DNA of 50,135 nucleotides from an uncultured bacterium (lineage in GTDB: Bacteria; Bacillota_I; Bacilli_A; RFN20; CAG-826): assembly GCA_949299335.1 (NCBI GenBank), contig CASGAD010000021.1:1-50135 (forward strand), given 5' to 3'. This document shows positions 1 to 50,135 of this stretch, piece by piece. A program made the position numbers and the translations under genes. Position 1 is the first letter of the stretch; the number at the start of each line of letters is the position of its first letter. Below the pieces are notes generated by a model. That model saw only the letters and a program-made list of their open reading frames with translations, was not told the DNA's origin and made no database searches.

Positions 1-437
1 AGTGGATAAAACTCATTTTTCATTTTTAAATTAACAATAATATCTGCATATTTCTTAAAATTAACAGTATTCATTTGTAATACTTCTTCTTTTAATTGCT
101 CAATTGCTTTTAAAGAATCTTGAAGATTTTTGATTTTACTTCGAATATCGTTAGCCTGCTCGCTAAGAGCATTTGCCACATCTTTTGGTGTTTCTAATTT
201 AATCAGTCTTTCTTTTATATCATCTAAAGTGAAACCCAAAGATTTTAAAGATAAAATTTGATGAAGCGTAATTAAATCTTTGCTTGAATAAAGTCTTCGA
301 CCACCTTCACTTTGTTTAGATGGTGAAAGCAAACCCTCTCTATCGTAATATTGTAGAGTGCGAACAGTAACTCCCATTTTCTTTGCTACTTCTCCAATTG
401 TCATAAAGTTATTAGGAATAGCTCTATATTTACTCAT
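1..437 (-). CDS. MerR-family transcriptional regulator, 3' end cut by the window
   Basis: The minus-strand frame starts at ATG 437-435, behind a clear GGAGG Shine-Dalgarno, and runs off the left edge after about 145 codons, so the C-terminus is missing. Residues about 12-80 form a MerR winged helix: TIGEVAKKMGVTVRTLQYYD is the recognition-helix region, followed by the wing GGRRLY. Residues about 82-130 are a charged helix expected to make the antiparallel dimer coiled coil. MerR proteins twist long-spacer promoters and often control their own gene, which fits the promoter just upstream. The effector cannot be told because the ligand-binding part lies beyond the window. A TipA- or BmrR-like drug sensor is possible but unproven. 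Confidence 0.9.
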   Translation of the reverse strand, partial: MSKYRAIPNNFMTIGEVAKKMGVTVRTLQYYDREGLLSPSKQSEGGRRLYSSKDLITLHQILSLKSLGFTLDDIKERLIKLETPKDVANALSEQANDIRSKIKNLQDSLKAIEQLKEEVLQMNTVNFKKYADIIVNLKMKNEFYP

Positions 438-458
438 GATTATTACCTCCTTATTCGT

Positions 459-489
459 ATTTAAAACCATTACGCTACGTCACAATCAA
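459..489 (-). promoter_or_regulatory. MerR-type long-spacer promoter of the merR gene
   Basis: Read on the minus strand, TTGATT (489-484) and TTAAAT (464-459) are separated by 19 bp, longer than the usual 17. The spacer holds an imperfect dyad, ACGTAGCGT. Overlong spacers with a central dyad are the hallmark of promoters that MerR proteins activate by DNA distortion, so autoregulation is likely. The box assignment is by eye. Confidence 0.45.
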
Positions 490-497
490 GCCTTATT

Positions 498-854
498 TTA
501 ATCTATTTTTAAAATTTATTTACTTTTATTATGAAATGAGATTTTAAAACTGTTTAAAAAGAAAATTCATATATAGTCATTTATATTAAAGTGTTAATAG
601 CTATCAATGTTTACACTAGAACTATAGAATCATTATTACCTTATTCAGTTAAAATGAGTAATAAATTTTCCAACAAATTATAAGGGCTGAAATAGACCAA
701 ATGTTGACCTTTTACGAACTTTTTTGAAATGCTTTCACTAGAGATGACATTAAAATGCGTCAATTTGCAAAATATTTATATTTATACTAAAGCTAAAATT
801 CTGTAGGTTCGACCGAATTTATAATTGTGTTAGTCAAGGATAACCATTGCCCAA
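498..854. other. Intergenic stretch with no recognised feature
   Basis: This AT-rich stretch lies between the merR promoter and the terminator after tRNA-Trp. I see no reading frame with a ribosome binding site, no RNA gene and no clear repeat. It may be the eroded remains of a gene, but nothing in it can be recognised. Confidence 0.5.
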
Positions 855-879
855 ATAAAAACAGCACTACTAAGTGCTG
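855..879 (-). terminator. Intrinsic terminator after tRNA-Trp
   Basis: On the minus strand a 7-bp stem, CAGCACT/AGTGCTG with a 4-nt loop, is followed by a T-rich run. It lies 12 nt past the CCA end of tRNA-Trp. Confidence 0.85.
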
Positions 880-890
880 ATATGTTAGAT

Positions 891-964
891 TGGCGGGGGT
901 AAAAAGAATCGAACTCTTATCAACGGTTTTGGAGACCGCTGCTCTACCATTAAACTATACCCCC
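891..964 (-). tRNA. tRNA-Trp (anticodon CCA)
   Basis: The minus strand folds as a cloverleaf. The acceptor stem is GGGGGTA/TACCCCC, the anticodon stem GCGGT/ACCGT carries the loop CTCCAAA (anticodon CCA at 932-930), and the T-loop is TTCGATT. An encoded CCA follows the discriminator G. The CCA anticodon reads only UGG; no UCA-anticodon tRNA is seen, which agrees with UGA acting as stop in this window. Confidence 0.96.
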
Positions 965-968
965 GTAT

Positions 969-1000
969 ATCTTAAGGCTACAAAGTCGTAGCCTTAAGAT
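969..1000. repeat. 13-bp inverted repeat touching the yqeY stop codon
   Basis: ATCTTAAGGCTAC and GTAGCCTTAAGAT are perfect complements around a 6-nt loop. The right arm reaches the TAA of yqeY. There is no T-run on its downstream (left) side; tRNA-Trp begins only 4 nt later. It may mark a processing point or a weak terminator between yqeY and the tRNA rather than a standard intrinsic terminator. Confidence 0.6.
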
Positions 1001-1421
1001 TATAAACTTTTTAATATCTTGTTGACAAGACCCATGTCACATTTTCCAGCATAATTTTGCTTAAAATATTTCATGACGCTAGGTATTGATTTGTCTTCTA
1101 AAGATAAAATAATTGTCTTAATTTCATCTTCACTCATCATTTTAGGAAGATAAGAAGAGATACAAGCAATTTGTTCTTCAACATCTTTAATAGAATCTAC
1201 TCTATTAGCTCTTTCGTAACTTGCTTTTTCTTCTTCTAATTCTTTAAGAGTCTTATTAATAATTTGGATTAAATCAACATCAGTTAATTCTTTTCCATTA
1301 GCTTTAGCTTCATAACCTAAAACCATATATTTATTAATAATTACACTTAAAAAGCTCTCTTATTTGCTTCTTTATTTTTGAGTGCAAGCATATTTTCTTT
1401 TTTAAGTTGATCAATAAGCAT
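1000..1421 (-). pseudogene. yqeY: GatB/YqeY domain protein gene, split by a one-base frameshift
   Basis: The YqeY family are about 148-residue helical proteins resembling the tRNA-binding tail of GatB; their role is not settled. The natural start is ATG 1421-1419, behind AAAGGAG. The first 24 codons (MLIDQLKKENMLALKNKEAN...) match the YqeY N-terminus and then hit TAA at 1349-1347. The rest (ELTDVDL..., ...SYLPKMMSEDEI...) continues in the -1 frame from about 1350 to the stop at 1000. Joining the frames at the run of five A (T on the coding strand) at 1349-1353 gives a continuous protein of about 140 residues, the expected length. An indel error in the homopolymer, a true mutation or slippage could explain it. 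The downstream ATG at 1326 would make only the C-terminal two thirds and has no clear ribosome binding site. Confidence 0.85.
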
Positions 1422-1443
1422 ATTTACACTCCTTTAATACTTA

Positions 1444-1677
1444 TTAGTTTTTAATAAATTTACCTTTATTTTTACCTTTTGAGGCATGGACAAGTAATGT
1501 ACCATCTTGGTTTTTAACTAAAGTTTCACAATAAGTGAGAGCTTCCTCTTTAGTAGCAAAAGTTTTAATAACTTTAGCTCCTTCTTTTAAAATTACTTCC
1601 CATCTACCATCAACTTTCTTTAAATGATAAACTTTTTTCTTTGCAACTGGCTTATCTACCTTTTTAACTTCTGCCAT
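1444..1677 (-). CDS. DUF2188 domain protein
   Basis: This is a 77-residue protein, preceded by GGGGAGG. After a Lys-rich N-terminus (residues 1-16) comes one DUF2188 unit: YHLKKVDGRWEVILKEGAKV, then a FATKEEALTYCETLVK helix and the closing LLVHASKGKNKGKF. The family consists of small basic proteins of unknown function, sometimes as tandem repeats; here there is one copy. It stands between the YebC-family gene and yqeY on the same strand with short gaps, so the three may share a transcript. No catalytic residues are evident, and a nucleic-acid-binding role suggested by its basic charge is only a guess. Confidence 0.8.
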   Translation of the reverse strand: MAEVKKVDKPVAKKKVYHLKKVDGRWEVILKEGAKVIKTFATKEEALTYCETLVKNQDGTLLVHASKGKNKGKFIKN

Positions 1678-1706
1678 AATACTTATCCTCCCCTTAGACT
1701 TATTTA

Positions 1707-2411
1707 TTAAAGCGAAACGTTATGATGTACAGCTTGAACGTCTTCACAATCATCTAAAAGGTCTAATAATTCCTTGAACTTAGTTAAGTCTTCACCTTCT
1801 AATGTAATTTCATCATTAGCCTTCATTGTGACTTCAGCAGCTTCAAAATCTGTGATTCCATTTTCTCCTAAAACTTCCTTAGCTTTAGCAAATGATGCTG
1901 GTTCAACAATAACTTCAGCTACTCCATCTTCAACTGTTATTTCTTTTACATCAACGTCGCCAAATACCAATATTTCTTCAAGATTTGCTTCATCGCCTGT
2001 ATATTTGAAATCAAGAATTCCTACTTGTTCAAAATTGTAACTGACATCACCTAAGTGACCACCTTTACGTGTGATAATTGTTCTAACATTAACTAATGCT
2101 CTATTTGAGTTATCACTTAATGTATCAACAATTAAATAGCTTCCAGCAGGTCCATAAGCTTCATATCTACCTTCAATGTAGTTTGTTGCATCTCCGCCTT
2201 GGGCCTTTTTGATAGCTCTATCAATAACGTCTTTTGGACATTGCTTTCTATATTTATCAATTGCAGCTCTTAAAGCAAGATTTGAATTAGGATCTGGGAC
2301 ACCTCTTTTTGCGGCCATATAAATTTCTTTTGAGGCACGCATATAAATTGCACTTTTCTTTGCAGCAGTAGCAGCCATTGAGGCAGCTCTAACTTCGAAA
2401 TGTCTACCCAT
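1707..2411 (-). CDS. yebC: YebC/PmpR family protein (YeeN-like subgroup)
   Basis: This is a 234-residue, full-length YebC-family protein. The N-terminal domain opens MGRHFEVRAASMAATAAKKS, with helices carrying the family pattern SNLALRAAIDKYRK and CPKDVIDRAIKKAQGG (about 45-75). Two ferredoxin-like domains follow, with EAYGPAGSYLIVDTLSDNSN and TRKGGHLGDVSYNFEQ. The family was long annotated as transcription regulators; more recent work ties members to relief of ribosome stalling, so the transcriptional label should be read loosely. AAAGGAGA precedes the ATG. It lies downstream of truA after a short gap holding a palindrome. Confidence 0.93.
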   Translation of the reverse strand: MGRHFEVRAASMAATAAKKSAIYMRASKEIYMAAKRGVPDPNSNLALRAAIDKYRKQCPKDVIDRAIKKAQGGDATNYIEGRYEAYGPAGSYLIVDTLSDNSNRALVNVRTIITRKGGHLGDVSYNFEQVGILDFKYTGDEANLEEILVFGDVDVKEITVEDGVAEVIVEPASFAKAKEVLGENGITDFEAAEVTMKANDEITLEGEDLTKFKELLDLLDDCEDVQAVHHNVSL

Positions 2412-2440
2412 AATTAAAAAATCTCCTTTGATAATTTATT

Positions 2441-2459
2441 TTACTACTATAAGTAGTAA
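2441..2459. repeat. Palindrome upstream of the yebC-family gene
   Basis: TTACTACT and AGTAGTAA flank a 3-nt centre. It lies 30 bp before the start codon at 2411 and could be an operator, or a short hairpin in the leader. It has no T-run of terminator quality. Confidence 0.45.
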
Positions 2460-2481
2460 TTATTCAACTTCTAAGAAGGTT

Positions 2482-2499
2482 AAAAAGCAATAAAATTGC
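2482..2499 (-). terminator. Weak intrinsic terminator after truA
   Basis: On the minus strand GCAAT-TTT-ATTGC is followed by TTTTT. The stem is only 5 bp, so it may be leaky. It sits 8 bp past the truA stop. Confidence 0.4.
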
Positions 2500-2506
2500 G
2501 TTAAAA

Positions 2507-3238
2507 TTAATAAATTACTTCTTTTAAATAAAGTCCTTTAGCAGGAGCTTGAAAAGAAACAATATTTCTTATTGAAGAATTTAAGTGAGAAATAATAAAT
2601 TCTTCATCAATTTTTCCTTTAGCAAATTCAATTAATGTACCAACAATTTTACGAATCTCATACTTCATAAAGCCATCCCCTTTAAAGTACATTATCAATC
2701 GATTTGCTTTCATTTCATAACTTATGTCAAATATTTCACGAATAAAATTATCATCATCTTCTTCCTTCGAAGTAAAATTTTGAAAATTCATCTTGCCTAT
2801 AAAAAATTTAGTAGCATAGATAATTTTACTAATATCAATCCCTTTTAAATTTAACTCATAATTTCTTAATATTGGTGAATAATCGCCAAAATTAATAAAG
2901 TAAACATAAACCTTTCCTTTGGCCGAAAATCTAGCGTGAAAAGACTCGTCAACTTCATTAATACTTCTAATATAGATTGCTTTATCAATTAACTTATTCA
3001 TTGAAATAAGAAACTTATTAAGATCTTCAATTTGATTTTCACTATCAAAATGAGCAACTTGATTAATAGCGTGTACTCCTTTATCAGTTCTTCCACTCGC
3101 AAAGATTTTTATATTTGTATTTAAAATAATATTTAAAACTCTCTCTATCTCTGATTGAACAGTAAAAGTGTTTGGTTGCTTGGCATACCCAAAAAAAGGA
3201 GAACCATCATAAGAAAAAATTATTTTATATCTATGCAT
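2507..3238 (-). CDS. truA: tRNA pseudouridine synthase A
   Basis: TruA isomerises uridines 38-40 in the anticodon arm of many tRNAs. The 243-residue protein has the usual length. The signature FASGRTDKGVHA lies at about 46-57 with the catalytic Asp at residue 52, preceded by the opening strand YKIIFSYDGSPFFGYAKQ, and the second domain carries FIGKMNFQNFTS and GDGFMKYEIRKIVGTLIE. ATG overlaps the ecfT stop (TAATG) behind GAGG, so it is translationally coupled. It is the last gene of the comEB-ecfA1-ecfA2-ecfT-truA operon; linkage of ecfT to truA is common in Bacillota. Confidence 0.97.
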   Translation of the reverse strand: MHRYKIIFSYDGSPFFGYAKQPNTFTVQSEIERVLNIILNTNIKIFASGRTDKGVHAINQVAHFDSENQIEDLNKFLISMNKLIDKAIYIRSINEVDESFHARFSAKGKVYVYFINFGDYSPILRNYELNLKGIDISKIIYATKFFIGKMNFQNFTSKEEDDDNFIREIFDISYEMKANRLIMYFKGDGFMKYEIRKIVGTLIEFAKGKIDEEFIISHLNSSIRNIVSFQAPAKGLYLKEVIY

Positions 3239-4125
3239 TAAAAAGCCTCTACATTAAACCAAAGATATAAAAAATTATCGTATCCTGCAACGTTTTGTGT
3301 AAAATAACACATTGTTCCAAACGCTCCAATTACTAAAATAATAAACAAAATTGATACATAATCATTAGTGCCAAGTTTTAATACTCTATATGAAGATCTC
3401 TTGCTATATGGCTCGTATCCTCTAGCATTCATTGCTAAAGAAAGCTCATCACTTCTAGAAAAGCAACTACTTAATAAAGGCACGATTAATGTTGTAACGC
3501 TTCTTACCTTTTTAGTAATAAATCCTTTTTCATAATCAACACCTCTACTTTTTTGAGCCTTCATAATTTTATTTGCTTCATCAAGTAAAGTAGGTATAAA
3601 TCTTAAAGCTAAAGAAAGTGTCATTGAAATTATTTGAGTTGGAAACTTAATTATTCTTAACGGGGTTAAATACCATTCTAAAGCGTAAGTCATTTCCATT
3701 GGCGAAGTTGTTGAAGTCAAAATTAAAGTTAAAGCAATCATCATTATAAGTCTAAAAAAGACATGTAAAGATTGGAATAATCCTTCATAATAAATCGTAT
3801 AACCATTAGGAAAACTTACGATTGGATGGTAAGAACTTGTATCTCCTGCTTGAGGAACAAAGACAAAAATAATTAGTAAAAATATCATCATAAACCATAA
3901 ACTTTTTAAGTTAGATAAAAATGATATAAAAGAACATTTACTAATTGCCATTAATACTAAAATAACGACAAATAAAATTCCTAGAATGATAAATCTATTT
4001 GCATAATTTCCATATGGCAAAAAGCACACGACCATTAATCCGATTAAAGCAAACATTTTAACTCGAGGATCAAGTCGATGGATGATGGTATTATAAGGGG
4101 TGAGTTTACCAAATACATTCTTCAT
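3238..4125 (-). CDS. ecfT: ECF transporter transmembrane protein EcfT
   Basis: EcfT is the membrane scaffold that couples the two EcfA ATPases to exchangeable vitamin- or metal-binding S components. About 295 residues, with hydrophobic segments near 25-40, 45-65, 78-95, 120-142, 165-182 and 258-280. Two cytoplasmic coupling motifs are visible: KSRG at about residue 195 (Ser where Ala is usual) and NARG at about 234. The frame could open at GTG 4134, but ATG 4125 has AGGTGA at good spacing and I prefer it. It starts just after the ecfA2 stop. No S component lies in this operon, as expected for a shared (group II) module. Confidence 0.95.
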   Translation of the reverse strand: MKNVFGKLTPYNTIIHRLDPRVKMFALIGLMVVCFLPYGNYANRFIILGILFVVILVLMAISKCSFISFLSNLKSLWFMMIFLLIIFVFVPQAGDTSSYHPIVSFPNGYTIYYEGLFQSLHVFFRLIMMIALTLILTSTTSPMEMTYALEWYLTPLRIIKFPTQIISMTLSLALRFIPTLLDEANKIMKAQKSRGVDYEKGFITKKVRSVTTLIVPLLSSCFSRSDELSLAMNARGYEPYSKRSSYRVLKLGTNDYVSILFIILVIGAFGTMCYFTQNVAGYDNFLYLWFNVEAF

Positions 4126-4126
4126 A

Positions 4127-5014
4127 TTACTCACCTAGCACTTTAACTAATAAATCAAAATCATATACATTAGTTAAATCTTTTTTATAACCTTTCTTAA
4201 TTAACATCTTTTTAAATTTATATAAAGTTGGAATTTCTAAAGAATAGTTTTCAATATCGTCACTATCAAAAAGTTCTTTTGGTGTTGTAACTTTAACAAG
4301 CCTAGAATCATTTAAAACAATAACTTTTTTAGCATAATTCATAACTACATCCATGTCATGAGTTACTAAAATAATCGTTTTTCCTTTTTCATGAACTTTT
4401 TTAATGACATTCATAATTTCCTTTTTACCATCTGGATCTAATCCAGCTGTTGGCTCATCCAAAACCAAAATATCTGGGTCGGAAGCTAAAATTCCAGCAA
4501 TAGCTACCCTACGTTTTTCTCCTCCACTTAATTCAAAAGGAGATTTGGCAAAATAAGATTCATCAATACCTACAGAATTTAAAGCCTCTATAGATACTTT
4601 TTTAGCTTCTTCTTCACTTAAATTAAAATTTCTAGGGCCAAACATTACATCCTTTAAAACTGTTTCAGAAAATAATTGGTATTCTGGAAATTGAAAAACT
4701 AATCCAACTTTTTTGCGAAGAAGAAAAAGCTTTTTATTTAACTTTTGTTCTTCTTCTGAGAGTTCTTTTATTTTAGCTTTTAATAATTTTTTATCGCTAG
4801 TTATATAAAAATAATCCACCTTAGTATACCCACTTGTTGGCTTAATTAAAGCATTAAAAGTTTGAACTAAAGTTGATTTACCACTACCAGTTTTTCCAAC
4901 TAAAGCAACAAATTCACCCTGAGAAATCTCTAAAGATACATCCTTTAAAGCATCATAATGGTTAGGATCTTTTTTGTCATATATAAAACTTATGTTATTA
5001 CAAGTTATTTGCAT
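4127..5014 (-). CDS. ecfA2: ECF transporter ATPase EcfA2
   Basis: One of the two ATPases energising ECF vitamin uptake. 295 residues. Walker A GKTGSGKST is at 40-48, Q-loop VFQFPEYQLF at about 106-115, signature LSGGEKRR at 162-169, Walker B ILVLDEPTAGLD at 182-193, and switch His in VTHD near 219. A Lys/Glu-rich insert of about 35 residues (65-100) lies between the first strands and the Q-loop, longer than in typical EcfA2. The start overlaps the end of ecfA1 by 10 nt, indicating coupled translation and a matched heterodimer. Confidence 0.95.
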   Translation of the reverse strand: MQITCNNISFIYDKKDPNHYDALKDVSLEISQGEFVALVGKTGSGKSTLVQTFNALIKPTSGYTKVDYFYITSDKKLLKAKIKELSEEEQKLNKKLFLLRKKVGLVFQFPEYQLFSETVLKDVMFGPRNFNLSEEEAKKVSIEALNSVGIDESYFAKSPFELSGGEKRRVAIAGILASDPDILVLDEPTAGLDPDGKKEIMNVIKKVHEKGKTIILVTHDMDVVMNYAKKVIVLNDSRLVKVTTPKELFDSDDIENYSLEIPTLYKFKKMLIKKGYKKDLTNVYDFDLLVKVLGE

Positions 5015-5826
5015 AAAAAATCACTTAACTCCTCCATATTTTTAATTTCATCAGGGATTTGCATACCTTTTTTATTTAAAGAAGACTTTATTTTCATAAT
5101 GAAGGGAATATCTAATCCTATCGATTTTAGTAATTCTTCTTGCTTAAAAATTTCATTAGGTTCACCATCTAAAAAAATGTTACCTTGGTTTAATATAATA
5201 ACTCTATCACTAATATAAGCTTCTTCAATATCATGAGTAATCGAAATAAAGGTTAATTCAGGGTCTTCCTTTTTCATTTCCATAATTAATCTTTTTATAT
5301 CTTCAACTCCCTCAGGATCTAGCATTGAAGTAGCTTCATCAAAAATAATTATTTTTAAACCTAAAGCGAGAATCCCAGCAATAGCTACTCTTTGTTTTTG
5401 GCCTCCACTTAACTCATCAGGAGATTTTTTTAAATACTTACTCATGCCTACTTTTTGAGCAAATTCGTGAACTAATTCAACCATTTTGTCTCTAGAAACA
5501 TTTCTATTTTCTAATCCAAAGGCAATATCATCTTCCACTGTTGAGCCGATAAACTGGTTATCAGGATTTTGGAATACAATACCGATTTTTTTGCGTAATT
5601 TAGATTCGTTTTTTTCAATTACTTCAATGCCATCAATATAAATATGGCCACTATCAGCAGGTAATAAATAACAAAGTAACTTACTTAAAGTTGATTTACC
5701 ACTACCATTATGGCCAATTAAGGCAACATATTCGCCTTTGGCAACACTAAAAGAGATGTCTTTAATAGTTTCAACACCTTTTTCATATGAGAAGTTTAAA
5801 TTTTCGACTCTAATTGCTTCAGACAT
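5005..5826 (-). CDS. ecfA1: ECF transporter ATPase EcfA1
   Basis: Partner ATPase of EcfA2. 273 residues, usual length. Walker A GHNGSGKST is at 38-46, Q-loop FQNPDNQF at 85-92, signature LSGGQKQR at 139-146, Walker B IIIFDEATSMLD at 159-170, and SITHD near 195. FQNPDNQ is the typical EcfA1 form of the Q-loop. ATG overlaps the comEB stop (TAATG), with a weak GAGG some distance upstream, so translation probably relies on coupling. Confidence 0.96.
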   Translation of the reverse strand: MSEAIRVENLNFSYEKGVETIKDISFSVAKGEYVALIGHNGSGKSTLSKLLCYLLPADSGHIYIDGIEVIEKNESKLRKKIGIVFQNPDNQFIGSTVEDDIAFGLENRNVSRDKMVELVHEFAQKVGMSKYLKKSPDELSGGQKQRVAIAGILALGLKIIIFDEATSMLDPEGVEDIKRLIMEMKKEDPELTFISITHDIEEAYISDRVIILNQGNIFLDGEPNEIFKQEELLKSIGLDIPFIMKIKSSLNKKGMQIPDEIKNMEELSDFLCK

Positions 5827-6293
5827 TACTTTAAAACAACCTCGTTAAATCTACCTTGATATTTCTCTACTTTGACTCCTGCAAGTTCAAACATCTTTTT
5901 AGAAGCAAGGGTACTAATTGTATCAGAATATTTATCACTTAAATAAACAATTTTTTTAATCCCTGTTTGGATAATAGCTTTAGCACATTCATTGCAAGGA
6001 AATAAAGTTACGTAAACTGTGCATCCTTTTAATGAACTACCATTTCTTATATTTAAAATTGCATTAAATTCAGCGTGACAAACATATAAATACTTACTGT
6101 TCAATCCTTCTCCCTTTTCCCAAGTAAGTTTATCTTCATCTAGTAATCTAGGCATACCATTATAACCAATTGAGACCACTTTATTATCTTCATCAACAAT
6201 ACAAGCTCCAACTTGCGTTGAAGGATCTTTACTCCTTTTTGCACTTAAAAGTGCAATTCCCATGAAATATTCATCCCAAGTAATTACTGACAT
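5826..6293 (-). CDS. comEB: Deoxycytidylate (dCMP) deaminase family, ComEB-like
   Basis: The enzyme deaminates dCMP to dUMP, feeding thymidylate synthesis. 155 residues, typical for the family. The zinc site is complete: HAE at 73-75 (His73 ligand, Glu75 proton shuttle) and PCNEC at 99-103 (Cys100 and Cys103). STQVGACIVD at 25-34 is the usual opening of the fold. GGAGGG precedes the ATG. It heads the ECF-truA operon; the association with the transporter is probably only transcriptional. Confidence 0.95.
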   Translation of the reverse strand: MSVITWDEYFMGIALLSAKRSKDPSTQVGACIVDEDNKVVSIGYNGMPRLLDEDKLTWEKGEGLNSKYLYVCHAEFNAILNIRNGSSLKGCTVYVTLFPCNECAKAIIQTGIKKIVYLSDKYSDTISTLASKKMFELAGVKVEKYQGRFNEVVLK

Positions 6294-6382
6294 AGTATTC
6301 CCTCCGTTAAACTTTAAAAATAATACTACATTTTAATATAATTCTCATTAATTATTTATGGCCTATGAACATAATATATTTC

Positions 6383-6468
6383 ATTTAATAAGGAAACGCC
6401 AACTGACAAACTAAATGCAGGTTCATAAGCAAATGCGCAGTTTGCCAGTTGGCGATTTAATAAGGAAA
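6383..6468. repeat. 58-bp imperfect hairpin flanked by 14-bp perfect direct repeats
   Basis: ATTTAATAAGGAAA occurs at 6383-6396 and again at 6455-6468. Between them, 6397-6454 begins CGCCAACTGACAAACT and ends AGTTTGCCAGTTGGCG, a 16-bp inverted repeat with one mismatch. The interior repeats AAATGC twice. It is more GC-rich than its surroundings and lies between divergent genes. A small non-autonomous element with a target duplication would look like this, as would a structured RNA or a regulator site. No second copy is visible in the window. Confidence 0.7.
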
Positions 6469-6533
6469 TTATTATTTTTTTAAATTAATGCTAAAAAATA
6501 ATTATCTTTACTGAAATACTTTTTTACTTTTAC

Positions 6534-6539
6534 TATAAT
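6534..6539 (+). promoter_or_regulatory. -10 box of the CBS-domain gene, predicting a leaderless mRNA
   Basis: A perfect TATAAT ends 6 nt before the ATG at 6546, and no Shine-Dalgarno lies between. Transcription would begin at or next to the A of ATG. The -35 is poor. Confidence 0.6.
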
Positions 6540-6545
6540 AAGAAT

Positions 6546-6959
6546 ATGAATGTTTTATTTTTCTTAACACCTAAAAGTCAAATTAAGTATGTTGATAGTT
6601 CGATGTCTATTCGACAAGTTTTAGAAGTCGTTGAACATTATAGGTTTACAACCATTCCATTGTTGAGTAATGATGGGAAGTTTATTGGTACAATCACGGA
6701 AGGAGATTTACTTTTTTATATCAAAGACCACCCATTTAAAAATATTGCTGAATTTAATAACATTAACATTATGCAAGTTAAAAGATATAGAGACTATTTG
6801 CCTATTAATTCAAATCACGATATGGTAGATTTAATCACCACTGCTGTAAACGAAAACTTTGTCCCTGTCCTAGATGATTTGGGTTATTTTATTGGAATTG
6901 TAACAAGAAAATCTATAATTAACTACTTATTTTTAGAAACAAAAAAGCAAGCCATGTAG
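6546..6959 (+). CDS. CBS-domain pair protein
   Basis: 137 residues holding two CBS motifs and nothing else: residues about 15-75 (QVLEVVEHYRFTTIPLLSND, then GTITEGDLLFYI) and about 82-132 (ENFVPVLDDLGYFIGIVTRK). CBS pairs bind adenine nucleotides such as AMP, ATP or c-di-AMP, and stand-alone pairs in Bacillota (CbpB/DarB type) report nucleotide levels to partner proteins. Which ligand this one binds cannot be read from sequence. The gene has its own leaderless-type promoter, is transcribed alone, and stops inside a bidirectional terminator shared with pepT. Confidence 0.9.
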   Translation: MNVLFFLTPKSQIKYVDSSMSIRQVLEVVEHYRFTTIPLLSNDGKFIGTITEGDLLFYIKDHPFKNIAEFNNINIMQVKRYRDYLPINSNHDMVDLITTAVNENFVPVLDDLGYFIGIVTRKSIINYLFLETKKQAM

Positions 6960-6971
6960 GCTTGCTTTTTT
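6941..6971. terminator. Bidirectional terminator between the CBS gene and pepT
   Basis: AAAAAAGCAAGCC and GGCTTGCTTTTTT are perfect complements around a 5-nt loop, with A- and T-runs serving both strands. It contains the CBS stop codon (6957-6959) and reaches the pepT stop. Confidence 0.93.
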
Positions 6972-8160
6972 ATTTAAAAATTTCTTTTAATATCTCAACC
7001 ATTTTTTTCATTTGAGTCAAACTAACAAACTCAAATCTTCCATGAGGATTAAAATCACCTACGCCTAAATTAGGACATGGCAACCCTTTATATGTAATAG
7101 TCGCCCCATCTGTTCCACCTCTAATAGGCAAATAACTTAATCTAATTTTTGAATCTAGATAAGCTTTATTAATTAAATTGATTGCAGACATATCATTAAT
7201 GAAGTAGTCTTTCATATTTCTATATTCATCTTTAATTAAAACATCTATTTTAGCTTTTGGGTACTTTGAAATTAATAAATTCCTTGCAGAATTAAACATT
7301 TTTTTCTTTTCTTCTAATAATTTTTTATCATGATCTCTTAAGATATATTCTAAAGTTGTCTTTTCTACATCACCATTAAAAGAACATAAATGTATGAATC
7401 CTTCATAACCTTCTGTTTTAGAAGGGATCATATCTTGAGGTAATAAGTTATTGAATTCTATACCAAGTAAAGCAGAATTAATCATAATGTCTTTTGCCAT
7501 ACCAGTATGGACTCCAACTCCAGTAATTGTTACTTTCGCACTTGCAGCATTAAAGTTTTCAAAGTTAGCTTCATAAATTGATTCACCATCTAAAGTAAAA
7601 GCGATATCAGCCTTCATTTTCTTAGGCTCAAAATGTAATGCACCTTTACCTATTTCTTCATCAGGAGTAAAAGATATTGCTAAATTATATGAAAATTCAT
7701 TTTTATGAGTGACATAATATTTAGCAAATTCAAAAATAATTGCTATACCTGCTTTATCGTCTCCACCTAAAAGATGCTCACCATCAGTTACTAATAAATC
7801 TTCATTAATAACAGTCTTTAGTAGTGGAAAATCATTAGGGTCCATCTCATATGTATCATTTAATTTTATTACGCTCCCATCGTAAGATTTTATAAGTCTA
7901 GGGCTAGTGATTCCACCTGAAAGAGTTGGTGCAGTATCCATATGAGCAATTAGCCCTAAGGTTTTACTACTTCCATTTTCGCTTCTTCCATAAACTACAC
8001 CATATTCATCAATATAAGCATCTATTCCTATTTCTTTAAGGTCTTCGACCAATAGATTTCCAAATGCAACTTCACTACTAGCACTAGGATAGGTTTCACT
8101 ATTTTCATCACTCATTGTGTCAAAAGCGATATATTTTTTAAATCTTTCTAATATGTCCAT
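6970..8160 (-). CDS. pepT: Peptidase T (tripeptide aminopeptidase)
   Basis: A cytosolic M20B di-zinc peptidase that removes the N-terminal residue from tripeptides. 396 residues, near the usual 405. Metal-site motifs are in order: HMDTAP at 73-78, GGDDKAG at 132-138 (bridging Asp), TPDEEIGKG at 165-173 (catalytic Glu then ligand Glu), LDGE near 194 and NPHGRFEFVS near 375. AGAGGTAAC precedes ATG. It follows the membrane-protein gene at 8164 by 3 nt, so the two are co-transcribed. Confidence 0.96.
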   Translation of the reverse strand: MDILERFKKYIAFDTMSDENSETYPSASSEVAFGNLLVEDLKEIGIDAYIDEYGVVYGRSENGSSKTLGLIAHMDTAPTLSGGITSPRLIKSYDGSVIKLNDTYEMDPNDFPLLKTVINEDLLVTDGEHLLGGDDKAGIAIIFEFAKYYVTHKNEFSYNLAISFTPDEEIGKGALHFEPKKMKADIAFTLDGESIYEANFENFNAASAKVTITGVGVHTGMAKDIMINSALLGIEFNNLLPQDMIPSKTEGYEGFIHLCSFNGDVEKTTLEYILRDHDKKLLEEKKKMFNSARNLLISKYPKAKIDVLIKDEYRNMKDYFINDMSAINLINKAYLDSKIRLSYLPIRGGTDGATITYKGLPCPNLGVGDFNPHGRFEFVSLTQMKKMVEILKEIFK

Positions 8161-8163
8161 AAG

Positions 8164-8745
8164 TTACCTCTTTAAAGCATAAAATCCAAAATGAAAATTA
8201 CTAATCTTAAAAGTAGCATTACTTGATTCATTTGAAGTACTTTCTAAAACTATTGAAAAAGTTTCTAACGAATCATCAAAATAAAATTTTCCTAAATCTG
8301 ATGTGCTATTTAAATAATAACTACCTTTCCCTTCGTTTTTTACATCAACATTGCTATCAATATTTAATGAAGGTACGTTATCCTTAGTCGCATCATAATT
8401 TTTTGCTTCAATTAATATAGTCACATCGAAAAAATAGTCATTAGTTAAAAAATCACTATTGTCTTCTTTAACTTTACTTACATTAATTGCTACTTCATTT
8501 TCAGAATAAGTAAAATATTCACTATCATTTTCTAAGTAATAATATTTATCAGCGGAAGACAATTTTTTCTCTTCACTATTTAAATAGATATCATAGTTAT
8601 TCTTTACCAAGCGATAATCTTTAGTAGTCAAAAATATTCCTAAAAATATTGCAATTCCTACTAAAATAATAATAATTCCACTAATTAAAGATATAATTAG
8701 TGTTTTGTTTGATTTATTTTCTAAATTAATTGCTTCATTTTCCAT
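8164..8745 (-). CDS. Single-pass membrane protein of unknown function
   Basis: 193 residues not assignable to a family. Residues 1-14 are charged, about 15-40 form one transmembrane helix (TLIISLISGIIIILVGIAIF), and the remaining 150 residues are Ser/Asn/Asp-rich with beta-strand alternation, probably outside the cell. There is no lipobox and no cysteine. It heads the unit with pepT 3 nt downstream, a link that does not reveal its role. A perfect TATAAT ends 6 nt before the ATG with no ribosome binding site. Confidence 0.75.
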   Translation of the reverse strand: MENEAINLENKSNKTLIISLISGIIIILVGIAIFLGIFLTTKDYRLVKNNYDIYLNSEEKKLSSADKYYYLENDSEYFTYSENEVAINVSKVKEDNSDFLTNDYFFDVTILIEAKNYDATKDNVPSLNIDSNVDVKNEGKGSYYLNSTSDLGKFYFDDSLETFSIVLESTSNESSNATFKISNFHFGFYALKR

Positions 8746-8751
8746 GTAAAG

Positions 8752-8757
8752 ATTATA
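8752..8757 (-). promoter_or_regulatory. -10 box of the 8745 gene, predicting a leaderless mRNA
   Basis: TATAAT on the minus strand with CTTTAC as the only bases before ATG. No Shine-Dalgarno. Confidence 0.55.
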
Positions 8758-8836
8758 GAAGAAAAAAATATTTCTTTAAACAATTTTAAGCATTTTTAAT
8801 CCATAGTTTCATAAAGTTGATAAAATAATAAAGTAT

Positions 8837-9640
8837 ATGAAAAAGCGAATTATCATTGACGCACATACTCATTTAGGCTATTGGCCTACTTTATCTGAAG
8901 CCATAAACGATTTAGTCTATAGCAATGAAGACTTTAATATTTCATATTCTTTAATCAGTTTTGATGGCACCGAATTTAAAGATGACTCTAATCGTAGAGC
9001 AAGATTAGTTAAACAATTAGAAGGTTCTAAAAAATGTTTAAAATTTGTTAAAGAACATAAGCATTTTGGAATGCTTGTTTGGATTAGGCCACACCTAGAA
9101 AAAAATTATGAAGAAATCGATAATTTTATTAGTAAACATAGAGAATACATTCACGGTCTAAAATTTCATCCATATTGTTCACGTTTAAGAGTTTCAGACC
9201 CTCGATTAAATCCGTATTTTGAGATTGCTAGAAAATATAACTTGCCAATTTTAGTGCACACAGCTGTTGACACTTATTCTAAGATTAAATATTTAGAGAA
9301 AGTAGCAAATAAAAATAAGGATTTAATTTTTGTTGCAGCTCATTTAGAGTTATCTAGTGATAATAAGGAAGCTTTACAAGCCTTAAAAAGATGCCCTAAT
9401 TTATATGGGGACACTGCCTGGGTTAATCCTTCAAGTTTATTTGAAGCAAAAAAACTTGGAGTATTTAATAAGATAATGTTTGGCACAGATAATCCAATTG
9501 ATGGATATGACACATTGAATAATCCAATTTATCAAGACTACTTAAATAACTCAATGAGACTAAATAGAAAAGATTATGACAACTTAATGTATAAGTTAGC
9601 CATGAAAATATATGGTATTAAAAAGGAAGAATTAGATTAA
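8837..9640 (+). CDS. Amidohydrolase (metal-dependent TIM-barrel hydrolase)
   Basis: 267 residues. Metal-site order matches amidohydrolase-2 and TatD-like enzymes: HTH (His10, His12) on strand 1, KFHPY near 109-113, VHTA with His141, AAHLE with His169, and GTDNP with Asp218. The substrate is unknown; ring-opening decarboxylases and hydrolases share this pattern. The start is fixed because the metal site begins at residue 10. No Shine-Dalgarno is present; TAAAAT lies 10 nt upstream of ATG. It converges with the small membrane-protein gene at 9637, overlapping by 4 nt. Confidence 0.9.
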   Translation: MKKRIIIDAHTHLGYWPTLSEAINDLVYSNEDFNISYSLISFDGTEFKDDSNRRARLVKQLEGSKKCLKFVKEHKHFGMLVWIRPHLEKNYEEIDNFISKHREYIHGLKFHPYCSRLRVSDPRLNPYFEIARKYNLPILVHTAVDTYSKIKYLEKVANKNKDLIFVAAHLELSSDNKEALQALKRCPNLYGDTAWVNPSSLFEAKKLGVFNKIMFGTDNPIDGYDTLNNPIYQDYLNNSMRLNRKDYDNLMYKLAMKIYGIKKEELD

Positions 9641-9804
9641 ATATTTTCTAAGACAAGTAAAGTAATAAAGCAAGCCATTACTAAAACAAACATAATTATA
9701 ATGAAAATTAAAAGACCTTTTGCGTGCTTTTTCTCTTTTTTGTCAGTATTTTCTTTTACTTCTTCTATATTTTCTACTTCGCTATTTATATTATTTTCTT
9801 CCAT
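9637..9804 (-). CDS. Small single-pass membrane protein
   Basis: 55 residues: an acidic, Glu/Asn-rich N-terminal half, a KKEKKHAKG patch, then one transmembrane helix (LLIFIIIMFVLVMACFITLL). It matches no family I recognise. The frame is open from ATG 9834, inside the end of folT, but ATG 9804 has AAGGA at proper spacing and follows the folT stop by 10 nt, so it is preferred. It is the third gene of the smpB-folT unit. Confidence 0.65.
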   Translation of the reverse strand: MEENNINSEVENIEEVKENTDKKEKKHAKGLLIFIIIMFVLVMACFITLLVLENI

Positions 9805-9814
9805 AACTATTTCC

Positions 9815-10654
9815 TTAATTATTTTCATTAACATTGCTCACTGCTTTATTTTTGAACCTTTTAATAAATGAAAATGGTTCATCTAATAAAGCTCCTTGAA
9901 CAGAAAATCTAAGTGAGACATCTAGAGCAATTAATATGATTATAATATGAACGAAACTAGTCAAAAATCCAGCTAACATCCTTACAGTCATAATAATCAT
10001 ATAATCATAATCTAAAAGTATTGATTGGACCAAGCTTCCTACTGGGATTTTAAAGACAAAATAAGTTACATACACACTACTAGCAATAATGTATGAATTA
10101 TAGTACTTATTAAATTTTCGATCTTTGAATTTCTTTTTTATATATAGAGTGCCAAATAAAAAAGCAATCGATAAAACTAGAAAAGTAGAAACTAATGACC
10201 ATTTAATCCAAGGATAAAGTTCATAAGCTGTTTTACCTGATTCACTATAAATAACATCATTATTAGCCATAAATGCAATTACAAACACATTTAAAGCTAC
10301 CAAAATAAAAGTCAAAACAAATGGGAACTTATTTTCTAATTTAGTAAAAGATATAAATCTATAAACTAAAAATGGCATAAGTCCAGTTAAAGAAGCAGCT
10401 ATTGTATATAAAGGATTAAATGGGCCAGTAGGATAAAGTAAAGCACCAAACACATCTACTGCCGTTCCAACAATAAATCCATAAACTGGGCCTAAATAAA
10501 AGCTAGCAAACATAACTATTGAATTAGTAAATCCAACTTTTAAAAAAGGCAAACCAAATAAGTAAGAAATAGATAAAAATCTCGAAAGTATAATTCCTAA
10601 AGCAATAAATAAAGCACTAAAAGAGATTTTATATAAGGTATTCATTTTTCTCAT
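9815..10654 (-). CDS. folT: ECF transporter S component, folate (FolT) family
   Basis: S components bind the vitamin and toggle with the EcfT/EcfA motor. The N-terminal 170 residues match the FolT pattern: SALFIALGIILSRFLSI, then ASFYLGPVYGFIVGTAVDVF, GALLYPTGPFNPLYTIAASL and TGLMPFLVY. The protein is 279 residues, about 100 longer than most FolT, with extra hydrophobic segments at about 195-215 and 225-250. Folate is the best guess from family resemblance; another pterin-like or unrelated vitamin is possible. AGAGG precedes ATG, 2 nt after the smpB stop. The motor is encoded at 3.2-5.8 kb. Confidence 0.82.
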   Translation of the reverse strand: MRKMNTLYKISFSALFIALGIILSRFLSISYLFGLPFLKVGFTNSIVMFASFYLGPVYGFIVGTAVDVFGALLYPTGPFNPLYTIAASLTGLMPFLVYRFISFTKLENKFPFVLTFILVALNVFVIAFMANNDVIYSESGKTAYELYPWIKWSLVSTFLVLSIAFLFGTLYIKKKFKDRKFNKYYNSYIIASSVYVTYFVFKIPVGSLVQSILLDYDYMIIMTVRMLAGFLTSFVHIIIILIALDVSLRFSVQGALLDEPFSFIKRFKNKAVSNVNENN

Positions 10655-10656
10655 AA

Positions 10657-11118
10657 TTAATTCCTCTTTAAGGCTTTAGCCATGTCACGTTTATCATCTC
10701 TTTCTTTAATAGCTTCTCGTTTATCAAAGTTCTTCTTTCCTTTTCCTAAAGCAATTTCTAATTTAGCTTTTCCTTTTTTTAAATATAGTTTAGTTGGAAC
10801 AATTGTATAGCCGTCTTTTATGACTTTTTGCTCGTACTTTAAAATTTCATGTTTATTTAATAAAAGTTTACGTGTTCTTAATGGATCATGATTAAAAATA
10901 TTTCCTTTATCATATTCAGATATATTCATGTTTAAAATAAAGGCTTCACCATTTTTAAAGACAACATAAGCATCGCTAATTGAAACTTTGTTTTCTTTAA
11001 TGGATTTAATTTCTGTTCCTTTTAGAACTAGACCAGCCTCTAAAAAATCACTAAGAAAGTAATTAAAAGATGCTTTTTTATTAGTTACTACTACTTTAAC
11101 ACCTAAACTCTTTTCCAT
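10657..11118 (-). CDS. smpB: SsrA-binding protein SmpB
   Basis: SmpB carries tmRNA (SsrA) to stalled ribosomes in trans-translation. 153 residues, normal length. Family landmarks are NKKASFNYFLSDFLEAGLVL (about 13-32), GTEIKSIKENKVSISDAYV, HDPLRTRKLLLNKHEI, and the basic C-terminal tail with GKKNFDKREAIKERD that reaches into the decoding site. TATAAT ends 7 nt before ATG without a ribosome binding site, predicting a leaderless message. The tmRNA gene itself is not in this window. Confidence 0.96.
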   Translation of the reverse strand: MEKSLGVKVVVTNKKASFNYFLSDFLEAGLVLKGTEIKSIKENKVSISDAYVVFKNGEAFILNMNISEYDKGNIFNHDPLRTRKLLLNKHEILKYEQKVIKDGYTIVPTKLYLKKGKAKLEIALGKGKKNFDKREAIKERDDKRDMAKALKRN

Positions 11119-11125
11119 GAGTTAA

Positions 11126-11131
11126 ATTATA
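11126..11131 (-). promoter_or_regulatory. -10 box of smpB, predicting a leaderless mRNA
   Basis: TATAAT on the minus strand, followed by TTAACTC and ATG. No Shine-Dalgarno in the gap. Confidence 0.55.
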
Positions 11132-11350
11132 AATGGTTTTAATTAAATAATCTATTAAGTAAAGAACAATTTAATTTATCGATTCCAAATAAAATTTACA
11201 TAACTTGGCAACTAAAATTCATAAAATTGGCGTTTTTAAATTCCTTAAAATGGTATAAATAGTTATTTTGATAAATCAAAATTGAAATTTTTCTCCAAAC
11301 TGAGGATTTTTTCAACTTTGAATAGATTTATCTAAGGGCTAAATAATTTA

Positions 11351-13657
11351 TTATTTTTTTCTATTTTGTAAATGATTCCCTTTTTTGATTAATAAAGTTA
11401 AAGAATTTAAACATACAGTAACACTACTCAAGGCCATTAACATAGAAGCATACATTGGATTAAGCATTATACCAACTAAAGCTAAAGCTCCAGCAGCTAA
11501 AGGTATAAATAACACATTATAAATAAAAGCCCAAAGTAAGTTAAATGTGATGTTTTTCCTAATTAACTTGGAAATCTCAATTATTTCATTAATATCTTCT
11601 AAATTAGAATTCATTAGTATAAAGTCGCTACTAGCTAAAGCAACATCGCTTCCTTTAGCTAATCCAATTCCTACATCGCTATAAGTTAAAGCAATTGAGT
11701 CATTTACTCCATCTCCAACCATTAATACTTTTTTACCTTCGCTTTTTAACGCTTTAATAACTTCACCTTTTTCATCAGGTTTAACATTACTAATTACATG
11801 TTTTATTCCTACTTCATTAGCGATATTATTAGCTATTATTTCATTATCACCAGTTAATAAAATAACATCTTTAAACTTGCTATTCATTGAATTAATGAAT
11901 TCCTTTGCATTAGGTTTTAACTCATCTTTAAGATTAAATAAAGCAATCACCTCATTTTTAGAAAAAGCAATAATAGGTAGTAATCCTTTTTCGCTACATT
12001 TATCTAGTTTCGACAAATATTCATTTTTATCTAATAAATCATAATTATTAATGAATAATTGCCTATTACCTATATAAATAGTTTCATCATCATAAATTCC
12101 TTTTACTCCTTCTCCAGGAACATTAGTGATCATTTTAAATGACTTATCTAATGTATTATAGTTATTTAACGCTTCAACAATCCCTTTAGATAATGGATGA
12201 GTAGAATATTCTTCAATTGTTCTAATTCTATTTAACTTTAAAGTTTCATTATTAAATATTTCATAATTTGTAACGGTTAATGCACCATTAGTAATTGTAT
12301 TGGTTTTATCTAAAACAATTACATCAATATTTTTAATATTCTCAATTGCGTTACTATTATTAACTAGTATTCCTTTTTTAGCAAAGATTGAACTACCAAT
12401 AAGTAATGAAATTGGGGTGGCAAGTCCTAATGCACATGGACAAGAAATTACAACAACACTAATAGCAAAGGTAAAGGCTTCGTCAAATATATTTATAAAT
12501 TCGTTAGTTAAAATAGGACCATTATTAATATATCCAGCGATTAACCAACTAATAAAAACTATAATAGAAATAATCATAACAATAGGGACAAATACTCTAG
12601 CTACTTTATCAACTTTTCTAGTGAGTTTAGTATCCATGTTACTTGCTTCCATAACTAAGGAGACTATTTTACTCAGTACATTATCTTTTTTAGTTTTATT
12701 AATTAAAACTGTAATGGCTCCTTCCTTATTTATTGCTCCTCCAATTACACTATCTCCTTCATCTTTAGCAACTGGAAGAGATTCACCAGTTAATAAAGAT
12801 TCATCGACACTAGTTTTACCAGTCACGATTATTCCATCTAAAGGAATAGTTTCTCCTTCTTTAATAATTATAGTGTCTCCACTTTTTAAAAATTTTGTTT
12901 CAATTTGCTTAATTTCATTATTTAACACAAGATTTGCGTACTTTGGTCTTAATTTTAATAGTTCATTAATAGTAGATTTAGCTTTTCTTTTAGACATTTC
13001 TTCAATAAATTTACCTATAGAAACTATTACTAAAATCATGGCAGCACTATCTAAATAATTATGAAACATTATTTTTCCTACATTTTCTTCATGAGTTCCA
13101 TAAATAAAGTAATCATTAGGAAAAATAATTAATTTAATAATTAAATAAATAGAATAAATTAAAGAAAATAATGAACCTATAAATATAAGGCTATCCATAT
13201 TAGGCGATAACTTAATTAAACTTTTAAAACCATTTATATAGTAAGAAAAAAAGATTCCTATAATCACTAAAGTAATCACTAATTCTAAAATAGGTAATAA
13301 ATATATAGGTTCTTTAAAAGAATCGATTATTAAACTTGGCCACATATGAGACATTGATAAAAACATTAAAATGCCTAATAAAATTAAGCCACTTATTAAT
13401 TTAATGACATCCTTTTTAATATTTTTACTATTATCAATTACTTCATCATCTTCAATAACTTCAAGGCGATACCCAATCTCCTTACAAGCTTTAATTATAG
13501 TTTCATCATTAACTATCTTTTCATTAAACCTTACTTTAATAATATTAGTAACTAAATTAGCATTAACTTCTAAAATTCCTTTAATACTTTTTAATCTTTT
13601 TTCGATGTTGCCTTTACACGCGGCACAATGCATGTTTGATGTATAAATATGTTCCAT
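11351..13657 (-). CDS. copA: Copper-exporting P1B-type ATPase
   Basis: Pumps Cu(I) out of the cell. 768 residues with one N-terminal HMA domain (CAAC, Cys11 and Cys14), eight predicted membrane helices, actuator motif LLTGES at 288-293, CPC in helix 6 at 406-408, HP motif STHPL at about 485-489, nucleotide-binding LLTGDN and hinge GDGVND. The phosphorylation motif reads DKTNTIT, with Asp450 present but Asn453 where the family has an almost invariant Gly (DKTGT). Both second-position bases of the codon (AAT) differ from Gly codons, so a simple read error is unlikely. It lies 3 nt after csoR and is co-transcribed under CsoR control. Confidence 0.95.
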   Translation of the reverse strand: MEHIYTSNMHCAACKGNIEKRLKSIKGILEVNANLVTNIIKVRFNEKIVNDETIIKACKEIGYRLEVIEDDEVIDNSKNIKKDVIKLISGLILLGILMFLSMSHMWPSLIIDSFKEPIYLLPILELVITLVIIGIFFSYYINGFKSLIKLSPNMDSLIFIGSLFSLIYSIYLIIKLIIFPNDYFIYGTHEENVGKIMFHNYLDSAAMILVIVSIGKFIEEMSKRKAKSTINELLKLRPKYANLVLNNEIKQIETKFLKSGDTIIIKEGETIPLDGIIVTGKTSVDESLLTGESLPVAKDEGDSVIGGAINKEGAITVLINKTKKDNVLSKIVSLVMEASNMDTKLTRKVDKVARVFVPIVMIISIIVFISWLIAGYINNGPILTNEFINIFDEAFTFAISVVVISCPCALGLATPISLLIGSSIFAKKGILVNNSNAIENIKNIDVIVLDKTNTITNGALTVTNYEIFNNETLKLNRIRTIEEYSTHPLSKGIVEALNNYNTLDKSFKMITNVPGEGVKGIYDDETIYIGNRQLFINNYDLLDKNEYLSKLDKCSEKGLLPIIAFSKNEVIALFNLKDELKPNAKEFINSMNSKFKDVILLTGDNEIIANNIANEVGIKHVISNVKPDEKGEVIKALKSEGKKVLMVGDGVNDSIALTYSDVGIGLAKGSDVALASSDFILMNSNLEDINEIIEISKLIRKNITFNLLWAFIYNVLFIPLAAGALALVGIMLNPMYASMLMALSSVTVCLNSLTLLIKKGNHLQNRKK

Positions 13658-13660
13658 ATA

Positions 13661-13954
13661 TTAACCAAACCTCTTAAATAAATCAGTGATTTCATTAACA
13701 ACTGATTCATCACCACTTTTTATACTATTAACTAAACAATTATGAAGATGATAATCTAGCATTTGAGTTGCTAAACTTTTAATTGATTTATCTATAGCAC
13801 TTAATTGAATCAAAACATCATCACAATATCTATTTTCATCAATCATCTTTTTTACGCCATTCATTTGCCCAATAATTCGATTAATTCTTGTAGTTAACTC
13901 TTTTTTAGATTTTTCATCTCTATGAGTTTCTTTTTGACATTTACTACATTCCAT
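13661..13954 (-). CDS. csoR: Copper-sensing repressor CsoR
   Basis: A four-helix DUF156 repressor that leaves DNA on binding Cu(I). 97 residues. The ligand triad is intact with exact family spacing: Cys44, His69 and Cys73 (C-x24-H-x3-C). An extra CSKC pair at residues 3-6 may bind metal. RINRIIGQMNGVKKMIDENR is the conserved DNA-facing helix. AGGAGA precedes ATG. First gene of csoR-copA, with the operator in its promoter. Confidence 0.95.
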   Translation of the reverse strand: MECSKCQKETHRDEKSKKELTTRINRIIGQMNGVKKMIDENRYCDDVLIQLSAIDKSIKSLATQMLDYHLHNCLVNSIKSGDESVVNEITDLFKRFG

Positions 13955-13971
13955 AACTTTCTCCTATATTT

Positions 13972-14000
13972 AATATATACCCCTATGGGGTATATTTCAA
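13972..14000 (-). promoter_or_regulatory. csoR-copA promoter with CsoR operator in the spacer
   Basis: On the minus strand TTGAAA (14000-13995) and TATATT (13977-13972) are 17 bp apart. The spacer is filled by a palindrome at 13975-13995: ATATACCCC, 3 nt, GGGGTATAT. The TACCCC/GGGGTA core is the established CsoR recognition pattern, so CsoR should block RNA polymerase directly. Confidence 0.9.
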
Positions 14001-14064
14001 TATATAACAATGAATTCGATAAAAATGAAAAAAAAGATATAATTAAGAAACTAGGGAGATAAAA

Positions 14065-16170
14065 ATGCTTGAAGTTATTAACTTATTTAAAAAAATAAAA
14101 CAGCACATTATTTTAAACAAAATAAATTTCTCTTTGCCTTCTCATGGTCTAATATTTTTAACAGGTGAAAACGGCACAGGCAAAACAACGCTTTTAAATA
14201 TACTTACTTTAAATGATAATAAATTTAAAGGTGAGCTATTATTTGATGGAGTAAATATCAATTCTTTATCTAGCAGAAAAAAACAAAGTTTTAAAAGAGA
14301 TAATATATCTTATGTTTACCAAAAAAATAATCTTTTTGATTTTTTAAACACAAAAGAAAATGAAAACTTTACTAAAATTTTAAATAACGAAAAAATCAAA
14401 GATTTAAAATCAAAAAGAATTAATAAACTTTCAGAAGGTGAGCAGGCACTAATTTCTTTATCGCGTTTATTAGAGCCTGGGAAAAAGTTATATGTATTAG
14501 ATGAGGTATTTTCTAGCCTAGATGAAACAAATCAAAAAGTAGTTTTAGATAAGATTAATGTTTTAAAAAACGATGCCTTAGTGATTGTTGTATCACATAG
14601 CGTCTCAATAAAAAACGAAAGTGATATGCTTATTGAATTAAAGAAAGATGGCATAATTATTGAAAATAAATGCAATAATCAACTTTTTTTAGAGAAAAGC
14701 AATTTTATATTCGAGAAAAAGAAATCAATATTTCCTTTTAGACTTTTTATTAAAACTTTCTATAAAAAGCCTCAATTAAAGATATTTTTTGCTATTATTT
14801 CATTAATTTGTCTAACTTTTTCAATGGTTGGCACTACAGGAGTTTCTCTTACACCTTCACTAGCTTTTGTAGATGAATTCAAATATTTATCCGGATTTAC
14901 ATTTTATGAAAGCATGTATAACACTAATATCATTGAAGATAAATATAAGGATGACATTTATTATCTTATAGATGACTTTTATATTAAAATCGATTCACAA
15001 ATTAAATTTGATACGTCCACTATTAACATATTTAATGATGATGAAATAATAGATGACAATATTTACCTTTCAAATGATTATTATAAATATATTATTGGTT
15101 ATACTAGCAACATTTCTTTAGACAAATTTAGTTTGATGTATAAAGACGGTACAACATATAAAAGAAATTTCATAATAAGTGATTCAATAAAGCATGATGG
15201 ATTTTTTCTTAATGAAAAGTATTTACCCAAAATCGAAGTCATTAAACCAGGTTATCTTTTTTTAAATAATATATTTCGGGATACAAAGAATCATTGCGCC
15301 GAATATTATACACGTAATAATAATTATTTATTTGTGTACACTGCTAAATATCTTATAGAAAATTTAGGTGCTACAAATTTACATGTTCTTAAAGATGACA
15401 CAATATATGTAAATGATAAAGCTCTTTTAGTAGATGGCCCATTACATTTTGCTGATGTAAATCTTTTTGATAATAATTTATATTTAAACAGAAACTATAA
15501 TGAGATCCTTGGCAATAATTTAAAAGTAGAATATTTAGATTTTAAAGGAGAGTCTAATAATAATGGTATATATTCAATGCTTGTTAGTGATACGATTTTT
15601 AACAAAATATATAATCCTTATAAATATAGAGATTTTGCAATATTTTTCGATGATGTAGATAGAAATGCTCTCCAATCACTTATTAATAAACATTGCATTT
15701 ATTTCCTTTATTTATATGATCAAAATGTATTAGATCCTTCAAAGGATGAAAAGTTAATTGATTATATATTCAATAAATGTGCATCAGCAAACAGGATCTC
15801 ACAAATAATACTAGTAAAATCAAATTCTCAATGGGTTACAGTTTTAGCTATTTTAGTTTTAATTGCTTATTTCCTAATTGTAATCACTTCTTTTTTAGCA
15901 ATAAAGCATGTGGAAAAAAATAATATAAAACTTTATAAAAAAGAAGGATTAAAAGACTTTGAAATATATTTATTAACATTTGGTCCTTATTTATTAATTA
16001 ATATAATAATGACTCTTTGTGGCAAGGCTTTATCTTATACATTAGGTGATTATTCTAATAATATAGTTTTTACATATATATTCATTCCAATTAACTTCTT
16101 AATTTACTTTTTAATATTTATTTCGTTTATTGCGACAAGTTATTTAATTTATAAGAGTGATAAGATATGA
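14065..16170 (+). CDS. ABC transporter ATPase-permease fusion (MacB-like)
   Basis: 701 residues. The N-terminal ATPase has Walker A GENGTGKTT at 34-42, Q-loop VYQKNN near 84, a variant signature LSEGEQA at 122-128 (LSGGQ is canonical), Walker B LYVLDEVFSSLD at 142-153 and VSHS near 176. Then one transmembrane helix at 240-260, an external domain of about 320 residues, and three helices at about 590-615, 645-665 and 670-698. This is the MacB/FtsX plan: an extracytoplasmic domain moved by ATP hydrolysis rather than substrate crossing the membrane. GGGAG precedes ATG, with TATAAT at 14038-14043. It overlaps the next gene by 4 nt and ends in TGA, evidence that UGA is a stop. Confidence 0.88.
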   Translation: MLEVINLFKKIKQHIILNKINFSLPSHGLIFLTGENGTGKTTLLNILTLNDNKFKGELLFDGVNINSLSSRKKQSFKRDNISYVYQKNNLFDFLNTKENENFTKILNNEKIKDLKSKRINKLSEGEQALISLSRLLEPGKKLYVLDEVFSSLDETNQKVVLDKINVLKNDALVIVVSHSVSIKNESDMLIELKKDGIIIENKCNNQLFLEKSNFIFEKKKSIFPFRLFIKTFYKKPQLKIFFAIISLICLTFSMVGTTGVSLTPSLAFVDEFKYLSGFTFYESMYNTNIIEDKYKDDIYYLIDDFYIKIDSQIKFDTSTINIFNDDEIIDDNIYLSNDYYKYIIGYTSNISLDKFSLMYKDGTTYKRNFIISDSIKHDGFFLNEKYLPKIEVIKPGYLFLNNIFRDTKNHCAEYYTRNNNYLFVYTAKYLIENLGATNLHVLKDDTIYVNDKALLVDGPLHFADVNLFDNNLYLNRNYNEILGNNLKVEYLDFKGESNNNGIYSMLVSDTIFNKIYNPYKYRDFAIFFDDVDRNALQSLINKHCIYFLYLYDQNVLDPSKDEKLIDYIFNKCASANRISQIILVKSNSQWVTVLAILVLIAYFLIVITSFLAIKHVEKNNIKLYKKEGLKDFEIYLLTFGPYLLINIIMTLCGKALSYTLGDYSNNIVFTYIFIPINFLIYFLIFISFIATSYLIYKSDKI

Positions 16171-16775
16171 ACAAATTTATTTTCAAAACATATATAGAAA
16201 TATTAAAAAAGGAATTCCCTTTTTATATTGTCCATCTAGTAATATTACTAATATTAAATACTATTGGTGAAGTATTATTTTTTGATGTTAATTTAATCTA
16301 TGAAAAGTATGGATCGTTTAATAATATACCAACTAAAACATATGATGTATTAAACACTCTTTATGGCAATGCATTAATGGGTTTACAAGGGTATGTATTT
16401 GGTTTTGCTTTTTTTGTCTTATTTTATGTTATTTTTATAATATATACTTTAAAAATTTCTAAAGATTTATTTAAAAAAGATATCTCATTATTGATATTAA
16501 AAACAAATCGTTTTACTACCAGTAATGGCTTACATTTTATTATTTCTTCATTAAATTATTTATTTCTTATTTTACTATCTTACGCACTACTACCATTAGT
16601 AAATTATATTGGTAATAGAATTTTAAGTATTGATTTAAATATATTTATATTTTCTAATTCATTAATAATTGTAAGTATAGTCTTATACATTTTTACGGTA
16701 TTTATTACTTTACTGAACTATACAATACCATTCAAACATAACAAAATTATTAAATACATAAGAGAGATATTCTAA
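16167..16775 (+). CDS. Multi-pass membrane protein, likely permease subunit of the ABC operon
   Basis: 202 residues with about five hydrophobic segments: 18-38, 72-97, 122-148, 158-175 and 176-195. No enzyme motif. Overlap of its ATG with the TGA of the upstream fusion and a 1-nt overlap with the downstream ATPase argue for a single complex. It is probably the membrane partner of the ATPase at 16775, perhaps paired with the permease half of the fusion. Its sequence belongs to no family I can name. Confidence 0.75.
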   Translation: MNKFIFKTYIEILKKEFPFYIVHLVILLILNTIGEVLFFDVNLIYEKYGSFNNIPTKTYDVLNTLYGNALMGLQGYVFGFAFFVLFYVIFIIYTLKISKDLFKKDISLLILKTNRFTTSNGLHFIISSLNYLFLILLSYALLPLVNYIGNRILSIDLNIFIFSNSLIIVSIVLYIFTVFITLLNYTIPFKHNKIIKYIREIF

Positions 16776-17380
16776 TGAGCATTAAAATTTTAAATTTGAC
16801 AAAAACTATCGATGATAGGCTGCTATTAAATGACATAAGCTACGATTTTTTAGACAATAATTTCTATGTGATTAAGGGTGATAATGGAGTTGGTAAAACA
16901 ACTTTACTATATATTCTAGCTTTATTAGATAATTCCTATAGCGGTAAAATTTTTATAAATGGAAACGATATTAAAGAGTTAAAAGTAAAAGACATAAAAA
17001 CCTTAAGAAGAAAATATATTTCTTTATTATTCTCTAAAGGAAATTTGATTTCTTATTTAACGGTTAAAGAAAATAGAAACCTATTTTTAAATAAGAATGA
17101 GTCTCTATTACTAAATAAAAATATAGATGATACTCAAAACTCTTCTACTTTAAGTGGTGGTGAAGAAATTTTAGTTGCTTTAGAAAGAGAACTTTCTTTA
17201 AATAAAAAGATAATTCTACTAGATGAAGTAACCGCTTCTTTAGATGATTCAAATCTAAAAAACTTAATGGATATTTTGACTAAATTAAGTGAGACTCATT
17301 TAATAATTTTGGTAAGTCATGACCCAAGAACCTATACTTATGGAACACTATTAGAAATGAAAAATGGGAAATTATATTAA
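16775..17380 (+). CDS. ABC transporter ATP-binding protein
   Basis: 201 residues, a minimal ATPase of the LolD/MacB type. Walker A GDNGVGKTT is at 35-43, signature LSGGEEI near 126, Walker B IILLDEVTASLDD near 149-161, and VSHD near 179. The Q-loop region reads ISLLFSKGN, without a Gln at the usual place, and may be degenerate. With 14065 and 16167 it makes a compact two-ATPase export or resistance system; antimicrobial-peptide defence and self-immunity are the commonest roles for such sets, but no peptide precursor gene is visible here. Confidence 0.88.
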   Translation: MSIKILNLTKTIDDRLLLNDISYDFLDNNFYVIKGDNGVGKTTLLYILALLDNSYSGKIFINGNDIKELKVKDIKTLRRKYISLLFSKGNLISYLTVKENRNLFLNKNESLLLNKNIDDTQNSSTLSGGEEILVALERELSLNKKIILLDEVTASLDDSNLKNLMDILTKLSETHLIILVSHDPRTYTYGTLLEMKNGKLY

Positions 17381-17392
17381 TTTCCCATTTTT
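17361..17392 (+). terminator. Intrinsic terminator of the ABC operon
   Basis: AAAATGGGAAAT and ATTTCCCATTTT pair around a short loop, followed by TTTTT. The stop codon of the last gene (17378-17380) lies in the loop. Confidence 0.88.
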
Positions 17393-17434
17393 ACATTATT
17401 TTTTTAAAATATTCAAATAGTTACGATTAAATCA

Positions 17435-17980
17435 CTAATTTTTAGGTCTTAACTTACACATATGGTAAACTTCAACCATTCTATCTAAAGCATTTGAATT
17501 CACTAAATTAATTGGTGTAGATAATCTACTTTCAATCATTTCAGGAGAAACACCTTCTGGCATTTTTCCTGCTTTTACCGCTGACTTTAATCCAAATTTA
17601 ATCATCTTTTGTTTTAATGGTGACATTTTGGAAAAATCCATACCTCCTGGAAGTAAATATAATCTTACATGATAAAATTCTAAACCATTAGCAGTAATTA
17701 CATTCTCTTTTTTCTCTTGATCAATAGGTTGAATACCTGTACAAAAAATAAAAACATTCTTATTTTCAAAAAGTTTATAATGCTTTAAAAATTTGTCTAA
17801 TCCTTCGATAACATTATTTTTTAATGGGCCACCATAAAAAATATACTCAGCTTCTTTAAGTTGTTCTTTCTTTAATTTAGAGATTTCAACAACTTCACAA
17901 GGAAGTACCCTTCTTTCAAGCATATCTACATAGCTTTTTGTAAAACCTGTGTTTGATTTATAAACAATTAAATTACTCAT
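17435..17980 (-). CDS. Flavodoxin-domain protein
   Basis: 181 residues. The N-terminal YKSNTGFTKSY (about 7-17) is the FMN phosphate-binding loop of the flavodoxin_5 group, which also includes HemG-type protoporphyrinogen oxidases. The next strands carry EYIFYGGPLKNNVIEGLDKF and NVFIFCTGIQPI. The C-terminal region (KFGLKSAVKAGKMPEGVSPE) is typical of Bacillota members of unknown electron partner. No haem genes are nearby, so HemG function is not supported. TATAAT ends 9 nt before ATG with no Shine-Dalgarno. Confidence 0.87.
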   Translation of the reverse strand: MSNLIVYKSNTGFTKSYVDMLERRVLPCEVVEISKLKKEQLKEAEYIFYGGPLKNNVIEGLDKFLKHYKLFENKNVFIFCTGIQPIDQEKKENVITANGLEFYHVRLYLLPGGMDFSKMSPLKQKMIKFGLKSAVKAGKMPEGVSPEMIESRLSTPINLVNSNALDRMVEVYHMCKLRPKN

Positions 17981-17989
17981 AACTACATA

Positions 17990-17995
17990 ATTATA
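17990..17995 (-). promoter_or_regulatory. -10 box of the flavodoxin-domain gene
   Basis: TATAAT on the minus strand, 9 nt before ATG, so any leader would be about 2 nt. Confidence 0.5.
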
Positions 17996-18051
17996 TATAA
18001 AATAAGATAAAAAAACGAGTTTATTTCATACACTTAGATATTCATTAATGG

Positions 18052-18057
18052 TAAAAT
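18052..18057 (+). promoter_or_regulatory. Extended -10 box of the 18064 gene, predicting a leaderless mRNA
   Basis: TGGTAAAAT (extended -10) ends 6 nt before the ATG at 18064. No Shine-Dalgarno between. Confidence 0.55.
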
Positions 18058-18063
18058 CAATCT

Positions 18064-19143
18064 ATGAAAATTAATGTCAAAGATACACTTATTGAAAAGT
18101 ATTTATCACAAAAAGAATTAAATATATTAGTAGCTAATATTTATAATAGCTATCTAGAAGAATGCCCTTATGAAGTAAATAAAGAAACAGTAAAGGAATT
18201 TAACACTTCATCTAATCCAGTTTATTTTGCTTTTTTAAAAGCTTTAGATATTGATCATGAAGACTACGAGTTTTCTAGACTTTCTAAAGCCTATCATATT
18301 GATGAATTTAAAGAACTTGATTTAAACGAATATCAATCAAATGCTTATTATAAAAATATTAAAATTAAAGAACATAAATATAAAAAGTGGACTTTAGGCT
18401 ATTCTTCATATCATCCTTATGAATGCTTTTTATATGATGAATTAGATATTCATCAAAAAGATTACTATAAAGAAATATCTAAATTTGGATATTTTAAAGA
18501 AGAGTTTAAATATATTGAAGTTAAAGAAGGCGATACAACATGGATGTCTATTACACCTCATGAAATTAACACCATGAAAGATGATATATCTTTAGTAAAA
18601 GGAGACATTTTAGTTTTAGGTTTAGGACTAGGTTACTTCCCTTACATGGCACACTTAAAAAATGATATTAATAGTATTACTATCATTGAAAAAGATGAAA
18701 ATATCATAGACTTATTTAAAGAAGAAATATTGCCTAATTTTAATAAAAATAAAATCACCATTATTAAAGATGATGCAATTAATTACTTAAGTAAGTTAAA
18801 TAAACATTTTGACTATATTTATTGTGATTTATATCATAACGCTAATGATGCTTTACCAATATATTTAAAGGTTAATAGATTCGAAAAAACTTTACCTACT
18901 ACTACATTTTTATATTGGATTGAAGAATCAATCTTAGCTTTATTAAGAAGATATTTTCTAACTATTTTTGAGGAAAACTTAAATGGTTATACTTATAAAG
19001 ATTATCAACTTAGCAAATCTTTTGATGATGAATTATTAAATAGATTATTTAAATATATGCAAAATAAATCTTTTAATTCTAGAGAGGAATTGGATGAATT
19101 TTTATCTTCTAAAAATTTAAAAAACATTGCAAAAGCCATTTAA
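18064..19143 (+). CDS. SAM-methyltransferase-fold protein, function unknown
   Basis: 359 residues. Residues about 175-260 form a class I methyltransferase Rossmann core: DILVLGLGLGYFPYMAHLK (glycine-rich motif I), ITIIEKDENIID ending in the acidic motif II, IIKDDAINYL, and FDYIYCDLYHNA as motif IV. The order resembles spermidine-synthase-like folds. The N-terminal 170 residues and the helical C-terminus are specific to this protein. The substrate cannot be read. It is transcribed alone and converges with the GNAT gene without overlap. A nearby SSAT-like acetyltransferase invites a polyamine link, but nothing in the motifs proves it. Confidence 0.75.
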   Translation: MKINVKDTLIEKYLSQKELNILVANIYNSYLEECPYEVNKETVKEFNTSSNPVYFAFLKALDIDHEDYEFSRLSKAYHIDEFKELDLNEYQSNAYYKNIKIKEHKYKKWTLGYSSYHPYECFLYDELDIHQKDYYKEISKFGYFKEEFKYIEVKEGDTTWMSITPHEINTMKDDISLVKGDILVLGLGLGYFPYMAHLKNDINSITIIEKDENIIDLFKEEILPNFNKNKITIIKDDAINYLSKLNKHFDYIYCDLYHNANDALPIYLKVNRFEKTLPTTTFLYWIEESILALLRRYFLTIFEENLNGYTYKDYQLSKSFDDELLNRLFKYMQNKSFNSREELDEFLSSKNLKNIAKAI

Positions 19144-19629
19144 TTATTTAGTTAATGCTTCATCAAAGTCTTTATATTCTAATCGAAAAGTAACCCGTTC
19201 ATCCATCTTTTTACCTAGCATAGTTTCATAAAATTTCATACTAGGAGTGTTCCATTTTAAACAAGTCCATTCAAGCCTTGGACACTTTTCTTTTTTAGCA
19301 ACTTTTATCACTTCTTTAAATAACAATTTCCCATATCCTTTATGACGATACTCTTCATAAATAAAGAAGTCTTCTAAATGTATCCCACATTTTCCAGTAA
19401 AAGTAGAAAAATTATAAAAGTATAAAGCAAAGCCAATTGGCTTCTTATTTAACTCTAATAAAATAGCTTTCCCAATATTTCTAGTAAATAAGGCATATTC
19501 AATATCTTCTTTAGTAGCAACTACTTCATTAGATAGTTTCTCATATTCAGCAATACCTTTAATAAAATTTAAGATTATTAAGGAATCTTCTTTAGAAGCA
19601 ATCCTAAAAGATATATTTTCGTTATTCAT
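19144..19629 (-). CDS. GNAT acetyltransferase, SSAT (diamine acetyltransferase)-like
   Basis: 161 residues, the length of spermidine/spermine N1-acetyltransferases. GIAEYEKLSNEVVATKEDI near 25-43, GFALYFYNFSTFTGKCGIHL near 67-86, acetyl-CoA loop EYRHKGYGKLL near 92-102, and LEWTCLKWNTPSMKFYE near 119-135 closely follow the SSAT pattern. Many bacterial relatives acetylate other amines such as thialysine, so the substrate is open. AAAGGAGA precedes ATG. It is the last gene of the HAD-membrane protein-GNAT run. Confidence 0.87.
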   Translation of the reverse strand: MNNENISFRIASKEDSLIILNFIKGIAEYEKLSNEVVATKEDIEYALFTRNIGKAILLELNKKPIGFALYFYNFSTFTGKCGIHLEDFFIYEEYRHKGYGKLLFKEVIKVAKKEKCPRLEWTCLKWNTPSMKFYETMLGKKMDERVTFRLEYKDFDEALTK

Positions 19630-19643
19630 TATTTTTCTCCTTT

Positions 19644-20525
19644 TTATTTAGTAGAAACGCTTAATTTTTTAACATATGATTCAGCGTTTATCGACATGAT
19701 ATTAATAGAATAAATAACTAAAGGGATTGTAATTAAAACTCCTAAAGTTAAATTAATTAAAGAAAATAGAGTTGATAAGATAATAGTAAAAACTATGATT
19801 AAAGCAGAACTTATTAAACTAGTAGAAGCATTTTTTAGATTCATTACTGTTTTTAATTTTAAATCCTTATTTTTATAAATAAGATAAGATGAAAATAGTG
19901 AAAAATAGGCATCAAGCATTAAATGCACAAATAAAACTATAATGGTATATGCTCCAATTAATTTATTAATAAGTACCATTAAATAAATAATAACAAGTAA
20001 AATAATTGGTCGAATAATATAACCTAATAGTTTTTCTTTAAATGTTTCTTTTACTGTTTCTTTAAAAATAACTACTCGGGTAATAATTGTTGCAACTAAT
20101 ATTGAAATAATTAAAAAGACAATTGAAGTTATGAAGTAAGATTGAGTTTGACTCATAAAATCATTAATAATTAAGTTAACTTCATTACTAACTTCACTAG
20201 TAGAAACTTCAATAGTATTTAAAAATCCATTAATTGTAGAGTTGATCCAATCTTTACTCATGATTTCATCAACAATTTCATAAATATTATTATTCCAATT
20301 AATTTGATTAGAAGCATAATCTATAAAATCTTTTAGAGCAATTTCACCATTAGAGAAGTTTTCATTAATCACTGCTACTAAATCAGTTCCAGTTAAACTA
20401 ATAGCACCTAAAAAATTCTCTATAAAGAAAAATAAAGTTAAAAGAACCCCTAAATAAAAGATTCCCATAGTGACAAAAACATAAATTATATTTTTAAAAA
20501 AGTTTTTAATGGAATTAAAAATCAT
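19644..20525 (-). CDS. Polytopic membrane protein, unknown function
   Basis: 293 residues with about six hydrophobic segments: 10-35, 130-150, 165-185, 188-212, 232-255 and 255-278. Between the first and second lies a predicted external loop of about 95 residues that is Asn/Ile/Asp-rich. No motif is recognised. It starts 13 nt after the HAD gene and ends 14 nt before the GNAT gene, so the three form one operon. There is no ribosome binding site, which suggests coupled translation. Confidence 0.72.
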   Translation of the reverse strand: MIFNSIKNFFKNIIYVFVTMGIFYLGVLLTLFFFIENFLGAISLTGTDLVAVINENFSNGEIALKDFIDYASNQINWNNNIYEIVDEIMSKDWINSTINGFLNTIEVSTSEVSNEVNLIINDFMSQTQSYFITSIVFLIISILVATIITRVVIFKETVKETFKEKLLGYIIRPIILLVIIYLMVLINKLIGAYTIIVLFVHLMLDAYFSLFSSYLIYKNKDLKLKTVMNLKNASTSLISSALIIVFTIILSTLFSLINLTLGVLITIPLVIYSINIMSINAESYVKKLSVSTK

Positions 20526-20538
20526 ATTTATATATTTA

Positions 20539-21249
20539 TTATTTTAAGTTTTCTTTAATTACGTCGATTACTTCTTCCATTTTTATAATTGGACAATTTA
20601 ACTTTAAATCCTTATGTAAGATTAAAAAATCTCCAACTAAATAGCACTTGATATTACATTTAAGGGCGCATAAATAGTCCTCAACATCATTATTGCCAAA
20701 TAAAATTACTTCTTCACCTTTAAGATTAAATTTCTTTAAAAGAGCGTTAAAGTACTCAGGATTAGGTTTAGAAAAACTTGAGTTTTCATAAGCTGTTACA
20801 AAATCAAAATCATCTTTATTTAACCCAACAAAGCCCATTCTAGTTAATGTTCCATTTAATGGAAAAATAGGATTAGTAGATAAAACACATTTTAAATTAT
20901 TACTTTTTACAAAATTTACTATCTCTTTTGCGTAGTTATTTTCCTTACAAATAGATTTTAAACTCTTGAATTCGTTTACATAAAAATCATCAAATATGGC
21001 TTTATCTTTTAACTTGTCTTCTCCATATACTTTTACAAAATAATCCCAAAAAACTTCTTCATTAGTTTTTAATCCATTATTTTTATACATCAGCATCGTG
21101 CCTTCCCAGATGGTTTTAATTAGCTTTTCTTTATCATATCCTAAAGCTTCAACCTTTTTAGTTAATAAGCCAAAATAGACTTTAGTAAACTCTTCTTCGT
21201 TTAAAGGTAATAACGTTCCATCTAAATCAAAAAACACTGCTTTAATCAT
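20539..21249 (-). CDS. HAD-superfamily phosphatase
   Basis: 236 residues. Motif I FFDLDGTLLPL (Asp8 nucleophile, Asp10 acid/base), an alpha-helical C1 cap between about 20 and 100, motif II in LSTNP near 139, the Lys of SKPNPEYF near 170, and motif IV FGNNDVEDY near 197. This is the phosphoglycolate-phosphatase-like subgroup; the substrate is unknown. GAGGG lies before ATG. First gene of an operon with the membrane protein and the GNAT enzyme. Confidence 0.9.
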   Translation of the reverse strand: MIKAVFFDLDGTLLPLNEEEFTKVYFGLLTKKVEALGYDKEKLIKTIWEGTMLMYKNNGLKTNEEVFWDYFVKVYGEDKLKDKAIFDDFYVNEFKSLKSICKENNYAKEIVNFVKSNNLKCVLSTNPIFPLNGTLTRMGFVGLNKDDFDFVTAYENSSFSKPNPEYFNALLKKFNLKGEEVILFGNNDVEDYLCALKCNIKCYLVGDFLILHKDLKLNCPIIKMEEVIDVIKENLK

Positions 21250-21322
21250 AACTTGCCCTCACTCAACATGATATATTTTATATGCTTAAAGTAGATAATG
21301 AAATATAAAAAACAAAATAAAA

Positions 21323-21360
21323 ACTAGTGTCTTGTTTCTTTTTATATTTTTGACACTAGT
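21323..21360. repeat. 9-bp inverted repeat between HAD and XRE genes
   Basis: ACTAGTGTC and GACACTAGT are perfect complements 20 nt apart, in the gap between the HAD start and the XRE-gene end. With the AT-rich loop it could act as a terminator for the regulator gene to its right; the run after it is only moderately T-rich. Confidence 0.45.
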
Positions 21361-21453
21361 ATACCCGAAATTTTTATTTGCCCCTAAGCAACCACCACAT
21401 AAATTATAAAAATTTACCATGGTTAATTAAAGTGACAGTATCGTGTAAATTTC

Positions 21454-22143
21454 TTAAAAAGTAAGGTAATCATCGTTTCTTGTTGTAATTTCAATATCCC
21501 CAATTCCAGGAGGAATGGTCTCTGTATCATCTTCATCTTCTTTATTAATATAATAAGTAGCTAATCCAATTCCTAAAGCAGTTGCAAGTAAAAATAAAAT
21601 AGTTAAAGTTGCAGTGATAATAATTAAAGTCTTTTTATTACTAGGCGAAACGTTTTCTTTAACCTCTATTACTTGAGTTTCTTCTTTTTGAGGCTTTTCA
21701 ATACAAAAATATAATTCCTCATAACTAATATTATAAAAAGTTGCCAACGTAATAAATTCTTCAATACTAGGAATTGATTTTTCAGTTTCAAAATAACTCA
21801 ATTTTTTAACAGATAAATCTACATACTTAGATAAAGTATTTAAAGTAATCTTTTTTTCTTTTCTTAAATACGAAAGATATTCAGCAAATTTAGTGGCGTT
21901 AAATTTATTTAACTCTGCAAAATCGTTATTTTTTTCAAATTTAAGGTTTAAAAACGATGTTAAATCAACTTGCAAAATAGAAGCAAAATCACCTATTAAA
22001 TTTAAAGGTATACTTACTTTATCATTCTCATAAAAAGAAATAGATTGAGAAGTTAAATGTAATCTATTGGCTAAATCTAATTGAGTTAGATTTATCTCTT
22101 TTCTTCTTTCCTTTATATAAGTTCCATAAGTCGTGATATTCAT
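21454..22143 (-). CDS. Membrane-anchored regulator with two XRE-type HTH domains
   Basis: 229 residues. HTH 1 is at about 7-62 (YIKERRKEINLTQLDLANRL) and HTH 2 at about 84-140 (YLSYLRKEKKITLNTLSKYV). After a charged linker a transmembrane helix spans about 170-195, followed by an acidic tail of about 30 residues outside the cell (EDEDDTETIPPGIGDIEI). This places the DNA-binding part at the inner membrane face with a short external sensor, loosely like RodZ but with doubled HTH. GAGG precedes ATG. It is divergent from the small HTH gene at 22338. Confidence 0.85.
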   Translation of the reverse strand: MNITTYGTYIKERRKEINLTQLDLANRLHLTSQSISFYENDKVSIPLNLIGDFASILQVDLTSFLNLKFEKNNDFAELNKFNATKFAEYLSYLRKEKKITLNTLSKYVDLSVKKLSYFETEKSIPSIEEFITLATFYNISYEELYFCIEKPQKEETQVIEVKENVSPSNKKTLIIITATLTILFLLATALGIGLATYYINKEDEDDTETIPPGIGDIEITTRNDDYLTF

Positions 22144-22337
22144 ATTTCCTCGAGTATTTAAATTATAAAATAAATTAGTAATTCAAAAAATAATTTAATT
22201 TATCAACTAAAAATAATTAAGTTTTAAATCTAAAGAAATATTCCAATTTTTTCCATTTTTTTAAGCATATTTTCCAACGCGTTGATTTATATTCAGTGAC
22301 AAAAATTTGAAAATTAAATCAAGAAAAGGAGTTAACT

Positions 22338-22559
22338 ATGAAAAAGACTTACGCTATCTTAATTATTTATGAAATGTTAGAAAATAATACCGTTTTTATG
22401 CTTAAAGATCTTGAGACTAAATTAAATTGTTCAAGAAGAACAGCTATTAGATATTTAAATGAAATCAGAGGTTATTTTAAAGAAATGAATTTACCTTATG
22501 ATGTCGAATATAAATCTAGTGGTAAAACATTTAGATTAGTTAAAAAAGATGAAAAGTAA
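22338..22559 (+). CDS. Small winged-helix (DeoR/HTH_11-like) DNA-binding protein
   Basis: 73 residues, entirely one winged helix: ILIIYEMLENN, recognition part LKDLETKLNCSRRTAIRYLN, and a wing with DVEYKSSGKTFRLVK. It is the N-terminal domain of DeoR/BglG-type regulators without an effector domain, so it may act as a simple repressor or a partner of the divergent membrane-bound regulator. AAAGGAG lies 6 nt before ATG. TTGATTTA (22282-22289) and TAAATCAA (22315-22322) flank its promoter region and may be an operator. It ends in an intrinsic terminator. Confidence 0.85.
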   Translation: MKKTYAILIIYEMLENNTVFMLKDLETKLNCSRRTAIRYLNEIRGYFKEMNLPYDVEYKSSGKTFRLVKKDEK

Positions 22560-22561
22560 AT

Positions 22562-22590
22562 TGCCTCACTTCCTCCTATTGAGGCATTTT
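22562..22590 (+). terminator. Terminator of the small HTH gene
   Basis: TGCCTCA and TGAGGCA pair around an 11-nt loop, followed by TTTTATTTT. The opposing gene at 22576 ends within the loop. Confidence 0.85.
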
Positions 22591-23016
22591 ATTTTGGGTA
22601 ATAATAGTAAAAAATAGTAAAACAAATATAAAAAAATTTAGTGAACTAATGATAATTGTAATAGCGTTAATTAAAGCATTATCTAAAAATAAATAGGATA
22701 AAGAACTAACTCCAATTAATAAAGAAAATATTATTATTCCGTTATCTAACTTTTCTTTAGATAAATAAAGATCAAATATTATTAAAACTAGTTGTATTAC
22801 ACTAAGAATAAAACTTATTAAAGGAGTCACTACGCCATTAGTTAATAAAGAGTAATCTATATAATTAGTATTGATTATATCGTTATTTTTTAAAGCGACT
22901 ATACTTACACTTTTAGTTAATAACATTAATAAAATAGAGATTAAAGTTAATATTAAAGCGAAGACTAAAAATATCTTTTTAGCTTTATAAATGTCGTTTG
23001 CTTTATATTTTTTCAT
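22576..23016 (-). CDS. Four-helix membrane protein, unknown function
   Basis: 146 residues with four hydrophobic helices at about 15-40, 60-83, 92-112 and 115-140. No motif recognised. Its last codons (M-P-Q-stop) are read from the stem and loop of the neighbour's terminator. An extended -10 (TGCTATAAT) ends 6 nt before ATG and there is no Shine-Dalgarno. It lies just downstream of the LRR lipoprotein gene but seems to have its own promoter. Confidence 0.7.
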   Translation of the reverse strand: MKKYKANDIYKAKKIFLVFALILTLISILLMLLTKSVSIVALKNNDIINTNYIDYSLLTNGVVTPLISFILSVIQLVLIIFDLYLSKEKLDNGIIIFSLLIGVSSLSYLFLDNALINAITIIISSLNFFIFVLLFFTIITQNKMPQ

Positions 23017-23022
23017 GCATTG

Positions 23023-23028
23023 ATTATA
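23023..23028 (-). promoter_or_regulatory. Extended -10 box of the 23016 gene, predicting a leaderless mRNA
   Basis: TGCTATAAT followed by CAATGC and ATG on the minus strand. No Shine-Dalgarno. Confidence 0.55.
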
Positions 23029-23048
23029 GCATGAATTTACTTTTTCTA

Positions 23049-24722
23049 TTAATCAACGTAATTAAAGTGGATGGTTACATTTTCGCTTTTAAGTGTTTCA
23101 TCTTGAATATCGATTTTATTCCATTCTTCTTCACTCCCTCGATAATATACGTCAGTTAAACTTGACTCATTATTAAACGAAAAGACACTTTCTCCAATTT
23201 TTGTAATTGACTTACCAATAATTACAGTTTTTAAATTTTGGCAATCGCTAAAGGCACCATTACCTATAGTAAGTAAACTATCTGGTAAAATTAATTCCTT
23301 AATTGCGCAGGAACCAAAAGCACCATTACCAATTGATTTTAATCCCTCATTAAAAGTAATATTTTCTAATGAATGACAATGTTGAAATGCGTTATCACTT
23401 ATTTCAGTTACACTTCCAGGAATATCAATTTCCTTAAGGCTTTCGCAATAATAAAGAGCAAATTGATTAATACTTGCGACGCCATCAGGAATAGTAGAAT
23501 TTCTACAACCTAAAATTAATGTATTTGTCGAAGTATCAATTATAGCGTTACAATTATCTCTAGAATCAAAATGAATGTTTTCTTCGCTAACTTCTATTTT
23601 CTCTAAATCAATCGTTGAATAGAAAAATGTATATAGACCTATAGAAGAAACGTTTTTAGGTATATATACACTTTTTAAACCTGAAAGAGACATCGAAAAA
23701 TCATTTAAATGTTCTACGCTTTCAGGAATAGTTGTGTTCACACAAGCTTTAACTAATGAATTAGTTGATGTTTCAATAATGGCATTAGAATCCTCTCTAG
23801 AGTCATAAACTTTATTGTCCTTAGAAACTTCAATTTTCTTTAATGCATGCATATCAGTAAAAGCCATTTCATTAATACTATCAACATATCTAGGTATATA
23901 TAAACTTTCTATTTTAGAGCAAACTTCAAAAGCCATATAGTCGATCACTCTTACATTTTCGCCTATAGTTAAATCTACTAAGTTAGAACAACCAATAAAT
24001 GCTTCTTTGCAAATTTTTAATACACTATCGGGAATTACAACCGATTCAATGTGTGTCACATAATGAAAAGCTCTTTCTTCTATTTTTGTAACATTATATG
24101 TAGTTTTTTCATATTCAATAGTTGAAGGAATATTTACCTCTTTCCCACTTCCATTATATTTAAGAACATAAGCTTCATTAGTATTATTAACTAATCGATA
24201 CTTATAGTCTCCAATAGTAACATCTTTACTATCCATTACTTCATATTTAGCATATAAATCTAAATCATTATTTATTGGTTCAAAAGAATAAAACTGTCTA
24301 TCATTAACACTATAACCAGTAAACCATCCAGTAAATACATAATTATTCATTTCTGGTAAAGGCAAATTAAGTGATTCACCTTTAGATAGAGAAACAACTT
24401 CCTTATATTGAGTTGGCAAAGTACCACCATTTAAATGATATGTTACACTAACTGTTTCTTCATTATTTTCTTCTTTATCTTCTTCATTAGAATCATCTAA
24501 TTTACTAGTAACTTTAATAGTTGTTGTTGATCCATCGCTAAACGTAATTAAATAAGTCTCACTCGTTCCTTCACTACTTATTCTTTCAACACTAACAATA
24601 TTATCAGTAACATCCGTAGGAGAAAATTGAGATGTATTATTATCATCATCAACTAAAATAGTACTACAAGAAGTCAAAAATATAGATGCTCCTAAAACAA
24701 GTAATCCCTTTTTAAATTTCAT
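23049..24722 (-). CDS. Surface lipoprotein with BspA-type leucine-rich repeats
   Basis: 557 residues. The signal peptide ends in a lipobox (IFLTSC), with the lipidated Cys at about residue 19. A Thr/Ser/Glu-rich stretch follows, then an InlB-type B-repeat near 90-165 (VTYHLNGGTLP...YVFTGWFTGY...LYAKYEV), then about ten LRR_5/BspA repeats with cores such as IPDSVLKICKEAFIGCSNL, IPKNVSSIG and LPDSLLTIGNGAFSDC. BspA-like proteins of gut bacteria and protists mediate adhesion; here the protein would stand on the membrane exterior. The frame opens at 24728, but AAGGGG is correctly spaced only for the second ATG at 24722. It neighbours a second lipoprotein and two exporters. Confidence 0.9.
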   Translation of the reverse strand: MKFKKGLLVLGASIFLTSCSTILVDDDNNTSQFSPTDVTDNIVSVERISSEGTSETYLITFSDGSTTTIKVTSKLDDSNEEDKEENNEETVSVTYHLNGGTLPTQYKEVVSLSKGESLNLPLPEMNNYVFTGWFTGYSVNDRQFYSFEPINNDLDLYAKYEVMDSKDVTIGDYKYRLVNNTNEAYVLKYNGSGKEVNIPSTIEYEKTTYNVTKIEERAFHYVTHIESVVIPDSVLKICKEAFIGCSNLVDLTIGENVRVIDYMAFEVCSKIESLYIPRYVDSINEMAFTDMHALKKIEVSKDNKVYDSREDSNAIIETSTNSLVKACVNTTIPESVEHLNDFSMSLSGLKSVYIPKNVSSIGLYTFFYSTIDLEKIEVSEENIHFDSRDNCNAIIDTSTNTLILGCRNSTIPDGVASINQFALYYCESLKEIDIPGSVTEISDNAFQHCHSLENITFNEGLKSIGNGAFGSCAIKELILPDSLLTIGNGAFSDCQNLKTVIIGKSITKIGESVFSFNNESSLTDVYYRGSEEEWNKIDIQDETLKSENVTIHFNYVD

Positions 24723-24856
24723 AATCATGCCCCTTTATATATTAAATTAATTATAAAATTTTCAATTTATCTATATAAGTGACAGGATTTTGCTCATTTT
24801 AAAACTATGTTTTATAATAAAAACACTGCAAAACTAATATATTTTAAAAATATTTA

Positions 24857-25912
24857 TTATAGAGGATATTTTATATTTGGTAATTCAAGTGTCTCATCTT
24901 GAAACATAAATGTGTAGTAGTTACTAAAAGTAGTTAAATATAAATAGTCATTAGAAATTTTAAAACTATATTCATAATTTTCAGTAAATAAATAATATCT
25001 AATAAACCAGCCTCCAGGAGGTATAAGATCATCTTTTTTAATTAAATATTTACGTGTTAAGTTAAATATCTCTTTAATATCTTCATTACTAGTTGAATAA
25101 ACTATATTTTCTTCGCTTAAATCAGGATTTATAGAATTATACCCTTTTAGCATTCCAACTTTAATTACTTCGGTAGCTTTTAAGCCTTTCGCCCATGTAA
25201 ACACTTCATTAAATAAATAAGTCCTATCAATATAAAAAGGATCTGTATTAATACGAATAGTAATATCCTGAGCAGGCATATAAAAGCGATAACCCCAATA
25301 ATTAGAATCACTATGGTAATTATTTACTTTATATTTATCATTTATATAAACATAATTCTCTGCATCATAAGTAGGATAAAGCTTAATATCAACTGCTTCA
25401 CCAAATCTATATTTAGATTTTATAGATGTAATTAAATTATCTTTTCCATCAATAATTTTTACATTATAACTTTTATTTAAGTCTAATGATGTCTTAATTA
25501 TATTTAAGTCATTTTCATTAAGTAAGGCATATTCATCACTAGTTAAAGAAGAAATAAAAGGATTGCTTTTTAAAATTAAACCATTATATAAGTTAATATT
25601 ATACCTAACATAGACTGCTTCATTTTCGTCACTATCTTTTAAGTTTCTTTTAGCTACAAACATAAGTTCTCCTAAATGGTCTAAAGAATAAGTTTCACAT
25701 TCAATTTTTTCTTTTTGATATTCTAAAGAGTCTAAAACAGAAAATAATGTCTTTTCTTGAGTGTCAGTAAACTTAGTTGAACTATTATCATCATAAATTA
25801 CTTCATAATCAGAATATGGGGAAATATTAGGATAATCAGGAATTGTTGACCCACAAGAAGAAACAGCTAAACTAATTAACAATAGATTTAAAATTTTAGT
25901 TAATCTTTTCAT
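24857..25912 (-). CDS. Lipoprotein of unknown function
   Basis: 351 residues with signal peptide and lipobox AVSSCG (Cys20). The mature part is rich in Tyr, Asn and Asp with no repeats and no recognised domain; a stretch near 150-235 (NVKIIDGKDNLITSIKSKYR, then FYMPAQDITIRI) resembles the small beta domains found in InlB-type or SipA-like surface proteins. It follows the two large exporter genes by about 100 nt and has its own promoter (TTAACA, 18 bp, TGGTAAAAT). Confidence 0.75.
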   Translation of the reverse strand: MKRLTKILNLLLISLAVSSCGSTIPDYPNISPYSDYEVIYDDNSSTKFTDTQEKTLFSVLDSLEYQKEKIECETYSLDHLGELMFVAKRNLKDSDENEAVYVRYNINLYNGLILKSNPFISSLTSDEYALLNENDLNIIKTSLDLNKSYNVKIIDGKDNLITSIKSKYRFGEAVDIKLYPTYDAENYVYINDKYKVNNYHSDSNYWGYRFYMPAQDITIRINTDPFYIDRTYLFNEVFTWAKGLKATEVIKVGMLKGYNSINPDLSEENIVYSTSNEDIKEIFNLTRKYLIKKDDLIPPGGWFIRYYLFTENYEYSFKISNDYLYLTTFSNYYTFMFQDETLELPNIKYPL

Positions 25913-25929
25913 AGCCTATACCTAATTTA

Positions 25930-25959
25930 ATTTTACCATTATATTTGTGAAATTGTTAA
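25930..25959 (-). promoter_or_regulatory. Promoter of the 25912 lipoprotein gene
   Basis: On the minus strand TTAACA (25959-25954), an 18-bp spacer ending in TGG, and TAAAAT (25935-25930): an extended -10 promoter with a short leader carrying TTAGG. Confidence 0.5.
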
Positions 25960-26014
25960 AGTTAAAAATATAATTAAAACACATTAAAATTGTAAAAAGT
26001 TTAAATTGCAAACA

Positions 26015-28576
26015 TTAAATATCATGCTTAACCATAATGTTATGCGGTGTTTTCGATAATAAAGTTAATATTGGAAGCATCGAAAAGAATAAAACAAGAC
26101 CATATACTAATAACAAGACTATTAAATTAATCCATATTGGTACCCCAATACTAGCAAAAACTATGGCTAGAATTACATAAGGAATGCTAAAATAAAGACC
26201 AAATGTTGTAGATATTTCTAAAGCTACATGTCTAAAAATAGGCGCTCGATTCATGCCTAAAGAACGGTACACTCCAATTTTCTTTTCTTGAGAAATGTAA
26301 TATGATCTAAACAATAATGAATAGGTCAAAACCATTACCGCAAATAAAAGCACACTTATAATAAAAATTAACAAATAGTAATTTAATCTATCTGCGTTAC
26401 CTGACAAATCTTCATAACTCCCAATGATTGAATGATTATTTAATACAAAACTAGAAAGATCACTATTTTTAGGGACCACAACTTCAATACCTTGATAACT
26501 ATTATTATCAATATAAAAGTATTGATAATTATAGTACGAGTTAGAGTAATCAACCGCTTTACTTAAAGCCACACTATTCCATTCATCATAAAAAGCTAAA
26601 GCAATAGGTGCGGAATCAGTGCATTTATAAGTCTTAGTCACTAAAAATGGAAACTTCGTAAAATAATCATTTAAAACCTGATAGACATCTTCTCTAAACG
26701 CAAAGGTTGGATAATCATACGTACTATCTGTATTAATTTCGGTATATTCATAATCATAATTCTTTGCGTCATCTATACTAAGCATATCAGTTTCAAATGA
26801 GACGCAGATATGACTTAATAAGTTATCATCGACTTGAAGAATTGCATCATCATGGTCGAAAACATATTGCACAAATGCTCCAGAATTATTTAAATAGTTA
26901 AGTAGTAATGGGCTTTTTTCTAATGCACTTGTCGAAATAGATAAATAGTTTCCATATGTAGCTTTCTCTAATTTTATGCCATCAAAAATATCAAGCGATA
27001 CGCCATAACGATACAATTTTTCATTTTTACCACTAAATTTATAAGTCCCATATACATTTTCTTCATGTGGAAATAATATTGCTTCATTACTAATTAAATC
27101 TGTATAGCCAACAATTTTATAACTAACTTGTTTATTATATTTATAGACTTTAAATTCACTGCCAATTATTTCTTTAGTAGTAAAACTTCTTAGTGTGTCA
27201 TAAAGTTTTTTACTTATTAAAACTTCATCAACTTTATAATCTTTATCTTTAGTTAAAAAGCTATCTTTAATTCCAACAAGTTGACCACTTGTTAAGTAGT
27301 TATAACTCCAAGTATTAAAATCATTTTCTAAAGCTGAAAAGCTAGAAAAATCTAATTCGATTCGCTTTCCTATTGATAAAAATGTCCCTGGATTATCATT
27401 AGTAAATTCTAAGGCATTAGTTAATCCCTTTCCATAATTAGAACAAAGATATACTTCTTGTCTATTCCATTGAGAAGAATATTCATTATACCAACTATAT
27501 GAAAAGGCGAAAAAGAAACTAAACACGAAAGCTAAAATAAAGGAGATAACAGTTAAAAATTTCTTATGTTTAAAAGAAGTATTTAACTTAGGAAAAAATA
27601 ATCTTTCCTTAACTTTTTCTTTTTTCGTCTCATCAAAATTGCTTGTATCAAAACTAATTTCTTGAACATTTTCCATCTCTTTATTTTCTAAAGTAACAAA
27701 CATCGAAGGTTCTAATTTAGTCGCAATTACTCCTTCAGGTAACTCTATATAAGTTTTTCCATCTCTTCTTAATAAGGTAATTTCTACTTCTTTATTACTC
27801 GAGTTATCTAAATCATAAACTTTGAATTTGAAGCCGTTTTTAGAAAAATCTATACAATTTGCATCTTTTTTAGTTAAATTTGAATGTTTTACTCCCTTGT
27901 TGATTATATTATTGCTAATAGTTTTTTCTTTTAAAACTCCATCCTCAATTCGATACAAAATATCATTATATTTATTTGCCATCTCTTCATTATGAGTGAC
28001 TAGTAAAACAAGCATCTCTTTAGAGAGCTCTTTTAAGATTTCGAAAATTTGTTCGCCGTTTACTGAATCCAAATTACCAGTTGGTTCATCAGCAAATAAA
28101 ACATCTGGTTTAGATGAAATTGCTCTAGCTACTGCAACACGTTGTCTTTGTCCTAATGAAAGTTGACCAGCTTTCCTTCTACGATAACGCAATAATCCTA
28201 CTGCTCTTAAGCTTTCATCAATCCTTTTTTCACATTCTTCAGGATTTGAAATTCCTTTAATGAGTAAACCTTTTTTAACATTAGAAAAAACTGTTTCATT
28301 GTCTTCTAAATAAAAGTCTTGGAAAATATATGAAAAATGAGTCTGTCTATATTTATCAATTTCAGACATATTATATTTTTGAGGGCCATTACCATAATCA
28401 ATCATCCCTTTATAATCATCTAGTCCACCAATAACATTTAAAAGGGTACTTTTTCCACTTCCAGAACGACCTAAAAATATTACAAGTCCGCGATCAGGAA
28501 GTTCTATATTTATAGAATTAAGAACAACTCTTTCGTTATTTTTAAATTTCTTTTCTATATCTTTTAATACAATCAT
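26015..28576 (-). CDS. ABC exporter ATPase-permease fusion, MacB/FtsX type (second of a pair)
   Basis: 853 residues. The ATPase has Walker A GRSGSGKST at about 35-43, Q-loop FQDFYL near 90, signature LSLGQRQR near 140-147, Walker B VLFADEPTGNLD near 160-171, and VTHN near 194. A linker of about 110 residues follows, then a helix at about 335-357, an external domain of about 370 residues rich in Tyr/Asn/Asp, and three helices at about 733-756, 775-805 and 808-835. The last segment carries the FtsX-typical KKIGVYRSLGMNRAPIFRHV. ATG overlaps the upstream TGA (ATGA), with AGGGGG before it, so it forms a stoichiometric pair with the 28573 protein. Confidence 0.9.
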   Translation of the reverse strand: MIVLKDIEKKFKNNERVVLNSINIELPDRGLVIFLGRSGSGKSTLLNVIGGLDDYKGMIDYGNGPQKYNMSEIDKYRQTHFSYIFQDFYLEDNETVFSNVKKGLLIKGISNPEECEKRIDESLRAVGLLRYRRRKAGQLSLGQRQRVAVARAISSKPDVLFADEPTGNLDSVNGEQIFEILKELSKEMLVLLVTHNEEMANKYNDILYRIEDGVLKEKTISNNIINKGVKHSNLTKKDANCIDFSKNGFKFKVYDLDNSSNKEVEITLLRRDGKTYIELPEGVIATKLEPSMFVTLENKEMENVQEISFDTSNFDETKKEKVKERLFFPKLNTSFKHKKFLTVISFILAFVFSFFFAFSYSWYNEYSSQWNRQEVYLCSNYGKGLTNALEFTNDNPGTFLSIGKRIELDFSSFSALENDFNTWSYNYLTSGQLVGIKDSFLTKDKDYKVDEVLISKKLYDTLRSFTTKEIIGSEFKVYKYNKQVSYKIVGYTDLISNEAILFPHEENVYGTYKFSGKNEKLYRYGVSLDIFDGIKLEKATYGNYLSISTSALEKSPLLLNYLNNSGAFVQYVFDHDDAILQVDDNLLSHICVSFETDMLSIDDAKNYDYEYTEINTDSTYDYPTFAFREDVYQVLNDYFTKFPFLVTKTYKCTDSAPIALAFYDEWNSVALSKAVDYSNSYYNYQYFYIDNNSYQGIEVVVPKNSDLSSFVLNNHSIIGSYEDLSGNADRLNYYLLIFIISVLLFAVMVLTYSLLFRSYYISQEKKIGVYRSLGMNRAPIFRHVALEISTTFGLYFSIPYVILAIVFASIGVPIWINLIVLLLVYGLVLFFSMLPILTLLSKTPHNIMVKHDI

Positions 28577-30933
28577 TTTACTGAACCCCCTGCTTCTTTC
28601 AATAAGTTAATGGTTTTCATTTTTCTAGTTTTTTTATCAATAAAGTAAGAGATTAGTACGCCTAGAGCGATAAGAACAAAAAAGAAAGCGATAATAGAAG
28701 GTAAAAATACATCTACAAAAGTAGCAATAAGTGCCTCATTATAATTAAAAAGATAAACATAGATTCCTAAAGACAATATAGTTGAAACTAATATATAAGA
28801 TATAGCCGTAGGTACTGTAATTAATATTAATCTAATCGAATATATAGAACCTTTTCTATATCCTAAAGTAGATAAAACAGCAAAATCAGGTGAATATTTA
28901 TTTAAAACATTTCTTAATAACATGCTTGTAACCCAAGAAGCAAAAATAAATACGATAGCAAAAATCATAATCATAAAAATAATAGGTAAAAGAATCGTGA
29001 TTAAACTAATATAATTCTCTAAAGTTTGGGTTCTACTAATTGTTTCATTTCCTAAATGAGCTTCTTCTCCTACTTTATTTTTAAATGTAGTTGCATCATT
29101 AATATTAGAAAAATAGATAACAGAAAATCCTGTAATTTTATTAAGTAGGATAAGTTTTAATTCTTCAAGTTCATAAGGAAAATAAATTCCTATATTTCCT
29201 TGATAGCCCAAACTAACAATTTCTTCATAACTAAGATAGATTTTTGAATTAACATCATTAATAATTGAGGTATCTTCATCTAAAGCAAACTGATTATAAA
29301 AATCTTTAAAAGTCATGGTTTTATTTAAAACGGTGACTTCTATATTATCTAAAGAATTAAAATAAAATTCTGGTATATACATCGAAGCGAATTCATTATC
29401 ATCACTTTTAAAATTAGATATAAAGTTAACATTCTCACCATTTAATTTAATTTCTAAAAGATCGTCTAAACTATAATTTGTGAATATTGAAGTAAAATCT
29501 AGCTTGCCATATTCACTAGGATTACTAAAGGTATAATCAATATTTGAAAGGATAGTTTCACTAAGCTCAGTTGATATGTCTTTAGTTAGAACAACTTGAA
29601 AACCTGTCGTAATACTAGAAGTTTCTCCTATACCTAAAAGCAATGAATTTTTAAGAATTTGATTACCCTTATAAACAATCGATTCAATCGAATCATTTAG
29701 TGATCCTGTTATACTCAAACCACTTAATTTATTCCCAACTTGAGGAATAAAAGTTTCTTTAAATTGTGTGAGCGTATATGAATTTAAATAGTCACTATTA
29801 TATAAAATGTAATAGCCACTATCGCCGCTAACTTCTTTTTGCATCTTTGAATCACTAGGTAAATAAAATCCAAAGTCCGTATAACCAACATAGTCCCAAA
29901 ATTGAACTTTTATACTCGATAAATATCCACCTTCATCAAGAAAATACTCTTGAGGCAAGTCTTTTTTATAGTCTTCTTGAGGCAAGGAAAATACTACTGC
30001 TGAGTCTGGCAAAGACTTAAAAACTCTAGTAGTTGTGTTCATACTAGATACGCCAAGATCAATCAAAGGATTACTTGCACCAAATCCAATCGCTGATACA
30101 TAGCCAATAACAGAAAATAAAAGTAAGGAACAAAGGAGTAAAATAAAGTTTTTTGGCATACTAAAAATTAGTTTAATTCCAGAGAAAAACACTGCAAAAA
30201 CTGTAGTTTTTTTCTTTTTCTCCACTAATGGCTCATTAATTATTTCATTATGAGCAATAATAGTATCTTCAATTACATTCCCATCTTTTAGCACTAAATG
30301 TCTTGAAGCAATATTTTCTATACTTTCATAATCATGAGTAACATAAAGAATTAAACGGTCTTTTTTTATTTCATTAATTAACTCAATTATTTCTTTAGAA
30401 GTTTTTGAATCAAGATTACCAGTAGGTTCATCAAAAGCTAAAACAGGAGAATTTAAAGCCAAACCTCTAGCAATAACTACACGTTGCTTTTCTCCTCCAG
30501 ATAATTTAATAGTTTTAGCCTTTAATTTATCTTTTAATCCGCATTTAGTTAATGCTTCTATAGCTTCTTTTTTAGCTTCTTTATAAGGTATATTTCTATT
30601 TAGAAGAGCTAAAATAACATTATCTAAAACACTAACTGACTGAACAATGTTATAGTCTTGAAACACTAACGAAACATAGTCATTTCTAAAAGAAATCATA
30701 TCCTCATTAGTAAAATCAGCTGTGCTTTTACCATTAAAGATGATATCTCCTTCATCATAAGAATCCATTAAAGTAATTAAATTTAATAAAGTAGTTTTGC
30801 CACTTCCTGACTCTCCAGTTATAGCAATGAATTCTCCTCTATCAAATGTTAGATTAATATTTTCAATTCCTTTGGAAGATGTTGCGCCATCGTTATAATA
30901 CTTGGACACATCTTTTAATTCTATTAATGCCAT
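28573..30933 (-). CDS. ABC exporter ATPase-permease fusion, MacB/FtsX type (first of a pair)
   Basis: 786 residues. The ATPase has Walker A GESGSGKTT, Q-loop FQDYNI, signature LSGGEKQR, Walker B VLAFDEPTGNLD and VTHD, all at LolD-like spacing within the first 220 residues. One helix at about 250-272 (ILLLCSLLLFSVIGYVSAIG), an external domain of about 340 residues, then helices near 645-675, 700-725 and 740-765; FAVLSTLGYRKGSIYSIRLI is the FtsX-type signature. The frame could open at TTG 30945, but that codon lies in the leader and overlaps GAGG; the ATG at 30933 has GAGG at 6 nt and is preferred. TATAAT lies 22 nt upstream. Confidence 0.9.
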   Translation of the reverse strand: MALIELKDVSKYYNDGATSSKGIENINLTFDRGEFIAITGESGSGKTTLLNLITLMDSYDEGDIIFNGKSTADFTNEDMISFRNDYVSLVFQDYNIVQSVSVLDNVILALLNRNIPYKEAKKEAIEALTKCGLKDKLKAKTIKLSGGEKQRVVIARGLALNSPVLAFDEPTGNLDSKTSKEIIELINEIKKDRLILYVTHDYESIENIASRHLVLKDGNVIEDTIIAHNEIINEPLVEKKKKTTVFAVFFSGIKLIFSMPKNFILLLCSLLLFSVIGYVSAIGFGASNPLIDLGVSSMNTTTRVFKSLPDSAVVFSLPQEDYKKDLPQEYFLDEGGYLSSIKVQFWDYVGYTDFGFYLPSDSKMQKEVSGDSGYYILYNSDYLNSYTLTQFKETFIPQVGNKLSGLSITGSLNDSIESIVYKGNQILKNSLLLGIGETSSITTGFQVVLTKDISTELSETILSNIDYTFSNPSEYGKLDFTSIFTNYSLDDLLEIKLNGENVNFISNFKSDDNEFASMYIPEFYFNSLDNIEVTVLNKTMTFKDFYNQFALDEDTSIINDVNSKIYLSYEEIVSLGYQGNIGIYFPYELEELKLILLNKITGFSVIYFSNINDATTFKNKVGEEAHLGNETISRTQTLENYISLITILLPIIFMIMIFAIVFIFASWVTSMLLRNVLNKYSPDFAVLSTLGYRKGSIYSIRLILITVPTAISYILVSTILSLGIYVYLFNYNEALIATFVDVFLPSIIAFFFVLIALGVLISYFIDKKTRKMKTINLLKEAGGSVK

Positions 30934-30961
30934 AATTGTCCTCAAATATAATTCTATTATA

Positions 30962-31167
30962 AAAAAACAAGTAAATTTTATATATAAATTTTCTTAAAAC
31001 ATATGATTAATCACTTATATTATGAATAAATATGCCTTACATAATATTTAATAAACAGGTATATCTTTAACTTTGATATGTACTTTTTTAAAGCAAAAAG
31101 AGAATTCGCTTTTTTAACTTAAGTCGATTTTATATACATTAATTTAAAAATGTTAGTAATTTAATAT
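30962..31167. other. Intergenic stretch with no recognised feature
   Basis: AT-rich sequence between the exporter promoter and the end of a pseudogene. I see no open frame with a start signal and no RNA gene. Confidence 0.4.
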
Positions 31168-31590
31168 TTACTCTTTAGCTTCTTCATAAGAGTAAAAAGA
31201 TTCAATTCCATCATCACTTGAAGAACCATTATATTTCCACCCAACATTAAACCTACTTAATTCTTTTAATGATGATATGCAAATTGGTATCTCATATTTA
31301 TAAATAGAAATAAAAATTTACAATTTATTTCACTTATAACACCTATATTATTTTTGTTTATAATTATTGCACCCTTATTAATTGGAATAATTTCATGATT
31401 TAAATAATAATGGTTTCTCATCGTTTCATAGTCTTCTAAACACGAATTTATAAAATATTAATCAAACTTTTGATTTGATATAATCATAACTTTTCTTACA
31501 TCGCCAACTTTTATAAGCGTAAAATATAATTTAACCTCTTCATGAGAAAATGGACTTTATTAATAAATTTCATCTTATAAAGCCTTTCAA
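31168..31590 (-). pseudogene. Remnant of a protein gene of unknown family
   Basis: Minus-strand frames give a protein-like string broken by one in-frame TAA and one frameshift: SHEEVKLYFTLIKVGDVRKV, then after the stop YFINSCLEDYETMRNHYYLN, then in another frame SLKELSRFNVGWKYNGSSSD and FYSYEEAKE before a TAA at 31170-31168. The pieces use ordinary codons and join in order, so this is a decayed gene of at least 135 codons. Further left-over pieces may reach about 31700, including the hairpin TTGGCA/TGCCAA at 31653-31670. No family recognised. Confidence 0.6.
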
Positions 31591-31765
31591 GGTCATTAGT
31601 TAAATTAAGATTTCATTTTGAACTATTTCTAATTCTTTTAGCGCTTAGAAAATTGGCATTTTATTGCCAAACCTCTGTCCTTTCCTTTAGTATCGTTTTT
31701 TTGATGGAGGTTTAGCCTTATTTTTAAACTTTTCCATTATTTTATCGTATGATCTAAGGGAAAGT

Positions 31766-32812
31766 TTATTTTAATCTAACATATTTGTTGTTTTTTCCAT
31801 TACCTTCTCGTTTTATTTCACCAAGCTCAATTAGCTTTCTTAATGCTCCTTCTATAGAACTAACGCTGAGTGATGGACATAATTCTCGTATATCTTGTTT
31901 TGTAAACCATCCGATTTTATTCTTTACTGCTTTTCTTACCATATCAATAGCAGGTAGTTTTTCTTCAACGATTTTAAATCTATCTTCAAAATCTCTATAA
32001 GCAGCAAGTATTGTACTTAATAAGTACTTAATAAATGGAATAGGGTTATCATTTCCCTCAATCCACCCTTTCTGGGAAATACTTAGTGCATCATAATATA
32101 AATCCTTGTGTTTTGCTATCTTAGCTTCTAATGAAATGTATTTACCAACATAAAATCCATTTCTATATAATAAAAGTGTTGTTAACAATCTAGACATTCT
32201 ACCATTGCCATCATTAAATGGGTGAATGCAAAGAAAATCATGAATAAACACAGGTATAGCAATTAATGGTTCTAATTCATTATTTCCTATTACTCTATTG
32301 TATTCTTCACAAATTTTATCAAGTGCTGCTGGTGTTTCAAACGGATCAAGTGGCGTGAATAATACTTCAACTTTGCCATCAGAATATGTAGTAGATATAT
32401 AGTTTTGTACATTCTTGGTTCTTCCAGCCATAGGGTTATTCATATGACTATACATAATCTTATGAAGTTGTAATATAAAGTTTTGAGTTAATGGAATTGC
32501 ATCAAAATTTTCGTGAATTATATTTAATACATCACGATATCCGGCAATTTCTTCTTCGGCCCTATTTTTAGGAGTTGTTTTTTCTTTAACTAATTGTTTA
32601 ATTCTTGTATTTGTTGTAACTATACCTTCAATCGCATTTGAAGCTTCTGTGCTTTGAATCTTAGCTATTTCAACTAATTTCTCTAATTCTTCAGGTCTTT
32701 GTTTCAAGTACATTTCTTGCTTTCCAACTTCTTTATATATAGCTGCTATATAACCTAATATTTCTGAATCCCATGTTTTTTTACTTATTAAAGAATAATT
32801 GAAATCTCTCAT
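31766..32812 (-). CDS. Fic-domain protein (AMPylase-type), class II, with C-terminal winged helix
   Basis: 348 residues, apparently intact. The Fic core motif HPFNDGNGRMSR lies at 197-208 with catalytic His197, the phosphate-binding Asn/Gly loop and Arg205. An N-terminal inhibitory helix SNAIEG (58-63) matches the (S/T)xxxE(G/N) pattern of class II Fic proteins, whose Glu blocks ATP until released. The flap region is NYISTTYSDGKVEVLFTPLD. The C-terminal 60 residues form a winged helix (FTKQDIRELCPSLSVSSIEG). Fic enzymes transfer AMP to Tyr/Thr/Ser of targets; the target here is unknown, and bacterial class II members often modify themselves or nothing known. GAGGTGA precedes ATG. Confidence 0.92.
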   Translation of the reverse strand: MRDFNYSLISKKTWDSEILGYIAAIYKEVGKQEMYLKQRPEELEKLVEIAKIQSTEASNAIEGIVTTNTRIKQLVKEKTTPKNRAEEEIAGYRDVLNIIHENFDAIPLTQNFILQLHKIMYSHMNNPMAGRTKNVQNYISTTYSDGKVEVLFTPLDPFETPAALDKICEEYNRVIGNNELEPLIAIPVFIHDFLCIHPFNDGNGRMSRLLTTLLLYRNGFYVGKYISLEAKIAKHKDLYYDALSISQKGWIEGNDNPIPFIKYLLSTILAAYRDFEDRFKIVEEKLPAIDMVRKAVKNKIGWFTKQDIRELCPSLSVSSIEGALRKLIELGEIKREGNGKNNKYVRLK

Positions 32813-32838
32813 TTGTTCACCTCATAGAATTATTTTTC

Positions 32839-32873
32839 CCTTAAATTTTATAGAGTTTTAAGGTTAAAGTCAA
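32839..32873 (-). promoter_or_regulatory. Promoter of the Fic gene with flanking inverted repeat
   Basis: On the minus strand TTGACT (32873-32868), a 17-bp spacer, and TAAAAT (32850-32845): a near-consensus promoter. CCTTAAA and TTTAAGG (32863-32857 and 32845-32839), 11 nt apart, flank and partly overlap the -10. They may be an operator for the protein's own winged helix. Confidence 0.6.
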
Positions 32874-32956
32874 TATATAAGGGTATTTTTAATGTTTTTG
32901 TTCTGACTTTTTAAATTTAAGTCAACTAGGCCTACAATAATTAAAAAGTATCATAC

Positions 32957-33290
32957 TTAAATATACTTTTTCATGATAGCAACGATTTTAGGTAAATCTA
33001 TTTTTACGGTGTCGTATATAACCTTAACATCAACCTTGCCATAATCATGAACTATTCGATTAAGCATACCTTTAATTGCGCTCCATGGTACTTCTTTATG
33101 CTTATTTTTAAAATTTTCAGTTAATTTTACAGAATTTTCAAACACTTGTATTATAAGAAACAGAATCTAGTAAAACTTCATCTTTTCCAAGTTCTTCATA
33201 TGTATTGACATTTTTTGTATGTTCAAGAACAAATTCAATGTCTCTTACAATCTTTTCAATATAGTATGTATTATTTTTAATATTATCCAT
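32957..33290 (-). pseudogene. HEPN-domain (DUF86/HepT-like) toxin, frameshifted
   Basis: The gene starts at ATG 33290-33288, overlapping the antitoxin stop by 8 nt as usual for MNT-HEPN pairs. The first 50 codons (MDNIKNNTYYIEKIVRDIEF... ...LLDSVSYNTSV) end in TGA at about 33141. The rest of the HEPN domain continues in another frame (VFENSVKLTENFKNKHKEVP, then GMLNRIVHDYGKVD) to a TAA at 32957. The domain order and ends match DUF86 (about 110 residues). In intact HEPN RNases the motif is R-x4-H, as in GMRNRIVHDY; here the Arg position holds Leu, so even without the frameshift the active site is lost. HepT-type toxins cleave RNA or are AMPylated by MntA. Confidence 0.85.
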
Positions 33291-33753
33291 ATATCTTTAT
33301 TCCATCTGATAAAATTTCATTTACGAGATCAAAGTTATCCTTAATCTGCTCTTGATTTAGTAAGTCTACTTTCTTTTTTAAATTTTCCCTAAGCTCCTCA
33401 ACTAATTCATAAAACTTTATTCCTGTAACTTCTGTGTAAACGAGTAAATCAACATCACTTGTCTCTTTTGCTTTTCCCTTTGCGTATGAACCAAACAAAT
33501 AGCAATAACGAACCTTATATTTTTTTAATATAGACTCACAAACGGACTTTATTCGCTCTATTTCTAATATTCCATGCGTTTCATCAACATAACCATATTG
33601 CCCCAACTTATTCACCATAAATTGATACTTCATATTATTTTTATTTACGTCATCTCGTTCATAGTTTTGATATGTACGTAATGGAATTCCTAAATATTTA
33701 GCACATTCAGCTTGTGTCATGTTATAGCTTTTTCTTAACTCTTTTAATTGCAT
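33283..33753 (-). CDS. XRE-HTH fused to MNT nucleotidyltransferase (MntA-like antitoxin)
   Basis: 156 residues. Residues 1-55 are an XRE helix-turn-helix (MTQAECAKYLGIPLRTYQNY). Residues about 65-155 are a minimal nucleotidyltransferase with the full GSYAKGKAKETSDVDLL signature (Gly88-Ser89, Asp100, Asp102), the metal- and ATP-binding core. MntA-type antitoxins AMPylate a Tyr of the HEPN partner to silence it; the partner gene follows directly with an 8-nt overlap but is broken. The HTH is expected to bind the palindromes just upstream. GAGG precedes ATG. Confidence 0.92.
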   Translation of the reverse strand: MQLKELRKSYNMTQAECAKYLGIPLRTYQNYERDDVNKNNMKYQFMVNKLGQYGYVDETHGILEIERIKSVCESILKKYKVRYCYLFGSYAKGKAKETSDVDLLVYTEVTGIKFYELVEELRENLKKKVDLLNQEQIKDNFDLVNEILSDGIKIYG

Positions 33754-33782
33754 AATTTTTCCTCAATTTTAATATAATCTTT

Positions 33783-33851
33783 ATTCTAGTTTACGCAAGT
33801 AAAATACGCAATTATTGCGTAAACTTTTAATAGTAAATACGCAATTATTGT
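33783..33851 (-). promoter_or_regulatory. Promoter and operator array of the HTH-MNT antitoxin
   Basis: On the minus strand TTGCGT (33811-33806) and TAGAAT (33788-33783) are 17 bp apart. A perfect palindrome TACGCAAT-T-ATTGCGTA lies at 33805-33821 across the -35. Two further TACGCAA half-sites are at 33792-33798 and 33839-33845; the last is part of a 15-bp direct repeat (AATACGCAATTATTG, also at 33803-33817). Binding of the antitoxin's HTH here would shut its own promoter. Confidence 0.75.
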
Positions 33852-34264
33852 ATTTTCAGTCCAAGGATCAACATATGAAAACTCGATTTTCACATTATCT
33901 AAAGCCATATTCCCAACATCATTAATTTTGCCGATTCTTTAATCGCCGTATAAGATGCAGATATACTAGAATTTATTTTAGAGCCACCATTAGAGCTAAT
34001 TTCTCCACCTATACTTGAACTAAAACTTATAGTCGCTTCTGGATTTCTTGCTTTTGGACCATAGTCTCTAGTAGCATAATAAGAACTATTATCCTTATAA
34101 TTATATGCAATACTGCTTTTACGTTATTATCAAATTCATAATTTTCTTTATTTGCAATTGAAACAATTTCAATTTTTTTGGCTCACTACTACTATCAAAA
34201 TTTGCAAATAAAGTCGCAAAGCCACTTATAGCTATTAAACTACTTAGAAATAATAGATTTATCT
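33852..34264 (-). pseudogene. Remnant of a secreted-protein gene
   Basis: The minus strand reads KKINLLFLSSLIAISGFATL followed by FANFDSSSEPKK, a typical signal peptide with no lipobox. It then continues in shifted frames: KIEIVSIANKENYEFDNNVK, YYATRDYGPKARNPEATISF, SSSIGGEISSNGGSKINSSI, and ALDNVKIEFSYVDPWTENT. At least three frameshifts separate these, and the start codon is gone (TAA stands just before the first Lys). The 5' end overlaps the stop of the regulator at 34259. The gene was probably an external Ser/Asn-rich protein controlled with that regulator. The left end dissolves into the antitoxin operator region. Confidence 0.72.
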
Positions 34265-34771
34265 TTTTTTATTTTCCCTTCTTTTAATTATTTTTATCAG
34301 TGATATTACTATTCCAATAACGCCTATAATGTTAAGTATTTGAAAAATTATCAATTCAGCATCACTGGAATAAAATGGTATATACCATGTATAAAAGCCT
34401 TCACCTAACGTTGGGTGAGATCTTTTATCGACTAATGACCGTATAAAGCATAGTAACAAGATTAAGGTCGAAATAATTAACAAAATATAGTATAAAATTA
34501 ATTTATTCTTTTCAGTCTCATTTAAAACTGTATCTTTATTTTCGTCATTTATAGCTTTTAATGGTGGTTCTAGCGCTTTACCATTTAGTAGATACTCATA
34601 GTCAACTTGAAAATAACAAGCAATACATTTAATTGTCTCAATATTTGGTTCGTTTATATTAGCTTCCCATTTTTGAACAGCTTGTCTAGATACATTTAAT
34701 TTATCTGCTAATTGCTCTTGAGACAAACCATGCTTTTTTCTCAGTTCTCTTATTCTTTCACCTAGAGTCAC
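34259..34771 (-). CDS. XRE-family regulator with C-terminal membrane helices
   Basis: About 170 residues. Residues 1-60 are a canonical Cro/C1 HTH (LGERIRELRKKHGLSQEQLA, VSRQAVQKWEANINEP) followed by a linker and two hydrophobic helices at about 90-112 and 143-163. This HTH-plus-membrane plan is common in Bacillota, where it usually controls the adjacent gene; here that is the secreted-protein remnant. The frame could open at GTG 34780, but that codon lies inside the GAGGAGG ribosome binding site; GTG 34771, 8 nt past it, is the better start. CGTAGC occurs twice upstream (34832-34837 and 34853-34858) and may be part of an operator. Confidence 0.85.
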   Translation of the reverse strand: MTLGERIRELRKKHGLSQEQLADKLNVSRQAVQKWEANINEPNIETIKCIACYFQVDYEYLLNGKALEPPLKAINDENKDTVLNETEKNKLILYYILLIISTLILLLCFIRSLVDKRSHPTLGEGFYTWYIPFYSSDAELIIFQILNIIGVIGIVISLIKIIKRRENKKR

Positions 34772-34780
34772 ATCAATCAC

Positions 34781-35327
34781 CTCCTCGGCAGATATTATAA
34801 AAAACAGGAAAATAAAATATAATCAACGCATCGTAGCATTAACGCTATTTTTCGTAGCGCATTGCTATTTTACTTGGTTTTTCATCAGTTTTCACTTAAA
34901 ACCATATACAATTGCTTTTTATTATCGAATCATTTTATTACACTAAACATTTTTAAAAGTATTAATTGAAGCTTCAATTTGACTAGTAATCTAAAATTAT
35001 ATATCTTTAATGATTAAAATTACTAATGCCAAATGATATATTTTAATGATTTTATTTTCTATTAATGCCTTCAAAAACTGCCTTATTAATCGTTCTGCCA
35101 TCAACAATTAAAAAGAATTTTCTATTTCTGTTTTCCAATCTGTTAGCAATTTTTCAAGGTAATTTTAATGACTAACTACACTTTTTTGCAAGATTCAAAT
35201 TTAAAAACAGACCGATGATTATCGTAATTTCGTTCTTTTTTTACAATTGATTTTATCAAACTCGAGAAATTATCGTACATTTAAGTTCGAACTCACCGAA
35301 AACTATATAAATCTAAAATTTAGGTAT
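34781..35327. other. Long gene-poor stretch upstream of the regulator
   Basis: About 550 bp without a convincing gene. One short minus-strand string (KFFLIVDGRTINKAVFEGIN, about 35050-35120) looks protein-like but is isolated, so it may be the last trace of a lost gene. Two CGTAGC copies near 34832 and 34853 lie close to the regulator start. Nothing else is recognised. Confidence 0.4.
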
Positions 35328-35351
35328 AAAAAAAGTGCCTACATAAGCACC
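35328..35351 (-). terminator. Terminator after the tRNA-Cys/tRNA-Pro unit
   Basis: On the minus strand GTGC...GCAC is followed by seven T. The stem is short (4-5 bp with a mismatch). A perfect 12-bp palindrome, TACATTAATGTA, lies between it and tRNA-Pro at 35371-35382. Confidence 0.6.
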
Positions 35352-35401
35352 GAATATATCTATACTTTGATACATTAATGTACCAAAAGTTGTAATCAAC
35401 A

Positions 35402-35478
35402 TGGTCGGGGCGACAGGATTTGAACCTGCGGCCTTCTGCTCCCAAAGCAGACGCGATACCAAGCTACGCTACGCCCCG
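35402..35478 (-). tRNA. tRNA-Pro (anticodon TGG)
   Basis: Minus-strand cloverleaf with acceptor CGGGGCG/CGCCCCG, anticodon stem TCTGC/GCAGA with loop TTTGGGA (anticodon TGG), T-loop TTCAAAT and encoded CCA. UGG can read all four Pro codons by wobble. Confidence 0.97.
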
Positions 35479-35520
35479 AAGTGATAGTAAGTATATCACA
35501 TCTATATATTTAACGCAATA

Positions 35521-35595
35521 TGGAGCTTCCTAGCGGATTCGAACCACTGATCATTGAGTTGCAGTCAATTGCCTTACCAACTTGGCTAAGGAAGC
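35521..35595 (-). tRNA. tRNA-Cys (anticodon GCA)
   Basis: Minus-strand cloverleaf with acceptor GCTTCCT/AGGAAGC, anticodon stem ATTGA/TCAAT with loop CTGCAAC (anticodon GCA), T-loop TTCGAAT and encoded CCA after discriminator T. It lies 42 nt before tRNA-Pro on the same transcript. Confidence 0.97.
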
Positions 35596-35614
35596 ATCAA
35601 CTTAGCGCCTAAAT

Positions 35615-35644
35615 AATATATCAAATAATAGGCATATAATGCAA
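35615..35644 (-). promoter_or_regulatory. Promoter of the tRNA-Cys/tRNA-Pro unit
   Basis: On the minus strand TTGCAT (35644-35639), an 18-bp spacer and TATATT (35620-35615), placing the start about 13 nt before tRNA-Cys. Confidence 0.55.
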
Positions 35645-35696
35645 GTAGTTTTTATTAAAACTACTTTATTAGGGTAGAAATTCTACCCTAATAAAT
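35643..35696 (-). terminator. Tandem hairpins ending the pot operon
   Basis: Two adjacent inverted repeats: TTATTAGGGTAGA/TCTACCCTAATAA (about 35667-35695), which contains the hydrolase stop codon, and AGTAGTTTT/AAAACTACT (about 35644-35664), whose second arm follows a T-run on the minus strand. Together they should end transcription before the tRNAs. Confidence 0.65.
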
Positions 35697-36255
35697 CTTT
35701 ATATGCAGTATCCAAATAATTTAAGGCTAAATCAAGATTTTCTTTTAATAAATCAATAGTCCCATATAGATTATTCTCATACTCTAAAGAATGAGGCAAA
35801 TCATCATAAATTGTCATAAATGGATAATGACCTACCTTTCCTTCGATTTGAGATATATCTATAAATTTATCTTTTCGACTAGTAATAATAAAATCAGTTT
35901 GTCTTAAGTAAGGAATAGTTTCATTTAATGGAGTTAAGCAAATAAATCTAGCTCGAGATAAATCTAACTTTTCTCTAATTTTACTTGCTACAACAGTACC
36001 AACACTTTTAGCAATTAATATAATCTCTCCATATTTACTAAAATCAATATTTTGAAGTGTTTTCAATGCAAAATCAAAGTCTTTTTCAATTTCTTCATCT
36101 AAAGGTAATATATCTTTAGTCGTCCTAGAAACATCATAATTCAAGTAAATTGAATCTCCATCAATATACTTATCTAAATAATATAGATAACTTCTATCGA
36201 TTGAATATCTTCGACCTGGAAAGAATATTTTTAAAGTGTTAGTAATCCCTGCCAT
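35683..36255 (-). CDS. Small alpha/beta-hydrolase-fold protein
   Basis: 190 residues. The nucleophile elbow IAKSVGTVVAS at about 82-92 puts Ser near residue 85 in an AKSVG variant of G-x-S-x-G; an Asp in TSRKDKFID near 129 and His in DLPHSLEYE near 153 complete a plausible triad. It is a short form lacking a cap domain. Natural substrates of this group are unknown; esterase activity is the cautious guess. It starts one base after the potD stop (TAATATG), so it is the last gene of the pot operon. Confidence 0.75.
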   Translation of the reverse strand: MAGITNTLKIFFPGRRYSIDRSYLYYLDKYIDGDSIYLNYDVSRTTKDILPLDEEIEKDFDFALKTLQNIDFSKYGEIILIAKSVGTVVASKIREKLDLSRARFICLTPLNETIPYLRQTDFIITSRKDKFIDISQIEGKVGHYPFMTIYDDLPHSLEYENNLYGTIDLLKENLDLALNYLDTAYKDLLG

Positions 36256-36256
36256 A

Positions 36257-38059
36257 TTAGTTATTCTCTAATTCCTTTCTTAATTTCTTTCTTTTATTAA
36301 CCTTATATTTCTTAATAAGTTTATATGAACCTAAGTAGCCAAATACACCGACTAAGAATAAGACAAGTAAAACAACTACCCAAGTAGGTAATGGATTTAC
36401 TTTTACATTTTCCCACATGGTTACAATTTTGTCGTTTTGATCTTTAAAATCACGCATGACATATAAGTTAGGAATATTACTTGTTTTAGGATATTGAGCT
36501 ACTAAACTTCTTCCTTCATAACTTGTAAGGTCGGTTTTAATTTTAATATCAACTTTCCCATCACCATCTTCATCGTAGAATGTGTATTCATCACAAGCTT
36601 CATCTTCCAAAGCTTCTTCATATGAATCATATTCAAGGGGATCATAAGAATAAACAGTTAATTCTGTTAATGGATCTCCATTTTCATCAACAAAGTCAAA
36701 GTAATAACTTATATCATATGTATCTAATGAATCTGGATCGTCTACGCTTGTTGATAAATCAAAACAATATAAAGTATAACTTAATGTATCAAGTGAATCG
36801 GTTGTTGAGCCTATAAATGAGGTATAGCCATTATATGACATATTATCAATTGAACTATATGGATCATTTAAATAATCTAAGAACTTAATTGTATAGTTAT
36901 ATTCATCACTTTCATAATAACTATCATCATGTTTTGGTAAGCACCAAGCATCAAACCATACATTAGCACCAATTTGAGGAACAGTATAATAAAGTACGAC
37001 TTGGTCTTCTTCTTCTCTTACTTCTTCCCAATCATCATCAGCATAATAGCCTCTTCCAATTGAGTTAACAGCATCACCACTCCAGGCGATATTTACTGCA
37101 ATTTTTTGAGTGACAATATCATCTTTTCCACTATCAACTTCAAATCCAAAAATATTTTCTTTTAAATCGATTAATTCTTCTTGGACTCCAGCGATAGTTT
37201 CATCATCACATTTATTAAATTGCTCATTTCTTTCTTCGTAAGTTGGTAAGTAGTTATCTGACTCAGGATTAAATAAATCTTTAAATAATTCAAAGATACC
37301 AATAGCATAAGTATCTCTCATACTATCTTTAATAGATTGAGTTCTATTGAATTCAGGAGCCCATAAACTAGAATATCCATCAACTGAATTGAATCTTTCA
37401 ACAATTGCTTCTTCAAGTTCTTCATCAGTTAAATCAGCATATTCTTCTTTTTGTCTAAATAAATCACCATTTCTTTCAACGATTAATGAAGGATTATATA
37501 AAATTCCTAAAGTTCCCCACATATAACCAACAGCATAATCTGCTAATGTTTTTGAGGTATCATAAATTATATTTCCATCATTATCATAGTTTCCGGTAGG
37601 AATTTCTACTGAAATTGAGTTGAGTTTTGCAGTGCTTTCGTTTTGATTTTCACCATATTCAGCTAAAAATGGTGAAACATAATCTTTATAATTATCAAGC
37701 ATTCCATCATCGAAGGCACTATCAAAAGAATATAACATTCCTTCTCTAGCAAGTCTTTGAATCATGTAGTCTGAACAACAAATGACATCGTAAGTTTGTT
37801 TACCTGTTTTTAAGGTATTATACATTGTTTCATTTGTATCATATGTTTCATAAATTACTTTAATGTCTTTGCCATCTTCTTCTTTGACTAATGCTTCGAA
37901 ATCAGTTAACAATTCTTCATCGATATAGTCTTCAGCGTTTAAAACATAAATATAAGTTAAAGAGTCAGATTCAGCTCCACAAGATATTAAAGAAGGGGCA
38001 AGAATACCAAATAAGCCTAAAGTTAAAAAGACTTTGGTGGATAAAAACATTTTTTTCAT
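36257..38059 (-). CDS. potD: Polyamine ABC transporter substrate-binding lipoprotein with C-terminal membrane anchor
   Basis: 600 residues, far longer than a usual PotD (about 350). The N-terminal signal peptide has lipobox LISC (Cys27). The binding-protein fold starts LTYIYVLNAEDYIDEELLTD, with CCSDYMIQRLAREGML, GYMWGTLGILYNP and AVNIAWSGDAVNSIGRGYYA typical of the PotD family. An acidic beta-rich insertion follows near 440-535, and a transmembrane helix at about 560-585 (LPTWVVVLLVLFLVGVFGYL) ends in a basic tail. A protein both lipidated and C-terminally anchored is unusual. It lies 4 nt after potC. Confidence 0.88.
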   Translation of the reverse strand: MKKMFLSTKVFLTLGLFGILAPSLISCGAESDSLTYIYVLNAEDYIDEELLTDFEALVKEEDGKDIKVIYETYDTNETMYNTLKTGKQTYDVICCSDYMIQRLAREGMLYSFDSAFDDGMLDNYKDYVSPFLAEYGENQNESTAKLNSISVEIPTGNYDNDGNIIYDTSKTLADYAVGYMWGTLGILYNPSLIVERNGDLFRQKEEYADLTDEELEEAIVERFNSVDGYSSLWAPEFNRTQSIKDSMRDTYAIGIFELFKDLFNPESDNYLPTYEERNEQFNKCDDETIAGVQEELIDLKENIFGFEVDSGKDDIVTQKIAVNIAWSGDAVNSIGRGYYADDDWEEVREEEDQVVLYYTVPQIGANVWFDAWCLPKHDDSYYESDEYNYTIKFLDYLNDPYSSIDNMSYNGYTSFIGSTTDSLDTLSYTLYCFDLSTSVDDPDSLDTYDISYYFDFVDENGDPLTELTVYSYDPLEYDSYEEALEDEACDEYTFYDEDGDGKVDIKIKTDLTSYEGRSLVAQYPKTSNIPNLYVMRDFKDQNDKIVTMWENVKVNPLPTWVVVLLVLFLVGVFGYLGSYKLIKKYKVNKRKKLRKELENN

Positions 38060-38063
38060 TGTC

Positions 38064-38921
38064 CTACTCCTTTTCTCTCATTTTTCTACGTTTAATAGAT
38101 TTAACGTTATTAACTTTATTTCTTCTGAAAGAAATAATAATAACGACAAGTAAAACGATTAAGAAAATAATAGTTGTTAATGGTCTCATTTCAGCTGGAA
38201 TTGGTCCTTTTTTAATTTTAGCTTGAACCAATGTTGAAATAGTTTCGATATTAGCGGCTCCAGAAAGTAGACCACTTCCTCTAGTAAATGCTGTAACAAT
38301 AAAATCATCCAAGGATAATGTAATAGAAAGCATAAAACCACTAAAGACTCCAGGAATAATTTCTGGTAAGACAGCTTTATTTAATGCTTGTCTAGGAGAA
38401 CAACCTAAGTCTAAAGCTGCTTCGTATAAAGCTGGATCCATTTGTTGTAATTTAGGTTTGACATTAAGGTAAACAAATGGTGCGGCTAAAATAATGTGAC
38501 CAACTAATAAAGTCCAAAAACTAAATAAATTTGCTCCACCAAAAATGTTATTTCCAATGAAAACAAACATAACAACAAGTGATAAAGCCATAACAATTTC
38601 AGCATTAACAACTGGAATTTGGTTAATATTTTCTAATACGGCTCTACTTCTTCTTTTTGAATAGAAAGCACCAACAGCACCAATAGTGCCAAGGAAAGTT
38701 GCACATACTGCGCTAATTACTGCGATAATAATAGTATTACCAACAGCTATCATTATTTCTTCACTTTGAAATAACTTAGCATATAAATCAAATGAGAAAC
38801 CATTCCATGTTCCAATATAAGTTGCATTTGTAAATGAAAATACGATTAATACAAGGATAGGAATATACATTAATAACAAGATTAAATAAATATAGGAGTA
38901 GCCTAAAATTTTCTTTACCAT
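38064..38921 (-). CDS. potC: Polyamine ABC transporter permease PotC
   Basis: 285 residues with six predicted helices. The cytoplasmic EAA loop reads EAALDLGCSPRQALNKAVLP near 163-182, the site that docks on PotA. SLDDFIVTAFTRGSG near 205-219 is typical of PotC. The C-terminal tail is strongly basic. ATG overlaps the end of potB (ATGGTAA). Confidence 0.94.
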   Translation of the reverse strand: MVKKILGYSYIYLILLLMYIPILVLIVFSFTNATYIGTWNGFSFDLYAKLFQSEEIMIAVGNTIIIAVISAVCATFLGTIGAVGAFYSKRRSRAVLENINQIPVVNAEIVMALSLVVMFVFIGNNIFGGANLFSFWTLLVGHIILAAPFVYLNVKPKLQQMDPALYEAALDLGCSPRQALNKAVLPEIIPGVFSGFMLSITLSLDDFIVTAFTRGSGLLSGAANIETISTLVQAKIKKGPIPAEMRPLTTIIFLIVLLVVIIISFRRNKVNNVKSIKRRKMREKE

Positions 38922-39712
38922 GTTGCAGCCTCCTTTCCATCATCTTTTTCAGTGAAGTTTCTTGTAATAAGCATAGAAATAGCAATAATAATTAACATGA
39001 TAATTGCCATAAAGCTTGAAGAATTCCATTGGTTATTAGCAAATCCTAAATAGATGGAATTACCAAATAAAACGATTTTTCCTTCACTCAATGTTTCAGG
39101 AATGACATAGCTAGACATTGTTGGCATAAAAACCATTTGAGCTGCACTAATAATTCCAGGAACACTTTGAGGGAAAATACTCTTTGTGAAGACTTGAACT
39201 CTATTACAACCTAAATCAATTGAAGCCTCAATTTGAGATTTATCTAATTTAAGCATAGTTGTATATAAAGGTAAGATAACAAATGGTAAATAGTTATAAA
39301 CTAAGCCAATCATTGTAGCTACATAAGGATGACTACCACCATTGATACCAAGCCAAGTTAAAACATCACGAGTAGCACCTGTTCTTAAAACGAAGTTGAT
39401 CCACATAGGCATAACAAATAAAAGAACAAGTACATAATTTTTATTAAACTTTGGGTTAGATAATAAATAAGCAATTGGATACCCAATAACTAAGCAAATA
39501 ATAGTGTTTAGCGTAGAAAATAGTAAAGATTGCACTAAAACATTAATTTTATTTGTTGTTGTAAAGAAAGTTACTAAGGCATCAAAAGTAAAATTACCAT
39601 TAGAATCTGTAAAAGCATAATAAACGATAAAAAAGATAGGAATAATAACAAATAAGATTAAGAATAGGAAATAAGGTATACAAAGATACTTCCTTTGGAA
39701 TCTAAATTTCAT
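38915..39712 (-). CDS. potB: Polyamine ABC transporter permease PotB
   Basis: 265 residues, six helices. The EAA loop reads EASIDLGCNRVQVFTKSIFP near 168-187, followed by PGIISAAQMVFMPTMSSYVI, the PotB pattern. The frame is open from an ATG at 39757 inside potA, but ATG 39712 follows AGAGGT and opens with the cytoplasmic MKFRFQRKYL that suits the first helix, so I use it. It still overlaps potA by 11 nt. Confidence 0.94.
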   Translation of the reverse strand: MKFRFQRKYLCIPYFLFLILFVIIPIFFIVYYAFTDSNGNFTFDALVTFFTTTNKINVLVQSLLFSTLNTIICLVIGYPIAYLLSNPKFNKNYVLVLLFVMPMWINFVLRTGATRDVLTWLGINGGSHPYVATMIGLVYNYLPFVILPLYTTMLKLDKSQIEASIDLGCNRVQVFTKSIFPQSVPGIISAAQMVFMPTMSSYVIPETLSEGKIVLFGNSIYLGFANNQWNSSSFMAIIMLIIIAISMLITRNFTEKDDGKEAATW

Positions 39713-41372
39713 AGTTAGATACCTCTTTTTTAAGACGTAATTTAATGTCTTTAGCATTAACTTTCAATCCGATTGTATCGTTTAAGTTATAAGAATATTG
39801 AGAGGTAAAAACAAAATCTTCTTCGCTTTCTGTTCTAACAATGTATCTATAGTGGTCACCAACATAAATTGAGTCGACAATTTGACCAACTACTTGACAT
39901 TCATCACTGCTAATATCATCAACAACATCGATTTTGTCTAATGCTATTTCAGCAACTACATCTGCATCATTCAAATCATATTTATGAGCTTTATCTTTAC
40001 TAACTAAATAGCCATCTTCATCAACAAATGAACCTGGCAATAATTGAGTAATATCACAATCAAATGGAGCTTCATCAATCATTACTTGATTATTCTTATT
40101 AATCCATGAATCTGTATAAGTATTAACTGTATAATCTTTTTTCATAATATGAATTCCATTAGGAATAATATTCATATTTACAGTAGAACCAACTTCATAA
40201 TCATTAATAGATTTAACAAGTAATTCATTTTTCCCAACCATGATGGTGTATTGATAGTTAACTCCTTTAAAGATTTTATTATCAATAATTCCAGTAATCA
40301 TTCCTTCACCTTTAACGATTTCAACATCTTCTGGTCTAACGACAACGTCAATTTTTTCATTAACTGGGAAATCATCCAAACAATCAAAGTTGTGATCAAG
40401 GAATCTAACTTTTTTACTACCTATAATTGTTCCATTATAAATATTAGATTCACCAATAAAGTCAGCGATAAATGCGTTTTTAGGTTCATCATAAATTGTT
40501 TTTGGTGTACCAATTTGTTGAATAACACCATCTTTCATAACAACTATTGTGTCTGACATTGTTAAAGCTTCTTCTTGGTCATGAGTGACATAAATGAAGG
40601 TAATACCTAATTTTTCATGCATTTCCTTTAATTCAATTTGCATGTCTTTTCTCATCTTTAAGTCAAGAGCACCTAAAGGTTCATCTAAAAGTAGGATTTC
40701 TGGTTCATTAACAATAGCTCTAGCAATAGCAACTCTTTGTTGTTGACCACCACTTAATGTGCTGATATTTCTATCTTCAAGAGCTTCTAAGTCAACTATC
40801 TTTAAAGCTTTTGCAACTTTACTATCAATTTCCTTGTCACTTAATTTTACATATGAATAACTATTGACAGGTGTTTCTTTATAATAATTAATCTCTTTTT
40901 CTAAAGCTTCTAATTTATGAGATTTTTCTTCTTCAGAAATATGTTTCTTTTTAGAAATTAAATGATATTCGCTTTTTAATTCTCTAATTTTCTTTTTATC
41001 TATTTTTAATATAGGGTTCCCCTCTTTATCCTTTTTAAGTTGAGGGATTCTTTTTAACCTTAAACCAAAAGCGATGTTATCATAAACATCTAAATGTGGA
41101 AAAAGTGCGTAACGTTGGAAAACCATGTTAATTGGTCTTTTGTTTGGGGGAACATTAGAAATGTCCTTACCATTCAATAAAATAGACCCCTTAGAAGGGA
41201 ATTCAAAACCAGCAATCATTCTTAGTGTGGTTGATTTGCCGCATCCTGATGGTCCAAGAAATGTGATAAATTCACCCTTACGAACATAAAGATTAAAATT
41301 GTCGACAGCGGTAGTTTCGTCATCATAAATTTTACTTACGTTCTTAAGTTCAATAATGTAGTTATCTTGCAT
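39702..41372 (-). CDS. potA: Polyamine ABC transporter ATPase PotA, long form
   Basis: 556 residues against about 370 in most bacteria. Walker A GPSGCGKST is at 40-48, Q-loop MVFQRYALFPH near 83-93, signature LSGGQQQR at 206-213, Walker B ILLLDEPLGALD at 226-237, and VTHDQEEA near 266. A Lys/Glu-rich insert (about 109-180) separates the Q-loop region from the signature, and two TOBE-like regulatory segments plus extra sequence fill the C-terminus. Mycoplasma PotA proteins are long in a similar way, which points to a Mollicutes-side lineage. AGGAGT precedes ATG. First gene of potABCD plus hydrolase. Confidence 0.95.
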   Translation of the reverse strand: MQDNYIIELKNVSKIYDDETTAVDNFNLYVRKGEFITFLGPSGCGKSTTLRMIAGFEFPSKGSILLNGKDISNVPPNKRPINMVFQRYALFPHLDVYDNIAFGLRLKRIPQLKKDKEGNPILKIDKKKIRELKSEYHLISKKKHISEEEKSHKLEALEKEINYYKETPVNSYSYVKLSDKEIDSKVAKALKIVDLEALEDRNISTLSGGQQQRVAIARAIVNEPEILLLDEPLGALDLKMRKDMQIELKEMHEKLGITFIYVTHDQEEALTMSDTIVVMKDGVIQQIGTPKTIYDEPKNAFIADFIGESNIYNGTIIGSKKVRFLDHNFDCLDDFPVNEKIDVVVRPEDVEIVKGEGMITGIIDNKIFKGVNYQYTIMVGKNELLVKSINDYEVGSTVNMNIIPNGIHIMKKDYTVNTYTDSWINKNNQVMIDEAPFDCDITQLLPGSFVDEDGYLVSKDKAHKYDLNDADVVAEIALDKIDVVDDISSDECQVVGQIVDSIYVGDHYRYIVRTESEEDFVFTSQYSYNLNDTIGLKVNAKDIKLRLKKEVSNYEI

Positions 41373-41407
41373 TTATAAACTCCTATTTTTTGAAAGTAAA
41401 TTTCTTT

Positions 41408-41435
41408 CATCTAACTGTATTAAAAATACATGCAA
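41408..41435 (-). promoter_or_regulatory. Possible promoter of the pot operon
   Basis: On the minus strand TTGCAT and TAGATG, 16 bp apart, about 36 nt upstream of the potA ATG. The match is modest and the surroundings are so AT-rich that other pairs are possible. I see no known riboswitch in the 41373-41609 gap. Confidence 0.3.
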
Positions 41436-41609
41436 AAATATATGTTATTTTTTGCAAAAAAACAACAATTATTTTTCTTAAATTTTTTGAAATAATTTTT
41501 TAACTCATTTTTGCATTTTTAAAAATACAAAATTTATTCGATATAATCTATACTTTTTCATATTTTTAAACTTTAGAAATTGCTAAAAAATTTCATTAAT
41601 TTTTTTATC

Positions 41610-41639
41610 AAAAAATGAGCAAATTTTTTGCTCATTTTT
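41610..41639 (-). terminator. Terminator after glyA
   Basis: AAAAATGAGCAAA and TTTGCTCATTTTT are perfect complements around a 3-nt loop, with T-runs on both strands, 18 bp past the glyA stop. Confidence 0.9.
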
Positions 41640-41657
41640 CTTAACTAAATTTTTGGA

Positions 41658-42872
41658 CTAAATTTCTTCAACTTTTTTAAGATTTTTTACTATATTTTTT
41701 ACTCTAATTTTTGCTTCTTCTTTACTTATATTTTTTAATAAATAATCATGGATTATATCAGCGATATTTATTGCATCAAATTTAGTAGCACCTCTAGTAG
41801 TTAAAGCAGCAAATCCAATTCTAATTCCGCTAGTTACACTTGGTTTTTCTTTATCATTAGGCAACATATTTTTATTGACTGTGATTCCGATTTCCTCCAA
41901 TAATTCTTGGGCATCTTTACCATTAACTTTATAGCTATCGATTGTATTTAATAAGAATAAATGATTTTCCGTTCCACTATTAATATCACCTAAACGTGTA
42001 AATTCATTAGAACAAGCCAGAGTATTTTCTTTTACATTCCTAATATATTCTTTATATGAGTCAGTTAAAGCTTCATAAAAGCATTGAGCTTTTGCAGCTA
42101 TAATATTTTCTAAAGGCCCACCTTGTAAAGCAGGAAAACACGCTTTATTTACCTTTTTAATAATTTCTTCGCTATTAGTTAAAATAATACCTCCTCGAGG
42201 TCCTCTTAATGTCTTATGAGTCGTAGAAGTAACTATATCTGCATATTTTAAAGGATTATTTAATTCCTTTGCTGCAATTAATCCAGCAATATGAGCCATA
42301 TCTACCATAAAGTAAGCGTTGACTTCGTTTGCTATTTCTTTAATTGCTTTATAATCTATTTCAAAAGGATATGCACTAAAACCTGCTAAAATCAATTTTG
42401 GCTTATATTCTAAGGCTTTCTTTTTTAATCCTTCATAATCAATTCTGCCAAAAGCATTAAGATGATAAAATTCAACATTATAATATTTAGAAGAAAAACT
42501 AACTTTCGATCCATGTGATAAATGTCCGCCTTCATCTAATGATAAAGAAAGAATTTTATCTCCAGTCTCTAATAAAGCATAATAAGCAATCATATTTGCT
42601 TGAGTTCCTGAATGTGGTTGAACACAAGCATAATTAGCGTTAAATAGCTTTTTAACTAACTCAATAGCCCTAGTTTCTATATTATCGATATTTACGCATC
42701 CACCATAATAACGTTTACCTGGAAACCCTTCGGCATATTTATTAGTTAAGATGCTTCCACATAGTTCTCTTACTTCCTTTGAAGCAAAATTCTCGCTGGC
42801 TATCAATTCAATCGAATTATTTTGTCTCTCTAACTCATCGTTTAAAAATTTAAATAGTTCATTATCCTTCAT
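41658..42872 (-). CDS. glyA: Serine hydroxymethyltransferase
   Basis: A PLP enzyme converting serine and tetrahydrofolate to glycine and methylene-tetrahydrofolate. 404 residues from the preferred start. IELIASENF near 22-30, NKYAEGFPGKRYYGGC near 46-61, VQPHSGTQAN near 83-92, and TSTTHKTLRGPRGG with the PLP lysine near 228. The frame is open upstream to 42914, but ATG 42872 has GAGG at 7 nt and MKDNELF is the usual beginning. It follows the purA terminator and has its own promoter (TACAAT about 16 nt before GAGG). Confidence 0.97.
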   Translation of the reverse strand: MKDNELFKFLNDELERQNNSIELIASENFASKEVRELCGSILTNKYAEGFPGKRYYGGCVNIDNIETRAIELVKKLFNANYACVQPHSGTQANMIAYYALLETGDKILSLSLDEGGHLSHGSKVSFSSKYYNVEFYHLNAFGRIDYEGLKKKALEYKPKLILAGFSAYPFEIDYKAIKEIANEVNAYFMVDMAHIAGLIAAKELNNPLKYADIVTSTTHKTLRGPRGGIILTNSEEIIKKVNKACFPALQGGPLENIIAAKAQCFYEALTDSYKEYIRNVKENTLACSNEFTRLGDINSGTENHLFLLNTIDSYKVNGKDAQELLEEIGITVNKNMLPNDKEKPSVTSGIRIGFAALTTRGATKFDAINIADIIHDYLLKNISKEEAKIRVKNIVKNLKKVEEI

Positions 42873-42903
42873 AAAAAATCCTCGACTATCATTGTAGCAT
42901 TTT

Positions 42904-42936
42904 AAAAGGAGCAAATAATCTCATTTGCTCCTTTTT
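42904..42936 (-). terminator. Terminator after purA
   Basis: AAAAGGAGCAAAT and ATTTGCTCCTTTT pair around a 6-nt loop. It lies between purA and the glyA promoter. Confidence 0.88.
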
Positions 42937-42960
42937 AATAAAATCTTTATTTTTTTCTAA

Positions 42961-44238
42961 TTAAAATATTTCTTCAACAATAATTGTTTCTTTTTGATCA
43001 GCTCCAACAGAGATTACAACAAATTTAATCTTTAAATAGTTTTCAATAAATTTAATGTAGTTTTGCGCATTTATTGGTAAATCTTCAAAGGTTTTTGCTT
43101 TGCTTATGTCTTCATTCCATCCTGGGAAAGTTTCATAAACTGGGGTGGCTCTATTTAATTCTTTTAAACTCGCTGGCAAATAATCTATAACTTTTCCATC
43201 TAGTTTATAATGAGTACAAACCTTAATTTCACCAATATTTCCTAATACATCAAGTAACATTAAAGCTCCATATTTAAAACCATTAACATTTCTAGAATAT
43301 TTTAATTGAACTAAATCTAGCCAACCAATTCTACGTGGTCTTTTAGTAACAACACCATATTCATGAGCTTTTTCTCTAATCATTGAAGCTACATCATCAT
43401 GGAGTTCAGTAACAAATGGTCCTTCTCCAACTCTAGTAGTATATGCCTTAATAATCGCTAATGCGCCTTCAATATAACCTAATCCTATACCACTACCAGT
43501 TATTGCTCCTCCGCTAGTACAATTTGAACTTGTTACATAAGGATAAGTGCCAAAATCGACGTCAAGCATAGTTCCTTGAGCGCCTTCAAAAAGAATCTTC
43601 TTATTTTCTTCTTTAGCTTTCTCTAATATATCAATGGTATCTTTTACAAAAGGTTTTAAAAAAGTAATTACATTAATATATTTACGTAATGAAGTCTGAT
43701 AATCAATTGGCTCTCCACCTAGTCTAACAATCTCTTCATTTCTTATACTCAAATGTTCTTTGTAAATAATAGGGAAATCTTCATCAATAAAATCGCAAAA
43801 TCTAATTCCGCTTCTAGAAACTTTATCAGTATAAGTAGGTCCAATGCCTTTTTTAGTAGTACCAATCTTCTTATCTTTTAAACTTGCTTCATTTAATCCA
43901 TCAAGCTCAAGATGATACTCTAAATCAACATGTGCTCTTGATGAAATTACTAGATTTGAACAATCAAATCCAGCAGCAATTAATCTTTGCATTTCATCAT
44001 ATAAAGCCAATGGATTAATAACCATTCCATTTCCTAAAATATTTAAAGTACTTTTATTAAATATGCCACTAGGTACTGTTTGAAGATGGAATTCTAAACC
44101 ATTAAATTTAACGGTATGCCCTGCATTATTTCCACCTTGGTATCTAACAACAATGTCTGCTTTGGAAGAATAGATGTTAGTTATTTTTCCTTTGCCTTCA
44201 TCACCCCATTGACTACCGATTACTAAAATACTTTTCAT
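42961..44238 (-). CDS. purA: Adenylosuccinate synthetase
   Basis: Uses GTP to join IMP and aspartate, the first step from IMP to AMP. 425 residues, normal length. GSQWGDEGKGKI at 7-18 (catalytic Asp, P-loop), GGNNAGHTV near 35-43 with catalytic His, KKGIGPTYTDK near 128-138, GAQGTMLDVDFGTYPYVTSS near 219-238 and RPRRIGWLD near 300. It follows purB by 5 nt with GAGG at the purB stop. Confidence 0.98.
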   Translation of the reverse strand: MKSILVIGSQWGDEGKGKITNIYSSKADIVVRYQGGNNAGHTVKFNGLEFHLQTVPSGIFNKSTLNILGNGMVINPLALYDEMQRLIAAGFDCSNLVISSRAHVDLEYHLELDGLNEASLKDKKIGTTKKGIGPTYTDKVSRSGIRFCDFIDEDFPIIYKEHLSIRNEEIVRLGGEPIDYQTSLRKYINVITFLKPFVKDTIDILEKAKEENKKILFEGAQGTMLDVDFGTYPYVTSSNCTSGGAITGSGIGLGYIEGALAIIKAYTTRVGEGPFVTELHDDVASMIREKAHEYGVVTKRPRRIGWLDLVQLKYSRNVNGFKYGALMLLDVLGNIGEIKVCTHYKLDGKVIDYLPASLKELNRATPVYETFPGWNEDISKAKTFEDLPINAQNYIKFIENYLKIKFVVISVGADQKETIIVEEIF

Positions 44239-44243
44239 GAAAT

Positions 44244-45539
44244 TTACCTCAAAACTGCCTTATAAATATAATCTATGTTCTTAAAAGCATAGGTATAATC
44301 GAATAAATTTTCGATTTCCTCATCTTTTATGAATTTTTTTATATATTGATCATTTTTCAAAAGCTCTTTTAAATTAGTCTTTTCTTTCATAGCTTTAAAA
44401 GCCAATTCTTGAATATGATCATATATTTCTTCTCGACTTACTTCTTTAGTCTCGATAATATAATTTAAAACTCTACCAGAATATATTACCCCATAAGTAG
44501 CATTTATATTTTTTAACATATTATCTTCATTTACGACCAAATTATTTATAACATTAGTTAGTCTATTAGCCATATAAATAATTAAGTTAATATCATCAGG
44601 AAGATATAACCTTTCAGTTGAAGAATGGGAAATATCTCTTTCATGCCACAAAATATTGTTTTCTAAAGCAATATTAAAACTAGATTTCACAATTCTCGAT
44701 AACCCACAAATATTTTCACAACTGATTGGATTTCTTTTATGAGGCATGGCACTACTACCTTTTTGATTTTTAGAAAAATATTCATTTACTTCATTGACTT
44801 CTGTTCTACTTAAATGTCTAATATCTGTTGCAATTTTTTCAAAAAGAGAAGCAATTAAACTTAAAGTATTAATATACCCTGCTAGCCTATCCCTACTTAA
44901 AACTTGAGTTGAAATGTTAGGCACTCCAAGTCCTAAATCCTTAGCGACTAAACCTTGTAATTCATAAGGCAGGTTCGAAAAGTTACCTACTGCTCCGCTT
45001 AATTTAACAACTTCTAAATATTTGCGCTCATTATTTAATCTTTCAATATCACGATTTAATTCATCTAAAAATAATAGCCACTTTAAGCCAAAACTAGTGA
45101 CTTCACCATGAATACCATGGGTTCTACCAATAATTGGAGTGTATTTATATTTATTAGCTTTAATAATTAAAGCTTCTTTTAGTTTATCTAAAGATTTTTG
45201 AATGTAGTTATTTGCTTCTTTTAAGTTCAAACTTAAGGCGGTATCAACTACATCAGTTGAAGTTAAGTTATAATGAATCCACTTTTTCTCTTCGCCTAGT
45301 TCTAAAGATAATGATCTAGTAAAAGCTATTACATCATGCTTAGTTTCCAATTCGATTTCATTAATTTTATTAACATCTACATAGGCTTTGCTTTTAATTA
45401 ATTCATAATCTTTATTAGGCACAATACCTAATTGAACATAAGCTTTCAAAACACTCAATTCTACTTGTAAAAAGGTTTTATATCTATTTTCTAGAGAGAA
45501 AATATTGCTTATTTCTTTAACTTCATATCTAGGAATCAT
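44244..45539 (-). CDS. purB: Adenylosuccinate lyase
   Basis: Splits adenylosuccinate to AMP and fumarate, and SAICAR to AICAR. 431 residues. HDVIAFTRSL near 64-73, TSTDVVDTALSL near 89-100, RTHGIHGEVTSFG near 140-152 with a catalytic His, and the fumarase/aspartase signature GSSAMPHKRNP near 263-273. ATG lies 2 nt after argS with GAAGGAG inside argS. It forms argS-purB-purA. Confidence 0.98.
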   Translation of the reverse strand: MIPRYEVKEISNIFSLENRYKTFLQVELSVLKAYVQLGIVPNKDYELIKSKAYVDVNKINEIELETKHDVIAFTRSLSLELGEEKKWIHYNLTSTDVVDTALSLNLKEANNYIQKSLDKLKEALIIKANKYKYTPIIGRTHGIHGEVTSFGLKWLLFLDELNRDIERLNNERKYLEVVKLSGAVGNFSNLPYELQGLVAKDLGLGVPNISTQVLSRDRLAGYINTLSLIASLFEKIATDIRHLSRTEVNEVNEYFSKNQKGSSAMPHKRNPISCENICGLSRIVKSSFNIALENNILWHERDISHSSTERLYLPDDINLIIYMANRLTNVINNLVVNEDNMLKNINATYGVIYSGRVLNYIIETKEVSREEIYDHIQELAFKAMKEKTNLKELLKNDQYIKKFIKDEEIENLFDYTYAFKNIDYIYKAVLR

Positions 45540-45541
45540 TT

Positions 45542-47185
45542 TTACATGGACTCCTTCGCTTCAACTCCGAGTAAATTTAATACATTTTTAAGTGTAATTT
45601 GACTTGCTCTTACCAAAGCCAATCTTTCTTTAGTTAACTCTTTATTTTCAGGATCTATAACTTTTAAATCATTATAGAAAGAATGGAACAATTGAGCTAA
45701 TTTATACGCATAATTAGATAAAATATTAACTTCTTTAATTTTACATACATCAATTAGTGTGTCTTTAAATGTACCAATATGTTTAAGTAAAGCGATTTCT
45801 TTTTCATTAACAAGTAATGGATATGAATCTTTAATTTCATAATCATTTTCTTTAGTTAAAATTGAATTCATTCTAGCATAGGCATATTGAATATAATAAA
45901 CTGGGTTTTCATTTGATTGCTTTCTAGCAAGATTTAAATCAAAGTCTAAATGAGAAATAATTGGTTTAGAGATAAAGAAATATCTAGCAACATCTACTCC
46001 TACATCTTCGCATAATTCACGAATTGTTACGGCATTGCCGGTTCTTTTTGACATTTTTACTTCTTCACCGTTTTCCATTAATCTAACAATTTGAATGATT
46101 CTAAATTCAAGTTTATTATCATCATAACCTAATATTTTTAATCCAGCCTTTAATCTAGCCATATAGCCATGATGATCAGCTCCAAAAATATTAATTAAGT
46201 GTTCATATCCTCTATCAAACTTATCTTTATGATAAGCAATATCAGGAGTAAAGTAAGTTAAAGAACCGTCACTTTTAACTAAGACTCTATCTTTATCATC
46301 ATTAAAATCTGTCGTTTTTAACCATAAAGCATCATCTTTTGTGTATGTATAAGGGGTCTTTTTTAATGCTTCTAAAACATTTTCAACTTTGCCACTTCTA
46401 TATAAATCCAATTCAGATTGATAATGGTCAAACCCGACTCTATATAAATCTAAATCCACTTTAATTTTATCTAACTCAAGTTTTGTTCCAACTTTCTTAA
46501 AATAATCTTTTCTTTCTATTGAGTCATCATTAACCCACTTATCTTTATCAGCTTTTGCAATATTTTTGGCAAGTTTTATAACATCTTTACCTTGATAACC
46601 GATTTTGGAAATATCAAAAGGTAGGCCTAAAGCTTCTTTATATCTTTCATATAAAGAATTTCCTAAAGTTTCAATTTGATTGCCTGCATCATTTACATAA
46701 TATTCTCTTAAAACATCATAACCAGAAAAATTCAAAATTCTAGTTAGTGTGTCTCCATACGCTGCTCCTCTAGCATGGCCTAAATGAAGATCTCCTGTTG
46801 GATTTGCACTAACGTATTCAACCATCACCTTTTCGTGATTGCCAAAGTCATTTCTACCATACTCATCACCTTCTTTTAAAATCTTAGAAATAATTCCGGT
46901 GATAGAGTCTTTCTTTAAGTAAAAATTTATAAATCCAGGTCCAGCGATTTCAACATTTAAAACAAATGGACTCTTTAAAAATGTATCTTTTACACCTAAA
47001 GCAATGTCTCTTGGAGATTTATGAAGTTCTTTAGCAAGTCTCATAGCAATGTTAGTTGAATAATCACCATGTGAGGTGTCTTTAGGAATTTCAACCATTA
47101 CTAAATCATCGTTAAGTTCTAATCCATAAACATCTTTAAAACTATTTTTAATTAAGTCGATTAATTGCTTACTAATTTCGCTCAT
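45542..47185 (-). CDS. argS: Arginyl-tRNA synthetase
   Basis: 547 residues, class I synthetase. An N-terminal tRNA D-loop-binding domain (about 1-105), the HIGH-like motif HLGHARGAA near 135-143, the KMSKS-like loop KMSKRTGNAVTI near 395, and an alpha-helical anticodon domain ending LLGVEA. Three residues of KMSKR match the common ArgS variant. GGAGG precedes ATG. No T-box leader is seen in the 130 bp upstream. It heads the argS-purB-purA unit. Confidence 0.98.
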   Translation of the reverse strand: MSEISKQLIDLIKNSFKDVYGLELNDDLVMVEIPKDTSHGDYSTNIAMRLAKELHKSPRDIALGVKDTFLKSPFVLNVEIAGPGFINFYLKKDSITGIISKILKEGDEYGRNDFGNHEKVMVEYVSANPTGDLHLGHARGAAYGDTLTRILNFSGYDVLREYYVNDAGNQIETLGNSLYERYKEALGLPFDISKIGYQGKDVIKLAKNIAKADKDKWVNDDSIERKDYFKKVGTKLELDKIKVDLDLYRVGFDHYQSELDLYRSGKVENVLEALKKTPYTYTKDDALWLKTTDFNDDKDRVLVKSDGSLTYFTPDIAYHKDKFDRGYEHLINIFGADHHGYMARLKAGLKILGYDDNKLEFRIIQIVRLMENGEEVKMSKRTGNAVTIRELCEDVGVDVARYFFISKPIISHLDFDLNLARKQSNENPVYYIQYAYARMNSILTKENDYEIKDSYPLLVNEKEIALLKHIGTFKDTLIDVCKIKEVNILSNYAYKLAQLFHSFYNDLKVIDPENKELTKERLALVRASQITLKNVLNLLGVEAKESM

Positions 47186-47247
47186 ATTAAATCCTCCAAC
47201 TAGATTACTTTTTTAGCGCTAATAAGAATATCACACTGCTATAAATT

Positions 47248-47269
47248 TTTCTATTATTTATAATAGAAA
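47248..47269. repeat. 10-bp palindrome between argS and the hydrolase gene
   Basis: TTTCTATTAT and ATAATAGAAA around 2 nt, in the space between divergent genes. It could be a shared operator or simply overlapping AT-rich promoter elements. Confidence 0.5.
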
Positions 47270-47304
47270 ACCTAAAATTTCTTTATATCTTCTCCTTTTA
47301 AAGT

Positions 47305-47310
47305 TAGAAT
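47305..47310 (+). promoter_or_regulatory. -10 box of the hydrolase gene, predicting a leaderless mRNA
   Basis: TAGAAT ends 6 nt before the ATG at 47317, with only T/C-rich sequence between and no Shine-Dalgarno next to the ATG. Confidence 0.5.
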
Positions 47311-47316
47311 TTTTCT

Positions 47317-48087
47317 ATGGAAAATAAAAATTGGTTTAAACTAGTCCAAATAGATGAAGTAACTTACGCCATTAAAGAAGATGGTCATGATGAGGAAACT
47401 AATTCATATCTTCTTTTAGATAGCTCAAAAGCTTTACTAATTGATACTGGTATGGGCGTAGAAAATATTTTTGATACAATTAAACATCTAATTAAAAATA
47501 AGATGTTATTAGTCGCAATAACTCATGCTCATTGGGATCATATAGGCAGTAATAATAGTTTTGATTTTATTATGATTCATGAATTAGAAGCAAGTTGGTT
47601 AACTCATTTTCCTTTACCTCTCTCTAGAGTCAAAGAAGAATTATTAAGTACTCATCAACCTTTTCCAAAATCTTTTAATATAGATAACTATATTTTACCA
47701 ACTAAAAAAGCAACTCTATTATTAAAAGGAGATGAAATTATTGATTTAGGTTCTAGAAAAATAAAAGTGATACATACTCCAGGTCACTCTCCTGGACATT
47801 TAGTCTTTTATGAGGAAGCAAGAAAATACCTATTTTCTGGCGATATAATTTATAAAGGCGAATTAGATTGTTACTATCCTTCAACAGAGCCTTTACTCTA
47901 TCGAGACTCCATTAATAAATTATTATCACTTGATGTAAAATATATTTTTGGCGGACATCATGACATTTTTATTGATGGTAGTTTTATTAAAGAAGTTAGT
48001 GAAGCCTTTAATCACTTATATCAAAATAATGAGCTTCACCATCAAGAAAAAGTCTTTTATTTTAAAGATTTTTCAATTAGATTATAA
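47317..48087 (+). CDS. Metallo-beta-lactamase-fold hydrolase (glyoxalase II-like)
   Basis: 256 residues. THAHWDHIG at 69-77 is the HxHxDH zinc site, HTPGHSPGHLVFY near 152-164 gives the next His, FSGDIIY near 171 the bridging Asp, and GGHHD near 212 the last His. All zinc ligands are present. The group includes hydroxyacylglutathione hydrolases and many uncharacterised enzymes; no substrate can be named. It is transcribed alone and ends at a strong bidirectional terminator. Confidence 0.92.
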   Translation: MENKNWFKLVQIDEVTYAIKEDGHDEETNSYLLLDSSKALLIDTGMGVENIFDTIKHLIKNKMLLVAITHAHWDHIGSNNSFDFIMIHELEASWLTHFPLPLSRVKEELLSTHQPFPKSFNIDNYILPTKKATLLLKGDEIIDLGSRKIKVIHTPGHSPGHLVFYEEARKYLFSGDIIYKGELDCYYPSTEPLLYRDSINKLLSLDVKYIFGGHHDIFIDGSFIKEVSEAFNHLYQNNELHHQEKVFYFKDFSIRL

Positions 48088-48117
48088 AAAAATCATGCAA
48101 ATCTGCATGATTTTTTT
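48086..48117. terminator. Bidirectional terminator between the hydrolase and aconitase X genes
   Basis: A run of A, TCATGCA, 4-nt loop, TGCATGA and seven T. It begins in the hydrolase stop codon and serves both converging units. Confidence 0.93.
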
Positions 48118-48134
48118 GTCAATCAAGAATATTT

Positions 48135-48578
48135 TCAGTCTAATAAGATAATAGTTCCATCCTCTTTAATTTCTAAAGTATCACCGGTATTAACTGTTTT
48201 TAAGAATTCTTCTCCTAGTTTGTCAATACATATGACATCACTATTTTGCCACACTTTACTTAATACAATTCCGCTAGCTGCTAATGAGTCAATCTCTTCA
48301 CTAAAAAGAAATGCTCTAGGATTTATTTTCATATCGCAAACCGTTTGAATGACTAGTCCACCTGTAGTTGAACCAATTGTGATAGGTAAACATAAAATTT
48401 TATTAGTGATATTAACGCCAAATAAATCTTTATTATTTTGATCACTTACAACAACATTTTTCTTATTCATTAAAGCTGATTTTTGGAAACTAGCTAAGGT
48501 ATTGAAACCTTGTCTACTAACGCAAGCTTCACCTTTAAAATTACCTTTAGCAATTACTCTACCTTTAAATTCTTTCAT
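48135..48578 (-). CDS. Aconitase X small (swivel) subunit, DUF126
   Basis: 147 residues matching the swivelling domain of aconitase X: KEFKGRVIAKGNFKGEACVS at the start, LCLPITIGSTTGGLVIQTVC near 62-81 with the conserved Ser/Thr-Gly loop, and LAASGIVLSKVWQNSDVICI near 99-118. AGAGG precedes ATG, 12 nt after the large-subunit gene. Two-gene aconitase X is the archaeal arrangement and also occurs in bacteria; others have both parts fused. Confidence 0.9.
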   Translation of the reverse strand: MKEFKGRVIAKGNFKGEACVSRQGFNTLASFQKSALMNKKNVVVSDQNNKDLFGVNITNKILCLPITIGSTTGGLVIQTVCDMKINPRAFLFSEEIDSLAASGIVLSKVWQNSDVICIDKLGEEFLKTVNTGDTLEIKEDGTIILLD

Positions 48579-48590
48579 AATCTATTCCTC

Positions 48591-49880
48591 TTATTTAGTA
48601 ATTAATTCTAAAATATCTGCATCCTTAAAATAACGAGCCATGGAGTAAGTTCTTAATTTATTACTATTTGTAATAATTGCTTTGCCATGTACTAATGGAT
48701 TATTTGTATACATTAATGGACAAATTGAACTAATTGTTACGCCCGTTTTATAAATTGAATCATAAATTTCTTTATGATTAGCAATTAAAGCATTTTTAAC
48801 TTTTGGGGCACAGGTTAATACTACTCGACAATTTACCTTTACTTTATGATGTTCTTTTAAAGATGTTTTTATATCATTATGCCACTTAACAATTTGTGAT
48901 AATGTTAAATGTGGGCAACCAATAAAGCATAATTCTGGCTTAGCATCCTTTTTCTTCCACATATTAGGATAAGATTTATATACTCTTTCAAGTTCTTCAT
49001 CATCAATTACATAATGTTTAGCATTTTCCAAAATTAAATCTTTGCCTAATTCTTTAGCTTCAGGAGTTAAATTATCGATGTGATAAAGGCCAACTGCACC
49101 ATTACTGGCACTAGCAGCTCCAAAATCTTTTAAATATGCCTCATTCTCATCGTTTAACTCATTACCAATAAATTTATCTAATCCAATAACGTAAGGGACA
49201 GCGTCCATTACTTTCATTCCAATTGCACTTCCTAATATTTGAGCCTCTGGAACTTTTGTTGTTTTAACTTCTATAACCCAACTAGCTTTTCTATTTTCAT
49301 CTAAAAGCAAACCAAATTCAGGCACATATCCAATAATAGAGCCAAACAAATCGAGCATACCACTATTTCTATTACATCTAGCACCCAAAACACTATTAGC
49401 AAAAACGACCGCACTACTTTCTGCCCAACTTAAAGTATCTCCTTTAGATGGCCTATTTCCACATTCTTTTAAGTAGCAAGTGCAGGAAAAGCTGTCTAAA
49501 TCTTTTAAACCAACTTTTAATAATTGCTTTTCATAATCGCTTTGCTTTCCATACAAAATCTTGTTAAACACCACTTTTTCTAAAAAATTACACTTAACAT
49601 TTTCATAATCAAGTGGGCGAGGATCTAAAGTAAATTTGCCTGGTGCTACAATACCTTCTCTATTTAATTCCTCCATGGTTTTAAATAAAGGCTTAAGCAA
49701 TGGGATTCCAAAAGAAGTAACTAAATGTCCTTCTTTATGGGTAACTTCAACCATTCTTTTAGCACCAAAAATATCGCCAAATAAAACGAGAGTTTCCATC
49801 ATTTTGCGCATTGTATCACCCTTTTTGCCTTCAAGGATTTCTACTTGCTCTGTGGTTAATTTCATTTTGTATTCAATCAT
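48591..49880 (-). CDS. Aconitase X large (catalytic) subunit, DUF521
   Basis: 429 residues from the preferred start. Conserved blocks include VTSFGIPLLKPLFKTMEELN near 55-74, SCTCYLKECGNRPSKGDTLS near 133-152, ANSVLGARCNRNSG near 161-174, and FIGCPHLTLSQIVKW near 317-331; the cysteines in these blocks are candidates for the iron-sulfur cluster. Known members dehydrate phosphomevalonate (archaea) or cis-3-hydroxyproline (bacteria); neither pathway is visible here. ATG 49910 overlaps the -10 box TATAAT (49914-49909), so the ATG at 49880, behind AAGGACAAGGAAAT, is the real start. Confidence 0.9.
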   Translation of the reverse strand: MIEYKMKLTTEQVEILEGKKGDTMRKMMETLVLFGDIFGAKRMVEVTHKEGHLVTSFGIPLLKPLFKTMEELNREGIVAPGKFTLDPRPLDYENVKCNFLEKVVFNKILYGKQSDYEKQLLKVGLKDLDSFSCTCYLKECGNRPSKGDTLSWAESSAVVFANSVLGARCNRNSGMLDLFGSIIGYVPEFGLLLDENRKASWVIEVKTTKVPEAQILGSAIGMKVMDAVPYVIGLDKFIGNELNDENEAYLKDFGAASASNGAVGLYHIDNLTPEAKELGKDLILENAKHYVIDDEELERVYKSYPNMWKKKDAKPELCFIGCPHLTLSQIVKWHNDIKTSLKEHHKVKVNCRVVLTCAPKVKNALIANHKEIYDSIYKTGVTISSICPLMYTNNPLVHGKAIITNSNKLRTYSMARYFKDADILELITK

Positions 49881-49908
49881 ATTTCCTTGTCCTTTTCTAA
49901 TTATTACC

Positions 49909-49914
49909 ATTATA
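49909..49914 (-). promoter_or_regulatory. -10 box of the aconitase X operon
   Basis: TATAAT on the minus strand, about 28 nt before the chosen ATG. It shows that the upstream ATG at 49910 cannot be in the message. Confidence 0.5.
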
Positions 49915-50135
49915 AATAATTTATGTTACAAAGTGTATTCAACTTTTAATTCGTTTTTCAAGATTTAGTGCTCAAGTCGCTAAAAAATAATCTAGGTGAA
50001 GTGTAAAAGTTAATTCAACAGTTAAGCCCCCGGATATTTAGAGTTGAATTTAGTCTTGGATTTTGGATTGTAAAAAGTCTACAAATATTGAATTTTCCTA
50101 TATTAAAAAACTTTTTATATGCTAAATTATTTATG

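Follow-up and report, generated by a model that had tools for sequence, protein, structure and literature searches.

The locus described here is, in all likelihood, a mobile type VII HepT/MntA toxin–antitoxin module with an HTH-fused antitoxin that is in recent decay, the toxin being the first component to go. It lies on contig C21 of genome G000 (1.42 Mb, 37 contigs), a stretch of 50,135 nucleotides referred to below as the window. Several direct observations carry this reading: two lesions in the HEPN gene, an intact MNT gene, a graded set of relatives, a family-wide loss that runs in one direction only, and low dN/dS values for both genes.

In its whole state, the antitoxin of such a module would repress the operon through its HTH at TTGCGTA sites, while MntA would adenylylate the HEPN RNase at the tyrosine of its RX4HXY motif and thereby block the enzyme. 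Precedents for both activities come from Shewanella oneidensis (S. oneidensis), where MntA adenylylates the RX4HXY tyrosine and blocks the RNase (PMC7641770), and where the antitoxin acts as an autorepressor by binding to its promoter (PMC4621449). In the window the toxin would have been lost through a frameshift together with the replacement of its catalytic arginine by leucine. The antitoxin would now be superfluous, with too little time elapsed as yet for its decay, and we infer that it is drifting at present. Because the loss of an antitoxin in the presence of an active toxin harms the cell, toxin-first is the sole tolerated order of events. The pattern 'toxin lost, antitoxin kept' is forced by survival in any toxin–antitoxin pair and, taken alone, is uninformative about a new use of the antitoxin; a second antitoxin use is not needed to explain the window locus.

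An intact antitoxin gene overlapping a broken toxin gene

The preliminary description had recognised an HTH-MNT gene with a complete GS-x10-D-x-D core, and the gene is indeed a single open frame with the core GSYAKGKAKETSDVD (Table 1). An HTH_3 domain at residues 3-36 scores above the Pfam cut-off, and residues 72-155 match both Polbeta (61.3 bits, cut-off 26.9) and NTP_transf_2 (50 bits, cut-off 21); the third aspartate is likewise retained, in KKKVDLL. The NCBIfam MntA model yields a score of 54.4, slightly below its cut-off of 60, and the best PDB match is 5yep, the structure of S. oneidensis MntA (E 2.8e-4). By its GSX10DXD core and its matches to nucleotidyltransferase models, the protein is a type VII MntA in sequence.

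Table 1. Features of the toxin–antitoxin locus (positions in the window)
Feature	Position	Strand	Remarks
HEPN (HepT), C-terminal piece	32957..33145	-	different frame from N-terminal piece; Leu at the catalytic Arg position
HEPN (HepT), N-terminal piece	33138..33290	-	50 codons, TGA end after frameshift; start overlaps MNT stop
HTH-MNT antitoxin gene (MntA-type adenylyltransferase, N-terminal Xre-like HTH)	33283..33753	-	156 aa, uninterrupted
GS-x10-D-x-D nucleotidyltransferase core codons, intact	33448..33492	-	residues 88-102
TACGCAAT / ATTGCGTA repeat array, operator-like, upstream of MNT	33788..33850	.	half-sites common to G013, G061 and G078

The HEPN start sits within the MNT stop (ATGGATAA), the C-terminal piece matches the Pfam HepT-like model with 48.5 bits (cut-off 23.5), and the gene as a whole is about 66% identical to the intact HepT of G061, features that mark it as a descendant of the HepT family. 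What it lacks, compared with a functional HepT, is a single open frame next to MNT and a full RX4HXY motif. Both defects, read from one assembly, had been proposed in the preliminary description, and an alignment of the HEPN frames with HepT homologues bears them out. The frameshift suspected near 33145 separates two pieces in different frames, between which the window is 5 nt shorter than intact G061 (counted by hand from the DNA), with the net loss placed near 33145-33155. The arginine of RX4HXY is replaced by leucine (GMLNRIVHDY; codon 33062-33064) while the histidine and the tyrosine are retained, and this arginine is present in all 72 intact homologous HepTs that were collected. Since mutating either the arginine or the histidine abolished the toxicity of S. 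oneidensis HepT (PMC4621449), the remnant in the window is very probably inactive. A search of the G000 genome for another HEPN partner found no match to PF05168 or PF08780, and PF01934 returned the broken window HEPN alone. A reading of TGA as tryptophan was considered as the cause of the broken frame and rejected: TGA ends 3 of the 42 predicted genes of the window, in which the genetic code is standard and TGA serves as stop, and the C-terminal piece lies in another frame anyway.

Upstream of the MNT gene, TACGCAAT/ATTGCGTA half-sites occur in four genomes (G000, G013, G061 and G078), and the array is probably the operator for the HTH of the MNT protein. The good promoter that had been ascribed to this gene did not hold up, as a sigma-70 scan of the upstream region gave no strong match and found fewer sites than in shuffled sequences, not above chance.

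The surroundings of the module offer some further observations. Directly downstream of the broken HEPN gene, at 31766-32812 on the minus strand, lies an intact SoFic-like Fic gene with the motif HPFNDGNGR and an inhibitory-helix-like SNAIEG; like HEPN, it is missing from the otherwise aligned G013 contig. A remnant at 31157-31535 can be aligned at 70% to DNA that follows the antitoxin gene in G013; it overlaps the end of a membrane-protein-like ORF of 146 aa, which is whole in G013 and reduced to a short ORF in the window. The stretch 33850-34260, which separates the module from the HTH gene that follows (34259-34780), contains almost no ORF of at least 40 aa and may be a decayed gene.

Related loci and the order of loss

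A single locus alone means little. Its relatives form a comparative series of type VII decay, from both genes whole, through a broken toxin, to a missing toxin beside an antitoxin with a mutated core and to both genes broken; they are different genomes and represent possible stages, not one lineage over time. The preliminary description had advised a look at other strains for an intact toxin; among the relatives, a complete pair is found in G061, a member of another genus, in which both genes are whole (MNT 79% and HEPN 66% identical); its module occupies a genomic site different from that in the window, and the module has therefore probably moved. The locus of G013, the nearest toxin-less relative, from the same genus and with an MNT 86% identical, aligns with the window across MNT and the upstream region, and again, further downstream, with 31157-31535; between these flanks the HEPN and Fic segment is gone and other sequence is in place. 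The G013 MNT is open, yet its second catalytic aspartate has changed to asparagine (DxD to DxN). The G078 MNT is a pseudogene interrupted by three stops, its DxD now reading DxG, and no match to HEPN was found beside it. G005 has a frameshifted MNT, a HEPN cut to its first half and an adjoining transposase-like ORF; its HEPN had been considered as an intact comparison and was dropped, both G005 genes being broken. Equal degradation of the antitoxin in relatives had been named beforehand as an outcome that would speak against the preliminary description, and these three genomes go part of the way towards it, with a mutated core in G013, a mutated core and lost frame in G078, and a lost frame in G005.

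To place these cases in a wider frame, homologous MNT loci were surveyed in 224 genomes of the family, together with 18 from GTDB contigs, and the downstream HEPN was scored by HMM, 'absent' denoting no HMM match within 800 bp. Among the full-length MNTs, 72 accompany an intact HEPN, 15 a broken one and 39 none (six more are without a HEPN call), leaving 54 of 126 without an intact HEPN; these counts depend on the HMM thresholds and the 800-bp reach, and loci scored as absent could in some cases hold an unrecognised different partner. Scored on the HMM alignment, the GSX10DXD core is lost in 10 of the 54 MNTs without an intact toxin and kept in 44, versus no loss in the 72 paired MNTs (Fisher p ~1e-4, genomes within one family being non-independent samples). 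When six distant proteins are omitted, loss is seen in 4 of 48 toxin-less MNTs (p 0.02). Toxin-less tips are widely spread on the MNT tree and only weakly clustered, with 29 changes for 'absent' against 34 in shuffled data and 15 against 14.5 for 'broken', and several MNTs without a toxin share 96-97% identity with paired sisters.

A survey that starts from MNT could miss toxins lacking an antitoxin, hence a second, toxin-first search was carried out, from which 20 loci were sampled among the hits without a listed MNT (about 14 further such hits, some at contig ends, lie outside the sample). MNT sequence was found upstream in all 20, with an intact core in 19; at the remaining locus, G064, the toxin is cut short too. 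Taking the 72 pairs and the 19 toxin-first loci together, the count of intact HEPNs whose MNT core is not intact is 0 of 91. The count shows that the toxin goes first, and together with the comparative series it provides a useful null model before new functions are claimed for orphan antitoxins. As a separate observation, contig C33 of G023 (locus L003) carries tandem HTH-MNT copies at 742-1206 and 299-589, one whole and the other a pseudogene, with no HEPN nearby.

Timing of the loss and alternative readings

Rates were estimated by NG86. In the comparison of G000 with G061, dN is 0.176 and dS 1.30 for the HEPN pieces (dN/dS ~0.13), and dN is 0.129 and dS ~1.17 for the MNT genes, with the caveat that NG86 becomes unreliable once dS approaches or exceeds 1 and that YN00 and maximum-likelihood dS are saturated for several pairs. 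At 1.36, the resulting HEPN/MNT dN ratio is rather high but does not exceed what intact pairs show (maximum 1.68, mean 1.08 and sd 0.17 across 48 non-independent pairs). The low HEPN dN/dS and a dN ratio within the intact-pair range indicate that HEPN was constrained for most of the separation, and support a recent loss of the toxin. The preliminary description had left two alternatives standing, a recent decay and an antitoxin that had gained another use; the HEPN values favour the former, and the relatives, with their degraded antitoxins, lend no support to the latter.

The MNT genes of G000 and G013 yield a dN/dS of ~0.085, which is not proof of present constraint because much of the divergence may predate the losses. 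Few amino-acid changes (seven) fall on the G000 branch of MNT; together with the low dN/dS they leave room for an ongoing constraint on the antitoxin, and the 44 toxin-less antitoxins that keep their core leave room for some of them being useful. Only one full-length orphan pair shares a junction, L038 and L040 from Lachnospiraceae (dN 0.014, dS 0.010); here the toxin loss clearly predates the divergence and the handful of changes carries no purifying signal.

It is unlikely that the HTH-MntA antitoxins of this Bacilli family, repeatedly toxin-less with an intact core, include some, that of the window among them, which are kept as an immunity against circulating related HepT modules. For the window locus itself, a role of this kind, in which the antitoxin persists by neutralising the HepT toxins of incoming related modules, appears distinctly unlikely. 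Such anti-addiction is an established idea (PMC2654758); it would fit the intact core in the window and in most toxin-less antitoxins of the survey, as well as related intact modules that are common in the family and found at differing sites across genomes. However, the sister G013 lost a catalytic aspartate following toxin loss, the antitoxins of G078 and G005 are broken, and core loss is commoner in toxin-less antitoxins than in paired ones. The scatter of toxin-less status over the MNT tree points in the same direction. Neither plasmids (where no match covered 80% of the query) nor viral contigs yielded a close relative, and the one good 'phage' record holds an intact pair but resembles a bacterial contig.

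Retention as a transcription regulator, with the HTH still working on its own operator or elsewhere, is very improbable. The operator-like palindromes conserved in four genomes agree with it, but an intact module would have operators too and these would linger after a recent loss. Such a fate may exist in the genus, as G002, G007 and G022 have a toxin-less, dead-core HTH protein by an nrdD-like gene; the window protein, however, retains its catalytic core, is located elsewhere, and has no neighbour known as a conserved target. An assembly artefact, in which a sequencing error would have broken the frame of a functional pair, is scarcely credible, even for a single assembly, given that the 5-nt difference falls outside any long homopolymer and that the change of arginine to leucine is a separate substitution at an otherwise invariant residue.

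Comparison with known systems

The closest known counterpart of the module is the type VII pair SO_3166/SO_3165 of S. oneidensis (PMC4621449, PMC7641770), with which it shares overlapping gene ends, a GSX10DXD antitoxin and a HepT-like toxin with the histidine and tyrosine of RX4HXY; unlike that pair, the window antitoxin has an N-terminal HTH, and the toxin is frameshifted and devoid of the catalytic arginine. The decay of the E. coli chromosomal ccdO157 is cited as a degenerative process (PMC2654758), and the window locus resembles it as a chromosomal toxin–antitoxin module degenerating within a lineage, while differing in the toxin family and in being compared between species rather than strains. 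In Klebsiella pneumoniae orphan antitoxins are abundant, and degraded pairs have been proposed as one source of them (PMC7192599). The window likewise holds an antitoxin gene without a functional toxin; the families differ, and the Klebsiella study was set within one species complex. Chromosomal toxin–antitoxin decay (PMC2654758) and orphan antitoxins (PMC7192599) have already been described, and the pair in the window is judged to be an ordinary decaying locus.

The related HTH protein of the same genus mentioned above is an observation in its own right. It is encoded at 1471-1971 of L009 (G022), 1474-1977 of L010 (G002) and 1462-2001 of L011 (G007), and its nucleotidyltransferase core is dead (GD..., DxD missing). 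In all three loci the gene order is conserved, divergent from an anaerobic ribonucleotide-reductase-like gene and with no HEPN, and the closest pair has a dN/dS of ~0.24; the protein looks like an antitoxin turned regulator.
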